Below are positions 1 through 39,041 of a stretch of DNA of 39,041 nucleotides, in pieces. The stretch covers positions 1-39,041 of IMG/VR virus record IMGVR_UViG_3300050821_007639. The stretch is one strand, 5' to 3'. The position numbers and the translations under genes are program-made. The DNA comes from a virus. The notes beneath the pieces are model-generated. The model was not told the DNA's origin. It ran no database searches and was given only the letters and a program-made list of their open reading frames with translations. Numbering within the stretch: the stretch's first letter is position 1; every line of letters starts with the position of its first letter.

Positions 1-83
1 ACGGCCGGAGCAGAACCCAAGGAATCGACCCGACTTTTATCCAAAAAAGGCAGGGACTTTAGGACTTGCACCGCGCCGCAACA

Positions 84-97
84 TCTGATAAGCTATA
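84..97. repeat. Left copy of a 14-bp direct repeat shared with the right end of the window
   Basis: TCTGATAAGCTATA here matches the last 14 bases of the window (39028-39041) at 13 of 14 positions, with an exact 11-base core GATAAGCTATA. The right copy stops where the window stops, so the true match could be longer. It could be part of an attachment site, a terminal redundancy, a regulator site, or chance. Confidence 0.4.
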
Positions 98-128
98 TGA
101 TTTTGTATTAACATAATCGCTAATCGGA

Positions 129-168
129 CGATCGGAACGGGGGCGTCACGGTGGGTGACATCCGATCG
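129..168 (-). terminator. Nested hairpin after the leftward gene ending at 179
   Basis: CGATCGGA (129-136) pairs perfectly with TCCGATCG (161-168). Inside it GTCAC (145-149) pairs with GTGAC (155-159). The hairpin starts about 10 bases past the stop codon of the leftward gene, which is where a terminator would be expected. No long T-run follows on the minus strand, so intrinsic termination is likely but not certain. Bases 1-178 hold no gene that I can support. Confidence 0.5.
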
Positions 169-178
169 CAATTCGCCT

Positions 179-445
179 TTATTTCTGCGGGGATTCGAAG
201 AATCGCAGCTGACGCTCGTCGGCGCGTGTCTGCTCCAGGATGCGCGCGAGCAGTTCGCCGCGATGATCCCGCATCCACCTTGCAAACAGCGCCTCGCCCT
301 CGCATCGCGCGAGTTCATCCAACACTGCCAATAATTCCTTTCGTAAGAGCGACGCGCGATTCAGCGTCGCCAGCTCCAGATTTTGCAGCGACGTTTCGGA
401 ACACAGAAGCGCGAAGTCTACGGGCAAGTGGAAGGTGTCGCTCAC
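179..445 (-). CDS. Small hypothetical protein, leftward
   Basis: This encodes 88 residues and starts at a GTG preceded on the minus strand by GGGAGAG at good spacing. A TTGACA promoter lies upstream (473-501, minus) and a hairpin lies just after the stop. The product looks helical, rich in Leu, Arg and Glu, with no transmembrane segment, cysteine cluster or known motif that I recognise. Transcription runs opposite to the main phage operons and away from the switch region. Small early or lysogeny-associated proteins often sit in such positions, but no function can be named. The promoter, ribosome-binding site and terminator-like hairpin together make it a convincing stand-alone gene. Confidence 0.7.
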   Translation of the reverse strand: MSDTFHLPVDFALLCSETSLQNLELATLNRASLLRKELLAVLDELARCEGEALFARWMRDHRGELLARILEQTRADERQLRFFESPQK

Positions 446-472
446 GGTTACTCTCCCGGATATGCTGCTGGC

Positions 473-501
473 TTGTTACTAATTCTGACGCCAAGTGTCA
501 A
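473..501 (-). promoter_or_regulatory. Promoter for the leftward gene 179-445
   Basis: On the minus strand a perfect TTGACA (501-496) is followed by a 17-base spacer and a weak -10 TAACAA (478-473). Transcription would start near 466, giving a short leader that contains the GGGAGAG ribosome-binding site. Confidence 0.5.
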
Positions 502-512
502 CAGGGGGTTTC

Positions 513-719
513 ATGAAGACGTATCGGGTCCGTTGGGACATCCTGATCGAAGCCGAATCCGCGCGCGCCGCGATTCGCCAGGCCAAGGAAATCCTGGCCG
601 ATCGGGAGAATGAAGCGACGATCTTCAGCGCGACGGTGGTTCGGCCGCGCGGCGCCGCTTCTTCCGCTCGGCGGCGGACGGGGGCGCGACATGCCAGGAC
701 TTCAACTCGGCGCAGGTAA
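513..719 (+). CDS. Small phage protein of unknown function
   Basis: This encodes 68 residues. ATG 513 was chosen because AGGGGG lies just upstream; a GTG at 495 is the alternative. The first 45 residues resemble a type of short phage protein with a beta strand (YRVRWDILIEA), a helix (SARAAIRQAKEIL) and a second strand ending in TIFSATVV. The Arg-rich tail after about residue 46 looks less constrained. It overlaps the 3' end of the convergent ribbon-helix-helix gene by 95 bases, so one of the two C-termini may be dispensable. I recognise no function. Confidence 0.6.
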   Translation: MKTYRVRWDILIEAESARAAIRQAKEILADRENEATIFSATVVRPRGAASSARRRTGARHARTSTRRR

Positions 720-876
720 TGCCGTTCTTCTTCATCTCGTCTAAAGCCCACCGCAACACCATGCAGGTGAACCGCGAGAACGTCTGTTCTTCCCGCCGTG
801 CGTAATCCGTTACCTCGTCCCGTAGGCTCGGCTGGATCGTAATCCCTGTATTTGTGCGTTTTTCATCCGTGATCAT
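625..876 (-). CDS. Ribbon-helix-helix (Arc/CopG-type) transcriptional regulator
   Basis: This encodes 83 residues. Residues about 8-50 fit the ribbon-helix-helix fold: a short strand (TGITIQPSL), helix A (RDEVTDYARREE), a turn (QTFSR) and helix B (FTCMVLRWALDEM). Proteins of this fold bind operators as dimers of dimers through the strand. The C-terminus is Lys/Arg-rich. ATG 876 was preferred over ATG 906 because a promoter (-10 GATACT at 892-887) places the transcript start next to it and the shorter form begins right before the domain. The gene diverges from the HTH gene at 945 and their promoters overlap, so the pair looks like a genetic switch. Which of the two is the maintenance repressor cannot be told. 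Confidence 0.75.
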   Translation of the reverse strand: MITDEKRTNTGITIQPSLRDEVTDYARREEQTFSRFTCMVLRWALDEMKKNGITCAELKSWHVAPPSAAERKKRRRAAEPPSR

Positions 877-886
877 GACAGGGACG

Positions 887-914
887 AGTATCTCATAAAA
901 GAACATCTTGACAA
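887..914 (-). promoter_or_regulatory. Leftward switch promoter for the ribbon-helix-helix gene
   Basis: On the minus strand TTGTCA (914-909), a 16-base spacer and GATACT (892-887) precede ATG 876 by 10 bases, implying a leaderless or nearly leaderless message. Its -35 hexamer overlaps the -35 of the rightward promoter (908-913), so RNA polymerase cannot occupy both at once. Confidence 0.5.
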
Positions 915-936
915 ATTAAAACTGATACCATATCGT
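908..936 (+). promoter_or_regulatory. Rightward switch promoter for the HTH gene and replication operon
   Basis: Perfect TTGACA (908-913), a 17-base spacer and TATCGT (931-936). ATG 945 follows the -10 by only 8 bases and has no Shine-Dalgarno sequence, so the message is probably leaderless. An operator-like inverted repeat covers the start site. Confidence 0.65.
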
Positions 937-944
937 CCGGCTTC

Positions 945-1163
945 ATGGTAGAAGCTACCAGAGTACTAGTACTGCCCGACGCGCTGATCGATTGCCGGGC
1001 GCGGCACTTTCTCACCCTCGAAGACGTGGCTTCCGCCGTGGGGGTGAGCCGGGCGTCGATTTCGAATATCGAACGGCGGATCTGCCAGCCGAAACGAACG
1101 ACTCGCCTGCTGTTGGTCGAATTCCTGAGAAAGCGCGGTTACGAAATCGAGGAGGTGGCGTGA
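945..1163 (+). CDS. Small helix-turn-helix (XRE/Cro-type) regulator
   Basis: This encodes 72 residues. Residues about 22-45 form a Cro/CI-type helix-turn-helix (LEDVASAVGVSRASISNIERR), with a supporting helix after it (TTRLLLVEFLRKRG). It is a DNA-binding core only, with no dimerisation or cleavage domain, so it is Cro-sized rather than CI-sized. ATG 945 lacks a ribosome-binding site but sits 8 bases after a -10 box, consistent with leaderless translation. The inverted repeat TGGTAG-AAG-CTACCA (946-960) overlaps the first codons, so a protein bound there would block this gene and the replication operon behind it. It overlaps the next gene by one base. Confidence 0.8.
   Translation: MVEATRVLVLPDALIDCRARHFLTLEDVASAVGVSRASISNIERRICQPKRTTRLLLVEFLRKRGYEIEEVA
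946..960. promoter_or_regulatory. Operator 1 (TGGTAG-N3-CTACCA), replication operon
   Basis: A perfect 6+6 inverted repeat with a 3-base centre (AAG) begins 10 bases after the -10 box and overlaps the start codon of the HTH gene. Three related sites lie at 6487, 23348 and 36858, each at a TTGAC promoter. Confidence 0.7.
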
Positions 1164-1375
1164 TGGAACTCGCGATGGTGTATGCGTCGGATTGCACGGC
1201 GGCGATTGTCTCGCCGCCTTTGGAATGCTCCGCTTGCGGTCACGTGACTTCCTGCCTTGTGAATCGCGACGGCCGGACGCGCTGCTATGACTGCGACGCC
1301 CACTACCAGGACATGAAGCTGGCCCTGGCTGAGGCGGCCGCGGTCGCATTGGGGTACGCATGGCCTGGGAGCTGA
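1163..1375 (+). CDS. Small zinc-ribbon protein
   Basis: This encodes 70 residues. ATG 1163 overlaps the stop of the HTH gene (TGATG) and AGGAGG lies upstream, so the two are translationally coupled. Two pairs, CSAC near residue 22 and CYDC near residue 39, form a four-cysteine zinc ribbon. The C-terminus is an Ala/Leu-rich helix. It sits between a regulator and the helicase in the early operon. The function is unknown; a DNA or protein adaptor role would be typical, but nothing here proves it. Confidence 0.7.
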   Translation: MELAMVYASDCTAAIVSPPLECSACGHVTSCLVNRDGRTRCYDCDAHYQDMKLALAEAAAVALGYAWPGS

Positions 1376-1581
1376 CGTCGCACGCCAAGCTCGCAGGGGC
1401 GGGCTACTTGTTCGTGCGGGAAGTGAACTGCCGGCGCTGTGGCGAGCCGGTGCTGCTGTATCGCACGGCCGGCGATCGCGCGATCGCGCTCGACCGCAAA
1501 AGTTTCGAGCCGCACGCGGCGCGTTGTAAACCAGCAAGGGCGCAAAAGCAGAAAACCGTTCAGCAAAGGGAGTTGTTCTAG
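1360..1581 (+). CDS. Small cysteine-containing early protein
   Basis: This encodes 73 residues and overlaps the previous gene by 16 bases. It contains CRRC near residue 24 and a later HAARC, which together resemble a C2HC zinc-binding site with the spacing seen in small phage zinc proteins. The C-terminal 20 residues are Lys/Arg/Gln-rich. It is followed within 5 bases by the helicase start and belongs to the same early operon. The function is unknown. Confidence 0.65.
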   Translation: MAWELTSHAKLAGAGYLFVREVNCRRCGEPVLLYRTAGDRAIALDRKSFEPHAARCKPARAQKQKTVQQRELF

Positions 1582-1585
1582 GCGT

Positions 1586-2941
1586 ATGCCTCACACGGAC
1601 GTCGAACGACCGCTGCCGCAAAATATCGAAGCGGAACGCGCCATCCTCGGTGCCATCCTGCTCGACAATGCCGCGCTGGACGAAGCAGCGCGGCGGCTCG
1701 ATCCCTCCCACTTTTTTCACGACCATCACCGGCGAATTTACGAGCAGATGCTCGCGCTCGACCAGGAGGCGCAACCGATTGACCTGGTCAGCGTGACCGA
1801 GCGCCTCCAGCGCAGCGGCGACCTGGCGAACGCCGGCGGGGCGGCCTATGTTTCGCAATTGATGGACGGCGTGCCTCATATTTCGAATGTCGAGCACTAT
1901 GCCGCGATCGTCCGGGAAAAAGCGCTGCTGCGCGGGCTGATTCATGCGGCGGGGTTCATTCAACAGCAGGCCGGCGCCGCGGAAGATCCGGCGCAAGAGA
2001 TCCTCGAACGCGCCCAGCAGTCGATTCTGTACCTCGGCGAAGGTCAAGCGGTCAGCGACCTGGTGCCCTTGCGCGATCTGATCAGTAATTCGCTGTCACA
2101 GCTCGAGCATCTGTTGACTTCTCCTCGCTCGATTTCCGGATTGCCGAGTGGTTATCCGCAACTCGATGGCGTGCTGTGCGGCCTGCACCCCGGGAATGTG
2201 GTGATCCTGGCCGCGCGGCCGTCGATCGGCAAAACGGCGCTGGCTCTGAATATTGCCGAGAACGTCGCTCGCGCGGGTTACCGCGTAGGGCTGTTTTCGC
2301 TGGAAATGAGTCGTGAGGAAATTCTGCAGCGGTTCATCGCTTCAGTCACGCGCCGTGACTTGCGCAAGCTTCGCGCCGGCGGGATGGGCGATGACGAATG
2401 GCGCGCGCTCGTGCATCAGCTTGCGGAGATGGGCCAGTTGCCGATCTGGGTCGACGATGCCAATCCCACGACGGTGGCCGAGATTGCGGCAAAAGCTCGC
2501 GTTTTGAAACGGCGTGAGGGTTTGGCGCTTGTGATCGTGGATTATCTGCAGCTCGTCGGCGGCGCCGCGCGCAATAAATACGCAAACCGCAACGAAGAAG
2601 TCGGCGCGTCGAGTCGCGCGCTCAAGTCGATGGCGCGGCAGCTGAAAGTGCCGGTGATCGTGCTCTCGCAACTCACTCGCGCGTCGGAGCGGGAAGAGCG
2701 ACGGCCGCAACTTTCGGATTTACGGGAGTCGGGCGCGATCGAGCAGGATGCCGACGTTGTGCTGTTTATTCATCGGCCGAAGGCCTTCGCGGTTGGCGAG
2801 CCGCCGGCCGAGCGCAATCGCACCGAATTGGTGATCGCAAAACAGCGCAACGGGCCGACTGAGGTTGTGAAGTTTATTTTCGTCTCGCAGTGCACACGCT
2901 TTGAGGAATTAGAACCCGAACTCTACCAGGAGCCCGCATGA
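1586..2941 (+). CDS. dnaB: Replicative DNA helicase, DnaB family
   Basis: This encodes 451 residues, the usual length for DnaB. The N-terminal domain begins with the typical PLPQNIEAERAILGAILLD. The RecA-like C-terminal domain has Walker A ARPSIGKT near residue 214 and Walker B VIVDYLQLV near residue 313, followed by the Arg-containing loops SQLTRASEREERRPQLSDL and ESGAIEQDADVV. It would unwind the phage fork as a hexameric ring. ATG 1586 was chosen because homology begins directly after it; a longer reading frame to 1439 overlaps the previous gene and has no DnaB-like sequence. It overlaps the initiator gene by four bases (ATGA). Carrying its own helicase and a loader indicates theta-type replication partly independent of the host DnaB-DnaC system. 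Confidence 0.95.
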   Translation: MPHTDVERPLPQNIEAERAILGAILLDNAALDEAARRLDPSHFFHDHHRRIYEQMLALDQEAQPIDLVSVTERLQRSGDLANAGGAAYVSQLMDGVPHISNVEHYAAIVREKALLRGLIHAAGFIQQQAGAAEDPAQEILERAQQSILYLGEGQAVSDLVPLRDLISNSLSQLEHLLTSPRSISGLPSGYPQLDGVLCGLHPGNVVILAARPSIGKTALALNIAENVARAGYRVGLFSLEMSREEILQRFIASVTRRDLRKLRAGGMGDDEWRALVHQLAEMGQLPIWVDDANPTTVAEIAAKARVLKRREGLALVIVDYLQLVGGAARNKYANRNEEVGASSRALKSMARQLKVPVIVLSQLTRASEREERRPQLSDLRESGAIEQDADVVLFIHRPKAFAVGEPPAERNRTELVIAKQRNGPTEVVKFIFVSQCTRFEELEPELYQEPA

Positions 2942-3615
2942 GCGGAAAAGCGCCCAAATCGCCCTTTCTCAGGCTATATCCGGGCGAGGAATTGCAGGCT
3001 CCGGTGAGCGGTTGTTCGATGGGGGCGCAAGGCTTGTGGCTGCGACTGCGAATGATTATGCACTCCTCTGAGCCCTACGGTTACCTCTGTCCCGTTAAAG
3101 TCCCCGCATCTTCTAACGGGACATCGGCGGGACATGTAGAGGGACAAACTGGGGACATTGACAGGACCGATAAGGCTCAGGCTGCGGCAATTCTCTCGGG
3201 ACATTTGCAGGACATCGGTGGGACATGTCCCAGCGATGCACTGGTTGCGCGAAGGTGCGGCATCCCTCTCGATGAGTATCGAGTCCTGAAAAACGAGCTC
3301 GATGAGGCCGGCGTGCCCAATTACACGGTGAGCGGAATCATGTATTGCGAGGAGCTTTTGCGTCAGGCAAGTGCTAGAGCGGAATGGAGATCGCGCAAGG
3401 CAAAGCAACGCGATTTGCCGTTCAACGGCGAAGCTTATGTCCCGCGAGAGTCACGCGAAGGTCACGCAACTGTCCCGCCGAATTCCGCTGGTAGTTCATA
3501 TTTCATATTAAATAAGAAAGGCCGCTCCAATGGCAAGCAGTCCGAAACGGAACGCCGGGAAGAAAACAACCGGCGAGCTGTTGAGTCAGCAGCAACGCGT
3601 GCGCGTGATCGGTGA
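2938..3615 (+). CDS. Putative replication initiator (lambda O-like position), carrying iterons
   Basis: This encodes 225 residues and starts at ATGA overlapping the helicase stop. Residues 1-45 (FLRLYPGEELQAPV, then LWLRLRMIMHSS) resemble the N-terminal region of phage replication proteins with a winged-helix domain. Residues about 75-110 (ILSGHLQDI through RVLKNELDEAGV) look like a second helical DNA-binding unit. The last third is basic and polar. The stretch between the two parts encodes a Gly/Thr/Asp-rich linker whose DNA is packed with CGGGACAT repeats, as expected when an initiator gene contains its own origin. The next gene starts 85 bases before this one ends. The assignment rests on context and repeat content more than on motif strength. 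Confidence 0.6.
   Translation: MSGKAPKSPFLRLYPGEELQAPVSGCSMGAQGLWLRLRMIMHSSEPYGYLCPVKVPASSNGTSAGHVEGQTGDIDRTDKAQAAAILSGHLQDIGGTCPSDALVARRCGIPLDEYRVLKNELDEAGVPNYTVSGIMYCEELLRQASARAEWRSRKAKQRDLPFNGEAYVPRESREGHATVPPNSAGSSYFILNKKGRSNGKQSETERREENNRRAVESAATRARDR
3088..3231. repeat. Iteron cluster inside the initiator gene, candidate replication origin
   Basis: GGGACAT or a one-base variant occurs at 3118, 3129, 3141, 3152, 3198, 3209 and 3220. A 19-base unit at 3119-3137 recurs at 3210-3228 with one mismatch. TGTCCCGTTA (3088-3097) and TAACGGGACA (3114-3123) form a perfect inverted repeat, and GGGACATGTCCC (3220-3231) is a perfect palindrome. Two further inverted copies lie at 3437-3444 and 3471-3477. 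An AT-rich tract follows at about 3490-3522. Confidence 0.65.
3490..3522. other. AT-rich tract, candidate DNA-unwinding element
   Basis: This run, rich in A and T (TTCATATTTCATATTAAATA and flanks), stands out in a GC-rich genome. It lies downstream of the iterons and inside the overlap-prone end of the initiator gene. In lambda-type origins an easily melted tract occupies this place. Confidence 0.45.
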
Positions 3616-3946
3616 ATGGCTCTGTCGCTACTCGCTCGTGTTTCGCGACGCGACGGCACAGCCGTCGCAGATCAGCGCGGCGACGGTCGATGCGTATGCT
3701 TCGTTTCTTGGCGACTGCGAACCCGCCGCTCTGCAGGAAGCAATGCGTCTGGCGGGCGCGAATGCGCGCTTCTTCCCGCGGCCGCAGGAAATTCGAGTGG
3801 CCTATATCGCCGTGCTGGAGCGAGCGAATGCGCGAGGGCCGAGCTGTTCGTTGTGCGGCGGCTGCGGATACGTGCAGGGCGAAAAGGGCTGGAACCGCTG
3901 CCAGATTTGTTCGCCAGGGACAGGGGAAAATGAAAGAGAAGCGTGA
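3530..3946 (+). CDS. Putative helicase loader with C-terminal zinc finger
   Basis: This encodes 138 residues. Residues about 35-85 match the pattern of G39P-type loader domains: a helix in which a limited region is scanned (ATVDAYASFLGDCEPAALQEA), then RFFPRPQEIR, like the FFPT.AEI signature of phage helicase loaders. The C-terminus carries CSLCGGCGY and CQIC, a DnaJ-like zinc ribbon. Such proteins deliver the replicative helicase to the initiator-origin complex. It directly follows the helicase and initiator genes, as lambda P follows O. ATG 3530 has AGAAAGG upstream and lies 85 bases inside the initiator reading frame. Confidence 0.7.
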   Translation: MASSPKRNAGKKTTGELLSQQQRVRVIGEWLCRYSLVFRDATAQPSQISAATVDAYASFLGDCEPAALQEAMRLAGANARFFPRPQEIRVAYIAVLERANARGPSCSLCGGCGYVQGEKGWNRCQICSPGTGENEREA

Positions 3947-4085
3947 AATCGCGTGTGGGAAGGGCCTGGAATTCGCCGTTTTCAGGCGGACCGCGATGAA
4001 AATGGCCGAAGTTAAAGTGCTTTGTTTTCAATCGCCGGAACGGGATGGTCCGAAAAATATATGTCAGTTACGGGGAAGTCATTGA
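3930..4085 (+). CDS. Possible 51-residue protein
   Basis: ATG 3930 follows AGGGGAAA and overlaps the loader gene by 17 bases. The product is basic and mixed in composition, with no recognised motif. Its end runs through a 10-bp inverted repeat (4023-4090), so the second half may be non-coding. It may simply be an open frame in the structured intergenic segment. Confidence 0.3.
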   Translation: MKEKREIACGKGLEFAVFRRTAMKMAEVKVLCFQSPERDGPKNICQLRGSH

Positions 4086-4090
4086 AAACA
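4023..4090. repeat. Perfect 10-bp inverted repeat with 48-base loop
   Basis: TGTTTTCAAT (4023-4032) is the exact reverse complement of ATTGAAAACA (4081-4090). The loop contains the AT-rich run AAAAATATATG. It lies just before a TTGACA and the G-rich hairpin. Confidence 0.7.
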
Positions 4091-4124
4091 CACAAGTTGC
4101 TACTTGACATACTCTATTATTATC

Positions 4125-4204
4125 GGACGTGGAAGGGACCCCTTTCGGGCCAAGGGGTGGGGGTGGGGGAGGCCCTGGGGAGGGGTCCCGCGCCGTCCAC
4201 GTCC
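4125..4204. repeat. Nested hairpin with G-tract loop
   Basis: GGACGTGGA (4125-4133) pairs with TCCACGTCC (4196-4204), GGGACCCC (4135-4142) with GGGGTCCC (4182-4189), and GGGCC (4147-4151) with GGCCC (4171-4175). The pairs are nested, giving 22 base pairs in three stacked helices. The apical loop is three G-tracts (GGGG-T-GGGGG-T-GGGGG), with a further GGGG at 4177-4180, so a G-quadruplex is possible on the plus strand or in RNA. No T-run follows, so it is not an ordinary terminator. Confidence 0.75.
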
Positions 4205-4249
4205 GCGTGGGAAACATCCCTGTGTGGGTGGTAATGAGCCGTGAGTAGG

Positions 4250-4267
4250 TTTGCAGACGAGTGCGAT
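4250..4267. repeat. Dispersed 18-bp palindrome, copy 1
   Basis: This matches the consensus TTTGCAGACGTCTGCAAA at 14 of 18 positions, with an intact left half (TTTGCAGACG). It is the weakest of seven copies. It lies at the start of the KTSC gene. Confidence 0.5.
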
Positions 4268-4503
4268 TCCTGCGAGGTGATCGCGTGAGGCAGGCCGTGG
4301 CGGGATCGACGCATGTGGAGTGGATCGATTGGGACCCGGGGTCGCGGGTTCTTGCTGTGAGCTATCGCGGCGGGCGGGTTTACTGGTATGAGGGCGTCGA
4401 GTATGACACTTGGGTGCAGCTGGTGCGAGCGCCATCGAAGGGATCGTTTTTGCGGCGTGAGATTCAGCCGCGTCACCGGTTACTTGCGGAGGGGGCGGCG
4501 TGA
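4261..4503 (+). CDS. KTSC-domain protein
   Basis: This encodes 80 residues starting at GTG 4261; a GTG at 4285 is an alternative. Residues about 16-70 follow the KTSC pattern: a strand with STHVEWIDWDP, then SRVLAVSYRGGRVYWYEGV, then LVRAPSKGSFLRREIQ. The family is named for its conserved Lys-Thr-Ser-Cys order and is common in phages, with unproven function; one proposal is a small nucleic-acid-associated fold. It is the first gene after the structured segment, and its stop overlaps the next start. Confidence 0.75.
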   Translation: MRFLRGDRVRQAVAGSTHVEWIDWDPGSRVLAVSYRGGRVYWYEGVEYDTWVQLVRAPSKGSFLRREIQPRHRLLAEGAA

Positions 4504-4826
4504 GGCGGGCGCTACATCCGGTGGAGAGCTCGGCGGCCGCGATTGTTGCGGGCGAGCGGGACTGGCCGGCGTATACGACGCCCCGCGAGTGGACTGCAGC
4601 TGGTTTTTTGTGGCAGCCGAAGATCTGCGACCGAGAAGGCTGTGGGTTGCCGGTCTGGGAGTTTTTCTTGCCGAATGATTTTCCGTTTCGCGTGGATCCG
4701 CAGACGGGCCGGCCGCACGCGGATGTTTGCGGGGACAAGGCGCGGGTGCGGGCGATGCGGCTCGCAGAGGAGCGGCGGGAGATTCCGGCGCTGGATTGGA
4801 AGCAGCGCCAGGCGGGGGAGCGATGA
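4500..4826 (+). CDS. Hypothetical protein with paired cysteines
   Basis: This encodes 108 residues. GTG 4500 overlaps the KTSC stop (GTGA), so translation is coupled. CDREGCG near residue 42 and a later CGDKAR near residue 76 could bind a metal. Tryptophan-rich segments (REWTAAGFLWQP, VWEFFLPNDFPF) suggest a compact beta-rich domain. I do not recognise the family. It is followed immediately by another small gene in the same direction. Confidence 0.6.
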   Translation: MRRALHPVESSAAAIVAGERDWPAYTTPREWTAAGFLWQPKICDREGCGLPVWEFFLPNDFPFRVDPQTGRPHADVCGDKARVRAMRLAEERREIPALDWKQRQAGER

Positions 4827-5090
4827 ATGGAAGGCGATAAATTTCTGGGGAAGTTGGTCGTGTGCCGGACTGCGCAGGGCGATTTTGTGACCGCGGGTCG
4901 GTGTATTTGTTATTCGGAGGCGCCGACGGTGACGGTCGTGAACGCGAAAGGCGAGCGGACGTACTGGCGGGCGGATTTGACGAACGTGCTCGTCGAGGAT
5001 GGAAGGCTGAACGCGCCGAACACGGGAGTGCGCGGCGAGGAGATTGCTTACGCGCTGGTGCCGCAGAAGGTGGAGACGCCGAATGCCTGA
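4827..5090 (+). CDS. Hypothetical small beta-rich protein
   Basis: This encodes 87 residues. ATG 4827 directly abuts the preceding stop, with GGGGGAG upstream. The sequence alternates short strands (KLVVCRTAQGDFVTAGRCICY, TVTVVNAKGERTYWRADL, TNVLVEDG), suggesting a small beta barrel. No catalytic motif is visible. It overlaps the glycosyltransferase start by 8 bases, so it belongs to the same small operon. Confidence 0.6.
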   Translation: MEGDKFLGKLVVCRTAQGDFVTAGRCICYSEAPTVTVVNAKGERTYWRADLTNVLVEDGRLNAPNTGVRGEEIAYALVPQKVETPNA

Positions 5091-6405
5091 GTGGGGATTT
5101 ATGACGGTGGCGATGGCGCGGGAGCAGGTCGCCGACCTCGAGCAGGCGATGCTGGTGGCACCGCGGCCGGATATTTGCGCGCAGCTGGCGGGGTGTTATT
5201 CGATGCTCGATCGGCGGGACCAGGCTTTGACGCTCTACGCGGCGGCGTGGAAGCTGCTGAAGACTGCGCCGATCGCGATTTCGTACGCGACGGCGTTGCG
5301 GGAACTGGGGCGGTTCGAGGAGGCGGGGCGGCTGACGGAGTACGCCTACTGGACGGAGCCGGAGAACGCATACATCCGGCTGATGCACGGGGAGACGCTG
5401 TTGCGCGCGGGGCTGTGGAAGGAGGCCTGGGCGCTGTACGACACGGGGCGGCCGACGAAGATGGGCGAAAAATTGCGGCTGTCCTTGCCGGCGCGGTGCC
5501 GGCAGTGGAATGGGCAGCAGCTCGGGTTCGATGAATTTTTGCTAGTGCTGATGGAGGGCGGTGCGGGCGACCGGATTAACTATGCGCGATGGCTGGCGGT
5601 GCTTTCGGAGCGGGCGCCGAACTGGAAAGTGTTTTGTTATCCGCCGCAGCTCGAGCTGTTTCGGCGCTGGCTGGGGACGGGGCGCGTTGTCCAGGACGGT
5701 GACACGATCTCAGAGTGGAACGAGGCGGAGGGGGTCTGGTGGACTACGGTGTTTGCGCTGCCGGCTAATTTTTGCGCGGGGCCGCAGGAGGTGCCGCAGT
5801 GGGGAAATGAAAACTTCAGGATGAAATTTGGCCGGCGGCAGATCACGAAAACGCCAGAGGACACCCGGGCGGACTGGAATGGGCAGCCGCAGCTCACCGC
5901 AAGCAATGAGATGGTGAAGAAATATAATTTTCTCTTGAACGACGATCTGCCGATCGTCGGGATTTGCTGGGAGGCGGCGGAGCTTTCGCCGGTGGGGGAT
6001 CCGGAGGGGCGGAAGGTGCGTTCGCTGACGGAGGCGCAGGCGATGCGGCTGGTATGCATGACGGGGGACCGGGTGCACTGGGTGGGCGTGCAGCACCGGA
6101 AGAAATTGGGATTTCCGGTGACGAGTGTCCCATTCGACACGTGGGAGGAGACGGCAGGGCTACTGGAGAACCTGGACGCGCTGTTGACGGTGGACACGGG
6201 GACGATGCACCTGGCGGGGGCGCTGCGGCGTCCTCTGGGGATTTTGCTGGGGTCGAATTCGGATTGGAAGTTTCTGGCGAAGGGGGCTTGCCCGTTTTAT
6301 CGGAGCGCGAAGCTGTACCGGAACGGGCTTGGCGGCGGGTTCGATCGTGCGGTCGATTTAGCGATCGCTGCGATCCGGAGGGATAGGCTTGAGGCTTTTG
6401 GATGA
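5083..6405 (+). CDS. TPR-repeat glycosyltransferase-like protein (GT9 / heptosyltransferase fold)
   Basis: This encodes 440 residues. Residues about 1-125 are tetratricopeptide repeats (QLAGCYSMLDRRDQALTLY, then ALRELGRFEEAGRL and HGETLLRAGLWKEAWALY). Residues about 150-430 resemble the ADP-heptose:LPS heptosyltransferase (GT9) fold, with LLVLMEGGAGDRINYAR in the acceptor domain and the characteristic VDTGTMHLAGAL near residue 368 in the donor domain, then LLGSNSDWKFL and CPFYRSAKLYR. It would transfer a sugar from an activated nucleotide to a virion protein, DNA or host surface glycan; the target is unknown. ATG 5083 was chosen, with ATG 5101 possible. A separately promoted decoration-like gene follows directly, which makes virion glycosylation an attractive guess. 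Confidence 0.8.
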   Translation: MPEWGFMTVAMAREQVADLEQAMLVAPRPDICAQLAGCYSMLDRRDQALTLYAAAWKLLKTAPIAISYATALRELGRFEEAGRLTEYAYWTEPENAYIRLMHGETLLRAGLWKEAWALYDTGRPTKMGEKLRLSLPARCRQWNGQQLGFDEFLLVLMEGGAGDRINYARWLAVLSERAPNWKVFCYPPQLELFRRWLGTGRVVQDGDTISEWNEAEGVWWTTVFALPANFCAGPQEVPQWGNENFRMKFGRRQITKTPEDTRADWNGQPQLTASNEMVKKYNFLLNDDLPIVGICWEAAELSPVGDPEGRKVRSLTEAQAMRLVCMTGDRVHWVGVQHRKKLGFPVTSVPFDTWEETAGLLENLDALLTVDTGTMHLAGALRRPLGILLGSNSDWKFLAKGACPFYRSAKLYRNGLGGGFDRAVDLAIAAIRRDRLEAFG

Positions 6406-6446
6406 GCGATCGTTTCTCGATTGGAGGAGAAAAAGAAATTTGGCAT

Positions 6447-6475
6447 TTGACATCATCTGGTGGCGGTTCTAGTCT
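6447..6475 (+). promoter_or_regulatory. Promoter for the decoration-like gene
   Basis: Perfect TTGACA (6447-6452), a 17-base spacer and TAGTCT (6470-6475), with an operator-like inverted repeat starting 12 bases after the -10 box. A GGAGGAG just upstream (6424-6430) is not placed to serve the gene at 6504. Confidence 0.6.
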
Positions 6476-6486
6476 GTGCGCGCGTG

Positions 6487-6501
6487 TGGTAGGGCATACC
6501 A
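6487..6501. promoter_or_regulatory. Operator 2 (TGGTAG-N3-ATACCA), decoration-like gene
   Basis: The inverted repeat has one mismatch in the right arm and one additional flanking pair (G6486 with C6502). It lies at the expected transcription start. A GTG at 6486, in frame with the following gene, is embedded in it. Confidence 0.65.
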
Positions 6502-6503
6502 CA

Positions 6504-7190
6504 ATGGCTGGTGACGACTGGTTTAGTGGCTGGAAAAAGAAAATGCGGCGCATGGAGGCGTGGATGAATCGGAATCGAGCGATCGGTTGGAATCTGACCT
6601 GGAAGGGAATTCGTTGGCAGAATTTGGTGTTGGCGATCGGCGGGAAGCCGGGGCTCTTGACGCCGGCGCAGATCACCGGGGCCGTGGGCGGGGTGTTTAA
6701 CGACGCGTCGGGGAACCAGTTTAATTTGCTGGCGCCGGGATCGTCGCGGCTGGAGCAGATCCCGTTCCGCGTGAAGGCGTCGGGCTGGGTGAAGATTCCG
6801 GCGGGAACGTTCACGGCGACGCTAGTGGCGGCGCTGTACGGCGTGGCGGGAGCGGCGGCGTGGACGGCGGCCTCCGGCAACCAGATTGCGGCGTCGACGT
6901 CGCTTTCGATCACGCAATCGGGCACGACGGCGGTGGTGATCCCGTTCGAGATCGAAGTGCTGTGCGAAGGCGACTCGACGTCGGGCATCCTGCAGGGCCT
7001 GATGCAGGACATCGTGAACAACGTGAAGGACTCGACGAACAACGGGGCGGTGCTGACACACAACCCGACGGGCGTGAACTTCGCGACGGAGCCGCCGCTG
7101 CAATTTGCGGCGGGCGTGACGCTGACGAACGCGCAGACGACCGCGATCGTAAACATGAACCAGGGCTCGTTTTTCATGGAAGCAGCGTAG
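6504..7190 (+). CDS. Putative virion decoration / fibre-like beta-sandwich protein
   Basis: This encodes 228 residues. After a basic N-terminal helix (about 1-45) the protein is rich in Thr, Ala, Gly and Val, with alternating strands. It ends in AQTTAIVNMNQGSFFMEA, similar in style to the C-terminal jelly-roll of phage head fibres and decoration proteins that end in a SxF motif. ATG 6504 was chosen because AGGG lies 9 bases upstream; GTG 6486 inside the operator and ATG 6402 are alternatives, but 6402 would put the promoter within coding sequence. It has its own operator-controlled promoter, unlike the main structural operon. That is odd for a virion protein, and expression in lysogens is worth considering. 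Confidence 0.6.
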   Translation: MAGDDWFSGWKKKMRRMEAWMNRNRAIGWNLTWKGIRWQNLVLAIGGKPGLLTPAQITGAVGGVFNDASGNQFNLLAPGSSRLEQIPFRVKASGWVKIPAGTFTATLVAALYGVAGAAAWTAASGNQIAASTSLSITQSGTTAVVIPFEIEVLCEGDSTSGILQGLMQDIVNNVKDSTNNGAVLTHNPTGVNFATEPPLQFAAGVTLTNAQTTAIVNMNQGSFFMEAA

Positions 7191-7276
7191 AGGTCTCGTT
7201 TCAGAGGGGAAGTCTGGGGCGGGCGGCTGGGTGAGCAGCTGCTCCGCTCCGGACTCTTCGTGTGAAAGGCGGATTT

Positions 7277-7690
7277 ATGGCCAGTGATGAGACGAAATCG
7301 GGCGCCGAGCATGTACTGGCGCACGGGACGGCGCGGACGCGGGCCGCGGCCGGCGCGCGGCATAGCGGCACTGACGGGAAGCGGAAAGTCGTGACGACGC
7401 ACGGCCCTTCGCATGGGGCTCAGGGTAAAGCGGGTAAACGGATCAAACGGATGGTAATCGAGCCGGCGGACGACGGCAGCCATGTGATCCGGCACGAACA
7501 TCACCAACCGGACGGCGAGATGGGCATGGCGGGCCCGCGCCATGAGGATGAGACGTACACCGCGCCGGACACCGAAGCGCTGAAGCAGCACATCGAGGAG
7601 CACCTGGGCGGCGGGGGCGGGGCCGAGGAAGCGCCGGCGGAGGAAGAGGCCGCGGAGGCCGGCGGCGGCAGCGGTGGTACGGCGGCTTAG
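7277..7690 (+). CDS. Hypothetical charged protein, low complexity
   Basis: This encodes 137 residues. ATG 7277 was chosen, with AAAGGCGG upstream. It has no hydrophobic core segments. The N-terminus holds GAEHVLAHGTARTRA, a peptide repeated in the next protein and backed by a 20-bp identical DNA run (7313-7332 and 7754-7773). The middle is His- and Lys-rich, and the C-terminus is a Gly/Glu/Ala tail. It is probably disordered. The function is unknown. The 86 bases before it hold a palindrome (7233-7244) but no promoter that I can support. Confidence 0.6.
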   Translation: MASDETKSGAEHVLAHGTARTRAAAGARHSGTDGKRKVVTTHGPSHGAQGKAGKRIKRMVIEPADDGSHVIRHEHHQPDGEMGMAGPRHEDETYTAPDTEALKQHIEEHLGGGGGAEEAPAEEEAAEAGGGSGGTAA

Positions 7691-7702
7691 CCCGGGGGCG
7701 TG

Positions 7703-8296
7703 ATGCATCGTAGTTCGGCAGAGGATGAGATTCTTTCCCGTGGGGCGCAGCACGTACTGGCGCACGGGACGGCTCGCACGCGGGCGGGCGGCATTGAACC
7801 GGAGAGCGGCGTCAAACGGTGGGCTCTGGCGTTCGTTGGAGGAAAGGACACCGGTAATCAGCCGAAGTCGTGCTTCGTGTGCCCATTTTTATACATTAAC
7901 CAAAGGCGGTGCCAGGTGCACGGGCCGGACATTGTCATCGACCGCGTGCTGAAGGACGGGGAACAGTATGTGCCGGTTTGCACCTACCAAAAGGGCGGCA
8001 CGCCGCGCGCCGTCGAGGACTACGAAGTCGTCTACAACGTCAACCGACTCGGCGCCGACGCAGCAGAGGACACGGGCCTGGAGTGGGCGAAAGGAACGGG
8101 CACGAACTGTGGCGGATACGCCGGCGGCGCGGATTGTGAACACTTCTACATCACGGATGGCAAAGGAATCGATGGCCTGTGCAAGCTGATGACAGTCAAG
8201 GATCGGGATGTCGATTGGGATGACTGCTGCGACGGGCATGAGGGCGAGCACCTCACATGGCAAGAGGCGCAGCAGCTACTGAACATCGAAGAGTAG
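7703..8296 (+). CDS. Hypothetical cysteine-rich protein
   Basis: This encodes 197 residues. It begins with the same tag as the previous protein (GAQHVLAHGTARTRA). It then has CFVCPF, a second group with RCQVHG and VCTYQKGG, a third with NCGG and DCEHF, and a DDCCDGHEGEH run near the end. The cysteines, histidines and aspartates suggest two or more metal sites. No enzyme family is recognised. GTG 7700 is an alternative start. Its place upstream of the packaging genes gives no clear role. Confidence 0.65.
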   Translation: MHRSSAEDEILSRGAQHVLAHGTARTRAGGIEPESGVKRWALAFVGGKDTGNQPKSCFVCPFLYINQRRCQVHGPDIVIDRVLKDGEQYVPVCTYQKGGTPRAVEDYEVVYNVNRLGADAAEDTGLEWAKGTGTNCGGYAGGADCEHFYITDGKGIDGLCKLMTVKDRDVDWDDCCDGHEGEHLTWQEAQQLLNIEE

Positions 8297-8333
8297 AAGT
8301 CGCGGCAAGGCGGCCTTAAAAAGGAGAAATGCG

Positions 8334-8783
8334 ATGGCGACCATTCGCGTGAGTTACGGATGCGGGTGCATCCGGATGCTGGAAACGCCCGGGCGGGAGG
8401 ACCCGCAAGGCCTCCTGGCCCAGAAAGCGGCGGCCGGAACGACGCACACGACGCCGCACGGCTGCCCGACGCACGAGAAGACGTATCACGCCCCGCCGAT
8501 TCCCGGGCACGAGCATTCCCCGGGCGCGCGCGGGACCGACGCACGGGCCGAGGAGGCGGCGGCCGCGGACCTAGCGGCGCTGGTGGCCGCCCGGAATTTG
8601 CAGACGATTGCAAAAGCCGAGCCGGCGCCGGGCGCGCCGATCCCGATCGCGCCGGCCGCCTTCGGGAGAGTGCTGGACCGGGCGGTGGCGAGGGCGAAGG
8701 GCGAGCCCGTCGACGTGGTGACCTACGAAGACGGGGCGGTGGAAGTGGACGGGAAGGTGTACGCGCTCGACGAGGTCGCCTAA
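8334..8783 (+). CDS. Hypothetical protein
   Basis: This encodes 149 residues with AAGGAG upstream. The first 60 residues include YGCGCIRM, HGCPTHEK and several histidines, which could bind zinc. The middle is an Ala/Glu-rich helix, and the C-terminus (VDVVTYEDGAVEVDGKVYALDEV) forms a small beta hairpin unit common in phage head-proximal proteins. A copy of the dispersed 18-bp palindrome lies inside the gene (8597-8614). The function is unknown. Confidence 0.65.
   Translation: MATIRVSYGCGCIRMLETPGREDPQGLLAQKAAAGTTHTTPHGCPTHEKTYHAPPIPGHEHSPGARGTDARAEEAAAADLAALVAARNLQTIAKAEPAPGAPIPIAPAAFGRVLDRAVARAKGEPVDVVTYEDGAVEVDGKVYALDEVA
8597..8614. repeat. Dispersed 18-bp palindrome, copy 2
   Basis: TTTGCAGACGATTGCAAA matches the consensus at 16 of 18 positions and lies inside a coding gene. 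Confidence 0.65.
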
Positions 8784-8824
8784 AGAACCCTTCGCGCTCA
8801 GGCGCCCAGGGTAAAGGAGCCACG

Positions 8825-9073
8825 ATGCCGGGACCGGGATTGCCGAAGCCGTTTACACGCAGCGCGGCGCAGAAGCTGCCGCACCCGTGCGATGTGCAAT
8901 TCAACGCCGTACAGCAGGCCTCCTACACCTTGGCGGCGGGCAAGGTGGCGGGCGGCGTCGGCTTCACCGTGCCGGCCGCGGCGGTGCACCCGACGCCGTG
9001 CGATTCGCAGTTCGATCTGATCGTGCAAATCGCTTACAACGCCAAGTATGGAACGGACGGGGTGCCGCAGTAA
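8825..9073 (+). CDS. Small protein with an internal repeat
   Basis: This encodes 82 residues, with AAAGGAG upstream of ATG 8825. Two halves are alike: HPCDVQFNAVQQASYTLAAG and TPCDSQFDLIVQIAYNAKYG, so it arose by internal duplication or forms a pseudo-symmetric fold. It ends two bases before the terminase start. A small-terminase role is possible by position only; the protein lacks an evident DNA-binding helix-turn-helix. It could equally be a minor head protein. Confidence 0.55.
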   Translation: MPGPGLPKPFTRSAAQKLPHPCDVQFNAVQQASYTLAAGKVAGGVGFTVPAAAVHPTPCDSQFDLIVQIAYNAKYGTDGVPQ

Positions 9074-9075
9074 CG

Positions 9076-10971
9076 ATGGCGAAGGGGCGACCGGCGGATT
9101 ACGAATTGCTCGCAGAGGACGAGCGGGCGCGGCTGCGCGGGCTCGCGGGCGGGGATGAGGCGAAGTATAAGCGCCTGCTGATGCAGGCGCTGCGGGCGGC
9201 GAAGAAACGCCAGGCCGCGCGCGCGCTGGCCAGCGTCGGGGATCCGGTGGCGCCGGCGGGGCAGCTGCACTTCGCCGGCGAAGAGTTTGATCTCGAGGTA
9301 TACGACAAGAATCACAAGAACGAATTGCGTCGGCGCTGTCAGACCGACCTGTTTTTCCTCTGCAAAGAAATCTTCGGACGGGACGTGACGGAGCGGACGC
9401 ACGGGCCCGTCTTCGCCTTCCTGGGCAGCCCCGATCCGGACCGGCCGCTCGAGGACCAGCCCGATCCGATCCGCGAGCGCATCTGGCGCGATCCGCGCGG
9501 GACGTTTAAATCCTCCCTGCTTTGTGACCTCGCGATCCAATACACGATTTGCTTTCCGGAAATTCGCATCCTGTTCCTCGGTGGTGAAAAATCGCTGGCC
9601 TTCGGCTCGCTGGATATGTACACCGAGGCGTTTGTGATTCGCGGGGAGCCGACACGCTTTCAGCGCCTGTTTCCGGAGTTCTGTATTCATCCTGGCGAAA
9701 AGTATGAGCGGAAATATGTGGCGCCGTGCCGGCGGAATCCGAAGCGGCACCGCGAGCCGACGGCCTGGGCGAATTCGATCGATTCGGCGCTATCAGGCTG
9801 GCACCCCGATCTGCTCGTTCCGGACGACGTCGAGAACGACGAGAACATGGAGAACTATGAGCGCATCGGCAAGGTGAAGAAAGTCTTCTGGATGGCGTTT
9901 AAGCTGCTAGAACCTGTGCACGGACGCATGTTTTCAGGCGGGACGCGGCATGATCCGAACGACCTGGGCGGGGAGCTGATCGCGGAGCCCTCACCGCGGC
10001 GGAAGTGCCTGGTGCGGGCGGCGCTGTGGCCCAAGCTGGAGCTCGCGGCGGACCGGCGGAAGCAGCTTGAGGCGCAGCTGCGAGACCCGAACGTGCCTTC
10101 GTCAGCATTCGATCTGAACGATTGGGAGCTGCTCTTTCCGGAGCGGCTGTCGTTCGCATTTCTGATGTCACAGCGCGGGCCGGGGCTGGAGAAGTTTCAG
10201 ACGTTTGGATCGCAATATCTGAACGACCCCGTGGTGGCGGCCGGGCAGGCGACCTTTACGATCGAGGCGCTGCGGGAGGCCTCCGTGCCCGCGAACATGG
10301 TGCCAGCGATGGGCGAGATTTTCATGTCCGTGGACCTGGCCTATGCCACGAAGCGCGGCAGCGACTATACGACGATCGCCTTTGGCCTAGTGGATCAAAA
10401 CCAGCGGCTCTTCATCACTGAACTTCTTCGCGGGCGATTTGTAACGCACGAACTGGTTTGGAATATGGTGGATAGCTTCCGGCGATGGATGCCGGTGATC
10501 ATGGACGTGGAAGATACGCCGGGCGCGCGCTGGCTCCTCTCCGACCTCGACCGCATGGCCGCCGATCTGGGCGTGCATCTGAAAGTCGATTGGATTCCGG
10601 TGGACGCGTCGCCGAAGGCGAAAGATGGGCGCGTGAAATCGCTCGAGGATTTGCTGTTTCAGCGGCGTTTGTTTTTTTCGAATTCGATCGCCTGCATGGA
10701 CGATTTGTACAAGGAGTTCTGCGGATACGGCAAGGAAGCGCACGACGACATTCCCGACGTGATTTCGCAGATCGCGGTGCGGCATGTGCGGCGCCTGGTC
10801 GAGGGGATGGACGTGCCGGATTCGCCGTACGATCGCGCGGAGGAAGAGCGGCGGATGGAGCTGCACGACATGGTGTATCGCACGGGGCGCTATGCGAGGG
10901 AAGAGGAGCCGCCACCTCCGCCGGCGAATCCGTACGCGCTAGAGGAAATCATGCCAGGGTTGGACGGATGA
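9076..10971 (+). CDS. terL: Large terminase subunit (packaging ATPase and nuclease)
   Basis: This encodes 631 residues. The ATPase domain has a Walker A-like DPRGTFKSS near residue 143 and Walker B with DLLVPDDVEND near residue 247. The RNase H-fold nuclease has its expected acidic residues in MSVDLAYATKRGSDYT (near 418), IMDVEDTPG (near 476) and HDDIPDVISQ (near 557). It pumps DNA into the prohead and cuts the concatemer. ATG 9076 was chosen because it directly precedes the family-like region and follows the previous stop; the reading frame extends further upstream but overlaps the preceding gene. It overlaps the MazG-like gene by four bases. Confidence 0.92.
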   Translation: MAKGRPADYELLAEDERARLRGLAGGDEAKYKRLLMQALRAAKKRQAARALASVGDPVAPAGQLHFAGEEFDLEVYDKNHKNELRRRCQTDLFFLCKEIFGRDVTERTHGPVFAFLGSPDPDRPLEDQPDPIRERIWRDPRGTFKSSLLCDLAIQYTICFPEIRILFLGGEKSLAFGSLDMYTEAFVIRGEPTRFQRLFPEFCIHPGEKYERKYVAPCRRNPKRHREPTAWANSIDSALSGWHPDLLVPDDVENDENMENYERIGKVKKVFWMAFKLLEPVHGRMFSGGTRHDPNDLGGELIAEPSPRRKCLVRAALWPKLELAADRRKQLEAQLRDPNVPSSAFDLNDWELLFPERLSFAFLMSQRGPGLEKFQTFGSQYLNDPVVAAGQATFTIEALREASVPANMVPAMGEIFMSVDLAYATKRGSDYTTIAFGLVDQNQRLFITELLRGRFVTHELVWNMVDSFRRWMPVIMDVEDTPGARWLLSDLDRMAADLGVHLKVDWIPVDASPKAKDGRVKSLEDLLFQRRLFFSNSIACMDDLYKEFCGYGKEAHDDIPDVISQIAVRHVRRLVEGMDVPDSPYDRAEEERRMELHDMVYRTGRYAREEEPPPPPANPYALEEIMPGLDG

Positions 10972-11288
10972 GCCTTGACCTACAGACCCTCCGGACAGCA
11001 AATCTCAAACGCTGCGAAGAGTCGTTTGGGATGCATGGCGGCCTCGATGGATGGAGCGAGATGGAGTGGGGTTGCGCGGCGGCTGGAGAGATGGGAGAGC
11101 TGTGTAATCTTCTAAAGAAGCGCGGCCGCGGCGAGGACATTTCTATCGGCGAAGTAATGAAGGAAGTGGCCGACGTGATTATCTACCTTGACCTTCTTGC
11201 TGCAAAGCTGCACGTACATCTGAGTGGCCCGATCCGTGACAAATTCAACGAAGTCAGTGATCGCGTTGGAAGCGCGGTGAAACTCTGA
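10968..11288 (+). CDS. MazG-like nucleotide pyrophosphohydrolase
   Basis: This encodes 106 residues. An all-alpha NTP-PPase pattern is visible: GEMGELCNLLKK (EXXE-type site near residues 40-46) and EVMKEVADVIIYLDLLAAKL (EXXD site near residues 67-71), the four acidic positions that bind magnesium. Such enzymes hydrolyse nucleoside triphosphates, and phage versions are thought to influence (p)ppGpp or deoxynucleotide pools. It sits between terminase and portal, overlapping both (ATGA and TGATG). That is an unusual place for a metabolic enzyme but means it is co-translated with packaging genes. Confidence 0.8.
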   Translation: MSLDLQTLRTANLKRCEESFGMHGGLDGWSEMEWGCAAAGEMGELCNLLKKRGRGEDISIGEVMKEVADVIIYLDLLAAKLHVHLSGPIRDKFNEVSDRVGSAVKL

Positions 11289-13381
11289 TGGCGCAAATGA
11301 GGGAATTGCCGGCGAAGGTGGCGCAGCCCGTCATGCGGGCCGATGTGAAGCTGCCACCTGATTCGGCGGCGCCGCCGGAGTATGTCAAGCAGGCGGAGCT
11401 GGACATTGTCGTGCAAGACGCGATTCGGTGCGACGCGTGGATCGGGACGGCCTGGGCGGCGCTGTGGCGCGAGTCGGATATTTTGTATCAGGCGCTGCGG
11501 TATACGTCCGGCTTCGAAGGGTCGCAGGTCGCGGCGCCGAATATTTCGCGGTTCACGGTGGCGAAGCTCGTCAATGCCGTGGTGCCGCAAATCATGAAGG
11601 CGCTGTTTTACCAGGATCCGCCGTTTTTGCTCAACGGCTATGCCGGCACCGCGGCTGAGACGCTGAAGGCAAAGATGTCGGTGTTGGGTTTTGTGCTGCG
11701 CGAGCCGGATGCGCAGGGGCGGACGTTCCGTTCGGAAGTGCAAAAAGGCTGGGAATCCTGCGCGATTTTCGGCACGCAGCTGTATGTGCGCGGCTGGAAC
11801 GAATCCGTCAAGCGGGTGAAGAAGTATAAACGGAAGGGGCAGCCGGCGACGGCGGAAACCCCGCTGGGGCAACTGAAAACGCACACCGCGGAAAGCGCGG
11901 AGTGGGAGATCGAGGGCGGCCCGGACGGCGTGGAAAAGCGCTGGTCGCGGCCGTTCCTGCGCTGGCTCGACCATCGCTATGCGCTGATGGACCCGGGCTG
12001 GGAAGAGCCGGACGCGCGCGCGGCGGAGTACCGGATGGTGCGGCGATACTTGACTTTCGATCAGCTGGACGATCTGCGCGATGAGCCGGGGTACGAGATT
12101 CCTCCGCGGCAGGAGTTGATCGATCTCTTTTTCCCGCCCGCGGAGCAAACGGCCACGCCGGGAACCGCGGAGACGTCGACGGCGGGGCTCACGACCGGCT
12201 GGGGCGGCACGATGCATGCCATGCCGCGGTACGAGGATTCGAGCGCCGACCCGCTGAATCATCCGCTTGAGGTGCTGGAACGCGAGGACGGCGACAAAGT
12301 AATCGTGGTGCTGCAGCGCAAGCTGGTGATCAAATCCGGCGCGAACGAGCTGAACGGGCACAGCTCGATGCTGTCTTCGAACTGGTGGAACGTGCCGTCG
12401 AGCGGCTGGGGCATGGGCGCGGGGCGGATTGTGGGGCAGGATCAGCGCGTCGATACGGGCGTGACGAACGCCATGCTGAAGATTTTGTCGTTCGCGGTGA
12501 ACCCGGACTACATCCGCGGCTCCGATGTGGACGTGTTGACGCAGAACATCCGATCACGCCTGGGCGGCGTGATCGCTTCGGCGAAGGATCCGAAGAACGC
12601 GTTCGTGCTGAAGGAGCAGCCAAAGGTGCCGGCGGAATGTATCTGGGCGCTGCAGAATTCGAAAAGCGAATCGGAATCGGCGATGGGCGCGGACCAGGAG
12701 ATGATCCAGGGCACGACGCCGGGGCAGGGCCGCTCGAGCCTGGGACGGACGGCGGCGGGCGCGACGGGAAAATTCCGCGCGGCGGCCACGCGGCTCGAGG
12801 GCCCGCTCGAGCAGTTCATCGAAAAAGTGTTTGTGCCGTACCTGCAATTCGCGGACGAAATGATCAACGATCGCATGCCATCGGATCAGCTCGTGGAGAT
12901 CGTGCGGAAGGAGCTTGGGCCGGATTTCAAATTCGATGAGGAAGAATATCGCAACACGGAGATCAAGAGTTACGAGGCGCTGGCCGGGGCGCATCTCGCG
13001 GCGCAGTCGGCGATGGCGCAGATCCTGCCGCTCCTGATCGAGCTGGTCTCGCAGCCTTCAGTGCTGCAGCAAATGTCGGAAGTGAACGGCGAGTACATGG
13101 ACTTCGACCGGATCGTGCGAGCGATCATGGACATGGCCGGCTGGCGCTACGAGCCGTTTATCAAGAAGATGACGGATGAGATGAAGCAGAGGATGGCGCA
13201 GAGGGCCGGTTCGCCCGCGGCAAAGACGCAGGAGCAGATGAAGCTGGCCGACCAGAAGGGCCGGATCGCCAGCGAGCAAATCGATCAGAAGGCGCAAGCG
13301 AGGGTGGCGGAGAAGTTGATTGTGCAGGGCGTGCTGCCTGAAGCGGAAGCGCCGGAGACGGATACCGGGCCGGTGATGTAA
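11288..13381 (+). CDS. Portal protein
   Basis: This encodes 697 residues, the size of podoviral portals. It follows the large terminase and precedes the scaffold and capsid genes, the conserved head order. The N-terminal third contains DAWIGTAWAALWRESDILYQALRY and the beta-rich wing region. The C-terminal quarter (after about residue 590) is helical and charged (DEMKQRMAQRAGS, KLADQKGRIASEQIDQKAQARV), fitting the crown or barrel helix of short-tailed phages. The dodecamer would form the DNA channel and terminase docking site. ATG 11288 overlaps the MazG-like stop. The call rests on size, order and style; I see no single diagnostic motif. Confidence 0.85.
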   Translation: MAQMRELPAKVAQPVMRADVKLPPDSAAPPEYVKQAELDIVVQDAIRCDAWIGTAWAALWRESDILYQALRYTSGFEGSQVAAPNISRFTVAKLVNAVVPQIMKALFYQDPPFLLNGYAGTAAETLKAKMSVLGFVLREPDAQGRTFRSEVQKGWESCAIFGTQLYVRGWNESVKRVKKYKRKGQPATAETPLGQLKTHTAESAEWEIEGGPDGVEKRWSRPFLRWLDHRYALMDPGWEEPDARAAEYRMVRRYLTFDQLDDLRDEPGYEIPPRQELIDLFFPPAEQTATPGTAETSTAGLTTGWGGTMHAMPRYEDSSADPLNHPLEVLEREDGDKVIVVLQRKLVIKSGANELNGHSSMLSSNWWNVPSSGWGMGAGRIVGQDQRVDTGVTNAMLKILSFAVNPDYIRGSDVDVLTQNIRSRLGGVIASAKDPKNAFVLKEQPKVPAECIWALQNSKSESESAMGADQEMIQGTTPGQGRSSLGRTAAGATGKFRAAATRLEGPLEQFIEKVFVPYLQFADEMINDRMPSDQLVEIVRKELGPDFKFDEEEYRNTEIKSYEALAGAHLAAQSAMAQILPLLIELVSQPSVLQQMSEVNGEYMDFDRIVRAIMDMAGWRYEPFIKKMTDEMKQRMAQRAGSPAAKTQEQMKLADQKGRIASEQIDQKAQARVAEKLIVQGVLPEAEAPETDTGPVM

Positions 13382-13408
13382 AGAAAAGTGCGAAGGCAAA
13401 AATCTTCA

Positions 13409-13783
13409 ATGCTTAAGCTATCCGATGAGTCGCGGGGAAGGCTGCTGGGGTTATATCATGGTATGGGATACCAGGATTTCCTTGACATTGGCGAGCAGCT
13501 GTGTCAATTATCCGAGACGGAATTGCTGAAGATGAACCGCGCCGCCGGCGCGACCACCGAGCAAATCCTAAGCGCGCAGGAGCAGTGCCGGGCTCAGCGC
13601 GTGTTTTTCGAACGCTGGCAGATGGAGATGCAGCAGCAAGTGAAAACCTTCGTGGATGAGCAAGAGGCGAGAGGCAAACCTCAACCGCCGCCCGTGGCCC
13701 CGGAGCCGGCGATGAGCCTGGGCGATGCGGCGGAGATCTTAGGGTTAATCCCGGAATCTACCGGTGAGGCATATGGCGGGTGA
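13409..13783 (+). CDS. Small head-associated protein
   Basis: This encodes 124 residues from ATG 13409; GTG 13388 would add seven residues. It is mostly helical, including a likely coiled coil (QEQCRAQRVFFERWQMEMQQQVKTF) and a Pro-rich hinge before a final AEILGLIP helix. It sits between portal and scaffold and overlaps the scaffold start. A head-assembly role is probable by position; the family is not recognised. Confidence 0.6.
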   Translation: MLKLSDESRGRLLGLYHGMGYQDFLDIGEQLCQLSETELLKMNRAAGATTEQILSAQEQCRAQRVFFERWQMEMQQQVKTFVDEQEARGKPQPPPVAPEPAMSLGDAAEILGLIPESTGEAYGG

Positions 13784-14645
13784 AGGAACTGCAAAAGCGT
13801 TTCGGCGGGAGATTGACCTGGGCGACGGGTCGGGGAAACAGGTGTTTGAGGCCGACACCGCCGAGGAGCTCGCTGATAAGCTGGCTGATGCGCAGGTCAA
13901 CGCAACGCGCAAGATTCGCGATCAAGATGGCGAATTGAAGCGCCTGCGCCGCGCGGAATTGAATGCGCCGGCGCGCGGCGAAGACGATCCCGACGGCCCG
14001 ATGCCCGGCTTTAAGCCGAAGGATCTCTCCTCGGATGAATTATTTTCCATCGGACAACGGCTGCAAAATCCAGCGACCGCCGTCGCCGCGCTGCGGGAGG
14101 CGATTGAGGCGGGCCTCGGCGCATCGATGGACGAAGTACGAAAGACGCTGCGGATCGCGCGGGAGACGCCGCGCGAGTTTCGCGGGCGGGACGCAGCCGA
14201 ACAATTTTTGCTGAACCATCCCGAATTCGTTCCGAACGCCGCAAATCAGAAAGCGATGTTCGAATACATGGAGCATCCCGACCGGCGGATGGCGGTCACG
14301 GTGAAAAATTTTGAGATTGCCTTTGGCGTGCTCAGTGCAGCCGGATTGCTGCAGCTGCGCAAGCCTGAGGCGGCAGGAAACGGGAATGGAAACGGCAACG
14401 GCGCGACCCCGGCGGATTCCGGGGCTGGTACGCCGGAGCCGCCTTCCACCCCGAGGTTCGCATCCACGAGCGTGGCCACGCGCGGGTCCGGAACCCCGCG
14501 CGGGGAAACGCGTTCGAAGATGCCAACCGCCGAAGAGATCGACAAAATGTCGGCGAGAGAACACGCCAAATGGCTGACTGTCCCGGGCTTCATGCAGCAC
14601 GAAGAACGGGTGTTGGCCGAACAGTCCCGGCGCCGACGCGGTTGA
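13773..14645 (+). CDS. Scaffolding-like protein
   Basis: This encodes 290 residues. It is acidic and helical at the N-terminus, with a coiled-coil stretch (ELADKLADAQVNATRKIRDQ), a middle helical domain (AAVAALREAIEAG) and a flexible linker with GNGNGNGNG (14376-14402, a hexamer DNA repeat). The end is a basic helix (REHAKWLTVPGFMQHEERVL, then RRRRG). This layout, directly before the capsid gene, is typical of scaffolds, whose basic C-terminal helix binds capsid subunits. ATG 13773 was chosen with GAGG five bases upstream; GTG 13764 is the alternative. Confidence 0.75.
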   Translation: MAGEGTAKAFRREIDLGDGSGKQVFEADTAEELADKLADAQVNATRKIRDQDGELKRLRRAELNAPARGEDDPDGPMPGFKPKDLSSDELFSIGQRLQNPATAVAALREAIEAGLGASMDEVRKTLRIARETPREFRGRDAAEQFLLNHPEFVPNAANQKAMFEYMEHPDRRMAVTVKNFEIAFGVLSAAGLLQLRKPEAAGNGNGNGNGATPADSGAGTPEPPSTPRFASTSVATRGSGTPRGETRSKMPTAEEIDKMSAREHAKWLTVPGFMQHEERVLAEQSRRRRG

Positions 14646-14689
14646 TCTCCGCGACCTAAATCTTCTGCTCTAAAAATCCAGGACAATTC

Positions 14690-15877
14690 ATGCGAACTGT
14701 ATTGGCGTCTGCCGCGATGGCGACGGCGCTCTCAGTTTGTGGCTTTACCGGGCATCTGAACGCGGCCGGGCTGCAATCGGCCCAGTCCGCCCAGCTGGCC
14801 CAGATGAAGTTTGTCGGGACCCGTTGGCGAAACACGGGAATTTCTCCCGCCTCCGCCACCTCGGGCAACCTGCCGCAATCCCTCGCCAAGCACTACGACA
14901 AGGAATTTATCGAAGGGCTGCACACCGAGACGCCGTTCGTCCGGTGCGCCACGCCTAAAGCCTTGCCGATGAAGAGCGGCAACCAGTACGTGCTGTTCCT
15001 CAACGTGCCGTATGGCGGGAACATCAATCAGGCCTCGGAAGGCACGGTGGGCAGCGGCATCGCCCCGTCCGTGCTGACGACCACGGCCACGATCGGCGAA
15101 TACGCCGACTACATCAACTTTTCCAGCTACGCCCTATTCACCGCGATCGACGACACGATCGTGGCGCAGGCGCGGGAGCTGGCCTACCGCCTGGCGGTCT
15201 CGCTCTCCCAGCTTACGCGCAACACGGCGGACGGGCTGAGCGCGATCGACGCGTCGGTCTCCGTGAAGCTGGCGGCGACGTCGACCACGGTGTTCACGGT
15301 CAATTCGATCGGGCAAATTCGCGCGAGCAAGATGTCGCTCGTGGGCCGCTCGGTGAAGAGCTTCGACGAAGCGCGGGCGCGGTTCGTCGGCGTGATTCAT
15401 CCCTTTACCTGGGGCGACTGCCTGAACGACACGACCAACAACAGCGCCATCGACCAGCTGAAGCACACGGTCGAAGGCCAGATGAAGATCGAAGAGCTGC
15501 CGATCAACGACCTGGCGGAAGTCTTCGAGTTGCCGGGCACGGGGATCGAGTTCTACCAGTCGAACCTGGTGACGCAGTCCCAGAACTACAACCCGGGCAC
15601 GGGCGCGGTGACGGGCCTGACGGCGCTGAGGACGTACATCTTCGGGAAGGACGCGGTGATTCGCGTGTCCTTGGACGCCCCGGGGGATACGGCGTACGGC
15701 GACGGCAGCTACCGCAACGTGAAGTGCTTCACGGAATCGAACGCTGGGCCGACGAAGTCGGATCCGAGCGGACTGATTCCGGGCTGGACCTCGTATCGAT
15801 GCCATTACACCACGACCGCGCCGCCGGACACGACGATGCGGGCGCGTACGATCGATGCGGGATCGGCGATAAGTTAA
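14690..15877 (+). CDS. Major capsid protein, N4-gp56 family
   Basis: This encodes 395 residues. It resembles the N4-gp56 capsid family, with an N-terminal region AKHYDKEFIEGLHTETPFVRC followed by KSGNQYVLFLNVPYGG. A long spine helix comes next (AQARELAYRLAVSLSQL), then the family-like HPFTWGDCLNDT and LRTYIFGKDAVIRV near the C-terminus. HK97-fold subunits form the icosahedral shell. The first 27 residues are hydrophobic and signal-like, which is odd for a capsid, so the start could lie further in. A strong terminator follows, fitting the highest-expressed gene of the operon. Confidence 0.82.
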   Translation: MRTVLASAAMATALSVCGFTGHLNAAGLQSAQSAQLAQMKFVGTRWRNTGISPASATSGNLPQSLAKHYDKEFIEGLHTETPFVRCATPKALPMKSGNQYVLFLNVPYGGNINQASEGTVGSGIAPSVLTTTATIGEYADYINFSSYALFTAIDDTIVAQARELAYRLAVSLSQLTRNTADGLSAIDASVSVKLAATSTTVFTVNSIGQIRASKMSLVGRSVKSFDEARARFVGVIHPFTWGDCLNDTTNNSAIDQLKHTVEGQMKIEELPINDLAEVFELPGTGIEFYQSNLVTQSQNYNPGTGAVTGLTALRTYIFGKDAVIRVSLDAPGDTAYGDGSYRNVKCFTESNAGPTKSDPSGLIPGWTSYRCHYTTTAPPDTTMRARTIDAGSAIS

Positions 15878-15945
15878 CGATACTTCCAACTGACGAGGAG
15901 GACGGCCTGCGGCGCTACTGTTCGGCGCCGCTGGGAATGGACAGC

Positions 15946-15996
15946 TGAGAAGGGGCGATGAAGGGCAAGCCGTGTAGACGGCATCGCCCCTTTTCA
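15946..15996 (+). terminator. Strong intrinsic terminator after the capsid gene
   Basis: TGAGAAGGGGCGATG (15946-15960) pairs with CATCGCCCCTTTTCA (15982-15996), 15 base pairs with one G-T wobble. A further CCGT/ACGG pair lies near the top, and the TTTT is in the 3' arm. A second 7-bp hairpin (15909-15915 with 15925-15931) precedes it. This limits read-through from the capsid gene to the neck genes. Confidence 0.8.
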
Positions 15997-16008
15997 GAAT
16001 CGAGCGAA

Positions 16009-16767
16009 ATGAGCAAGAAGAAACGATCGGCGGCAATCGTTCAAGAACGCAGTCAGGCGGAGACCGCACGATCGAAAATTTCAGAGGGACGCGAAGCTTT
16101 GCGTTGGGACACGCTGGATCGTGAACTCGCGGTCGGGCAGCCGCACACCGATGCCGAAAAGCGCGAGGCGGAAGCGATGGCCGCTCTGCCGCATGAAACG
16201 CATGCTTCGAGCGAAACGCAGGAAAGTTTACAACAGCTGCGGGAAGACAATACCGCGGCGGTGGCGGGTCAGCGTTGGCCGCGCCAGGAGGAACTGAGCG
16301 AGGCGCACCTCGACGAGCGCACTGGGCGGATCCTGCATGCGAGCACGTTTGTGCAGATGCTGTGGAAGTGCGGGATCGTCTGCATTCTGACGAAGTGCCA
16401 GACCGAAGGCCTGCGCTCCCTGAAAGGTAAAGCGCACGAGCAGGAACGCCGCGCGATGTATGAACGGACGATGGCCGGCCTGGTGATCAACAGCTCGCGG
16501 GCGATGCCGCTGCCGGCGCCGCGCTATGCGTCCTGGGTGCAGATCCCGGCGATGATCGAATATTCGGTGATGCGTTTCGACGAGCACGGCCTGCCGACGC
16601 GGGAAAAGTTTCGCGGCTGGCGCACGGTGCTCCTGGACCTGATCCGTCAGGGCTTCCTGACCGAGCGCCAAGCGAACTGGGTGTTCGGCGAGCCGCGCGG
16701 GCCGGCCGCGCGCCGCTGGCAAGAAATTCTGCAATCGTTCCGAAACGGTGGATTGATTTCGAGTTAG
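16009..16767 (+). CDS. Hypothetical neck-region protein
   Basis: This encodes 252 residues. ATG 16009 was chosen because the earlier ATG 15958, though preceded by AAGGGGCG, lies inside the terminator stem. The first 90 residues are charged, probably disordered. Residues about 110-250 look folded: FVQMLWKCGIVCILTKC, then WVQIPAMIEYSVMRFDEHG, then GWRTVLLDLIRQGFLTERQANWVFG. No family is recognised. It lies between capsid and the coiled-coil protein, so a head-completion or regulatory role is possible. Confidence 0.6.
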   Translation: MSKKKRSAAIVQERSQAETARSKISEGREALRWDTLDRELAVGQPHTDAEKREAEAMAALPHETHASSETQESLQQLREDNTAAVAGQRWPRQEELSEAHLDERTGRILHASTFVQMLWKCGIVCILTKCQTEGLRSLKGKAHEQERRAMYERTMAGLVINSSRAMPLPAPRYASWVQIPAMIEYSVMRFDEHGLPTREKFRGWRTVLLDLIRQGFLTERQANWVFGEPRGPAARRWQEILQSFRNGGLISS

Positions 16768-16776
16768 GAGGGCGCA

Positions 16777-17280
16777 ATGCCCGAAGAGAGCCGCACGCTG
16801 AAGGAACTGCAGGAAGAGAACCTGCGGATCCAGAACGAGCACCTGAAGCAGCAAACTGAGTTTTACGCCGAGCAAAACGAGATCGCGCGCATGCGCAAGC
16901 GCACGATGAAGCTGCGCCACGAGGACGCGGAGAAGAGCCTCCAGGATCAGCGGCAGGAATTCGCCCGGCAGATGCAGGTCTGCAATCACAAAAAGGGCGG
17001 CAAGGGCGACGACCTGAAAAATAAGAACGGAAACGACCCGAATTACGCCGTGATCAAGCACCAGTACCCCTGGGGCGAGTGGGCCGTGATCTGCACCCGC
17101 TGCCCGGCGGAATGGCGGCCGGGCGACACGGAGAAAAACCACGTGACGCGGATCTCGTTCAAAACGGCGTTCGAGTGGCCCACGGACAATACGTCGAGCG
17201 GGTCGGCGCTGTTCCGGATCCCGGACGAGCGGCTGGCGCAGCTGCGGCGGGAGCACCAGGAGCAATTCGCGCCGGCGTGA
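16777..17280 (+). CDS. Coiled-coil protein with a small zinc ribbon
   Basis: This encodes 167 residues and has a clear ribosome-binding site (TAGGAGGG). Residues 5-75 form a long coiled coil with heptads (TLKELQEENLRIQNEHLKQQ and beyond). The C-terminal half holds a C-H site (QVCNHKK near residue 67) and a C-x2-C site (CTRC near residue 107), together making a four-ligand zinc ribbon. The closing helix is acidic and basic. It looks like a structural or assembly factor of the neck region. The family is not recognised. Confidence 0.65.
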   Translation: MPEESRTLKELQEENLRIQNEHLKQQTEFYAEQNEIARMRKRTMKLRHEDAEKSLQDQRQEFARQMQVCNHKKGGKGDDLKNKNGNDPNYAVIKHQYPWGEWAVICTRCPAEWRPGDTEKNHVTRISFKTAFEWPTDNTSSGSALFRIPDERLAQLRREHQEQFAPA

Positions 17281-17295
17281 GAGGGGCCGTCGTTC

Positions 17296-17319
17296 GTGAT
17301 TCGTGGCTTGTGATTCGTG
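17296..17319. repeat. Tandem 10-bp direct repeat, 14-bp period
   Basis: GTGATTCGTG occurs at 17296-17305 and again at 17310-17319, with GTGA starting a third partial copy at 17324. It lies between the coiled-coil gene and the Acb2-like gene, just before a dispersed palindrome. Confidence 0.6.
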
Positions 17320-17336
17320 ACTGGTGAAACTCAGAA

Positions 17337-17354
17337 ATTGCAGACGTTTGCAAA
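17337..17354. repeat. Dispersed 18-bp palindrome, copy 3
   Basis: ATTGCAGACGTTTGCAAA matches the consensus at 16 of 18 positions. It is intergenic and ends 13 bases before the Acb2-like start. Confidence 0.65.
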
Positions 17355-17367
17355 ACGGGGAGACCCG

Positions 17368-17616
17368 ATGATTTCCGATGCGGAGCTCGAGAACTGGTTT
17401 ACGTATCACGCCCCGAAGGGCGACGACCAGCAAGCCTATCTTCTGATTCGGGCGCAGGGCCTGCTCTTGGCGAAGACGATCGTTCAGAACACGCCATCCG
17501 GCGCGGATCAGACGGCCGCGATCCGCAAGGTCCGCGAGGCGGTGATGACGGCGAATCAGGCCCGCGCGTGCGGCGATGGGCCGAACGACGCGGCCGCATC
17601 GGCGGATTGGGGTTAA
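17368..17616 (+). CDS. acb2: Acb2/Tad1 hairpin-domain protein, predicted anti-CBASS / anti-Thoeris sponge
   Basis: This encodes 82 residues. Residues about 8-66 match the Acb2/Tad1 helical-hairpin domain: ENWFTYHAPKGD, then IRAQGLLLAKTIVQNTP, then TAAIRKVREAVMTANQA. Proteins of this family assemble into hexamers that bind cyclic nucleotide signals from CBASS (cyclic di- or trinucleotides) or, for Tad1, Thoeris (gcADPR), so that the effector is never activated. ATG 17368 follows GGGGAGA. The gene is embedded among neck genes rather than in an early anti-defence cluster, so it would be made late, or from read-through, unless it has its own promoter. Recognition is by sequence pattern from memory; ligand choice cannot be told. 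Confidence 0.72.
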   Translation: MISDAELENWFTYHAPKGDDQQAYLLIRAQGLLLAKTIVQNTPSGADQTAAIRKVREAVMTANQARACGDGPNDAAASADWG

Positions 17617-17617
17617 A

Positions 17618-18700
17618 TTGGCGGCGCCGTTCAATTCGACGAAGCAGCTGCAGGACGCGGTGGATTTCGCCCGGGCGTTTCCGGAGCTGACCCCGGTGCT
17701 GAAGGCGGGCGGCTACGCGGACCAGCCGGCGCGCGACATCGCGAACCGCGTGATGGCGGCGATGCTGGGCGGCGGTTTCGTCGACGGCAGGAAAGTGGGC
17801 CCATTCCCCTGGAAGTGGAACCGGATCATCCCGCCGGCGTTCCTGACGAACGGCTGGCAGCAGGATTACGCCACGGCGATGAGCGCGCAGGCGGCGAATC
17901 CCGCGCTGCTCGGCTGGCTGCAGGACGGCATCCTGCTCGACATCAACAACACGGCCCCCCGGCAGCCGTACTGGGGCCTCGAGGTGGTGCGCGATCTGCA
18001 GCTCACGTACGCGCAGTGGGGCCGGCCGACGCAGGTCTGCTGGTATCGCAACAAGGATTTGCAATACGGCGTGTGGGGCGGCGGCGTCACGGCCGGCGTG
18101 GGCGCGCAGAATCCGGGCTCCGGCTCGGTCTATGTGAATCCGCTGGGTGCGGCTTCGCCGCCGGCGAATCCGGTGCAGCAACTCCTCGACGCGAATGGCA
18201 ACTTCCTGCTCTTGACGGGCTATGGCACGGAGGGCACGACGGCGCCGGTAGCGCTGGCGAATTCCGCGCCGGGGACGACGGCGACTCCAGGGGCGGGCGC
18301 GACGACGACGTGGACCGTGGTCGACCCGAACGGTCAGGGATTCCGGCTCAATCCCGTGCCCCCGCAGCTCGCGCGGACCTACCAGGTGCAGCTGGTGGGC
18401 CAGGCGCGGCCGGTGCTCTTCACGACGCTCTCGCAATTGCTCGATCCGATCCCGGACGATTTCTCGATGTATTTCTTCGACGGCTTTGTCGTCGAGTGCT
18501 ACCGCCGTTCGCCGGAAAAAACGATCCGGGCGAAATTCGACGACGAATTCAAGCTATGGATGCTGGCGCTGCAGGAAGCGATGGGGAAGAGCGACAAAGA
18601 GCGCGACGCGTTCGGGTTCTATCCGGATACGGGGATCATGGACACCTGGCCGACCACGCAGACGGACGCGGGCTGGCCGTTCGCGCCGACGGGAACGTAA
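17618..18700 (+). CDS. Tail connector / head-tail adaptor protein, large paralogue
   Basis: This encodes 360 residues starting at TTG 17618, one base after the previous stop. It shares features with the protein at 19295: PFPWKWNR near residue 62, a pattern LLDPIPDDFSMYFFDGFV near residue 275, and a C-terminal helix in the same order (KLWMLALQEAMGKSDKERDAF). This suggests duplicated connector subunits. The central Gly/Ala/Pro-rich part (about residues 150-235) looks like an inserted loop domain absent from the shorter paralogue. A role at the neck of a short tail is inferred from position between capsid and nozzle genes. Confidence 0.65.
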   Translation: MAAPFNSTKQLQDAVDFARAFPELTPVLKAGGYADQPARDIANRVMAAMLGGGFVDGRKVGPFPWKWNRIIPPAFLTNGWQQDYATAMSAQAANPALLGWLQDGILLDINNTAPRQPYWGLEVVRDLQLTYAQWGRPTQVCWYRNKDLQYGVWGGGVTAGVGAQNPGSGSVYVNPLGAASPPANPVQQLLDANGNFLLLTGYGTEGTTAPVALANSAPGTTATPGAGATTTWTVVDPNGQGFRLNPVPPQLARTYQVQLVGQARPVLFTTLSQLLDPIPDDFSMYFFDGFVVECYRRSPEKTIRAKFDDEFKLWMLALQEAMGKSDKERDAFGFYPDTGIMDTWPTTQTDAGWPFAPTGT

Positions 18701-18733
18701 AGGTAGTGGCACGGGACCGGGAGGGCACCTGAG

Positions 18734-19285
18734 TTGAGTTTCCCTTTTGCAATATTAAGGCTGGCACCAGCGGCTACTCGTATCTTGGGAGCGCTACTTT
18801 TAGGACTAGCGGCTCGAATTGCCAGAATTTTTCCCAATCCAAGGCGTTACGAGAGCGCGAGACAGTACGAGGCTCGCTACGAGAGCGGCTCACAATTAAC
18901 TGCGGAGTGCCGCGAACAGATCATCCTCGGCGTGATCGAGCAAGCCACTCCTCGATGGTGGAAATGGCCGTTCAATTGGTTCAATATCTGCCCGCTCAAT
19001 CATGTTTCTGAAGTATTTCACATCGACTTTACACATCGCAATGATGCCTATCGTCTCTTGGAGACCTACCACTGCGTACATCAATTCCAGATTCCCCGCG
19101 AAATCCGCAAGGCCATTCCCGCTCTAATCCGTGAAGCGCTGTCCTCGAAGATAAACGTTACGTGTGAAATCGAAGAAGCAGTGCGGCACGTGAACCGCGA
19201 TGACGATTCCTTCCTTCGTCGCCATGGGGCGCCGCCGCATGGGCCCCGTACGAAACGTGGCCTCGCCGTGGCTCGTTACCGGTGA
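18734..19285 (+). CDS. Orphan protein with N-terminal membrane segment, atypical composition
   Basis: This encodes 183 residues starting at TTG 18734, with GGGAGG nine bases upstream. Residues about 5-32 form a hydrophobic segment (FAILRLAPAATRILGALLLG). The rest contains WWKWPFNWFNICPLNH and a histidine-rich middle, ending in a basic tail. The base composition is visibly less GC-rich than the flanking paralogues, and it interrupts an otherwise continuous pair of related neck genes. I do not recognise a family. It looks like a late-acquired cargo gene (a moron); defence, anti-defence or membrane modification are possible, and none is shown. Confidence 0.6.
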   Translation: MSFPFAILRLAPAATRILGALLLGLAARIARIFPNPRRYESARQYEARYESGSQLTAECREQIILGVIEQATPRWWKWPFNWFNICPLNHVSEVFHIDFTHRNDAYRLLETYHCVHQFQIPREIRKAIPALIREALSSKINVTCEIEEAVRHVNRDDDSFLRRHGAPPHGPRTKRGLAVARYR

Positions 19286-19294
19286 ATCGAAAAC

Positions 19295-20020
19295 ATGGCC
19301 TCCACGATCACACTTCAAAATACGATCAATTTCACGGCGGGGTTTTTGTTCAATCAGCCCCTGGCGCTGGGGGCGGCGAACGAGCCGGCCATCACGATCG
19401 CGAACGTGGTGAAGCAGGCGATCCTGGGGCCGCCGTTTTCCTGGCGGTGGAATCGCACGATTCAGGCGAGCTTCAATCTCACCACGGGCGTACAGGATTA
19501 CCCTAAGGCGTACGGCACGTTCGGATTTCTGGAAAAGGCCTGGCTCTCCTGGGCGGGCGGGGCCACGGTCAAGGAAATTGCCGAGGTCGTGGAGCTCCTG
19601 GCGGCGGAATCTGTCCAGGGGCGGCCGGACCAGCAGATCGCCGCGCAGCTCGACGACAATGCCGGCAACATCACGTTTCGCGTGAAGCCCGCGCCGGACG
19701 CGGCCGCGACGTACGCGCTGACGATCGTGCAGCAGAACAAAGCGACGCTCTTCAGCGCGCTCTCCGGCAACTGGGGCCCCATCCCGGATGAGATGAGCTA
19801 TCTCTACCAGTATGGGTTTCTGGGTTTGGCGCTCGCGTTCAAAAAGGATCCGCGGTCGCAGATTTACGACGCGCGCTTCGTGGCGCACCTGCTGGGCGCG
19901 CAGAGCGGCCTGAGCGAGATGCAGAAGAATATTTTCCTGGACAAGTGGCTGGCGACGGGCCTGCAGATCCAGACGACGGCGCAGCGGATGCAGCAGGGCG
20001 TGCAGGGGCGGGCGCAGTGA
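19295..20020 (+). CDS. Tail connector / head-tail adaptor protein, small paralogue
   Basis: This encodes 241 residues. It shares PFSWRWNR near residue 48, LSGNWGPIPDEMSYLYQYGFL near residue 160 and an equivalent C-terminal helical region with the protein at 17618. It lacks the long internal insertion. It probably forms part of the neck ring between portal and nozzle, as gp11-type proteins do in short-tailed phages. The next gene begins at GTG 20017 inside its last codons. Confidence 0.65.
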   Translation: MASTITLQNTINFTAGFLFNQPLALGAANEPAITIANVVKQAILGPPFSWRWNRTIQASFNLTTGVQDYPKAYGTFGFLEKAWLSWAGGATVKEIAEVVELLAAESVQGRPDQQIAAQLDDNAGNITFRVKPAPDAAATYALTIVQQNKATLFSALSGNWGPIPDEMSYLYQYGFLGLALAFKKDPRSQIYDARFVAHLLGAQSGLSEMQKNIFLDKWLATGLQIQTTAQRMQQGVQGRAQ

Positions 20021-20220
20021 GCGAAGAGCAAAATTCGCAGACGTCTGTAAAGGTGCGGTGCGTGATCGCGTGCGTGCCGGCGGGGCACCGGAAGTACCTG
20101 GTGGCCGCTCCGGAGCCGCTGACGCTGAATCGCGTGTATTGCCCGGGCTGCCGCGCGCACCGCCGGTTCGAGGTCGTGCCGTCGTCGGAAATTTCCCCGC
20201 TCCACAACGAGGTGCTGTAG
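20017..20220 (+). CDS. Small zinc-ribbon protein
   Basis: This encodes 67 residues. GTG 20017 overlaps the preceding stop (GTGA). CVIAC and CPGCRAHR give a four-ligand metal site. The first codons contain a dispersed palindrome copy (20034-20051). It ends three bases before the nozzle gene. The function is unknown. Confidence 0.6.
   Translation: MSEEQNSQTSVKVRCVIACVPAGHRKYLVAAPEPLTLNRVYCPGCRAHRRFEVVPSSEISPLHNEVL
20034..20051. repeat. Dispersed 18-bp palindrome, copy 4
   Basis: TTCGCAGACGTCTGTAAA matches the consensus at 16 of 18 positions and contains the perfect core CAGACGTCTG. Confidence 0.65.
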
Positions 20221-20223
20221 CCG

Positions 20224-22749
20224 ATGCCGCCGGGGCCCACTGCGCTGCAGCAGGCCGGGGCGCGCCCCTCGGCCGAGCCGAAGGGCGCGCCGCTCTTCAA
20301 CGACCGGTTCTTTACCGGGCTGTGGACGCAGCGCAACATCCTGCGCGATCCTTCCGGCGTGGTCACGGAGCGCTGGTACGGCGGCCGGCCGGACGCGCTG
20401 CTGGACGGCCTGAACGTCGAGCTGACGAATCGCCTGACCCTCGCGCGCGCGCCGGGTTCGACGGCCTACTCCTCCGCGACGCTGTCGCAGGGCGTGAATT
20501 CCTTCTACAGCTTCAAGCAATTTGGAACCAGCACCGAAACGATCACGGTGATGGCGGACACGCCGGCGGTTCTGTATGCGATCAATCCCACGTCCAAAAC
20601 CACGGTGCTGACGAAGGCGCCCGGCGCGGGCGCGTCCTTTCTGATCGGCGCCGGCAACGTGCTCTACATCGGCGACGGCGTGGAGCAGCAGGCCTGGACA
20701 CCGCTCGGCGGCCTGCGCAATTGGGGCGTGGGGCGCGGCGGCGGCGCCGCATCCTCGGCCGCCTATGCGGGCGCCGGTTCCAGCGTGGCGAGCGGTGGCG
20801 GGGCCGCGTGGAGCAATCCCGGCAACGCGACCGGCGCGCCCGATTTGGCGTACGCCACCGCGACCGGTCCGGGCGGCAATGCCGCGACCGATTATTTACG
20901 GCTGACCACTTATGCGATCAGCCTGGCGGGATCGCTCGGCGGAATTCAAATCGCGATCACTCTCAAGGTGAGCGCCAATGTGTTCGGTAACCTGTTGAAC
21001 GCCCAGTTGACTCTGAACGGAAACCGCGTGGGCGTGGCCAAGGTACAGCGGCTCCTGGGCGCCGGGCCGTTTACGATCACGCTCGGCGGCCCGAACGATC
21101 TCTGGGGGACGAACCTCACCTCCGCGCAGGTGAGCGTAAACAATGCGAATTTCGGCGTGGATATTTGGGCCACGCCTTTCAGTAGCATCCTTTTCAGCGT
21201 AGACGCCGCGCAGATCACCGGCTACCAGACCGGCACCCCTCCCACCGTGGCGCTGGTCGCTGGTGGATTTAGCCCCGCCCCTGCGACCGGCTATAAATAC
21301 GTGGTGGCCTATGCGAACGGCAGCAATACCGTCGTGGGGCAGGCTTCGATACCCTCCGCGCTGATCAAGCCGGATGCCACGCATTCCGTGCAGGTGAGCC
21401 TCGTCGCGTCGACGGATCCGCAGGTGACTCAGATCTACGTGTTTCGCACCTTGGATGGCGGCGCGACCTATTACAATTTGCCGAGCTCGCCCTATCCGAA
21501 CACGACGGGCAATATCACCGACAGCGCGGCGGATTCGACGCTTCAGCTATTTCAACAGGCGGATCTGAACGGATTAAACACGCCACCGCCGTTTGGCTTC
21601 ACGGCATTCGAGTTTCACATGGGCCACATCTGGGGCGCGGTGGGAAACACGCTGTATTACTCCGTGGGCAGCGATCTCGGATTAATTCTGGGAAATGGGA
21701 ACGAAGGATTTCCGCCGGCGAATTTCTTCACGTTTCCCTCGGCGATCACGCGCCTGCTCAGCCTTAGTACCGTGGCCGGCGCGGGATTGATCGTGTTCAC
21801 GACGTCGGATGTCTATGTGATTCTCGGCAACGGTACGGCGCTGGCGGTGCTGAACGGCGCGACGGGGATTACGGTGTTTTACGCCGCGCCGCTGCTGAAG
21901 AAAGTGGGCCTGCCGAATTACAACGCGCTCGATGCGCGCGGCGCCATCGTGTACATGATGACGAACGACGGCCGCGTGATCTCGTTCAACCCGAATTCGC
22001 AGATCATCTACACGGACCCGGAAAAAGCGCTGAATGAAATCGGCTTCGCGATCGGCGCGCCGCCGCCGGCGAGTTCGATCACGCTGACGGGCGGCACGCT
22101 CGCGAGCTTCACGCCCTCGAGCACCTATGTCAGCTGGCACGGCGCGGGGTCGGCGGACCAGGCGTTGTATGTCTCGGACGGGTCGACGGGCTGGTTTCGG
22201 TGCAATCCGAATCAGCAGCCGGATGGCGGCGCGGTCTGGTCGGCGAAGCGCAACATTGTGGGTGGATGTTCGGCCGTGCAATCGATTGAGACGTCTCCCG
22301 GCGTTTACCAGCTCCTGATCGGGCCGCCCTCCAGCGGCGGGTCGGTGCTTTATCGCGATCCGACGGTGTTTGCCGACAACACCTCGGCCTATTCCGCGAA
22401 GGCGCGCTTCGGCGCGAACGTCTTAGCGCATCCCGGCCAGGTGGCGAATCCGGAATTCGTGACCTGCGATTTTGCCGCGGTGGGCAGCCAGCCGACCGTG
22501 CAGGTGCTCTTCGACGAGCTTGACGCCGCGTTCACGACACTTTCGGTGACAACGCAGGACCCGCCGCAACTTACGGCGCCGTCGTCCGTGTTCGCAAATC
22601 GCTACGATGTGCGCCAGGCGGCGAGCGGAACGCAGATCCCGGCCGCGTGCCGCTACATGCAGCTCTGGGTGGATTTTGGAAATACGGACACGGTGCAGAA
22701 CGAAATTTTAACGCTCTGCCCCTTTGGCAGTTATGAGCAGGAAGCCTGA
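20224..22749 (+). CDS. Large tail nozzle / tubular protein
   Basis: This encodes 841 residues. After an N-terminal arm it shows the pattern of nozzle proteins of short tails: FFTGLWTQRNILRDPSGV and RWYGGRPDALLDGLNVEL at the start, a long beta-propeller-like body with repeated strands (GAGNVLYIGDGVEQQAW, then AFEFHMGHIWGAVGNTLYY and VIFTTSDVYVILGNG-like units) and a final beta sandwich with CRYMQLWVDFGNTDTVQ. In podoviruses such subunits form the tube below the connector. The gene order (connector, then nozzle, then ejection proteins) supports this. Confidence 0.7.
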   Translation: MPPGPTALQQAGARPSAEPKGAPLFNDRFFTGLWTQRNILRDPSGVVTERWYGGRPDALLDGLNVELTNRLTLARAPGSTAYSSATLSQGVNSFYSFKQFGTSTETITVMADTPAVLYAINPTSKTTVLTKAPGAGASFLIGAGNVLYIGDGVEQQAWTPLGGLRNWGVGRGGGAASSAAYAGAGSSVASGGGAAWSNPGNATGAPDLAYATATGPGGNAATDYLRLTTYAISLAGSLGGIQIAITLKVSANVFGNLLNAQLTLNGNRVGVAKVQRLLGAGPFTITLGGPNDLWGTNLTSAQVSVNNANFGVDIWATPFSSILFSVDAAQITGYQTGTPPTVALVAGGFSPAPATGYKYVVAYANGSNTVVGQASIPSALIKPDATHSVQVSLVASTDPQVTQIYVFRTLDGGATYYNLPSSPYPNTTGNITDSAADSTLQLFQQADLNGLNTPPPFGFTAFEFHMGHIWGAVGNTLYYSVGSDLGLILGNGNEGFPPANFFTFPSAITRLLSLSTVAGAGLIVFTTSDVYVILGNGTALAVLNGATGITVFYAAPLLKKVGLPNYNALDARGAIVYMMTNDGRVISFNPNSQIIYTDPEKALNEIGFAIGAPPPASSITLTGGTLASFTPSSTYVSWHGAGSADQALYVSDGSTGWFRCNPNQQPDGGAVWSAKRNIVGGCSAVQSIETSPGVYQLLIGPPSSGGSVLYRDPTVFADNTSAYSAKARFGANVLAHPGQVANPEFVTCDFAAVGSQPTVQVLFDELDAAFTTLSVTTQDPPQLTAPSSVFANRYDVRQAASGTQIPAACRYMQLWVDFGNTDTVQNEILTLCPFGSYEQEA

Positions 22750-22755
22750 TCGATC

Positions 22756-22950
22756 ATGGAATGGGACGCGGGAAAAACGCCGGGAGGGATGCCGCAGGCG
22801 ATTTTTCGCGACGGGGACAAGGTGATCGCGAAGGTCTACATGTCCCCGGATAACGCTGTGCTGCGGTTCGTGCTGCTCGAGCTGGAAGACGCCGGGCAGT
22901 TGAAGATCGATGCGGCGCACAAAATCCTCGATTTCCGGAGGAAGAAATAA
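22756..22950 (+). CDS. Small hypothetical protein
   Basis: This encodes 64 residues; AGGAAG lies upstream of ATG 22756. It looks beta-rich then helical (KVIAKVYMSPDNAVLRFVLLELEDAG) and ends in RRKK. It stops directly before the next start. It is unrecognised, probably a tail-assembly accessory. Confidence 0.55.
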   Translation: MEWDAGKTPGGMPQAIFRDGDKVIAKVYMSPDNAVLRFVLLELEDAGQLKIDAAHKILDFRRKK

Positions 22951-23100
22951 ATGCCGATCAAAGCGTACTTCGGGGGCAAGGGCGAAAAGGTGATGCGCCA
23001 GCTGGTGCGAGAACACGGCGCGAAAAAGGCCAAGCAAATTTTCTACGCGACCGCAAACAAGATCGGCGCGAGCGTCAAGCCGAAACATCGCAAGGATTAG
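22951..23100 (+). CDS. Small conserved phage protein (GEKVM / FYATANK type)
   Basis: This encodes 49 residues, with GGAGG upstream. The product contains GKGEKVMRQLVREHGAKKAKQ and FYATANKIG, a pattern I associate with tiny basic phage proteins found next to tail genes; their function is unknown. It is too short for a default ORF cut-off but has a clear ribosome-binding site and abuts its neighbour. Confidence 0.65.
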   Translation: MPIKAYFGGKGEKVMRQLVREHGAKKAKQIFYATANKIGASVKPKHRKD

Positions 23101-23142
23101 GGGCCGCCCAGGTCCCTGGCAAGGGGAGCCTGGGGATAATTT

Positions 23143-23343
23143 ATGCCGGAGCATTTTCCAAAGCGGACGCTTGAGGCGCTGTGTTGGTGCAACACCTGCG
23201 GAAAAAACACGATGCACCGGATCGACGATGGCCGGCGCGGTCCTTGCCAGGAGCACGCTGCGAAGGTGACGTCGAAGCGCGAGCCGGCGCCGGAATCGGG
23301 AAATTTGTTCCCCGTGGAAACTGATGCAACAAAAGGGACTTGA
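23143..23343 (+). CDS. Small zinc-finger protein
   Basis: This encodes 66 residues. CWCNTCGKNTMHR followed by GRRGPCQEH gives a C-x2-C...H...C type zinc site in the first half; the rest is charged. Short zinc proteins of this style are common in phage structural regions. Its last codon overlaps the -35 box of the promoter at 23340. Confidence 0.6.
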   Translation: MPEHFPKRTLEALCWCNTCGKNTMHRIDDGRRGPCQEHAAKVTSKREPAPESGNLFPVETDATKGT

Positions 23344-23368
23344 CTTGTGGTATGAGCTACCATACCAT
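23340..23368 (+). promoter_or_regulatory. Promoter for the membrane-protein/GNAT pair
   Basis: TTGACT (23340-23345), a 17-base spacer and TACCAT (23363-23368). The operator fills the spacer, so a bound repressor would occlude polymerase directly. ATG 23377 follows the -10 by 8 bases with no Shine-Dalgarno sequence. Confidence 0.5.
23348..23362. promoter_or_regulatory. Operator 3 (TGGTAT-N3-CTACCA), membrane/GNAT pair
   Basis: This is the same inverted repeat as at 946, with one mismatch in the left arm and centre GAG. It lies between the -35 and -10 elements. Confidence 0.65.
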
Positions 23369-23376
23369 CCGCGTTC

Positions 23377-23514
23377 ATGGAAGAGTCGCAGGATGAAGAA
23401 ATCGCGGAAATGAAGCGGGCGCTGGACTTAAGCCTGCTGATTTTCATGATCGCGCTGTTTTTGGCCATCGCGGGGGCGGCGATTTGGGTATCTCGATTGA
23501 TCCATCTCATCTGA
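23377..23514 (+). CDS. Small single-pass membrane protein under operator control
   Basis: This encodes 45 residues. An acidic N-terminus (MEESQDEEIAEMKRA) precedes one transmembrane helix (LSLLIFMIALFLAIAGAAIWV) and a short basic tail. It is the first gene after an operator-controlled promoter within the tail region, so it can be expressed independently. Its start codon lies 8 bases from the -10 box, suggesting leaderless translation. Possible roles include holin-like, superinfection-exclusion or host-modifying activity; none is shown. It overlaps the GNAT gene. Confidence 0.6.
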   Translation: MEESQDEEIAEMKRALDLSLLIFMIALFLAIAGAAIWVSRLIHLI

Positions 23515-23924
23515 ATACGGTGCGGGAGCGCTCCGGCTGGAAACTCCGGACGGCGCACGCGAGCGACGACGCCGAATTGCTGGCGCGGTGGATCGCGGCC
23601 GATCCGGATCATGCGGGCCGCGTAAGCGCGACCGAATGGCTGGCGAAACGGAAGGGCGTGCAAAATCTGCTGGCGATCGATGGTGATGGCCCGCTCCTTT
23701 TCCTGCATTGCTCGAATGCGATGCGCCTGGACATTCAGTTCGCGCCCGATTCGGAATTACGAACCGCGCGGGCTTTGCTGAGCGGCCTGCCGTTCCTGGT
23801 GAAAACTTTCGGCGCACAGGGTTATCGCGAGCTGATTTATGAGAGCCGGTCGCCGCGGCTTGTGAAATTTTTGGAGAGGATCGGTTTTCGTGAAACGAGC
23901 ACCGAACACGTCCTCGCGCTTTAA
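23484..23924 (+). CDS. GNAT-like acetyltransferase-fold protein
   Basis: This encodes 146 residues from TTG 23484; GTG 23520 is an alternative. The order strand-helix-strand with PLLFLHCSNAMRLDIQFAP, a central helix (ELRTARALLSGLPFLVKTFGAQGY) and the C-terminal SPRLVKFLERIGFRE fits the GNAT fold, whose last segment ends in FxxxxGF. The usual acetyl-CoA signature (Q/R-x-x-G-x-A/G) is not evident, so it may be divergent or inactive. It is cotranscribed with the small membrane gene and overlaps the next gene by 35 bases. Confidence 0.6.
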   Translation: MGISIDPSHLNTVRERSGWKLRTAHASDDAELLARWIAADPDHAGRVSATEWLAKRKGVQNLLAIDGDGPLLFLHCSNAMRLDIQFAPDSELRTARALLSGLPFLVKTFGAQGYRELIYESRSPRLVKFLERIGFRETSTEHVLAL

Positions 23925-24660
23925 ACCGGAGTCTCCCGTTCACGGTGAGCCCGTTCAGGGATCCCCGCAGTCCCCGCCGCTGCACCGGCTGCCGTCGCGC
24001 GTTCAGATTCTGCGCGCGACGGCGCCGCGGCGCTCTCACGTCGGGATCAATTGGAAAAACTGCGGCGCCTCGGCCGCGCAGAATCAGCTCTCGCAGGAGC
24101 AGGCGAATTTCTACCAGGAACTCTCCGCGAATTACGCCACGGTGTTTCCGGAGCAGCAATCCATCCTGGCTTCCCTTACGAGTGAATTTACTCCCATCCT
24201 GAACGCCGGGCCGAACCAGACCGGCTTCTCCGCGCCGGAAGAGGCGGCGCTGCGCACACAGGCCTCGGACACGACGGCGCGCGCGGCCCAGGAGGCCGAC
24301 GTCGCGCTCGGCGGCAAGGAAGCCTCGATGGGCGACGCGTCGATCCCGTCCGGCGCAAAGCTGCAGCTCGAGTCGGGCCTGCTGAACAGCGCGGCCGAGG
24401 AAAATGCGGGGCTGCAGAACCAGATCACCCAGGAAGATTACGCCGTGGGCCGCGAAAATTTCCTGAACGCGGCCGGCGCGCTGGATACGGCGGCCGGGCT
24501 GCAGAACCCGAACGCCTTCGCCGGCGCCGCGACGTCCGCGGGCAGCGCGGCCAACACCACGATGAACGACATCACTCAGGAAAATCAGGCCTGGATGGGG
24601 CCGGTGTTCGGGATGCTCGGCGGGATCGGCAGCGCGGTGGCGGGCATATGGGCGGGATAA
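23890..24660 (+). CDS. Putative internal virion / ejection protein, small
   Basis: This encodes 256 residues from GTG 23890. It has a basic, Pro-rich N-terminus and a long helical, Ala/Gln-rich body (SQEQANFYQELSANYATVFP, then EEAALRTQASDTTARAAQEA). The C-terminus is small and hydrophobic (MLGGIGSAVAGIWAG), resembling a membrane-inserting tail. The position after nozzle genes and before two larger proteins matches T7 gp14-like ejection proteins. Function is inferred from context. Confidence 0.6.
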   Translation: MKRAPNTSSRFKPESPVHGEPVQGSPQSPPLHRLPSRVQILRATAPRRSHVGINWKNCGASAAQNQLSQEQANFYQELSANYATVFPEQQSILASLTSEFTPILNAGPNQTGFSAPEEAALRTQASDTTARAAQEADVALGGKEASMGDASIPSGAKLQLESGLLNSAAEENAGLQNQITQEDYAVGRENFLNAAGALDTAAGLQNPNAFAGAATSAGSAANTTMNDITQENQAWMGPVFGMLGGIGSAVAGIWAG

Positions 24661-24664
24661 CTTG

Positions 24665-25114
24665 ATGGATCGACTCGAGGCACTGGCGGATGCGGTGATG
24701 CAGCTGAACGGCTGGGCCGATCCGACGTCGCAGGCCTACCAGGACCGGAACCCGCTGCTGCTGCGGGCATATTCGCTGACGCGGGCGCAGGCGCAGGACG
24801 AGCGCGGGGTGCGCGTCTTCACGTCGCTCCTGGGCGGGTACCGCGCGGCGCTGAACGACCTCTTCGAAAAGTGCGGCGGCCAGTCCCGCGCGAAGCTGGC
24901 CCAGGAAGCGCCGCTGAAACACCTGCTGGCGGTGCTGGGCGCCGGGCACCCGGTCGCGGAGCGGCGCGTGCTGTTGTTCCTCCGGGCGGCGTTGCACCTC
25001 GACGAGCGCGACGTGTATGCAGGGACGCCGCTCGGCTGGTTTTTGCAGACGAATGCAGACGAGACCGCGGCCCGTGGCGCGTGTGCCGCGGCCCATGGGG
25101 AACAGCATGCCTGA
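24665..25114 (+). CDS. Hypothetical helical protein
   Basis: This encodes 149 residues. It is mostly alpha-helical with many Leu/Ala/Arg (AEALADAVMQLNGW-like start, LLRAYSLTRAQAQ, LLLFLRAALHLDERD). A dispersed palindrome lies in its 3' part (25042-25059). It overlaps the next gene by eight bases. It is probably an assembly or virion-internal protein; no family is recognised. Confidence 0.55.
   Translation: MDRLEALADAVMQLNGWADPTSQAYQDRNPLLLRAYSLTRAQAQDERGVRVFTSLLGGYRAALNDLFEKCGGQSRAKLAQEAPLKHLLAVLGAGHPVAERRVLLFLRAALHLDERDVYAGTPLGWFLQTNADETAARGACAAAHGEQHA
25042..25059. repeat. Dispersed 18-bp palindrome, copy 5
   Basis: TTTGCAGACGAATGCAGA matches the consensus at 15 of 18 positions. TGCAGACGA recurs just after it (25054-25062). 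Confidence 0.55.
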
Positions 25115-26852
25115 CGCGACGACCACCTCGCCGGAATCGGCCGCGGCGGCCGGGGTCCTCTCCGGCGCCGGCGACGCTGGAAACCTGCCGCTGACGCCGA
25201 ATGCGGCCGCGCCCTCGCAGCCGATGGCGCCCGCGGCGCCGGCGCAGGACGAGCATTCGCGCGTCGGGCAAATCTTTCACGGGATCCTGAGCACGCTGGC
25301 GCCGCCGGCCACCGAGCCGTCGATCGACGCCTCCGGGAAGATTACGGAACAGCCGGTGCACCGCACCGGCGGCGAATGGGCGCGGCGGCTGATCGCCGGC
25401 GCGCTGACGGGCGCGGCCTCCGGAGCCGCGGCGCCGGCGCGGCCCGGGGCGGGCCCGCTCGCGGGCCTGGGCGCGGGATTCGAGGGCGAGACGCGCGCGC
25501 TCCAGGCGCAGGATGAAGCGAAGCGCGCGCACCTGCAGCAGAACTTCGAGAACCAGGAGAAACAGAAAACGCAGGCCACCGAGGACCAGCTGCGTCAGGC
25601 GCAGACCGCGTACTACACCACGCAAAACGCCTCGCTCGGCTTCGAAATGGCGCGGCAAAAGGCCAAGGCCAGCGAGGATGCGCTGAATTCCTTCAACGCC
25701 TTCGAAAAAACCGTGGGCGCCTCGCCGGACAACGCGGACCTCGGCGTCTTTCCGGACATGAACGCGGTGCTGGCCTATCGCAAGGAGCATCCGGAGCTGG
25801 TGCAGCAAATCGGCGGGAACCACTCGAGCGGGCAAATCCTGGCCGTGCCGAATCTGGCGCAGGGCGAGGATGGGAACTGGGTCTACCAGGGCGTGCACGC
25901 CGCGATCGTGCATCCGGACATGATGGATCGCAGCGCCGAGGAATATTTCGGCGGCGCGGACAAGATTCCGCCGGTGAGCTACTTCATTCCCGGGAAGATG
26001 GGCAAGGACGGCAAGATGGAGCCGGGCACCTGGGGCACTTTTCAGCCGGCGCCGGGCACGCCGGTAAAGGATCTGCTGCCCTGGGTCATGAAGGGCAACG
26101 CGGACGCGGCGAAAGATTCGCTGCAGATGACGCAGATTGCCGCCGCCACGGAACACGAAAAGCAAGCCACCACCGGCGAAGAGCTGAGCAACCAGATCAA
26201 GGAACGCGAGCTGTCCGGCGCGGGCGCCGTCGACGAGCTCGGCAAGCCGCTGCCGGCGCTCGATCCCGACCCCGAAAAATCGATCAAGATGCGCGAGACG
26301 CGGCGCACCGCGTTCGACAAAGACTACGTCAAGGACGCGAACCAGCTCGAGCAGTCCTACAAGCAGATGGAGTCGATTCTCGACCGCGCGCGCGCCGGGA
26401 AAATGACGGGCGCGGATTCCGTGGTGGGCCTCTTTAACGCGATCGGGATCTCGAGCGCGCCGTTGAAGGGCCGCGGCTTCCGGATCAATTCGAACATCGT
26501 GGGCGAGCATGCCGGCGCGCGCAATATCTGGCAGGGCATGGCCGCCAATCTGTCCAAGCTGACGCCGAACGGCAGCGGGGAAGTGGTCACGCCGGCGCAG
26601 CTGCAAAGCTATCAGACGATTCTGGCCCAGGCGCGGCACGATCTGTACGTCACCATGGCGAAAGAAGCCGAACGGCAAGGCCTGGCCAAGGATTTCCTGC
26701 CGCGGTCGACGGCGAACGGCGCGGCCATCGATCCCGGCACGATGCGGATTTTTCTGGATAGCTATGGCGGCAGCATTCCGGATGCCGCGGCCGCGGCCGG
26801 GAAATTCGGCTGGGGTCCGCCGGCCGCGCCCGCCGGGCAGACGGTGCAGTAG
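25107..26852 (+). CDS. Putative internal virion / ejection protein, middle
   Basis: This encodes 581 residues from ATG 25107; ATG 25095 is an alternative. It has a low-complexity Ala/Pro-rich N-terminus, then a coiled-coil region (EAKRAHLQQNFENQEKQKTQ near residue 145), a folded middle and a C-terminal helical domain (QLQSYQTILAQARHDLYVTM). Large proteins with such layouts after the nozzle gene are usually ejected into the periplasm with the DNA. The order small, middle and large mirrors T7 gp14-gp15-gp16. The assignment is positional. Confidence 0.55.
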   Translation: MPDATTTSPESAAAAGVLSGAGDAGNLPLTPNAAAPSQPMAPAAPAQDEHSRVGQIFHGILSTLAPPATEPSIDASGKITEQPVHRTGGEWARRLIAGALTGAASGAAAPARPGAGPLAGLGAGFEGETRALQAQDEAKRAHLQQNFENQEKQKTQATEDQLRQAQTAYYTTQNASLGFEMARQKAKASEDALNSFNAFEKTVGASPDNADLGVFPDMNAVLAYRKEHPELVQQIGGNHSSGQILAVPNLAQGEDGNWVYQGVHAAIVHPDMMDRSAEEYFGGADKIPPVSYFIPGKMGKDGKMEPGTWGTFQPAPGTPVKDLLPWVMKGNADAAKDSLQMTQIAAATEHEKQATTGEELSNQIKERELSGAGAVDELGKPLPALDPDPEKSIKMRETRRTAFDKDYVKDANQLEQSYKQMESILDRARAGKMTGADSVVGLFNAIGISSAPLKGRGFRINSNIVGEHAGARNIWQGMAANLSKLTPNGSGEVVTPAQLQSYQTILAQARHDLYVTMAKEAERQGLAKDFLPRSTANGAAIDPGTMRIFLDSYGGSIPDAAAAAGKFGWGPPAAPAGQTVQ

Positions 26853-26869
26853 GACAGCCTGGGATAAAA

Positions 26870-28597
26870 ATGTCAGCGATGGAACAGGCCTTTGCGGCCC
26901 TCGCGAAACAAGCCCCGAATGGAGGCGCGCCCTCCATGTCCGGTTCCGCGGCCACCATACCCCCGCGCCCGGCAAGTGCGCCTTCTCCGAGCGGCGTTCC
27001 GAACGGAAGCGGAGCGCCGCCGGCGGGGAGTTCCTCCGGGAATCCGATGCTGGACGCGTTTCAGCATCTCGCGGCCAATCCGGAGCTGGGACTTCCGCCG
27101 CAGCCGAGGACGCCGGGTTCGTTTGGCGCGTTCGACGAACCCAACGAGCGCGAAATTTTCGACGGGCCGATGGATAAGGGCTTCCAGGAAGGCCTGGCGC
27201 AATCGTTCGGCTTTCGCGAGGCGAATCCCACGGTCTCGCAGATGGCGAACGATCTCTGGGACAACCTTACCGAAGGCGCGAAAAATAATTTTCAGGAGCT
27301 GCGGAAAATCGGTTTGCCGGAAAATCCCGGATCGTTCGAATCGGGGGCGCACACCGTCGTCGCCGGCGCGCTGACGCCCATCAGCATGATCGGCCAGGGA
27401 ATCATCGGCATGGTGAAGGCCGCCCCGACAGCCCTGGGGCAGATCGAGAGCGGCCTGGCGAATCCGGAGGCCGACGCCGACGGCGTGACCGGGCGGCAGC
27501 GCGTCGGCCGCGGGATTGGCACGCTCCTGGGCCTGGTGGCGCAGGTGGCGATCGCCCGCGAAGGCGAGAAGGCCGGCGCCGCGCTGAAGACGGGCGTGAT
27601 GGGCGAGAAGCTCCAGGAGGCGGCGGCTGGCCCCGGCAATGCCATGGTGCGCGCGCGGAAGGCGAACTACGCGTTCGGCAAAAATCCGGGAGACTATCTC
27701 GTCGACGAGCCGGTGAAGCCGCCGATCAATCCGACCCGCCTGGGTCAGCTCGAGAATATTCGCACGCAAAATGTGGCGCACGGCGAAGCGCTGCACACGC
27801 AGATCAACAATCTGCTGCGCGGCGCCGACCAGGTGGGCGGGATCATGCCGGACGGCCAGGTGCGTATGGTGCCGCAGCTGCTCGATTGGTTCACGGGAGT
27901 CGAGAATGCGGCGGAGGAAACCAAGCGAGACCTGCAGAAACAATCGGGCGCGCCGAGCCGCGCGAAGATCGCCAAGGCCGTGAATGAAATGCGGGACGAT
28001 ATCCTGCAGGAGCATGACATCGAGGGTAAGCCGACCCGGCCGAAGCAGGCGCTGGCGACGCCCACGGAAGTGAACAACATCAAGAAATCGCTGGGCGGCC
28101 GGCCGAACTGGCGGCTAATCACCGATCCGGACGCGGCGGAGACCGCGGCGATCAAGGATCGCTTCGTCAAGAAAACGTACGGCAAACTGCGCGAGCTGGT
28201 CGACGGCGCCGTGGGCGGCCCGGCCGGGAAACGCGTGAACGATCTGAACCGGCGCTACTCGAATGCGATCGAGTTTCGCGAGCTGCTCGACGATGAAATC
28301 GCCAAGGAAAAAGGCACGGGTGGTGACAATGCGCTGAAGCGCAAGCTGGAATGGCTGGGCGCGGGATCGACGGCCTTCAGCCATCCTTACCTGGCCGCGA
28401 CGCTGGCGTTGAACCGCATGCTGCGCTCGGTGCCCGGGCGGGTGATTCAGGCGAAGGGGCTCGCGGCGGCTGGCGCTGCCTTGCGATCTCCCGCCGCTCG
28501 AGTCGTCGCCCCGGCAGCGGGCGCAGCGGCGGGGGCGGTTCCGGCGGTGAGCGCGGCCGCGCGGCGGGTTCTGGGCGGACAGGAGGAAACACAATGA
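26870..28597 (+). CDS. Putative internal virion / ejection protein, large
   Basis: This encodes 575 residues. After a disordered Pro/Gly/Ser N-terminus (about 1-75) there is an amphipathic region and a Gly/Ala-rich segment (ALTPISMIGQGIIGMVKAAP) that could cross a membrane. A helical, charged C-terminal half follows (QKQSGAPSRAKIAKAVNEMR). The final 60 residues are Ala/Val/Arg-rich and hydrophobic (LAAAGAALRSPAARVVAPAA). No lysozyme or transglycosylase motif is visible, unlike T7 gp16. It overlaps the Tad2 start by four bases. Confidence 0.55.
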   Translation: MSAMEQAFAALAKQAPNGGAPSMSGSAATIPPRPASAPSPSGVPNGSGAPPAGSSSGNPMLDAFQHLAANPELGLPPQPRTPGSFGAFDEPNEREIFDGPMDKGFQEGLAQSFGFREANPTVSQMANDLWDNLTEGAKNNFQELRKIGLPENPGSFESGAHTVVAGALTPISMIGQGIIGMVKAAPTALGQIESGLANPEADADGVTGRQRVGRGIGTLLGLVAQVAIAREGEKAGAALKTGVMGEKLQEAAAGPGNAMVRARKANYAFGKNPGDYLVDEPVKPPINPTRLGQLENIRTQNVAHGEALHTQINNLLRGADQVGGIMPDGQVRMVPQLLDWFTGVENAAEETKRDLQKQSGAPSRAKIAKAVNEMRDDILQEHDIEGKPTRPKQALATPTEVNNIKKSLGGRPNWRLITDPDAAETAAIKDRFVKKTYGKLRELVDGAVGGPAGKRVNDLNRRYSNAIEFRELLDDEIAKEKGTGGDNALKRKLEWLGAGSTAFSHPYLAATLALNRMLRSVPGRVIQAKGLAAAGAALRSPAARVVAPAAGAAAGAVPAVSAAARRVLGGQEETQ

Positions 28598-28848
28598 AAG
28601 GAATCGGCTGGGCCATTGAGCAGATGCGGAACGGCGGCCGGGTCGCGCGGCGAGGCTGGAACGGCAAGAACATGTGGCTCGCGCTGCAGACTCCGGACGT
28701 GAACTCGAAAATGTCGCTGCCGTATGTCTACATGAAAACGGCGGATGAGCACTTGGTGCCCTGGCTCTGCAGCCAGACGGACTTACTCGCCAGCGATTGG
28801 GAAATTGTAGCGGCCGCCGGGCCGGGACAAACCGCGGCGGGCGCTTAG
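28594..28848 (+). CDS. tad2: Tad2 (DUF2829), predicted Thoeris anti-defence sponge
   Basis: This encodes 84 residues, with AGGAGG upstream. It matches DUF2829/Tad2 along its whole length: an N-terminal helix GWAIEQMRNGGRVARRGWNG, the strand KNMWLALQTPD, then MKTADEHLVPWLCSQTDLLASDW. Tad2 proteins form tetramers that trap glycocyclic ADP-ribose made by Thoeris ThsB, and some homologues also bind cyclic dinucleotides. Binding prevents activation of the effector. Together with the Acb2-like gene it suggests the phage meets signalling-based immune systems. It is coupled (ATGA) to the large ejection-like protein, so it is expressed late unless an early promoter exists. Confidence 0.88.
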   Translation: MKGIGWAIEQMRNGGRVARRGWNGKNMWLALQTPDVNSKMSLPYVYMKTADEHLVPWLCSQTDLLASDWEIVAAAGPGQTAAGA

Positions 28849-28849
28849 C

Positions 28850-28945
28850 TTAATCGCGGGATTTGCCAGTCAATCGCAGGTGGATGTAATCGAGGGCGGC
28901 GATGATCAGAAGGCCAAGCATGATTTCCTGGAAGGCATGGGCCAT
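28850..28945 (-). CDS. Antisense 31-residue membrane micro-protein
   Basis: On the minus strand ATG 28945 has GGAGG at correct spacing and encodes MAHAFQEIMLGLLIIAALDY followed by a short basic tail. The centre is a single hydrophobic segment. It fills the only gap between the Tad2 and ClpP-like genes and runs opposite to both. The good ribosome-binding site and membrane-like content argue that it is real; its small size argues caution. A toxin-like or holin-like role is possible. Confidence 0.45.
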   Translation of the reverse strand: MAHAFQEIMLGLLIIAALDYIHLRLTGKSRD

Positions 28946-28982
28946 GACGGTCCTCCATTACGGGAAAGGATAACTTGAGAAA

Positions 28983-29531
28983 GTGAAAACCGTCAAGCAA
29001 ACGAAAGGCGAAGCTTCGGCCGCCGGCAAAGCGGGACTGCTTGAAGAATTGGTGACGAAGGACGTTTTCCTCTTCGGGCAGATCACCGACATCGGCGCCT
29101 CCGAAATCGTGCAGGCAATCGAACAGATGCGACACCAGGGTAAGAAACTGCGGCTCTGGATTTGCTCTGTGGGCGGAGACTTAGGCGGCGCGCTGGCCAT
29201 TCACGACGCCCTTACGCGCGATCCCCAGGCGGAAGCGATCGCGACGGGGAATTGCCAGAGCGCGGCGCTGCTTGTCCTGTTGGGCGCGGCGAAGCGCTGG
29301 GCCACGGGAAACACGATTTTCTTCAATCATGCGGTGCGGGGCGCGCTCGGCGAATTTATGCCGCAGGAGTTCACGCTGCCGGCGCTCGAGATCCTCGAGA
29401 AGTTGCCGAAGGGCATGTTCGGACCGGATGTGGCGGAGAAATGCGGTTTGCTGACCGCGCTGCAAGTATCGAGAGCTGCGGCGGGTGGGGAGTATACCGG
29501 TTCTGGAACCGTGGGGATTGGCCCCCTATGA
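28983..29531 (+). CDS. ClpP-like serine protease fold protein
   Basis: This encodes 182 residues from GTG 28983. It has the crotonase/ClpP fold: SVGGDLGGALAIHDAL (the oxyanion-hole region near residues 61-75), the nucleophile context GNCQSAALLVLLGA with Ser 93, and FFNHAV with His 116. The third catalytic residue, normally an Asp, is not obvious near PDVAEKCGL, so activity is uncertain. It is slightly shorter than typical ClpP (about 195). Phage relatives often process capsids, but this gene lies far from the head genes, next to lysis genes. It overlaps the next gene by four bases. Confidence 0.72.
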   Translation: MKTVKQTKGEASAAGKAGLLEELVTKDVFLFGQITDIGASEIVQAIEQMRHQGKKLRLWICSVGGDLGGALAIHDALTRDPQAEAIATGNCQSAALLVLLGAAKRWATGNTIFFNHAVRGALGEFMPQEFTLPALEILEKLPKGMFGPDVAEKCGLLTALQVSRAAAGGEYTGSGTVGIGPL

Positions 29532-29977
29532 CGGGCGATTCCTTCGTCAAAAGTCAGCTGGCGTTGCTTTGCTGGCGGAATGCGCCGGCGGGGAAGCCGT
29601 TCCAGATCCTGCAGTGCCTGGCCTTCATTGTGCGCAATCGGGTAAAGGCGGGCTGGATGGGCGGCGACTGGCTCTCGGTGATCGCGAACGATCCGGTGTA
29701 CTCGCCGTATGACGTGAATGGCCACCATCACGCAGCCCAGGCGGATCGCGCGTTGCTCGAAAGTTTTCCCGATCTGCGCGACGAAGTGTTTCAGAAGTTT
29801 CTCTGGGAGATCGACCGCATCTACGACGGCTCGCGCCAGGACGCGATGACCGAGGGAGCCGTGTGGTGGGCGGAGATCGAGCGGATCAGCCGGAAGTGGT
29901 TTCTGGAGAACATCGCTCGTAACCAGGAGCAGCATCCGCGAGTGGCGCAGGTGGCGAGTCTGACGCTGTGGAGATAA
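29528..29977 (+). CDS. Putative cell-wall hydrolase, SleB-like
   Basis: This encodes 149 residues and overlaps the ClpP-like stop (ATGA). The pattern ILQCLAFIVRNRVKAGW followed by DWLSVIANDPVYSPYDVNG, then AMTEGAVWWAEI and WFLENI resembles SleB-type spore cortex and phage cell-wall hydrolases (VLNRV...VI...P...GA.Y). The active residues are not certain from sequence. It lies before several small candidate lysis proteins, so it may belong to the lysis cassette or be a virion enzyme. Confidence 0.55.
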   Translation: MTGDSFVKSQLALLCWRNAPAGKPFQILQCLAFIVRNRVKAGWMGGDWLSVIANDPVYSPYDVNGHHHAAQADRALLESFPDLRDEVFQKFLWEIDRIYDGSRQDAMTEGAVWWAEIERISRKWFLENIARNQEQHPRVAQVASLTLWR

Positions 29978-29986
29978 GGGGGCAGA

Positions 29987-30205
29987 ATGCATTGGATCGC
30001 GGCGCACTGGACGACGATCGCGGCGGTCGGGGCCGTGCTGGGCAGCTACCACGTCGGCTCCGCCTTCGTGGATACGCTGCCGATGCCGACGACGGCGAGC
30101 AGCCAATTCTATCGCTGGCTGTTCGCGTTTTCGAACCGGCTGGCGGCGAACTATTCGCGAGCGAAGGCGGCCAACGGGCCTGCCGGGCAGCAATCCCCCA
30201 GGTGA
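29987..30205 (+). CDS. Small membrane protein, holin candidate
   Basis: This encodes 72 residues. A moderately hydrophobic stretch (TTIAAVGAVLGSYHVGSAFV) and a second amphipathic one (QFYRWLFAFSNRLAANY) precede a basic tail. One or two membrane passes and the position after a wall hydrolase fit a holin or pinholin, but hydrophobicity is modest. The GTG of the next gene overlaps its stop. Confidence 0.5.
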   Translation: MHWIAAHWTTIAAVGAVLGSYHVGSAFVDTLPMPTTASSQFYRWLFAFSNRLAANYSRAKAANGPAGQQSPR

Positions 30206-30402
30206 GTAACGGGCTGGAGCACGCGCTCGAGGAGCGGATGAGCGCGCGGATCGACTGCCAGGGCATGAGCCCGGACCGGGCCCGGCTCGCGCGAAGTTTA
30301 GTGCCGCTCTTCGCGCGCGTCGCGGCGGAGGCGGTGAGGGAAGAAGTGCGGAAAGCGAAAGCGGAGCTGAACAGGGAGAAGACAAGGAGCGAACAGCGAT
30401 GA
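30202..30402 (+). CDS. Small helical protein
   Basis: This encodes 66 residues from GTG 30202, overlapping the previous stop (GTGA). It is highly charged and helical, ending in EEVRKAKAELNREKTRSEQR. No membrane segment or motif is visible. It overlaps the next gene by four bases. A spanin-like or assembly role cannot be excluded. Confidence 0.5.
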   Translation: MSNGLEHALEERMSARIDCQGMSPDRARLARSLVPLFARVAAEAVREEVRKAKAELNREKTRSEQR

Positions 30403-30806
30403 GCGTACTCAAAAAGATCGGGATTTTTCTGGCGGGCGCGGGCGCCGATATCACCAAGATTCTGGGGTTGCCGTTCATCAGCCAATTGCTCGGAGCGATT
30501 CCCGGAAAGCTCGGCCAGGGGGTGACCACCGTCGTGAACGACGTCAAAACCGGCGTGGCGGACATGAACACGATCGCCGGAATCCTTTCGATGGCGGAGA
30601 TGATGTATCCCTCGAAAGACGGCTCGCAAACCGGATCGCAGAAGCTCGCCGCGGCATCGCCCGTGATGGGAAAGATGGTGCTGGCCTGGGCCGAATCGAA
30701 TCTGCCCGGGCACAACAAGCTGCTCGTTGCTCCGGAAGTGTTTGCCGCCAAAGTCCAGGCCTGGACCAGCGATAGCGCCGACCTCTTGAACTGTTTCGGG
30801 GAGTAG
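30399..30806 (+). CDS. Hypothetical protein with amphipathic N-terminus
   Basis: This encodes 135 residues. The N-terminus (KKIGIFLAGAGADITKILGL) is hydrophobic, then comes a region rich in Val, Asn and Thr, then AAASPVMGKMVLAWAESNLPG. The pattern resembles small phage membrane-associated proteins found after lysis genes. Function is unknown. A dispersed palindrome follows directly after the stop. Confidence 0.5.
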   Translation: MSVLKKIGIFLAGAGADITKILGLPFISQLLGAIPGKLGQGVTTVVNDVKTGVADMNTIAGILSMAEMMYPSKDGSQTGSQKLAAASPVMGKMVLAWAESNLPGHNKLLVAPEVFAAKVQAWTSDSADLLNCFGE

Positions 30807-30814
30807 GGGCCCGC

Positions 30815-30832
30815 TTCACACACGTCTGCAAA
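30815..30832. repeat. Dispersed 18-bp palindrome, copy 6
   Basis: TTCACACACGTCTGCAAA matches the consensus at 15 of 18 positions, with an intact right half (CGTCTGCAAA). It is intergenic, 15 bases before the signal-peptide gene at 30848. Confidence 0.6.
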
Positions 30833-30847
30833 AATCGGAGGAATGAG

Positions 30848-31612
30848 ATGACGGAACGCAATCGAGAGCGATGGAATTGGCTGTTGGATTGGCTGTGCCT
30901 CTCACCGGTGGGGATGCTGGTGTTGTTCCTGTTAGTAGCGCTCCTAACGCTCCCGTTCCTGGGACCTCGGCCGGCGCGGGCGCAGACCTATACGGGCACG
31001 CCGGCCGGGCCCGTATTGCCGCCGAGCTGCAACGGGATGTCGAACGCGACGAACCCGTTTTTCTATCTCAACGCGCAGGTGGCGAATCAGCCGCCGGGCT
31101 TGTATCCCTGCGGCCCGGGCGGTCTCTTTGTGATCGCGGGCGCCGGGATCACGCCCGTTTACTACAGCGTGGCGGGGTCGGATTTCAGCACTGCGGCCGT
31201 CACTACCCTACAGGCGATTACGGGCCTCTCCTGGACGATGCCGGCGAATGCGGCGTTGAACCTGCCGTTCAGCTGCCATCTGGCCTACAGCCAGGCCACG
31301 GCCGCGGCGTCGGACGCCTTTGGGATTCAGGACGTGACGGTCGCGCCGACGAATCTCTTCGCCACCGGCGCCATGAATACGAATGTCACGGCCACGACGC
31401 AGGCTAACCTGCCCACGCTGACGACCACGACTGCGACGGCGATCGTCACGGCGACGCCCTCCGCGATCACCACGATCTGGAACGCCGACCTGAACGGCTT
31501 CATCGAGCAGCCCTCGAACGCGTCGGCGAGTGTGGTACAGATCATGGTCTCCACGGCCACCGCCGCGGACGTGGTGACCGTGAAGCGCGGAAGCTTCTGT
31601 CGGGTGAACTGA
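30848..31612 (+). CDS. Secreted or anchored fibre-like protein 1
   Basis: This encodes 254 residues with GGAGG upstream. A long N-terminal hydrophobic segment (VGMLVLFLLVALLTLPFLG) is followed by PARAQTYTG, a plausible signal-peptidase site (ARA-Q). The rest is a Thr/Ala/Val-rich beta domain that ends in VVTVKRGSFCRVN, similar to the C-terminal jelly-roll found in phage fibres and to the decoration-like protein at 6504. A virion protein with an export signal is unusual, because tails assemble in the cytoplasm. It may act in the envelope, on the cell surface, or be misannotated at the start. Confidence 0.6.
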   Translation: MTERNRERWNWLLDWLCLSPVGMLVLFLLVALLTLPFLGPRPARAQTYTGTPAGPVLPPSCNGMSNATNPFFYLNAQVANQPPGLYPCGPGGLFVIAGAGITPVYYSVAGSDFSTAAVTTLQAITGLSWTMPANAALNLPFSCHLAYSQATAAASDAFGIQDVTVAPTNLFATGAMNTNVTATTQANLPTLTTTTATAIVTATPSAITTIWNADLNGFIEQPSNASASVVQIMVSTATAADVVTVKRGSFCRVN

Positions 31613-31800
31613 TGAAAAGCAGATGCACGGGGCCGTACGAAACCTGGCCGCACTGGCGCATCGCGCTGCCGCGAAGGGCGAACCGTCCGGTACGCCGGCG
31701 CACGCTGCGCGAACAGGTCGGGCTCCATGCGGCGATCGCGCTGGGCCTTCTTCTGCTGTATTTTGCCGTCGCCTACAGCTGTGGATGGCTGAAACCATGA
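31612..31800 (+). CDS. Small single-pass membrane protein
   Basis: This encodes 62 residues, the start overlapping the previous stop (TGATG). After a basic N-terminal half it has one transmembrane helix (LHAAIALGLLLLYFAVAYSC). It lies between two secreted fibre-like proteins and overlaps the next start (ATGA). It may help export or anchor its neighbours. Confidence 0.6.
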   Translation: MKSRCTGPYETWPHWRIALPRRANRPVRRRTLREQVGLHAAIALGLLLLYFAVAYSCGWLKP

Positions 31801-33038
31801 GGCGGCTCAGCATCGCCGCCATGCTCTTGGCCGCCACCAGCGTGCTCGTGCCGGCGCCGGCGCGCGCTCAGGCGAGCGGCACGTTCACGGGAATCCCGTT
31901 CGGCCCGTATCTGCCCGCCGTGTGCAATCCCGGCGTCACCACGGGTGTTCCGCTCTTTTTCCTAAATACGGTGCAGGGCGGCAACGCCGTCGGGTTATAT
32001 CAATGTGCGAGCCCGAACACTTGGACGCCAGTCGGCGGACTCGGCGTCACCGGCTGTACCACAACCGGCGGCGTCGCGTTCGAGAACGGCACGCCGAACG
32101 CGTTGACCTGTAGCCTCAGCCTTAGTTTCGGCGGGGGCCAGTTAAATATCTCTGGCTTCGCCATTGCCACGAATGTTTCATCGGGCGGCGCAACAGGCAG
32201 CGGCACCGTCTATACGCTGGCCTCCGCGGGAAATGCCAGTGCCGGACTTACGACATACACCGGTTTGCTCGGCACGGCAACGATCTCGCCGGGAATGTAC
32301 GTGACAATCGCCGGATTCACGAATGGAGTGAACAACGGGCGTTTTATCGTGCAAGCCGAAAACAACGGACTTGGAACGCTTGTGCTCTACAATGCGTCAG
32401 GCGTTGCGGAATCCCATGCCGCCACAGCGACGGTGGATGAATTTTACTCAGGATCTTCGGGCGTTACCGCTACCCAGGCAAGAAGTTTCCAGTACGGTCA
32501 GCCCGGCACGATCAATAGTTTTGGAATCCGCGGCGCGAACTATTCGCTGTCAGCGTTCAATGCGACTCAGCCGGGTTCCTTAAGCTACGGGTGCGCCCTC
32601 GACGGCGACGCGACAGACGGCTGCTACATACTGGTCATAAACAATGGGGCCACGGGCGATCACGGCATCGAGATTGGCGCGATCACGGACGGAACTGGCG
32701 CGAACCCGACGGCAATCCGCCTCGGGCATTTCGGTGGGTCGAACGGCATGTTTTCGTCCATCGCCGGGGGTACATTTTTCTCTCTGGCTCAAGAAATTAC
32801 GGCGACAAGTTCAGCGTTTGCGACGGCTACGACCGCAGGAACGTGCGTGCAAAACGTGACGGCCGTTACCGGAGCAACGACCGGCATGGCAGTCGTAGCA
32901 TCGCCCGTGAGCACGCCGGGGGCCGGTGCCGTTTGGTCAGCTTTCGTCTCGAGCGCGGGCAACGTGACGATCAACGAATGCGCGGTCGCGACCAGCGCCG
33001 GTGGAAGCATCGCCTTTAATATTCGAGTGATCCCGTAA
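31797..33038 (+). CDS. Secreted fibre-like protein 2
   Basis: This encodes 413 residues. A textbook Sec signal peptide, MRRLSIAAMLLAATSVLVPA followed by PARAQ, gives a cleavage site near residue 25. The mature protein is rich in Gly, Thr, Ala and Asn, with repeated short strands (SSGGATGSGTVYTLASAGNA) and a C-terminal domain with VQNVTAVTGATTGMAVV and SAGNVTINECAVATS. This C-terminal type is a trimeric beta-structure of phage fibres. The start was chosen by overlap with the preceding stop and by the signal peptide. Composition is somewhat less GC-rich than in the head genes. Confidence 0.65.
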   Translation: MRRLSIAAMLLAATSVLVPAPARAQASGTFTGIPFGPYLPAVCNPGVTTGVPLFFLNTVQGGNAVGLYQCASPNTWTPVGGLGVTGCTTTGGVAFENGTPNALTCSLSLSFGGGQLNISGFAIATNVSSGGATGSGTVYTLASAGNASAGLTTYTGLLGTATISPGMYVTIAGFTNGVNNGRFIVQAENNGLGTLVLYNASGVAESHAATATVDEFYSGSSGVTATQARSFQYGQPGTINSFGIRGANYSLSAFNATQPGSLSYGCALDGDATDGCYILVINNGATGDHGIEIGAITDGTGANPTAIRLGHFGGSNGMFSSIAGGTFFSLAQEITATSSAFATATTAGTCVQNVTAVTGATTGMAVVASPVSTPGAGAVWSAFVSSAGNVTINECAVATSAGGSIAFNIRVIP

Positions 33039-33072
33039 ATGTAAAATTTCGCGGAGAGGATTGGAGCTGCGG

Positions 33073-35340
33073 ATGCGAAGTTACTCGAAATTAGCGATCT
33101 GGCTGATCCCGATCATGGCCGCCGCGGTTGTCATTCTGGCGGGACGCGGAAGCGGTCCTGCGCTACAGCGCTCTGCGCTGACTGCATTCGGGCCGGCACG
33201 CTATCAGCCCATCGGAATGCCGGGGCGCCGGATTGACGGATATCGAGTGGATCCCGTATCGCGTCATTTGCTCGCGCATGTCGTTCCTGCCGCTGATCCG
33301 CAAGGGACTGGCGCCTGGATGACGGCTGCGGGGATTGACGGTCTCGTTCCCGTAGCGATTAAGGTGGCCGCTGACGGGACATTGGCCACGGGAGCCGACC
33401 CTGGCGGCGCGATCGCGCAGTGTAGCGCGTGTGTCGTGATCGGCGGCATGAACGGCTTGACGCCGACGGCGCTAAAAGTGGGAAGCGATGGCACGGTGGC
33501 AGCCTCCGGCGGCGGCGCTACCGGCGCGCCATCTCTGGTCTCCGCTAACGTGATCGGAGATTACCGCTTCACGGAAGGATCTGGGACAACAGACGTGGAT
33601 GTCTCGGGCCATAGCGGGGTCGTGACGCTCGTCAATTCTCCGACATGGGTCACAGGCGGCGGTGTTACCTGCACGAGCGGCAGCAGCCAGTACATTTCTG
33701 TCCCGACTTCGATCACTACGACTGCGGTGTCGGTGGAAATGTATGTCAGCGTTCAATATTCCAACATCGGTGCATTGCAGCAGAGGGCACTCATCATCAA
33801 CAGCGGAGGCGGAGCGACTTCAAACACCAGCGGCATCCTCGTGGATACCAGCAACGCGTTTCTAGGACCCGTGAACACCGGCGCCCCCGACATTGGAGCG
33901 TTCAAAAATGGCGGCTTCGGCGAAGCCTACGAGAACTCGTACAACGGGACTGGTCTCATAACCTGGGTCAAGGGATCGAGCGCGGACGCGATTTACTTGA
34001 ACGGCCAGCAATCCAGTCAACTGGTTCAAAATTCGGGCACGCTGGGCGTGGATACCGGCAACAATTTTCAGATTTGCGGCGCTGCAGCCGGATCGGGATA
34101 TGCCAGCTCAACCTATCTGACGATGACAGTCTACTGGGTGCGATTTTTCAGCGCCGCGCTTACTGCGCCGCAAGTCACGACCGACTATGTAGGCATGTCC
34201 TCAATCGAAGCAGGCAACGGTTTCCCGGTTAGCGTCGGCGGAACCGATCAGATTAACTATGCTATTGATGTTGGAGATTCATTGACAGCAGCCCCTGGAG
34301 GTTCGGTAGCCTATCCCACGCTTCTCGTCCTCAATAACTCTTTGGTGACGGGTGTTCGCGGGGTATCTGGTCAACAAACCAACACGTTAATCAGTAATTT
34401 CCCCGTTATTGTGCCGCCATTCTACCGTTCATCGGCGCAGTTTTCACTTTTTAATTACTGGGAAGGTACAAACGATTCAGGTGGGGGTCTCACGGCGACG
34501 CAAACCGCCGGAAACCAAAGAAAATTCTGCACCCTCGTTCATCAGCTGGGCGGGAAGTGCAGCTTGATGACAATGATCGCTCGCGGCTCGAGCGCCTTTG
34601 CTTTTGCTGAAAGTGTAAATCCCCTGACTCGCCAACTTGTCGCGAACGGTTACGCCGACATGGTGATCGACATTGCCGCCGATACAAACTTCGCTCCGGG
34701 CAATGCGGCGACAGGGACTTGCTTCCTCGGAGATCAGACGCACTACACGACGGCGTGCTCCTACAACAATGTCTCGATCATGGTGCAGGCCGCAATCAAT
34801 AGCCTGTACGGAAATTGGAGCTTCGGAACGGCGAACACCTACTCATCCGCTGGTGCTGCGGCCATCGCAACGACAGCAGGCTCGGAATCCACGAACACGA
34901 TGACGTTCACCTCAGCGGGGTGGACTGCGGCGACGTTTGTCGTCGGAACTCGGATGGTCTGCGCCGGGATCACGCCGGCGGGGTATAACGGCGTGTGGCA
35001 AATCCTCTCGAACGGCGGAACGACCGTCACGGCCTACAACGGAACGACGGGGCTCGGTGCGATCACGATCCAAGGAACCTGTCAGGGCGAGCAGCTTCAG
35101 CAGGCAGACAACTATGCCATCCTGAACAGCGGCGGAAATTTCCTGCTTTCGAGCTGCCTTGACTGGGTCGGCCGAAACGTAAATCTGTGGAACAGTAACG
35201 GCTCGTCCAGCACGCTCGTAGCGTTCAACTCCGAGACTTTCGTTGGAAGCACAACGGTGACTTCCAATGCCGTGGCGATGCTTAGCTCGGTGCTTACGAG
35301 CAACACGGCTGGCGGGTGTAAGTGGGTGCGGCTGCAATAA
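33073..35340 (+). CDS. Tail-fibre-like protein with LamG and SGNH hydrolase domains
   Basis: This encodes 755 residues from ATG 33073, with GGAG upstream; TTG 33061 is an alternative. An N-terminal membrane-like segment (LAIWLIPIMAAAVVILAG) is followed by a linker. A LamG/concanavalin-like domain (GDYRFTEGSGTTDVDVSGHS, about residues 155-370) comes next. Then an SGNH esterase domain shows block I GDSLTA near 402, block III GTND near 466 and block V GDQTHY near 554, so the Ser, Asn and Asp-His pieces are all present. Such domains remove acetyl groups from surface polysaccharides. The last 150 residues form a beta-rich C-terminal region. It is probably the receptor-binding or capsule-modifying protein. 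Confidence 0.75.
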   Translation: MRSYSKLAIWLIPIMAAAVVILAGRGSGPALQRSALTAFGPARYQPIGMPGRRIDGYRVDPVSRHLLAHVVPAADPQGTGAWMTAAGIDGLVPVAIKVAADGTLATGADPGGAIAQCSACVVIGGMNGLTPTALKVGSDGTVAASGGGATGAPSLVSANVIGDYRFTEGSGTTDVDVSGHSGVVTLVNSPTWVTGGGVTCTSGSSQYISVPTSITTTAVSVEMYVSVQYSNIGALQQRALIINSGGGATSNTSGILVDTSNAFLGPVNTGAPDIGAFKNGGFGEAYENSYNGTGLITWVKGSSADAIYLNGQQSSQLVQNSGTLGVDTGNNFQICGAAAGSGYASSTYLTMTVYWVRFFSAALTAPQVTTDYVGMSSIEAGNGFPVSVGGTDQINYAIDVGDSLTAAPGGSVAYPTLLVLNNSLVTGVRGVSGQQTNTLISNFPVIVPPFYRSSAQFSLFNYWEGTNDSGGGLTATQTAGNQRKFCTLVHQLGGKCSLMTMIARGSSAFAFAESVNPLTRQLVANGYADMVIDIAADTNFAPGNAATGTCFLGDQTHYTTACSYNNVSIMVQAAINSLYGNWSFGTANTYSSAGAAAIATTAGSESTNTMTFTSAGWTAATFVVGTRMVCAGITPAGYNGVWQILSNGGTTVTAYNGTTGLGAITIQGTCQGEQLQQADNYAILNSGGNFLLSSCLDWVGRNVNLWNSNGSSSTLVAFNSETFVGSTTVTSNAVAMLSSVLTSNTAGGCKWVRLQ

Positions 35341-35345
35341 TCGGA

Positions 35346-35444
35346 ATGATGCATTTGTCATTTGATTTTGACGGCTCAGGTGTTTACGGTAAGGGCGGAT
35401 TTATTTTGAATCGTTTCACCGTAAACGAGGCCCGGGGACCGTGA
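35346..35444 (+). CDS. Possible 32-residue protein
   Basis: ATG 35346 opens a short frame (LSFDFDGSGVYGKGG and beyond) that ends in TGA overlapping the next gene's GTG start, the coupling style used elsewhere here. A 9-bp inverted repeat lies within. The ribosome-binding site is weak, so this may be a leader peptide or chance. Confidence 0.35.
   Translation: MMHLSFDFDGSGVYGKGGFILNRFTVNEARGP
35382..35426. repeat. 9-bp inverted repeat GTTTACGGT
   Basis: GTTTACGGT (35382-35390) and ACCGTAAAC (35418-35426) are perfect reverse complements separated by 27 bases with an AT-rich loop. It lies between the esterase gene and the next gene: a possible attenuator, weak terminator or regulator site. Confidence 0.5.
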
Positions 35445-35743
35445 TCAAGAGCTTGCTCGATGCGCCCACGATGGCGGAGCGTGTGGCGGCGGTGGCACGG
35501 AACCTGCTCATTCTGCTTCTTAAGCTCGACGTCAACCTGCCGCCGCGCGTCAAGGCGTTTCCTGTGCACCCGGATTTCAATGATTTGTTGAATGGCCTCC
35601 GGCCGATCCTGCGCCGGGAAGAAGCTGTGATTCGCCTCGAGGAACACCGCCGGCCTAGGAGCAAAATGCGGGAAGCGGAGCTGGTCCGCGAATTGACGGA
35701 AGCCGAACAGGTCATCGCAGCGATGGAGATTCGCGATCGGTGA
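35441..35743 (+). CDS. Small helical protein
   Basis: This encodes 100 residues from GTG 35441 with GGGGA upstream. It has a hydrophobic run (VARNLLILLLKLDVNLPP), then a helical charged C-terminal half (REAELVRELTEAEQVIAAME). It is unrecognised; it may be a minor tail or lysis-associated protein. Confidence 0.5.
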   Translation: MIKSLLDAPTMAERVAAVARNLLILLLKLDVNLPPRVKAFPVHPDFNDLLNGLRPILRREEAVIRLEEHRRPRSKMREAELVRELTEAEQVIAAMEIRDR

Positions 35744-35756
35744 TTGGTTTAGCGAC

Positions 35757-35963
35757 GTGCCTCTCGGCTGGAAGCTCTCGGCGCTTGCCGGCGCCGGCTA
35801 TGTGGTGTTCCAGCGGGTGCGTAGGGATTTGACGGGCATCGGCAACATGGCGCGGGAGCAGGAGCGCAAGCGGCTCCGCGCGATCGCGGTGCAGATCGAG
35901 CTCGCGGCCGAGCATCCGGACGCGGTCCGGCGCCTGGCGAAGTGGCTCTATGAAAGCGTGTGA
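35757..35963 (+). CDS. Small basic protein with short hydrophobic start
   Basis: This encodes 68 residues from GTG 35757. It has LSALAGAGYVVFQRV near the N-terminus, followed by Arg/Glu/Ala-rich helices. The pattern (short membrane-near helix then charged helix) could suit a spanin-like or holin partner next to the transglycosylase gene, but it is unproven. Confidence 0.45.
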   Translation: MPLGWKLSALAGAGYVVFQRVRRDLTGIGNMAREQERKRLRAIAVQIELAAEHPDAVRRLAKWLYESV

Positions 35964-35981
35964 CGATGCCGAGAGACTGGG

Positions 35982-36275
35982 ATGAGTTGGATTAACATTC
36001 TGCGCTTCAAGCGGCTGCCGCGGCCGCTGCTGCTCGAGGAGATTGTGGCGGTGCTCGATGAGCACCGCTATGGCGGGACGACGTTCGGCGCGGAAGGGAA
36101 TCGCGTGGTCTGCCGCTGCGGGCGGTCGTTTCCGGACGGCTTTCAGCAGAATGGCGAAGTTAAGAATGGGCATCGTGCTCTCCGGGTTCACATTGCCGAG
36201 GCGATCCAGAATCTCCAGAAAACGGATCGGCCGCCCTATCAGGATCAGCCGCGGCACATCGAGATGCTTCGATGA
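35982..36275 (+). CDS. Small protein with Cys-His metal site
   Basis: This encodes 97 residues. CRCG near residue 44 with later HRALRVHIAEA suggests a C2H2-type metal site or a DNA-binding fold. The N-terminus is basic and helical. The stop overlaps the transglycosylase start (ATGA). The function is unknown. Confidence 0.55.
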   Translation: MSWINILRFKRLPRPLLLEEIVAVLDEHRYGGTTFGAEGNRVVCRCGRSFPDGFQQNGEVKNGHRALRVHIAEAIQNLQKTDRPPYQDQPRHIEMLR

Positions 36276-36784
36276 TTCAACGCATGGAGCTGATCGCCCT
36301 AGCGCGCCAAAAGGCAATGGTCTACTGCCGGCAGCCGGGCTGCAAATATGCTCCGGATCCGTGTCAGGATCCCACGCATCTGCGCCTGGATGGCGACCTG
36401 GTCTGCGCGATCGCTGAACAGGAGTCCAGCTGGAATCCCTGGGAAATTCGCTTCGAGCCGGGCTTCCTCTCGAAGTACATCGTGCCGATCGAGGAGAAAG
36501 ACAAGATCCGGCCCACCGAGGCGTACGCGCGATCGTTTTCCTGGGGCCTGATGCAAGTGATGGGCGAAGATGCTCGCGAGGACGGCTTTACCGGCGTCAG
36601 CCTGGCCGAGCTGTGCGATCCGCCGGTGGGTCTCGATGCCGGCTGTAAGCGATTCGCCCGGATCGTGCGGCGCGTGGGAGCCATCCCAGACGCGCAGAGC
36701 GTCGCGCTGCTGCACTGGAACGGCGGCGCCGACCCGAACTACCCCTGCCAGGTGTTAGCCCGCCTACCGGCCTATAACGCGTAA
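36272..36784 (+). CDS. Lytic transglycosylase (SLT-type), probable endolysin
   Basis: This encodes 170 residues. The catalytic region AIAEQESSWNP places Glu 51 in the ES-x-x-NP motif of family-1 lytic transglycosylases. SFSWGLMQVMGEDARE follows (the GLMQ motif), and the C-terminal LHWNGGADPNYPCQVLARLPAY closes the substrate groove (the N-G-x...Y motif). It cleaves the peptidoglycan glycan strand between MurNAc and GlcNAc with anhydro product. No signal peptide is seen, so release through a holin is expected. It lies last in the late region, before the ParB promoter. Confidence 0.82.
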   Translation: MIQRMELIALARQKAMVYCRQPGCKYAPDPCQDPTHLRLDGDLVCAIAEQESSWNPWEIRFEPGFLSKYIVPIEEKDKIRPTEAYARSFSWGLMQVMGEDAREDGFTGVSLAELCDPPVGLDAGCKRFARIVRRVGAIPDAQSVALLHWNGGADPNYPCQVLARLPAYNA

Positions 36785-36818
36785 GACGTCCCTCCGATAT
36801 ACAAACTAAACAAAGTGA

Positions 36819-36846
36819 TTGACAGGTTCCCTGCCGCTGGCATAGT
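36819..36846 (+). promoter_or_regulatory. Promoter for the ParB operon
   Basis: Perfect TTGACA (36819-36824), a 16-base spacer and CATAGT (36841-36846), with an operator-like repeat starting 12 bases after the -10 box. Confidence 0.6.
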
Positions 36847-36857
36847 CTCCGCGCATA

Positions 36858-36872
36858 TGGTAGGAACTACCA
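36858..36872. promoter_or_regulatory. Operator 4 (TGGTAG-N3-CTACCA), ParB operon
   Basis: Perfect 6+6 inverted repeat with centre GAA, overlapping an in-frame ATG (36857). It lies at the expected transcription start, as at 946 and 6487. Confidence 0.7.
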
Positions 36873-36895
36873 CACACGCTGAGGAGGTTCTGACG

Positions 36896-37150
36896 ATGGA
36901 ATACCAGATGGTGGCGTGCGATCGCTGTCATCGCAGCTACAAGGCTCACACCGATCCGGCAGTTGAAATGGTCAAGATGACGGTTCTCGTGCCGGAAGGT
37001 CACATCACACAGACGAGCAAATACGAATCGCGAGAGGTGCATCTCTGTCGGGGCTGTCATCTCTCCTTCCGGCACTGGTGGGTCGCCGGCGATCCGGAGA
37101 CACGGACGGCCGCCGAAGGTCTGCCGGCTGAAGCGGGAGGCGACCGATGA
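36896..37150 (+). CDS. Small zinc-ribbon protein, first gene of the ParB operon
   Basis: This encodes 84 residues. ATG 36896 was chosen for the strong GAGGAGG upstream; ATG 36857 inside the operator would extend it in frame. CDRCHRSY near residue 7 and LCRGCHLSF near residue 46 make a C4-type zinc ribbon. It overlaps ParB by four bases. The function is unknown; a partner in the ParB complex is possible. Confidence 0.65.
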   Translation: MEYQMVACDRCHRSYKAHTDPAVEMVKMTVLVPEGHITQTSKYESREVHLCRGCHLSFRHWWVAGDPETRTAAEGLPAEAGGDR

Positions 37151-38736
37151 GCATGAACGCGCCTGATTCGCTAGCCGCTGTTTCCACCGGTATCCAGAGA
37201 ATCCCGCTCGCACAGCTGCGCGAATCGCCGATGAATCCGCGCAAGGCGTTTGACGCGGCGAAGCTGAAAGAGCTCGCGGAATCGATCCGGCAGAAGGGAA
37301 TTCTCACGCCGCTGCTCGTTCGCCGCCGGAAATACGAGCTCGCGTCCAAAGCCGCCACAGAGCCTGACATGACCTATGAGATCCTCGCCGGCGCACGGCG
37401 CTTTCGCGCGGCTAAATTGGTGGCGGAAATCCTCGGCGCCGGCGACGCGCCATGCCTCGTCCTGGAGGTCGGCGACACCGCGGCGCTCGAAATCATCACG
37501 ATGGAGAACCTGCAGCGCGAAGACTTGACGGCGCTCGAGGAAGCGCAAGGGTTCAAGCAGCTGCTCGATCTCGGCAAATACGACGTCGGCGAACTCGCGA
37601 AGCGCCTGGGCAAGAGCCAGAGTTATGTGTACCAGCGCATCAAGCTGGTCGACCTGGCGCCCGATGCCGCGAAAGCCCTCGTCGAGAACAGGATCACGCC
37701 CGGGCACGCCATCCTGATTGCCCGCCTGCAGCCGAATGATCAGGCGCGCGCGCTGAGGGAAGCGGCGCCGACACGATACAATCCCCTCGGCCGAAGCGTA
37801 CGCGAGCTCGGCAATTTCATCAAGGAGCAGATTCAGCTCGATCTCACACGCGCGCCCTGGAACCTCGACGACCCGACGCTCCTGTCCGTCGCCCGGGCAG
37901 CATCCTGTAGTGCCTGTCCGAAGCGTGAGAAGGATTCCTGTCTCGATCCCGCCTGCTACGAAGCGAAGCTCGCGGCGCATCTCCTGCGCGTGGAAAAGGG
38001 CGCGGGCGGGCGTTTGCTGAAATTGTCGGCCGAATATGGCGGCGGCGAAGGCCTGCTCGGAAAAATAAAATGGCACGAAGCGAAGCCGGGCAGCTGTCCG
38101 GACGCGACCGCCGGCCTGGTGATGGAGGGCGGCTGGGCAAACGGCCGAGAGCACAGGCGTGGCGAGCAGCTCACTGTCTGCGTCAATCCGAAATGCAAGG
38201 TCCACTGGAAACAGGAAACGGCTGCGGGCAGTTCCTCGTACAAGCGCCCCGCGGCCGAGCTGAAAAAAGAGCGCAAGAGGCGCGAGGAGCTCGCGAAGCG
38301 CGGCCGGCTGTTTAAGGCGCTGACGGAAAAGCGCATCGTCGTCACGGACGACGACACGCGCAAGATCGCGGACTGGATGGCCGATCGTTTGGATCACGAC
38401 CATATTAGTAACAAGGCCAAGCGGCTGTGCGAGGCGATGGGCTGGGAACCGGCCAAGACGAATTACGGCGGTAAAGGTTATGAGGGTGCTGTCCGTAAGC
38501 GACTGAAAGCAATGAAGATCGAAGACGTCGAGCAGTGGATCCTCTGGCTCGTGATCGCCGACGAGGATCTGTATTTTGGCACCTGGGAGACGCCCCGGCC
38601 GGGCCTGCTGGCGGCCTGCGTGAAGCGCGCCAAGATCAAACTGCCGCCGCCCGTCGCCAAAACGCCCGCGAAGCCGAAATCGCACACGTCTGCAAAAGTC
38701 AAGCCGGCGCCGGCCAAGAAGAAGAGGGCGGCATGA
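37147..38736 (+). CDS. parB: ParB/Spo0J-like DNA-binding protein with internal cysteine cluster
   Basis: This encodes 529 residues. The N-terminal ParB domain has IPLAQLRESPMNPRKAFD, box II GARRFRAAK near residue 85 and NLQREDLTALEEAQGF. The KorB-like helix-turn-helix DVGELAKRLGKSQSYVYQRI lies near residue 147. Residues about 254-280 hold a four-cysteine cluster (CSACPKREKDSC, CYEAK), and a later CVNPKCK is present. The C-terminus is a Lys/Pro tail. ParB proteins bind centromere-like sites and usually work with a ParA ATPase, which is not seen here. This longer, cysteine-bearing type is known from plasmids and other mobile elements. The gene has its own operator-controlled promoter upstream and a dispersed palindrome in its 3' end. 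Confidence 0.85.
   Translation: MSMNAPDSLAAVSTGIQRIPLAQLRESPMNPRKAFDAAKLKELAESIRQKGILTPLLVRRRKYELASKAATEPDMTYEILAGARRFRAAKLVAEILGAGDAPCLVLEVGDTAALEIITMENLQREDLTALEEAQGFKQLLDLGKYDVGELAKRLGKSQSYVYQRIKLVDLAPDAAKALVENRITPGHAILIARLQPNDQARALREAAPTRYNPLGRSVRELGNFIKEQIQLDLTRAPWNLDDPTLLSVARAASCSACPKREKDSCLDPACYEAKLAAHLLRVEKGAGGRLLKLSAEYGGGEGLLGKIKWHEAKPGSCPDATAGLVMEGGWANGREHRRGEQLTVCVNPKCKVHWKQETAAGSSSYKRPAAELKKERKRREELAKRGRLFKALTEKRIVVTDDDTRKIADWMADRLDHDHISNKAKRLCEAMGWEPAKTNYGGKGYEGAVRKRLKAMKIEDVEQWILWLVIADEDLYFGTWETPRPGLLAACVKRAKIKLPPPVAKTPAKPKSHTSAKVKPAPAKKKRAA
38679..38696. repeat. Dispersed 18-bp palindrome, copy 7
   Basis: ATCGCACACGTCTGCAAA matches the consensus at 15 of 18 positions, with the right half intact. 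It is inside the parB reading frame near its end. Confidence 0.6.
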
Positions 38737-38951
38737 CGATCGAGCTCGAGGACGCCACCCTGGGCGAATTCCAGCCGTTCGCCGTGCTCGTGGTGAAGCC
38801 GCCCGATCAGCTGATGGTCCACCTGGTCGGCCGCGCGGGCCAGCCGGGCGCGATCCCGGAAACTCTGGCGACCGAACTCCTCGCGGCGCTCTTCCGGCCG
38901 GAGTTCGCCGTGATGCTCGTCAAAGTCAGCGGCAGCCAGGCTTCGAACTAA
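38733..38951 (+). CDS. Small hypothetical protein after ParB
   Basis: This encodes 72 residues, start overlapping the parB stop (ATGA). It is beta-rich first (FAVLVVKPPDQLMVHLVG), then helical with a second strand (EFAVMLVKVSGS). It is unrecognised. Cotranscription with parB is likely. The 90 bases after it contain a promoter and the right-end repeat. Confidence 0.55.
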   Translation: MTIELEDATLGEFQPFAVLVVKPPDQLMVHLVGRAGQPGAIPETLATELLAALFRPEFAVMLVKVSGSQASN

Positions 38952-38989
38952 GGCGAACAGCTTTTGCACAGACGCGGGACGTGGCGATC

Positions 38990-39018
38990 TTGACAAATGA
39001 AGCCGAACGCGTCATGAT
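38990..39018 (+). promoter_or_regulatory. Outward promoter at the right end
   Basis: Perfect TTGACA (38990-38995), a 17-base spacer and CATGAT (39013-39018). It points out of the window; on a circular or concatemeric genome it would read into base 1. No operator copy is visible near it. Confidence 0.5.
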
Positions 39019-39027
39019 GCGGCTGCG

Positions 39028-39041
39028 TCCGATAAGCTATA
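39028..39041. repeat. Right copy of the end-associated direct repeat
   Basis: TCCGATAAGCTATA matches 84-97 at 13 of 14 positions. The window ends inside or at the end of it. Confidence 0.4.

Follow-up and report, generated by a model that had tools for sequence, protein, structure and literature searches.

In several phages one repressor serves several operators scattered over promoters, as with the conserved inverted repeats of Streptomyces phage phiC31 and the C1 operators of P1; the phage described here appears to have several operators for one repressor too, a likeness of general arrangement. In PY54, the parts of the published account drawn on here describe prophage repressor and Cro genes that flank the control region, cI and cro mRNAs that are both leaderless by RACE, and a Cro protein with a single operator (PMC4488713). 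In L5-type phages, repressor sites called stoperators are scattered at promoters and possibly in transcribed regions; they are asymmetric 13-mers that follow the direction of transcription, number more than 20 and are bound by a monomer (PMC9283540). In E. coli, bidirectional promoters share a -10 box and have starts that are commonly 10-23 bp apart, so that polymerase sits in one of two opposed orientations and steric exclusion is expected; in the five that were measured, polymerases did not compete at the low basal activity, and competition was seen only once one direction was made strong (PMC12825309).

We analysed a stretch of 39,041 bases (the window), the whole of an IMG/VR record that is classed there as linear and is possibly incomplete. 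The large terminase has Tunturiibacter phage Tunturi_3 as its nearest relative among phage records (27% identity), the head protein is 57% identical to its Tunturi_3 counterpart and the portal matches the same phage group; the source is a soil phage, and because of this kinship its host is probably an Acidobacteriota bacterium. At the left of the window, two genes diverge from a 68-nt gap:

908 to 936, plus strand: rightward promoter (TTGACA 908-913, 17-nt spacer, TATCGT 931-936; 10 of 12 consensus positions)
945 to 1163, plus strand: gene for a 72-aa, Cro-sized XRE helix-turn-helix protein, from ATG 945
887 to 914, minus strand: candidate leftward promoter (TTGTCA 914-909, 16-nt spacer, TG 895-894, GATACT 892-887; 9 of 12)
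625 to 876, minus strand: gene for an 83-aa protein from ATG 876, or 93 aa if from ATG 906

When we read the letters directly, the -35 boxes of the two promoters overlapped just as a preliminary description of this DNA had said, and all of its coordinates were correct. A consensus scan of positions 1-3000 returned only these two promoters (2 seen, 0.9 expected). The XRE identity of the rightward protein is confirmed by Pfam, with matches above the cut-off to HTH_31 (3.2e-6) and HTH_3 (2.6e-5), and ATG 945 is likely to be the true start because the next in-frame start codon falls within the helix-turn-helix. Small genes and then a DnaB-like helicase (1586) follow downstream. The leftward protein matches no family in Pfam, NCBIfam or PHROG; by eye its pattern is ribbon-helix-helix-like. 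The AF2 models of both proteins are of poor quality, and that of the leftward protein has helices at 16-28 and 35-50 (pLDDT 60).

How much the overlap means depends on the leftward promoter. Its -35 match is automatic, since any TTGACAA gives TTGTCAA on the opposite strand, and the overlap of the boxes is thus weak evidence for a switch; it is also forced, because two leaderless promoters, each about 37-39 nt long, together exceed the 68-nt gap. The leftward -10 box matches at 4 of 6 positions, which has a chance probability of 7.3% given the fixed -35 box and the local base composition, and taken alone this predicted promoter is marginal, near chance level. The leftward ORF has a low coding score and we found no homologue. 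These points suggest a reading in which the leftward promoter is spurious, the leftward ORF is transcribed from another place or is no gene at all, and there is no switch here. We consider this reading somewhat unlikely: the gap is AT-rich (40% GC against 60% in the surroundings), which suits two promoters, the leftward promoter has an extended -10 TG, and ATG 876 has no Shine-Dalgarno (SD) sequence, as a leaderless start should be. On the minus strand there is also TTTAAT (920-915; 5 of 6 -10 positions) 8 nt ahead of ATG 906, with no -35 box, and the leftward ORF may instead have its leaderless start at ATG 906.

If both promoters are used, mutual exclusion of polymerases at 908/914 is plausible from the geometry. 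As at the E. coli bidirectional promoters, polymerase would occupy one of two opposed orientations; in contrast to them, the -10 boxes are separate and the predicted transcript starts lie about 65-69 bp apart. Because the E. coli promoters share the -10 and not the -35 box, they are an inexact model for this locus. An overlap of -35 boxes is not reported for PY54 in the parts of that account used here (PMC4488713).

The preliminary description had also called the starts leaderless. ATG 945, 876 and 23377 do lie 8, 10 and 8 nt from their -10 boxes, and at SD distance none of the three has a match of at least 3 bases to TAAGGAGGTGA; most other genes in the window have 4-8 bases that match this sequence. 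ATG 36857 is likewise without an SD match, and all four starts (945, 23377, 876 and 36857) fit the spacing of TA-led leaderless genes, in which a -10 box is expected about 10-14 nt before the start codon. When we counted promoters with at least 9 of 12 matches that were followed by an ATG 6-10 nt past the -10 box, we found 6 distinct ATGs in the window, compared to a mean of 0.6 and a maximum of 2 in 60 shuffles; two of the six (33010 and 28958, both minus strand) are probably due to chance. Leaderless starts at predicted promoters are thus well supported by the sequence, through this enrichment, the missing SD matches and a similar enrichment in related phages (below).

The preliminary description had proposed repressor control and did not contain the palindrome TGGTA-N5-TACCA, which backs and extends that proposal. 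We found five exact copies of it in the window and none in 100 shuffles; there are no one-mismatch copies, and the next best have two mismatches. The copies, and the promoters and genes next to them, are as follows:

946 to 960: putative operator copy 1, TGGTAGAAGCTACCA, overlapping ATG 945
6447 to 6475, plus strand: second operator-linked promoter (TTGACA 6447-6452, 17-nt spacer, weak -10 box TAGTCT 6470-6475, only 3 of 6)
6487 to 6501: putative operator copy 2, TGGTAGGGCATACCA, where GTG 6486 shares the reading frame of ATG 6504
13459 to 13473: putative operator copy 3, TGGTATGGGATACCA, within gene 13409-13783, in its 5' part; no -35 box is linked to it
23340 to 23368, plus strand: third promoter (TTGACT 23340-23345, 17-nt spacer, TACCAT 23363-23368)
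23348 to 23362: putative operator copy 4, TGGTATGAGCTACCA, in the spacer of the third promoter, between its two boxes
23377 to 23514, plus strand: gene for a 45-aa predicted membrane protein
36819 to 36848, plus strand: fourth promoter (TTGACA 36819-36824; -10 box CATAGT 36841-36846 or TAGTCT 36843-36848)
36858 to 36872: putative operator copy 5, TGGTAGGAACTACCA, overlapped by ATG 36857
36896 to 37150, plus strand: gene for an 84-aa small cysteine-rich protein, with a strong SD (AGGAGGT, 7 nt) at ATG 36896
37147 to 38736: gene for a ParB-like protein (TIGR00180, 4e-36), located past operator copy 5

Four of the five palindromes have TTGAC within 45 nt upstream, and four were reached in none of 100,000 random placements. 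At three of them TTGACA lies 38-40 nt upstream (binomial P 1.6e-9, for a spacing picked post hoc). The 908 and 23340 promoters have TACCATAnCnTCCGnnTTCATG in common, with a 22-nt core that ends in ATG (0.01 expected). At least four of the five palindromes are therefore located at promoters, and the four promoters would fit a dispersed phage repressor regulon; the copy at 13459 may be a transcription roadblock or a chance copy. A further promoter match led by TTGACAA, at 38990-39018 at the right end of the window, resembles the 908 promoter around the -35 box. Like PY54/N15 immB, the locus has one intergenic region between two divergent genes, predicted leaderless starts, a small Cro-type protein and a palindromic operator, and it differs from the single Cro operator of PY54 in its five dispersed copies (PMC4488713; compared with the parts of that account used here). 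Like the L5-type sites, the copies are scattered at promoters and possibly in transcribed regions; they are palindromic, five in number and mostly at promoters, and their symmetry is unlike the asymmetric stoperators.

At three copies the preceding base completes an RTG codon in the same reading frame as the gene that follows, giving ATG GTA GAA GCT ACC (945), GTG GTA GGG CAT ACC (6486) and ATG GTA GGA ACT ACC (36857), or in general ATG/GTG GTA nnn nnT ACC A. The starts at 36857 and 6486 are doubtful because the SD-led ATG 36896, 13 codons further on, and ATG 6504 lie downstream of them, and both may have arisen only because the operator starts with TGG. A palindrome at a start codon could also act at the RNA level and not as a DNA operator, by folding the 5' end of the transcript into a hairpin that masks the leaderless start. 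In the stretches that we folded, the 945 and 6486 transcripts do form a hairpin (-7.0 and -10.5 kcal/mol) in which the start codon is largely paired; however, the 36857 transcript favours another fold, and neither arm varies among the five copies, so there are no compensatory changes, which points to sequence recognition. We dropped the hairpin as the main mechanism because at 23348 the palindrome comes before the predicted transcript start, and we regard it as extremely unlikely. A combined role for the same 15 bases (repressor site, start codon plus N-terminus, translation-limiting hairpin), with polymerase exclusion by the overlapping promoters in addition, is very unlikely.

We favour a DNA operator bound by a dimeric repressor. 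The 10-bp spacing of the half-sites suits an XRE dimer, as in lambdoid repressors, and the likeliest binder, judging from position and family, is the XRE protein (945-1163), whose size is that of a Cro protein and whose gene lies on the first operator. Alternatively, the leftward protein (625-876) or a repressor encoded off the contig could bind the operator and the XRE protein could have another role. The two helices of the low-confidence model and the ribbon-helix-helix-like pattern would agree with the first of these, and the possibly incomplete record leaves room for the second. We think either unlikely, since no family model supports the ribbon-helix-helix reading and it is the XRE gene that sits directly on an operator, a position often seen for autoregulated phage regulators.

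Taken together, these data make it reasonably probable that the locus is a tailed phage's early control region, with a leaderless XRE mRNA, a dimeric repressor on palindromes and overlapping divergent promoters. The 908 promoter would give an RNA that starts at A945 or an adjacent base and is leaderless or nearly so, and that carries the 72-aa regulator, likely Cro-like, together with replication genes including the DnaB-like helicase. A dimeric repressor, most likely the XRE protein, would bind TGGTA-N5-TACCA; it would cover the core promoter at 23348 and the transcript start (about +2 to +16) at 946, 6487 and 36858, which would block polymerase and turn off initiation at four promoters. The leftward gene would probably be read from the promoter that overlaps the rightward -35 box, with one polymerase there at a time. 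When we sought operators for both promoters, we found a single perfect copy, at the rightward start; near the leftward -35 box there is only an operator-like stretch (916-930) that matches at 7 of 10 positions. Relative to the predicted leftward start, the operator is placed about 66-84 bp upstream, and a bound repressor would leave the leftward promoter free; with the rightward promoter repressed, the leftward promoter would be unopposed and leftward transcription favoured.

The final 11 bases of the window (39031-39041, GATAAGCTATA) are repeated at 87-97, which may hint at a terminal overlap or a circular genome. We searched the window for a tyrosine or serine recombinase (integrase) and found neither family; given this and the ParB-like gene, plasmid-like maintenance is possible.

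To see how the arrangement compares in relatives, we scanned 80 relative loci obtained from a terminase alignment plus Tunturi_3 (1.03 Mb) and found 63 strong promoters (at least 11 of 12 matches), 33 of them with a nearby ORF. An ATG lies 5-11 nt past the -10 box in 19 of these 33, and in 4 of 28 such promoters from other phages (Fisher P 0.0006), a control set that was retrieved through the operator pattern and is a non-random sample. Because of this enrichment, the Tunturi-like group appears to use leaderless starts habitually at its strong promoters, which agrees with the 13.3% of genes predicted to be leaderless in Acidobacteria (PMC3160421). The divergent leaderless arrangement is not unique to the window phage, as four Tunturi-like loci have such pairs:

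L014: 4313/4414
L040: 1574/1664
L073: 4004/4114
L083: 1668/1758

In each, as in the window, two divergent strong promoters have an ATG 6-11 nt from the -10 box; these pairs adjoin an RNase H-like gene, their -35 boxes start 16-40 bp apart and do not overlap, and we found no operator common to them.

The palindrome itself occurs only four times in 32 related records (about 1.7 Mb), at most once per record, and the set is thus specific to the window phage. In viral contigs, phages and related records we found no homologue that had this XRE protein or these operators, and the search for relatives of the XRE or leftward protein gave only one weak 35-residue match, in a Limisphaerales MAG. IMG/VR scans for promoter-operator patterns returned 71 and 33 loci at a chance-like level, with no more than two copies each, in which window-type proteins were limited to distant DnaB helicases; a scan of IMG/VR for the exact 908/23340 core returned no loci. 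Palindromic repeats in two relatives (TACTC-N-GAGTA in G006 L169, 3170-3860, and GTAGGA-N5-TCCTAC in G008 L170, 2400-2680) were rejected as switch operators, as they lie within replication-region genes and are iteron-like. G006 L169 also has a small ribbon-helix-helix-like protein (2636-2872) upstream of replication-like genes.

The proposed circuit belongs to a known general kind, the phage repressor regulon; the overlap of an operator with a leaderless start codon is unusual. For phages related to those of Acidobacteriota, whose gene control is scarcely studied, the window offers a candidate regulon with one site sequence, four promoters and one candidate protein. Leaderless starts at strong promoters are indicated as common in Tunturi-like phages, and annotation of acidobacterial phages by SD sequences alone would miss or misplace such starts.

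Follow-up and report, generated by a model that had tools for sequence, protein, structure and literature searches.

The DNA analysed here, hereafter the window, spans an entire IMG/VR virus record (39,041 bases), whose genes include those for a terminase, a head-tail adaptor/portal-type protein and a major head protein. The last of these shares 57% identity with its counterpart in Tunturi_3, the sole INPHARED phage matched and a cultured podovirus of Tunturiibacter (Acidobacteriota), and the terminase, portal, head and tail genes follow the same order in both. Judged from sequence, the window virus is podovirus-like and related to Tunturi_3, and the head protein match makes an acidobacterial host likely. 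A terminase scan of IMG/VR returned zero relatives, and the window genome may be incomplete. A block of three fibre-like genes closes the structural region, just 3' of the lysis genes and not in the gp13-gp19 slot used by relatives; no fibre-like proteins beyond these three were seen in the window and no bare fibre adaptor was identified in it. The lysis neighbourhood (28983..30205, plus strand) comprises genes for a ClpP-like protease (28983; Pfam CLP_protease match), an endolysin-like protein (29528) and a small holin-like protein (29987), the latter two labels being based only on position and resemblance to Tunturi_3 gp26/gp27. It lies just upstream of an ORF for a 135-aa hydrophobic protein (30399..30806, plus strand), which is 5' of the fibre block and outside the exported set. 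A 529-aa ParB-like protein, so judged by eye only, is encoded close to the right end of the record (37147-38736). The MCP ORFs of the window (14690-15877) and of L011, a virus of the same group (9878-10987), have hydrophobic signal-like N-terminal extensions (MRTVLASAAMATALSVCGFTGHLNA... and MKILSTIVNVAIVGLVVMALAAVF..., respectively) with Shine-Dalgarno-like sites at their start; these extensions, which are missing in Tunturi_3 and other relatives, may represent a delta-like domain, a wrongly placed start or something unusual.

The three fibre-like ORFs are genuine, well-scored and on the same (plus) strand. Protein 1 (254 aa; 30848..31612), preceded by a GGAGG Shine-Dalgarno, has an N-terminal Cys-pair module in common with protein 2 and contains five Cys, one of them inside the leader, giving a mature count of four. 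Protein 2 (413 aa, 8 mature Cys; 31797..33038) carries the paralogous Cys-pair module at 31869..32039 and a C-terminal domain common to other phages' fibre-like proteins at 32844..33035. Its C-terminal 64-81 aa are 63-84% identical to the ends of fibre-like proteins in three other loci (L002-L004), which likewise start with hydrophobic leaders, and beyond the window the N-terminal Cys module was found only in L002, itself part of the profile. Residues 166-215 of protein 2 (50 aa; 32292-32441) share 58% identity with Tunturi_3 gp7, a non-exported protein whose gene lies just 3' of the capsid gene. A sequence-only reading of this DNA had placed a small membrane protein amid the fibre genes, and we indeed find a 62-aa ORF with one TM segment between the first two (31612..31800, plus strand). 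It has a low coding score and no Shine-Dalgarno, and is probably translated by coupling since it overlaps both neighbours (TGATG and ATGA); from this arrangement, the small ORF and the fibre genes on either side of it are probably translated together.

Protein 3 (755 aa, 12 Cys; 33073..35340) is spike-like and its distal part is mosaic. Over residues ~150-755 it shares 89-95% identity with proteins of three further loci (L005-L007) that have unrelated signal peptides and N-domains, so that the distal 600 aa occur behind different leaders and N-domains in other phages. A LamG/concanavalin-like region (33535..34197, plus strand) is indicated by a tblastn match to Tunturi_5 gp342, which itself scores Laminin_G_3; the region has no direct Pfam match in the window. 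It is followed by an SGNH/GDSL hydrolase domain (34240..34842, plus strand; Pfam Lipase_GDSL_2, E=2.5e-5, with a bit score of 25.3 that is below the family's curated cut-off of 32.9), in which the motifs VGDSLT, WEGTND and DQTH occur in the order of the GDSL, G-x-N-D and D-x-x-H blocks. PHROGs and Pfam searches with whole-length window proteins returned no match to any of the three fibres, and a PDB sequence search with protein 3 gave no match. An AlphaFold model of protein 3, built from a four-sequence alignment, had a pLDDT of 30 and was discarded.

Each of the three proteins begins with a hydrophobic export-like segment and two of them have an A-R-A-Q cleavage-like site, as the sequence-only reading had observed. 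The N-termini (a slash marks the likely cleavage point) are MTERNRERWNWLLDWLCLSPVGMLVLFLLVALLTLPFLGPRPARA/Q in protein 1, MRRLSIAAMLLAATSVLVPAPARA/Q in protein 2 and MRSYSKLAIWLIPIMAAAVVILA/GRG in protein 3, and the first two leaders end in P-x-P-A-R-A/Q. Signal peptides were scored with an in-house rule-based caller, not SignalP, which was positive for 2/468 of the relatives' core structural proteins, scored lambda Lom as exported and called none of the T7, lambda and IME180 fibres. In signal-peptide prediction, which had been suggested as a check, protein 2 was called as having a Sec signal peptide (31797..31868; PAPARA/QASG) and protein 3 as having a signal anchor (33073..33141), and protein 1 was rejected because the net charge of its n-region is zero. 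The putative signal peptide of protein 1 (30848..30982; PRPARA/QTYTG) has the strongest hydrophobic core of the three and a perfect A-R-A site, and its export character rests on inspection. Of the type I features, the protein 2 leader has the n-region charge, the core and the AxA site; that of protein 3 has two, and its possible site (VILA/GRG) is weaker than the other two and not a strong AxA site. No lipobox was seen in the three leaders. When the first 50 residues were shuffled with composition preserved, the observed hydrophobicity was reached in 0.14%, 4.5% and 1.0% of trials for proteins 1, 2 and 3, respectively.

Exported fibres appear, on sequence comparison, not to be peculiar to the window, and many Acidobacteriota phage relatives look alike in this respect. 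In IMG/VR, the relatives found for proteins 2 and 3 carry signal peptides too, often on two to three consecutive fibre-like proteins, and these signal peptides are mutually unrelated in sequence. Searching with the major head protein recovered 80 related soil viruses, and in 7 of these loci, ~7-9 kb 3' of the head gene, a Sec leader is followed by a common domain (QQPQ...NGVAPGY). Scanning for this domain, with search patterns placed within it and not in the leader, identified 45 viral loci, ~44 of which show, immediately N-terminal to the domain, a Sec signal peptide recognised either by the rule set or on visual inspection (rule calls: 40 SP, 1 lipo, 1 TM and 3 none, two of the last being plainly signal peptides). 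The leaders diverge freely and the A-x-A/Q site and the mature end /QQPQ are kept across dozens of them, as expected of a working, cleaved signal peptide. Searched against bacterial genomes, the relatives' N-domain matched only three Acidobacteria MAG contigs, one of them equal in length to an IMG/VR record already in the collection, and a host-gene origin is therefore not favoured. The exported-fibre clusters of seven viruses (L142-L148) each also encode a conserved single-TM protein of ~90-98 aa (SEPDGSGSSTRIH...FGVATHQK), of which Tunturi_3 gp27, encoded after the endolysin gene, may be a distant relative; this protein might be a holin linked to the release of fibres.

Proteins that are exported and disulphide-bonded are known to favour even numbers of Cys (PMC7678975), and the mature counts of the window proteins (4, 8 and 12) are all even. 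Even mature counts are found in 35/37 proteins of the NGVAPGY-domain set and in 67/77 of the signal-peptide proteins of at least 200 aa from all loci. After dereplication at 40% identity the exported set retains 40/48 (p=3e-6), as against 88/208 (42%) of the dereplicated leaderless proteins, or 58/112 of those with at least four Cys. The exported proteins are also richer in Cys (1.72 versus 0.73 per 100 aa in the non-exported ones), and the Cys pair of the domain is kept or lost as a unit, with both residues kept in 33 cases, both absent in 2 and a single one present in 2 (p=0.009). As the Cys were counted outside the leader, two separate signatures agree on export. The recurrence of the leaders and the Cys parity lead us to reject the possibility that they are hydrophobic stretches arisen by chance. 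Thus, it is strongly supported by these sequence signatures that the fibres are exported via Sec and acquire disulphides.

The same pattern is seen in cultured phages. Tunturi_1 and Tunturi_2 (podovirus-like), Tunturi_4 (siphovirus-like) and Tunturi_5 (a myovirus-like jumbo phage) have fibre, spike or virion structural proteins that bear signal peptides, and most of their exported proteins are annotated as tail fibre, spike or virion protein. Their mature Cys counts are 20, 10, 20, (1) and 32 in Tunturi_1, 20, 10, 20, (1) and 34 in Tunturi_2, 8 and 20 in Tunturi_4, and 18, 6, 14 and 12 in Tunturi_5, all even except in one 149-aa protein. Thus, these fibres (PMC11924767) resemble those of the window in their Sec signal peptides, even and high Cys counts and inferred host phylum, but are otherwise unrelated in sequence, barring the distant homology of the tail fibre gp342 of Tunturi_5 (Laminin_G_3 and GDSL) to protein 3. 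The main text of that paper makes no mention of export signals on the fibres. The occurrence of exported fibres across all three tail types suggests that the trait goes with the host group and not with a single viral lineage; it is not obligatory, since Tunturi_3, the cultured phage most closely related to the window virus, has ordinary fibres without signal peptides. Directly 5' of gp341/342 in Tunturi_5, two small signal-peptide proteins with no mature Cys, gp339 and gp340 (L182, 28138-28921), may be secreted chaperones or connectors.

Could the leaders be an artefact of wrongly chosen start codons or of host contigs, and so be no real part of phage fibres? Starts are predicted and the records are mostly metagenomic, which leaves room for such errors. 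However, a good Shine-Dalgarno is present at the signal-peptide start in most loci, the exported-fibre contigs also carry the MCP, along with portal and terminase where the contig reaches that far, and the cultured genomes, which are complete and have submitter-annotated starts, already contradict this explanation. We consider it very improbable. A somewhat less remote but still quite unlikely reading is that the leaders remain uncleaved, serving as an inner-membrane anchor or a hydrophobic virion plug, with tails completed at the membrane. The signal-anchor-like leader of protein 3 with its weak cleavage site, the hydrophobic N-termini of the two MCPs of the group and the small TM protein in 7/7 of the exported-fibre clusters examined would all suit such tethering. 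Yet the recurrence of A-x-A/Q sites before the conserved mature end in dozens of divergent leaders argues for cleavage, and the even Cys counts indicate full translocation.

Comparison of closely related viruses bears on what the exported proteins do. Among viruses with a head protein 85-89% identical to the Tunturi_3 one, exported fibres are encoded between gp13 and gp19, the slot that holds ordinary fibres in Tunturi_3 itself. The gp15 of Tunturi_3, a phage of the same virus group as the window, shares that slot but combines adaptor and distal fibre in one chain, lacks a signal peptide and has few Cys. Ordinary gp15 proteins consist of an adaptor of ~112 aa and a distal part, adding up to 163-493 aa (19 viruses), whereas 8/9 exported-fibre viruses, but 0/19 others, have a gp15 that is no more than the bare adaptor (111-117 aa; Fisher p=3e-6); the exception is one exported-fibre virus (L062/L064) with a gp15 of 233 aa. 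The domain that follows the signal peptide in the relatives was modelled with a pLDDT of ~90 over its core, and is similar in fold to the cyanophage A-1(L) tail fibre (Z 12.1), the receptor-binding protein (RBP) of lactococcal phage p2 (Z 8.6-9.2) and, more weakly, BPP-1 Mtd (Z ~7). These matches concern the NGVAPGY domain of the relatives, which is different from the N-module of the window proteins. None of the p2 RBP, Mtd and the A-1(L) fibre is known to have a signal peptide. Taken with the gene slot, the shortened gp15, the distal mosaicism of protein 3 and its hydrolase domain, these similarities suggest that the exported proteins are probably virion tail fibres.

The main rival to that interpretation accepts export and disulphide bonding, but supposes that the proteins stay in the envelope or the medium, where they block or trim receptors and so stop superinfection or the loss of progeny to debris. 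Signal peptides and the disulphide signature fit this equally well, and an SGNH hydrolase such as that of protein 3 could strip receptor modifications. There is also a parallel in lambda Lom, encoded between J and stf in the tail-fibre gene region, which is likewise a phage-encoded Sec-exported protein and is classed as exported by our caller; it differs in being a 206-aa outer-membrane protein that is not fibre-like and has its sole Cys in the leader. Against surface display, the relatives' proteins fill the fibre slot and are found where gp15 has lost its distal part, their post-signal-peptide domain folds like domains of phage fibres and receptor-binding proteins, and the window leaders have no visible lipobox. 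Moreover, as every spike- or fibre-sized protein of the Tunturi_1/2 cluster is exported, these phages would be left without an obvious other receptor-binding protein. We therefore regard surface display as unlikely, though less so than uncleaved leaders. Of the three options that had been offered for the window proteins (surface proteins of infected cells or lysogens, adsorption blockers and an unusual virion-assembly route), the last is the best supported, favoured by the fibre slot, the tail-fibre fold, the swapped receptor-binding ends and the replaced distal gp15 of the relatives, and the first two are less so.

We hypothesize that these viruses use Sec-exported, periplasmically disulphide-bonded tail fibres or spikes that join the virions at lysis, a reading that we think reasonably probable. 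Set against it are the rejection of protein 1 by the caller and the weak site of protein 3, the position of the window's fibre block after the lysis genes, the failure to find a bare adaptor there, the difference between its N-module and the modelled domain, the ordinary fibres of Tunturi_3 and the 233-aa gp15 of L062/L064. The fibre would be made with a Sec signal peptide, cross the inner membrane and be trimmed by signal peptidase, upon which its Cys would pair into disulphides within the oxidising periplasm. The mature fibres would plausibly wait there as heads, tails and small adaptors assemble in the cytoplasm, and lysis would mix the two compartments, perhaps allowing the fibres to dock on the tail via their N-terminal domain and the adaptor. 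In the window, the N-terminal Cys-pair module is common to proteins 1 and 2, and protein 3 bears a carbohydrate-esterase-type (SGNH) head. A precedent for late joining is T4, in which fibre attachment is a late, spontaneous step. Disulphide-stabilised fibres are the likely gain from export. That the tailed phages of Acidobacteriota split their assembly across the envelope in this manner, with cytoplasmic head, tail and adaptor and periplasmic fibres meeting at lysis, and that podo-, sipho- and myoviruses alike adopt this arrangement according to host phylum, is a broader proposition on which we are evenly divided.

Assembly of tailed phages is taught as entirely cytoplasmic, and export signals on tail fibres are unexpected for that reason; this premise of the sequence-only reading agrees with the literature that we found, and searches of the open-access literature yielded no precedent for tail fibres with signal peptides, for exported tailspikes or for disulphides in them. 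In Inoviridae, structural proteins are inserted or exported before assembly and pIII has disulphides, but, unlike in tailed phages, the complete virion forms at the membrane, and there is no tail, head or lysis. If the proposed route is correct, tailed phages gain disulphide chemistry for robust fibres, and virions from one co-infected cell would share fibres. Pipelines that take a signal peptide to indicate a host gene would then miss the receptor-binding proteins of an abundant group of soil viruses, affecting annotation and host-range prediction. The absence of signal peptides has been used as support for the phage origin of variable proteins (PMC6199706). As cultured phage-host pairs exist, the question is testable now. 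Several of the relatives also encode trypsin-like proteins with a signal peptide in their structural region (CSGTVVGPHAILTA / CTATAIGPHALLTA motifs), for example at L023 7987-8649, L043 15528-16301, L055 8416-9162 and L092 14957-15649, among others.
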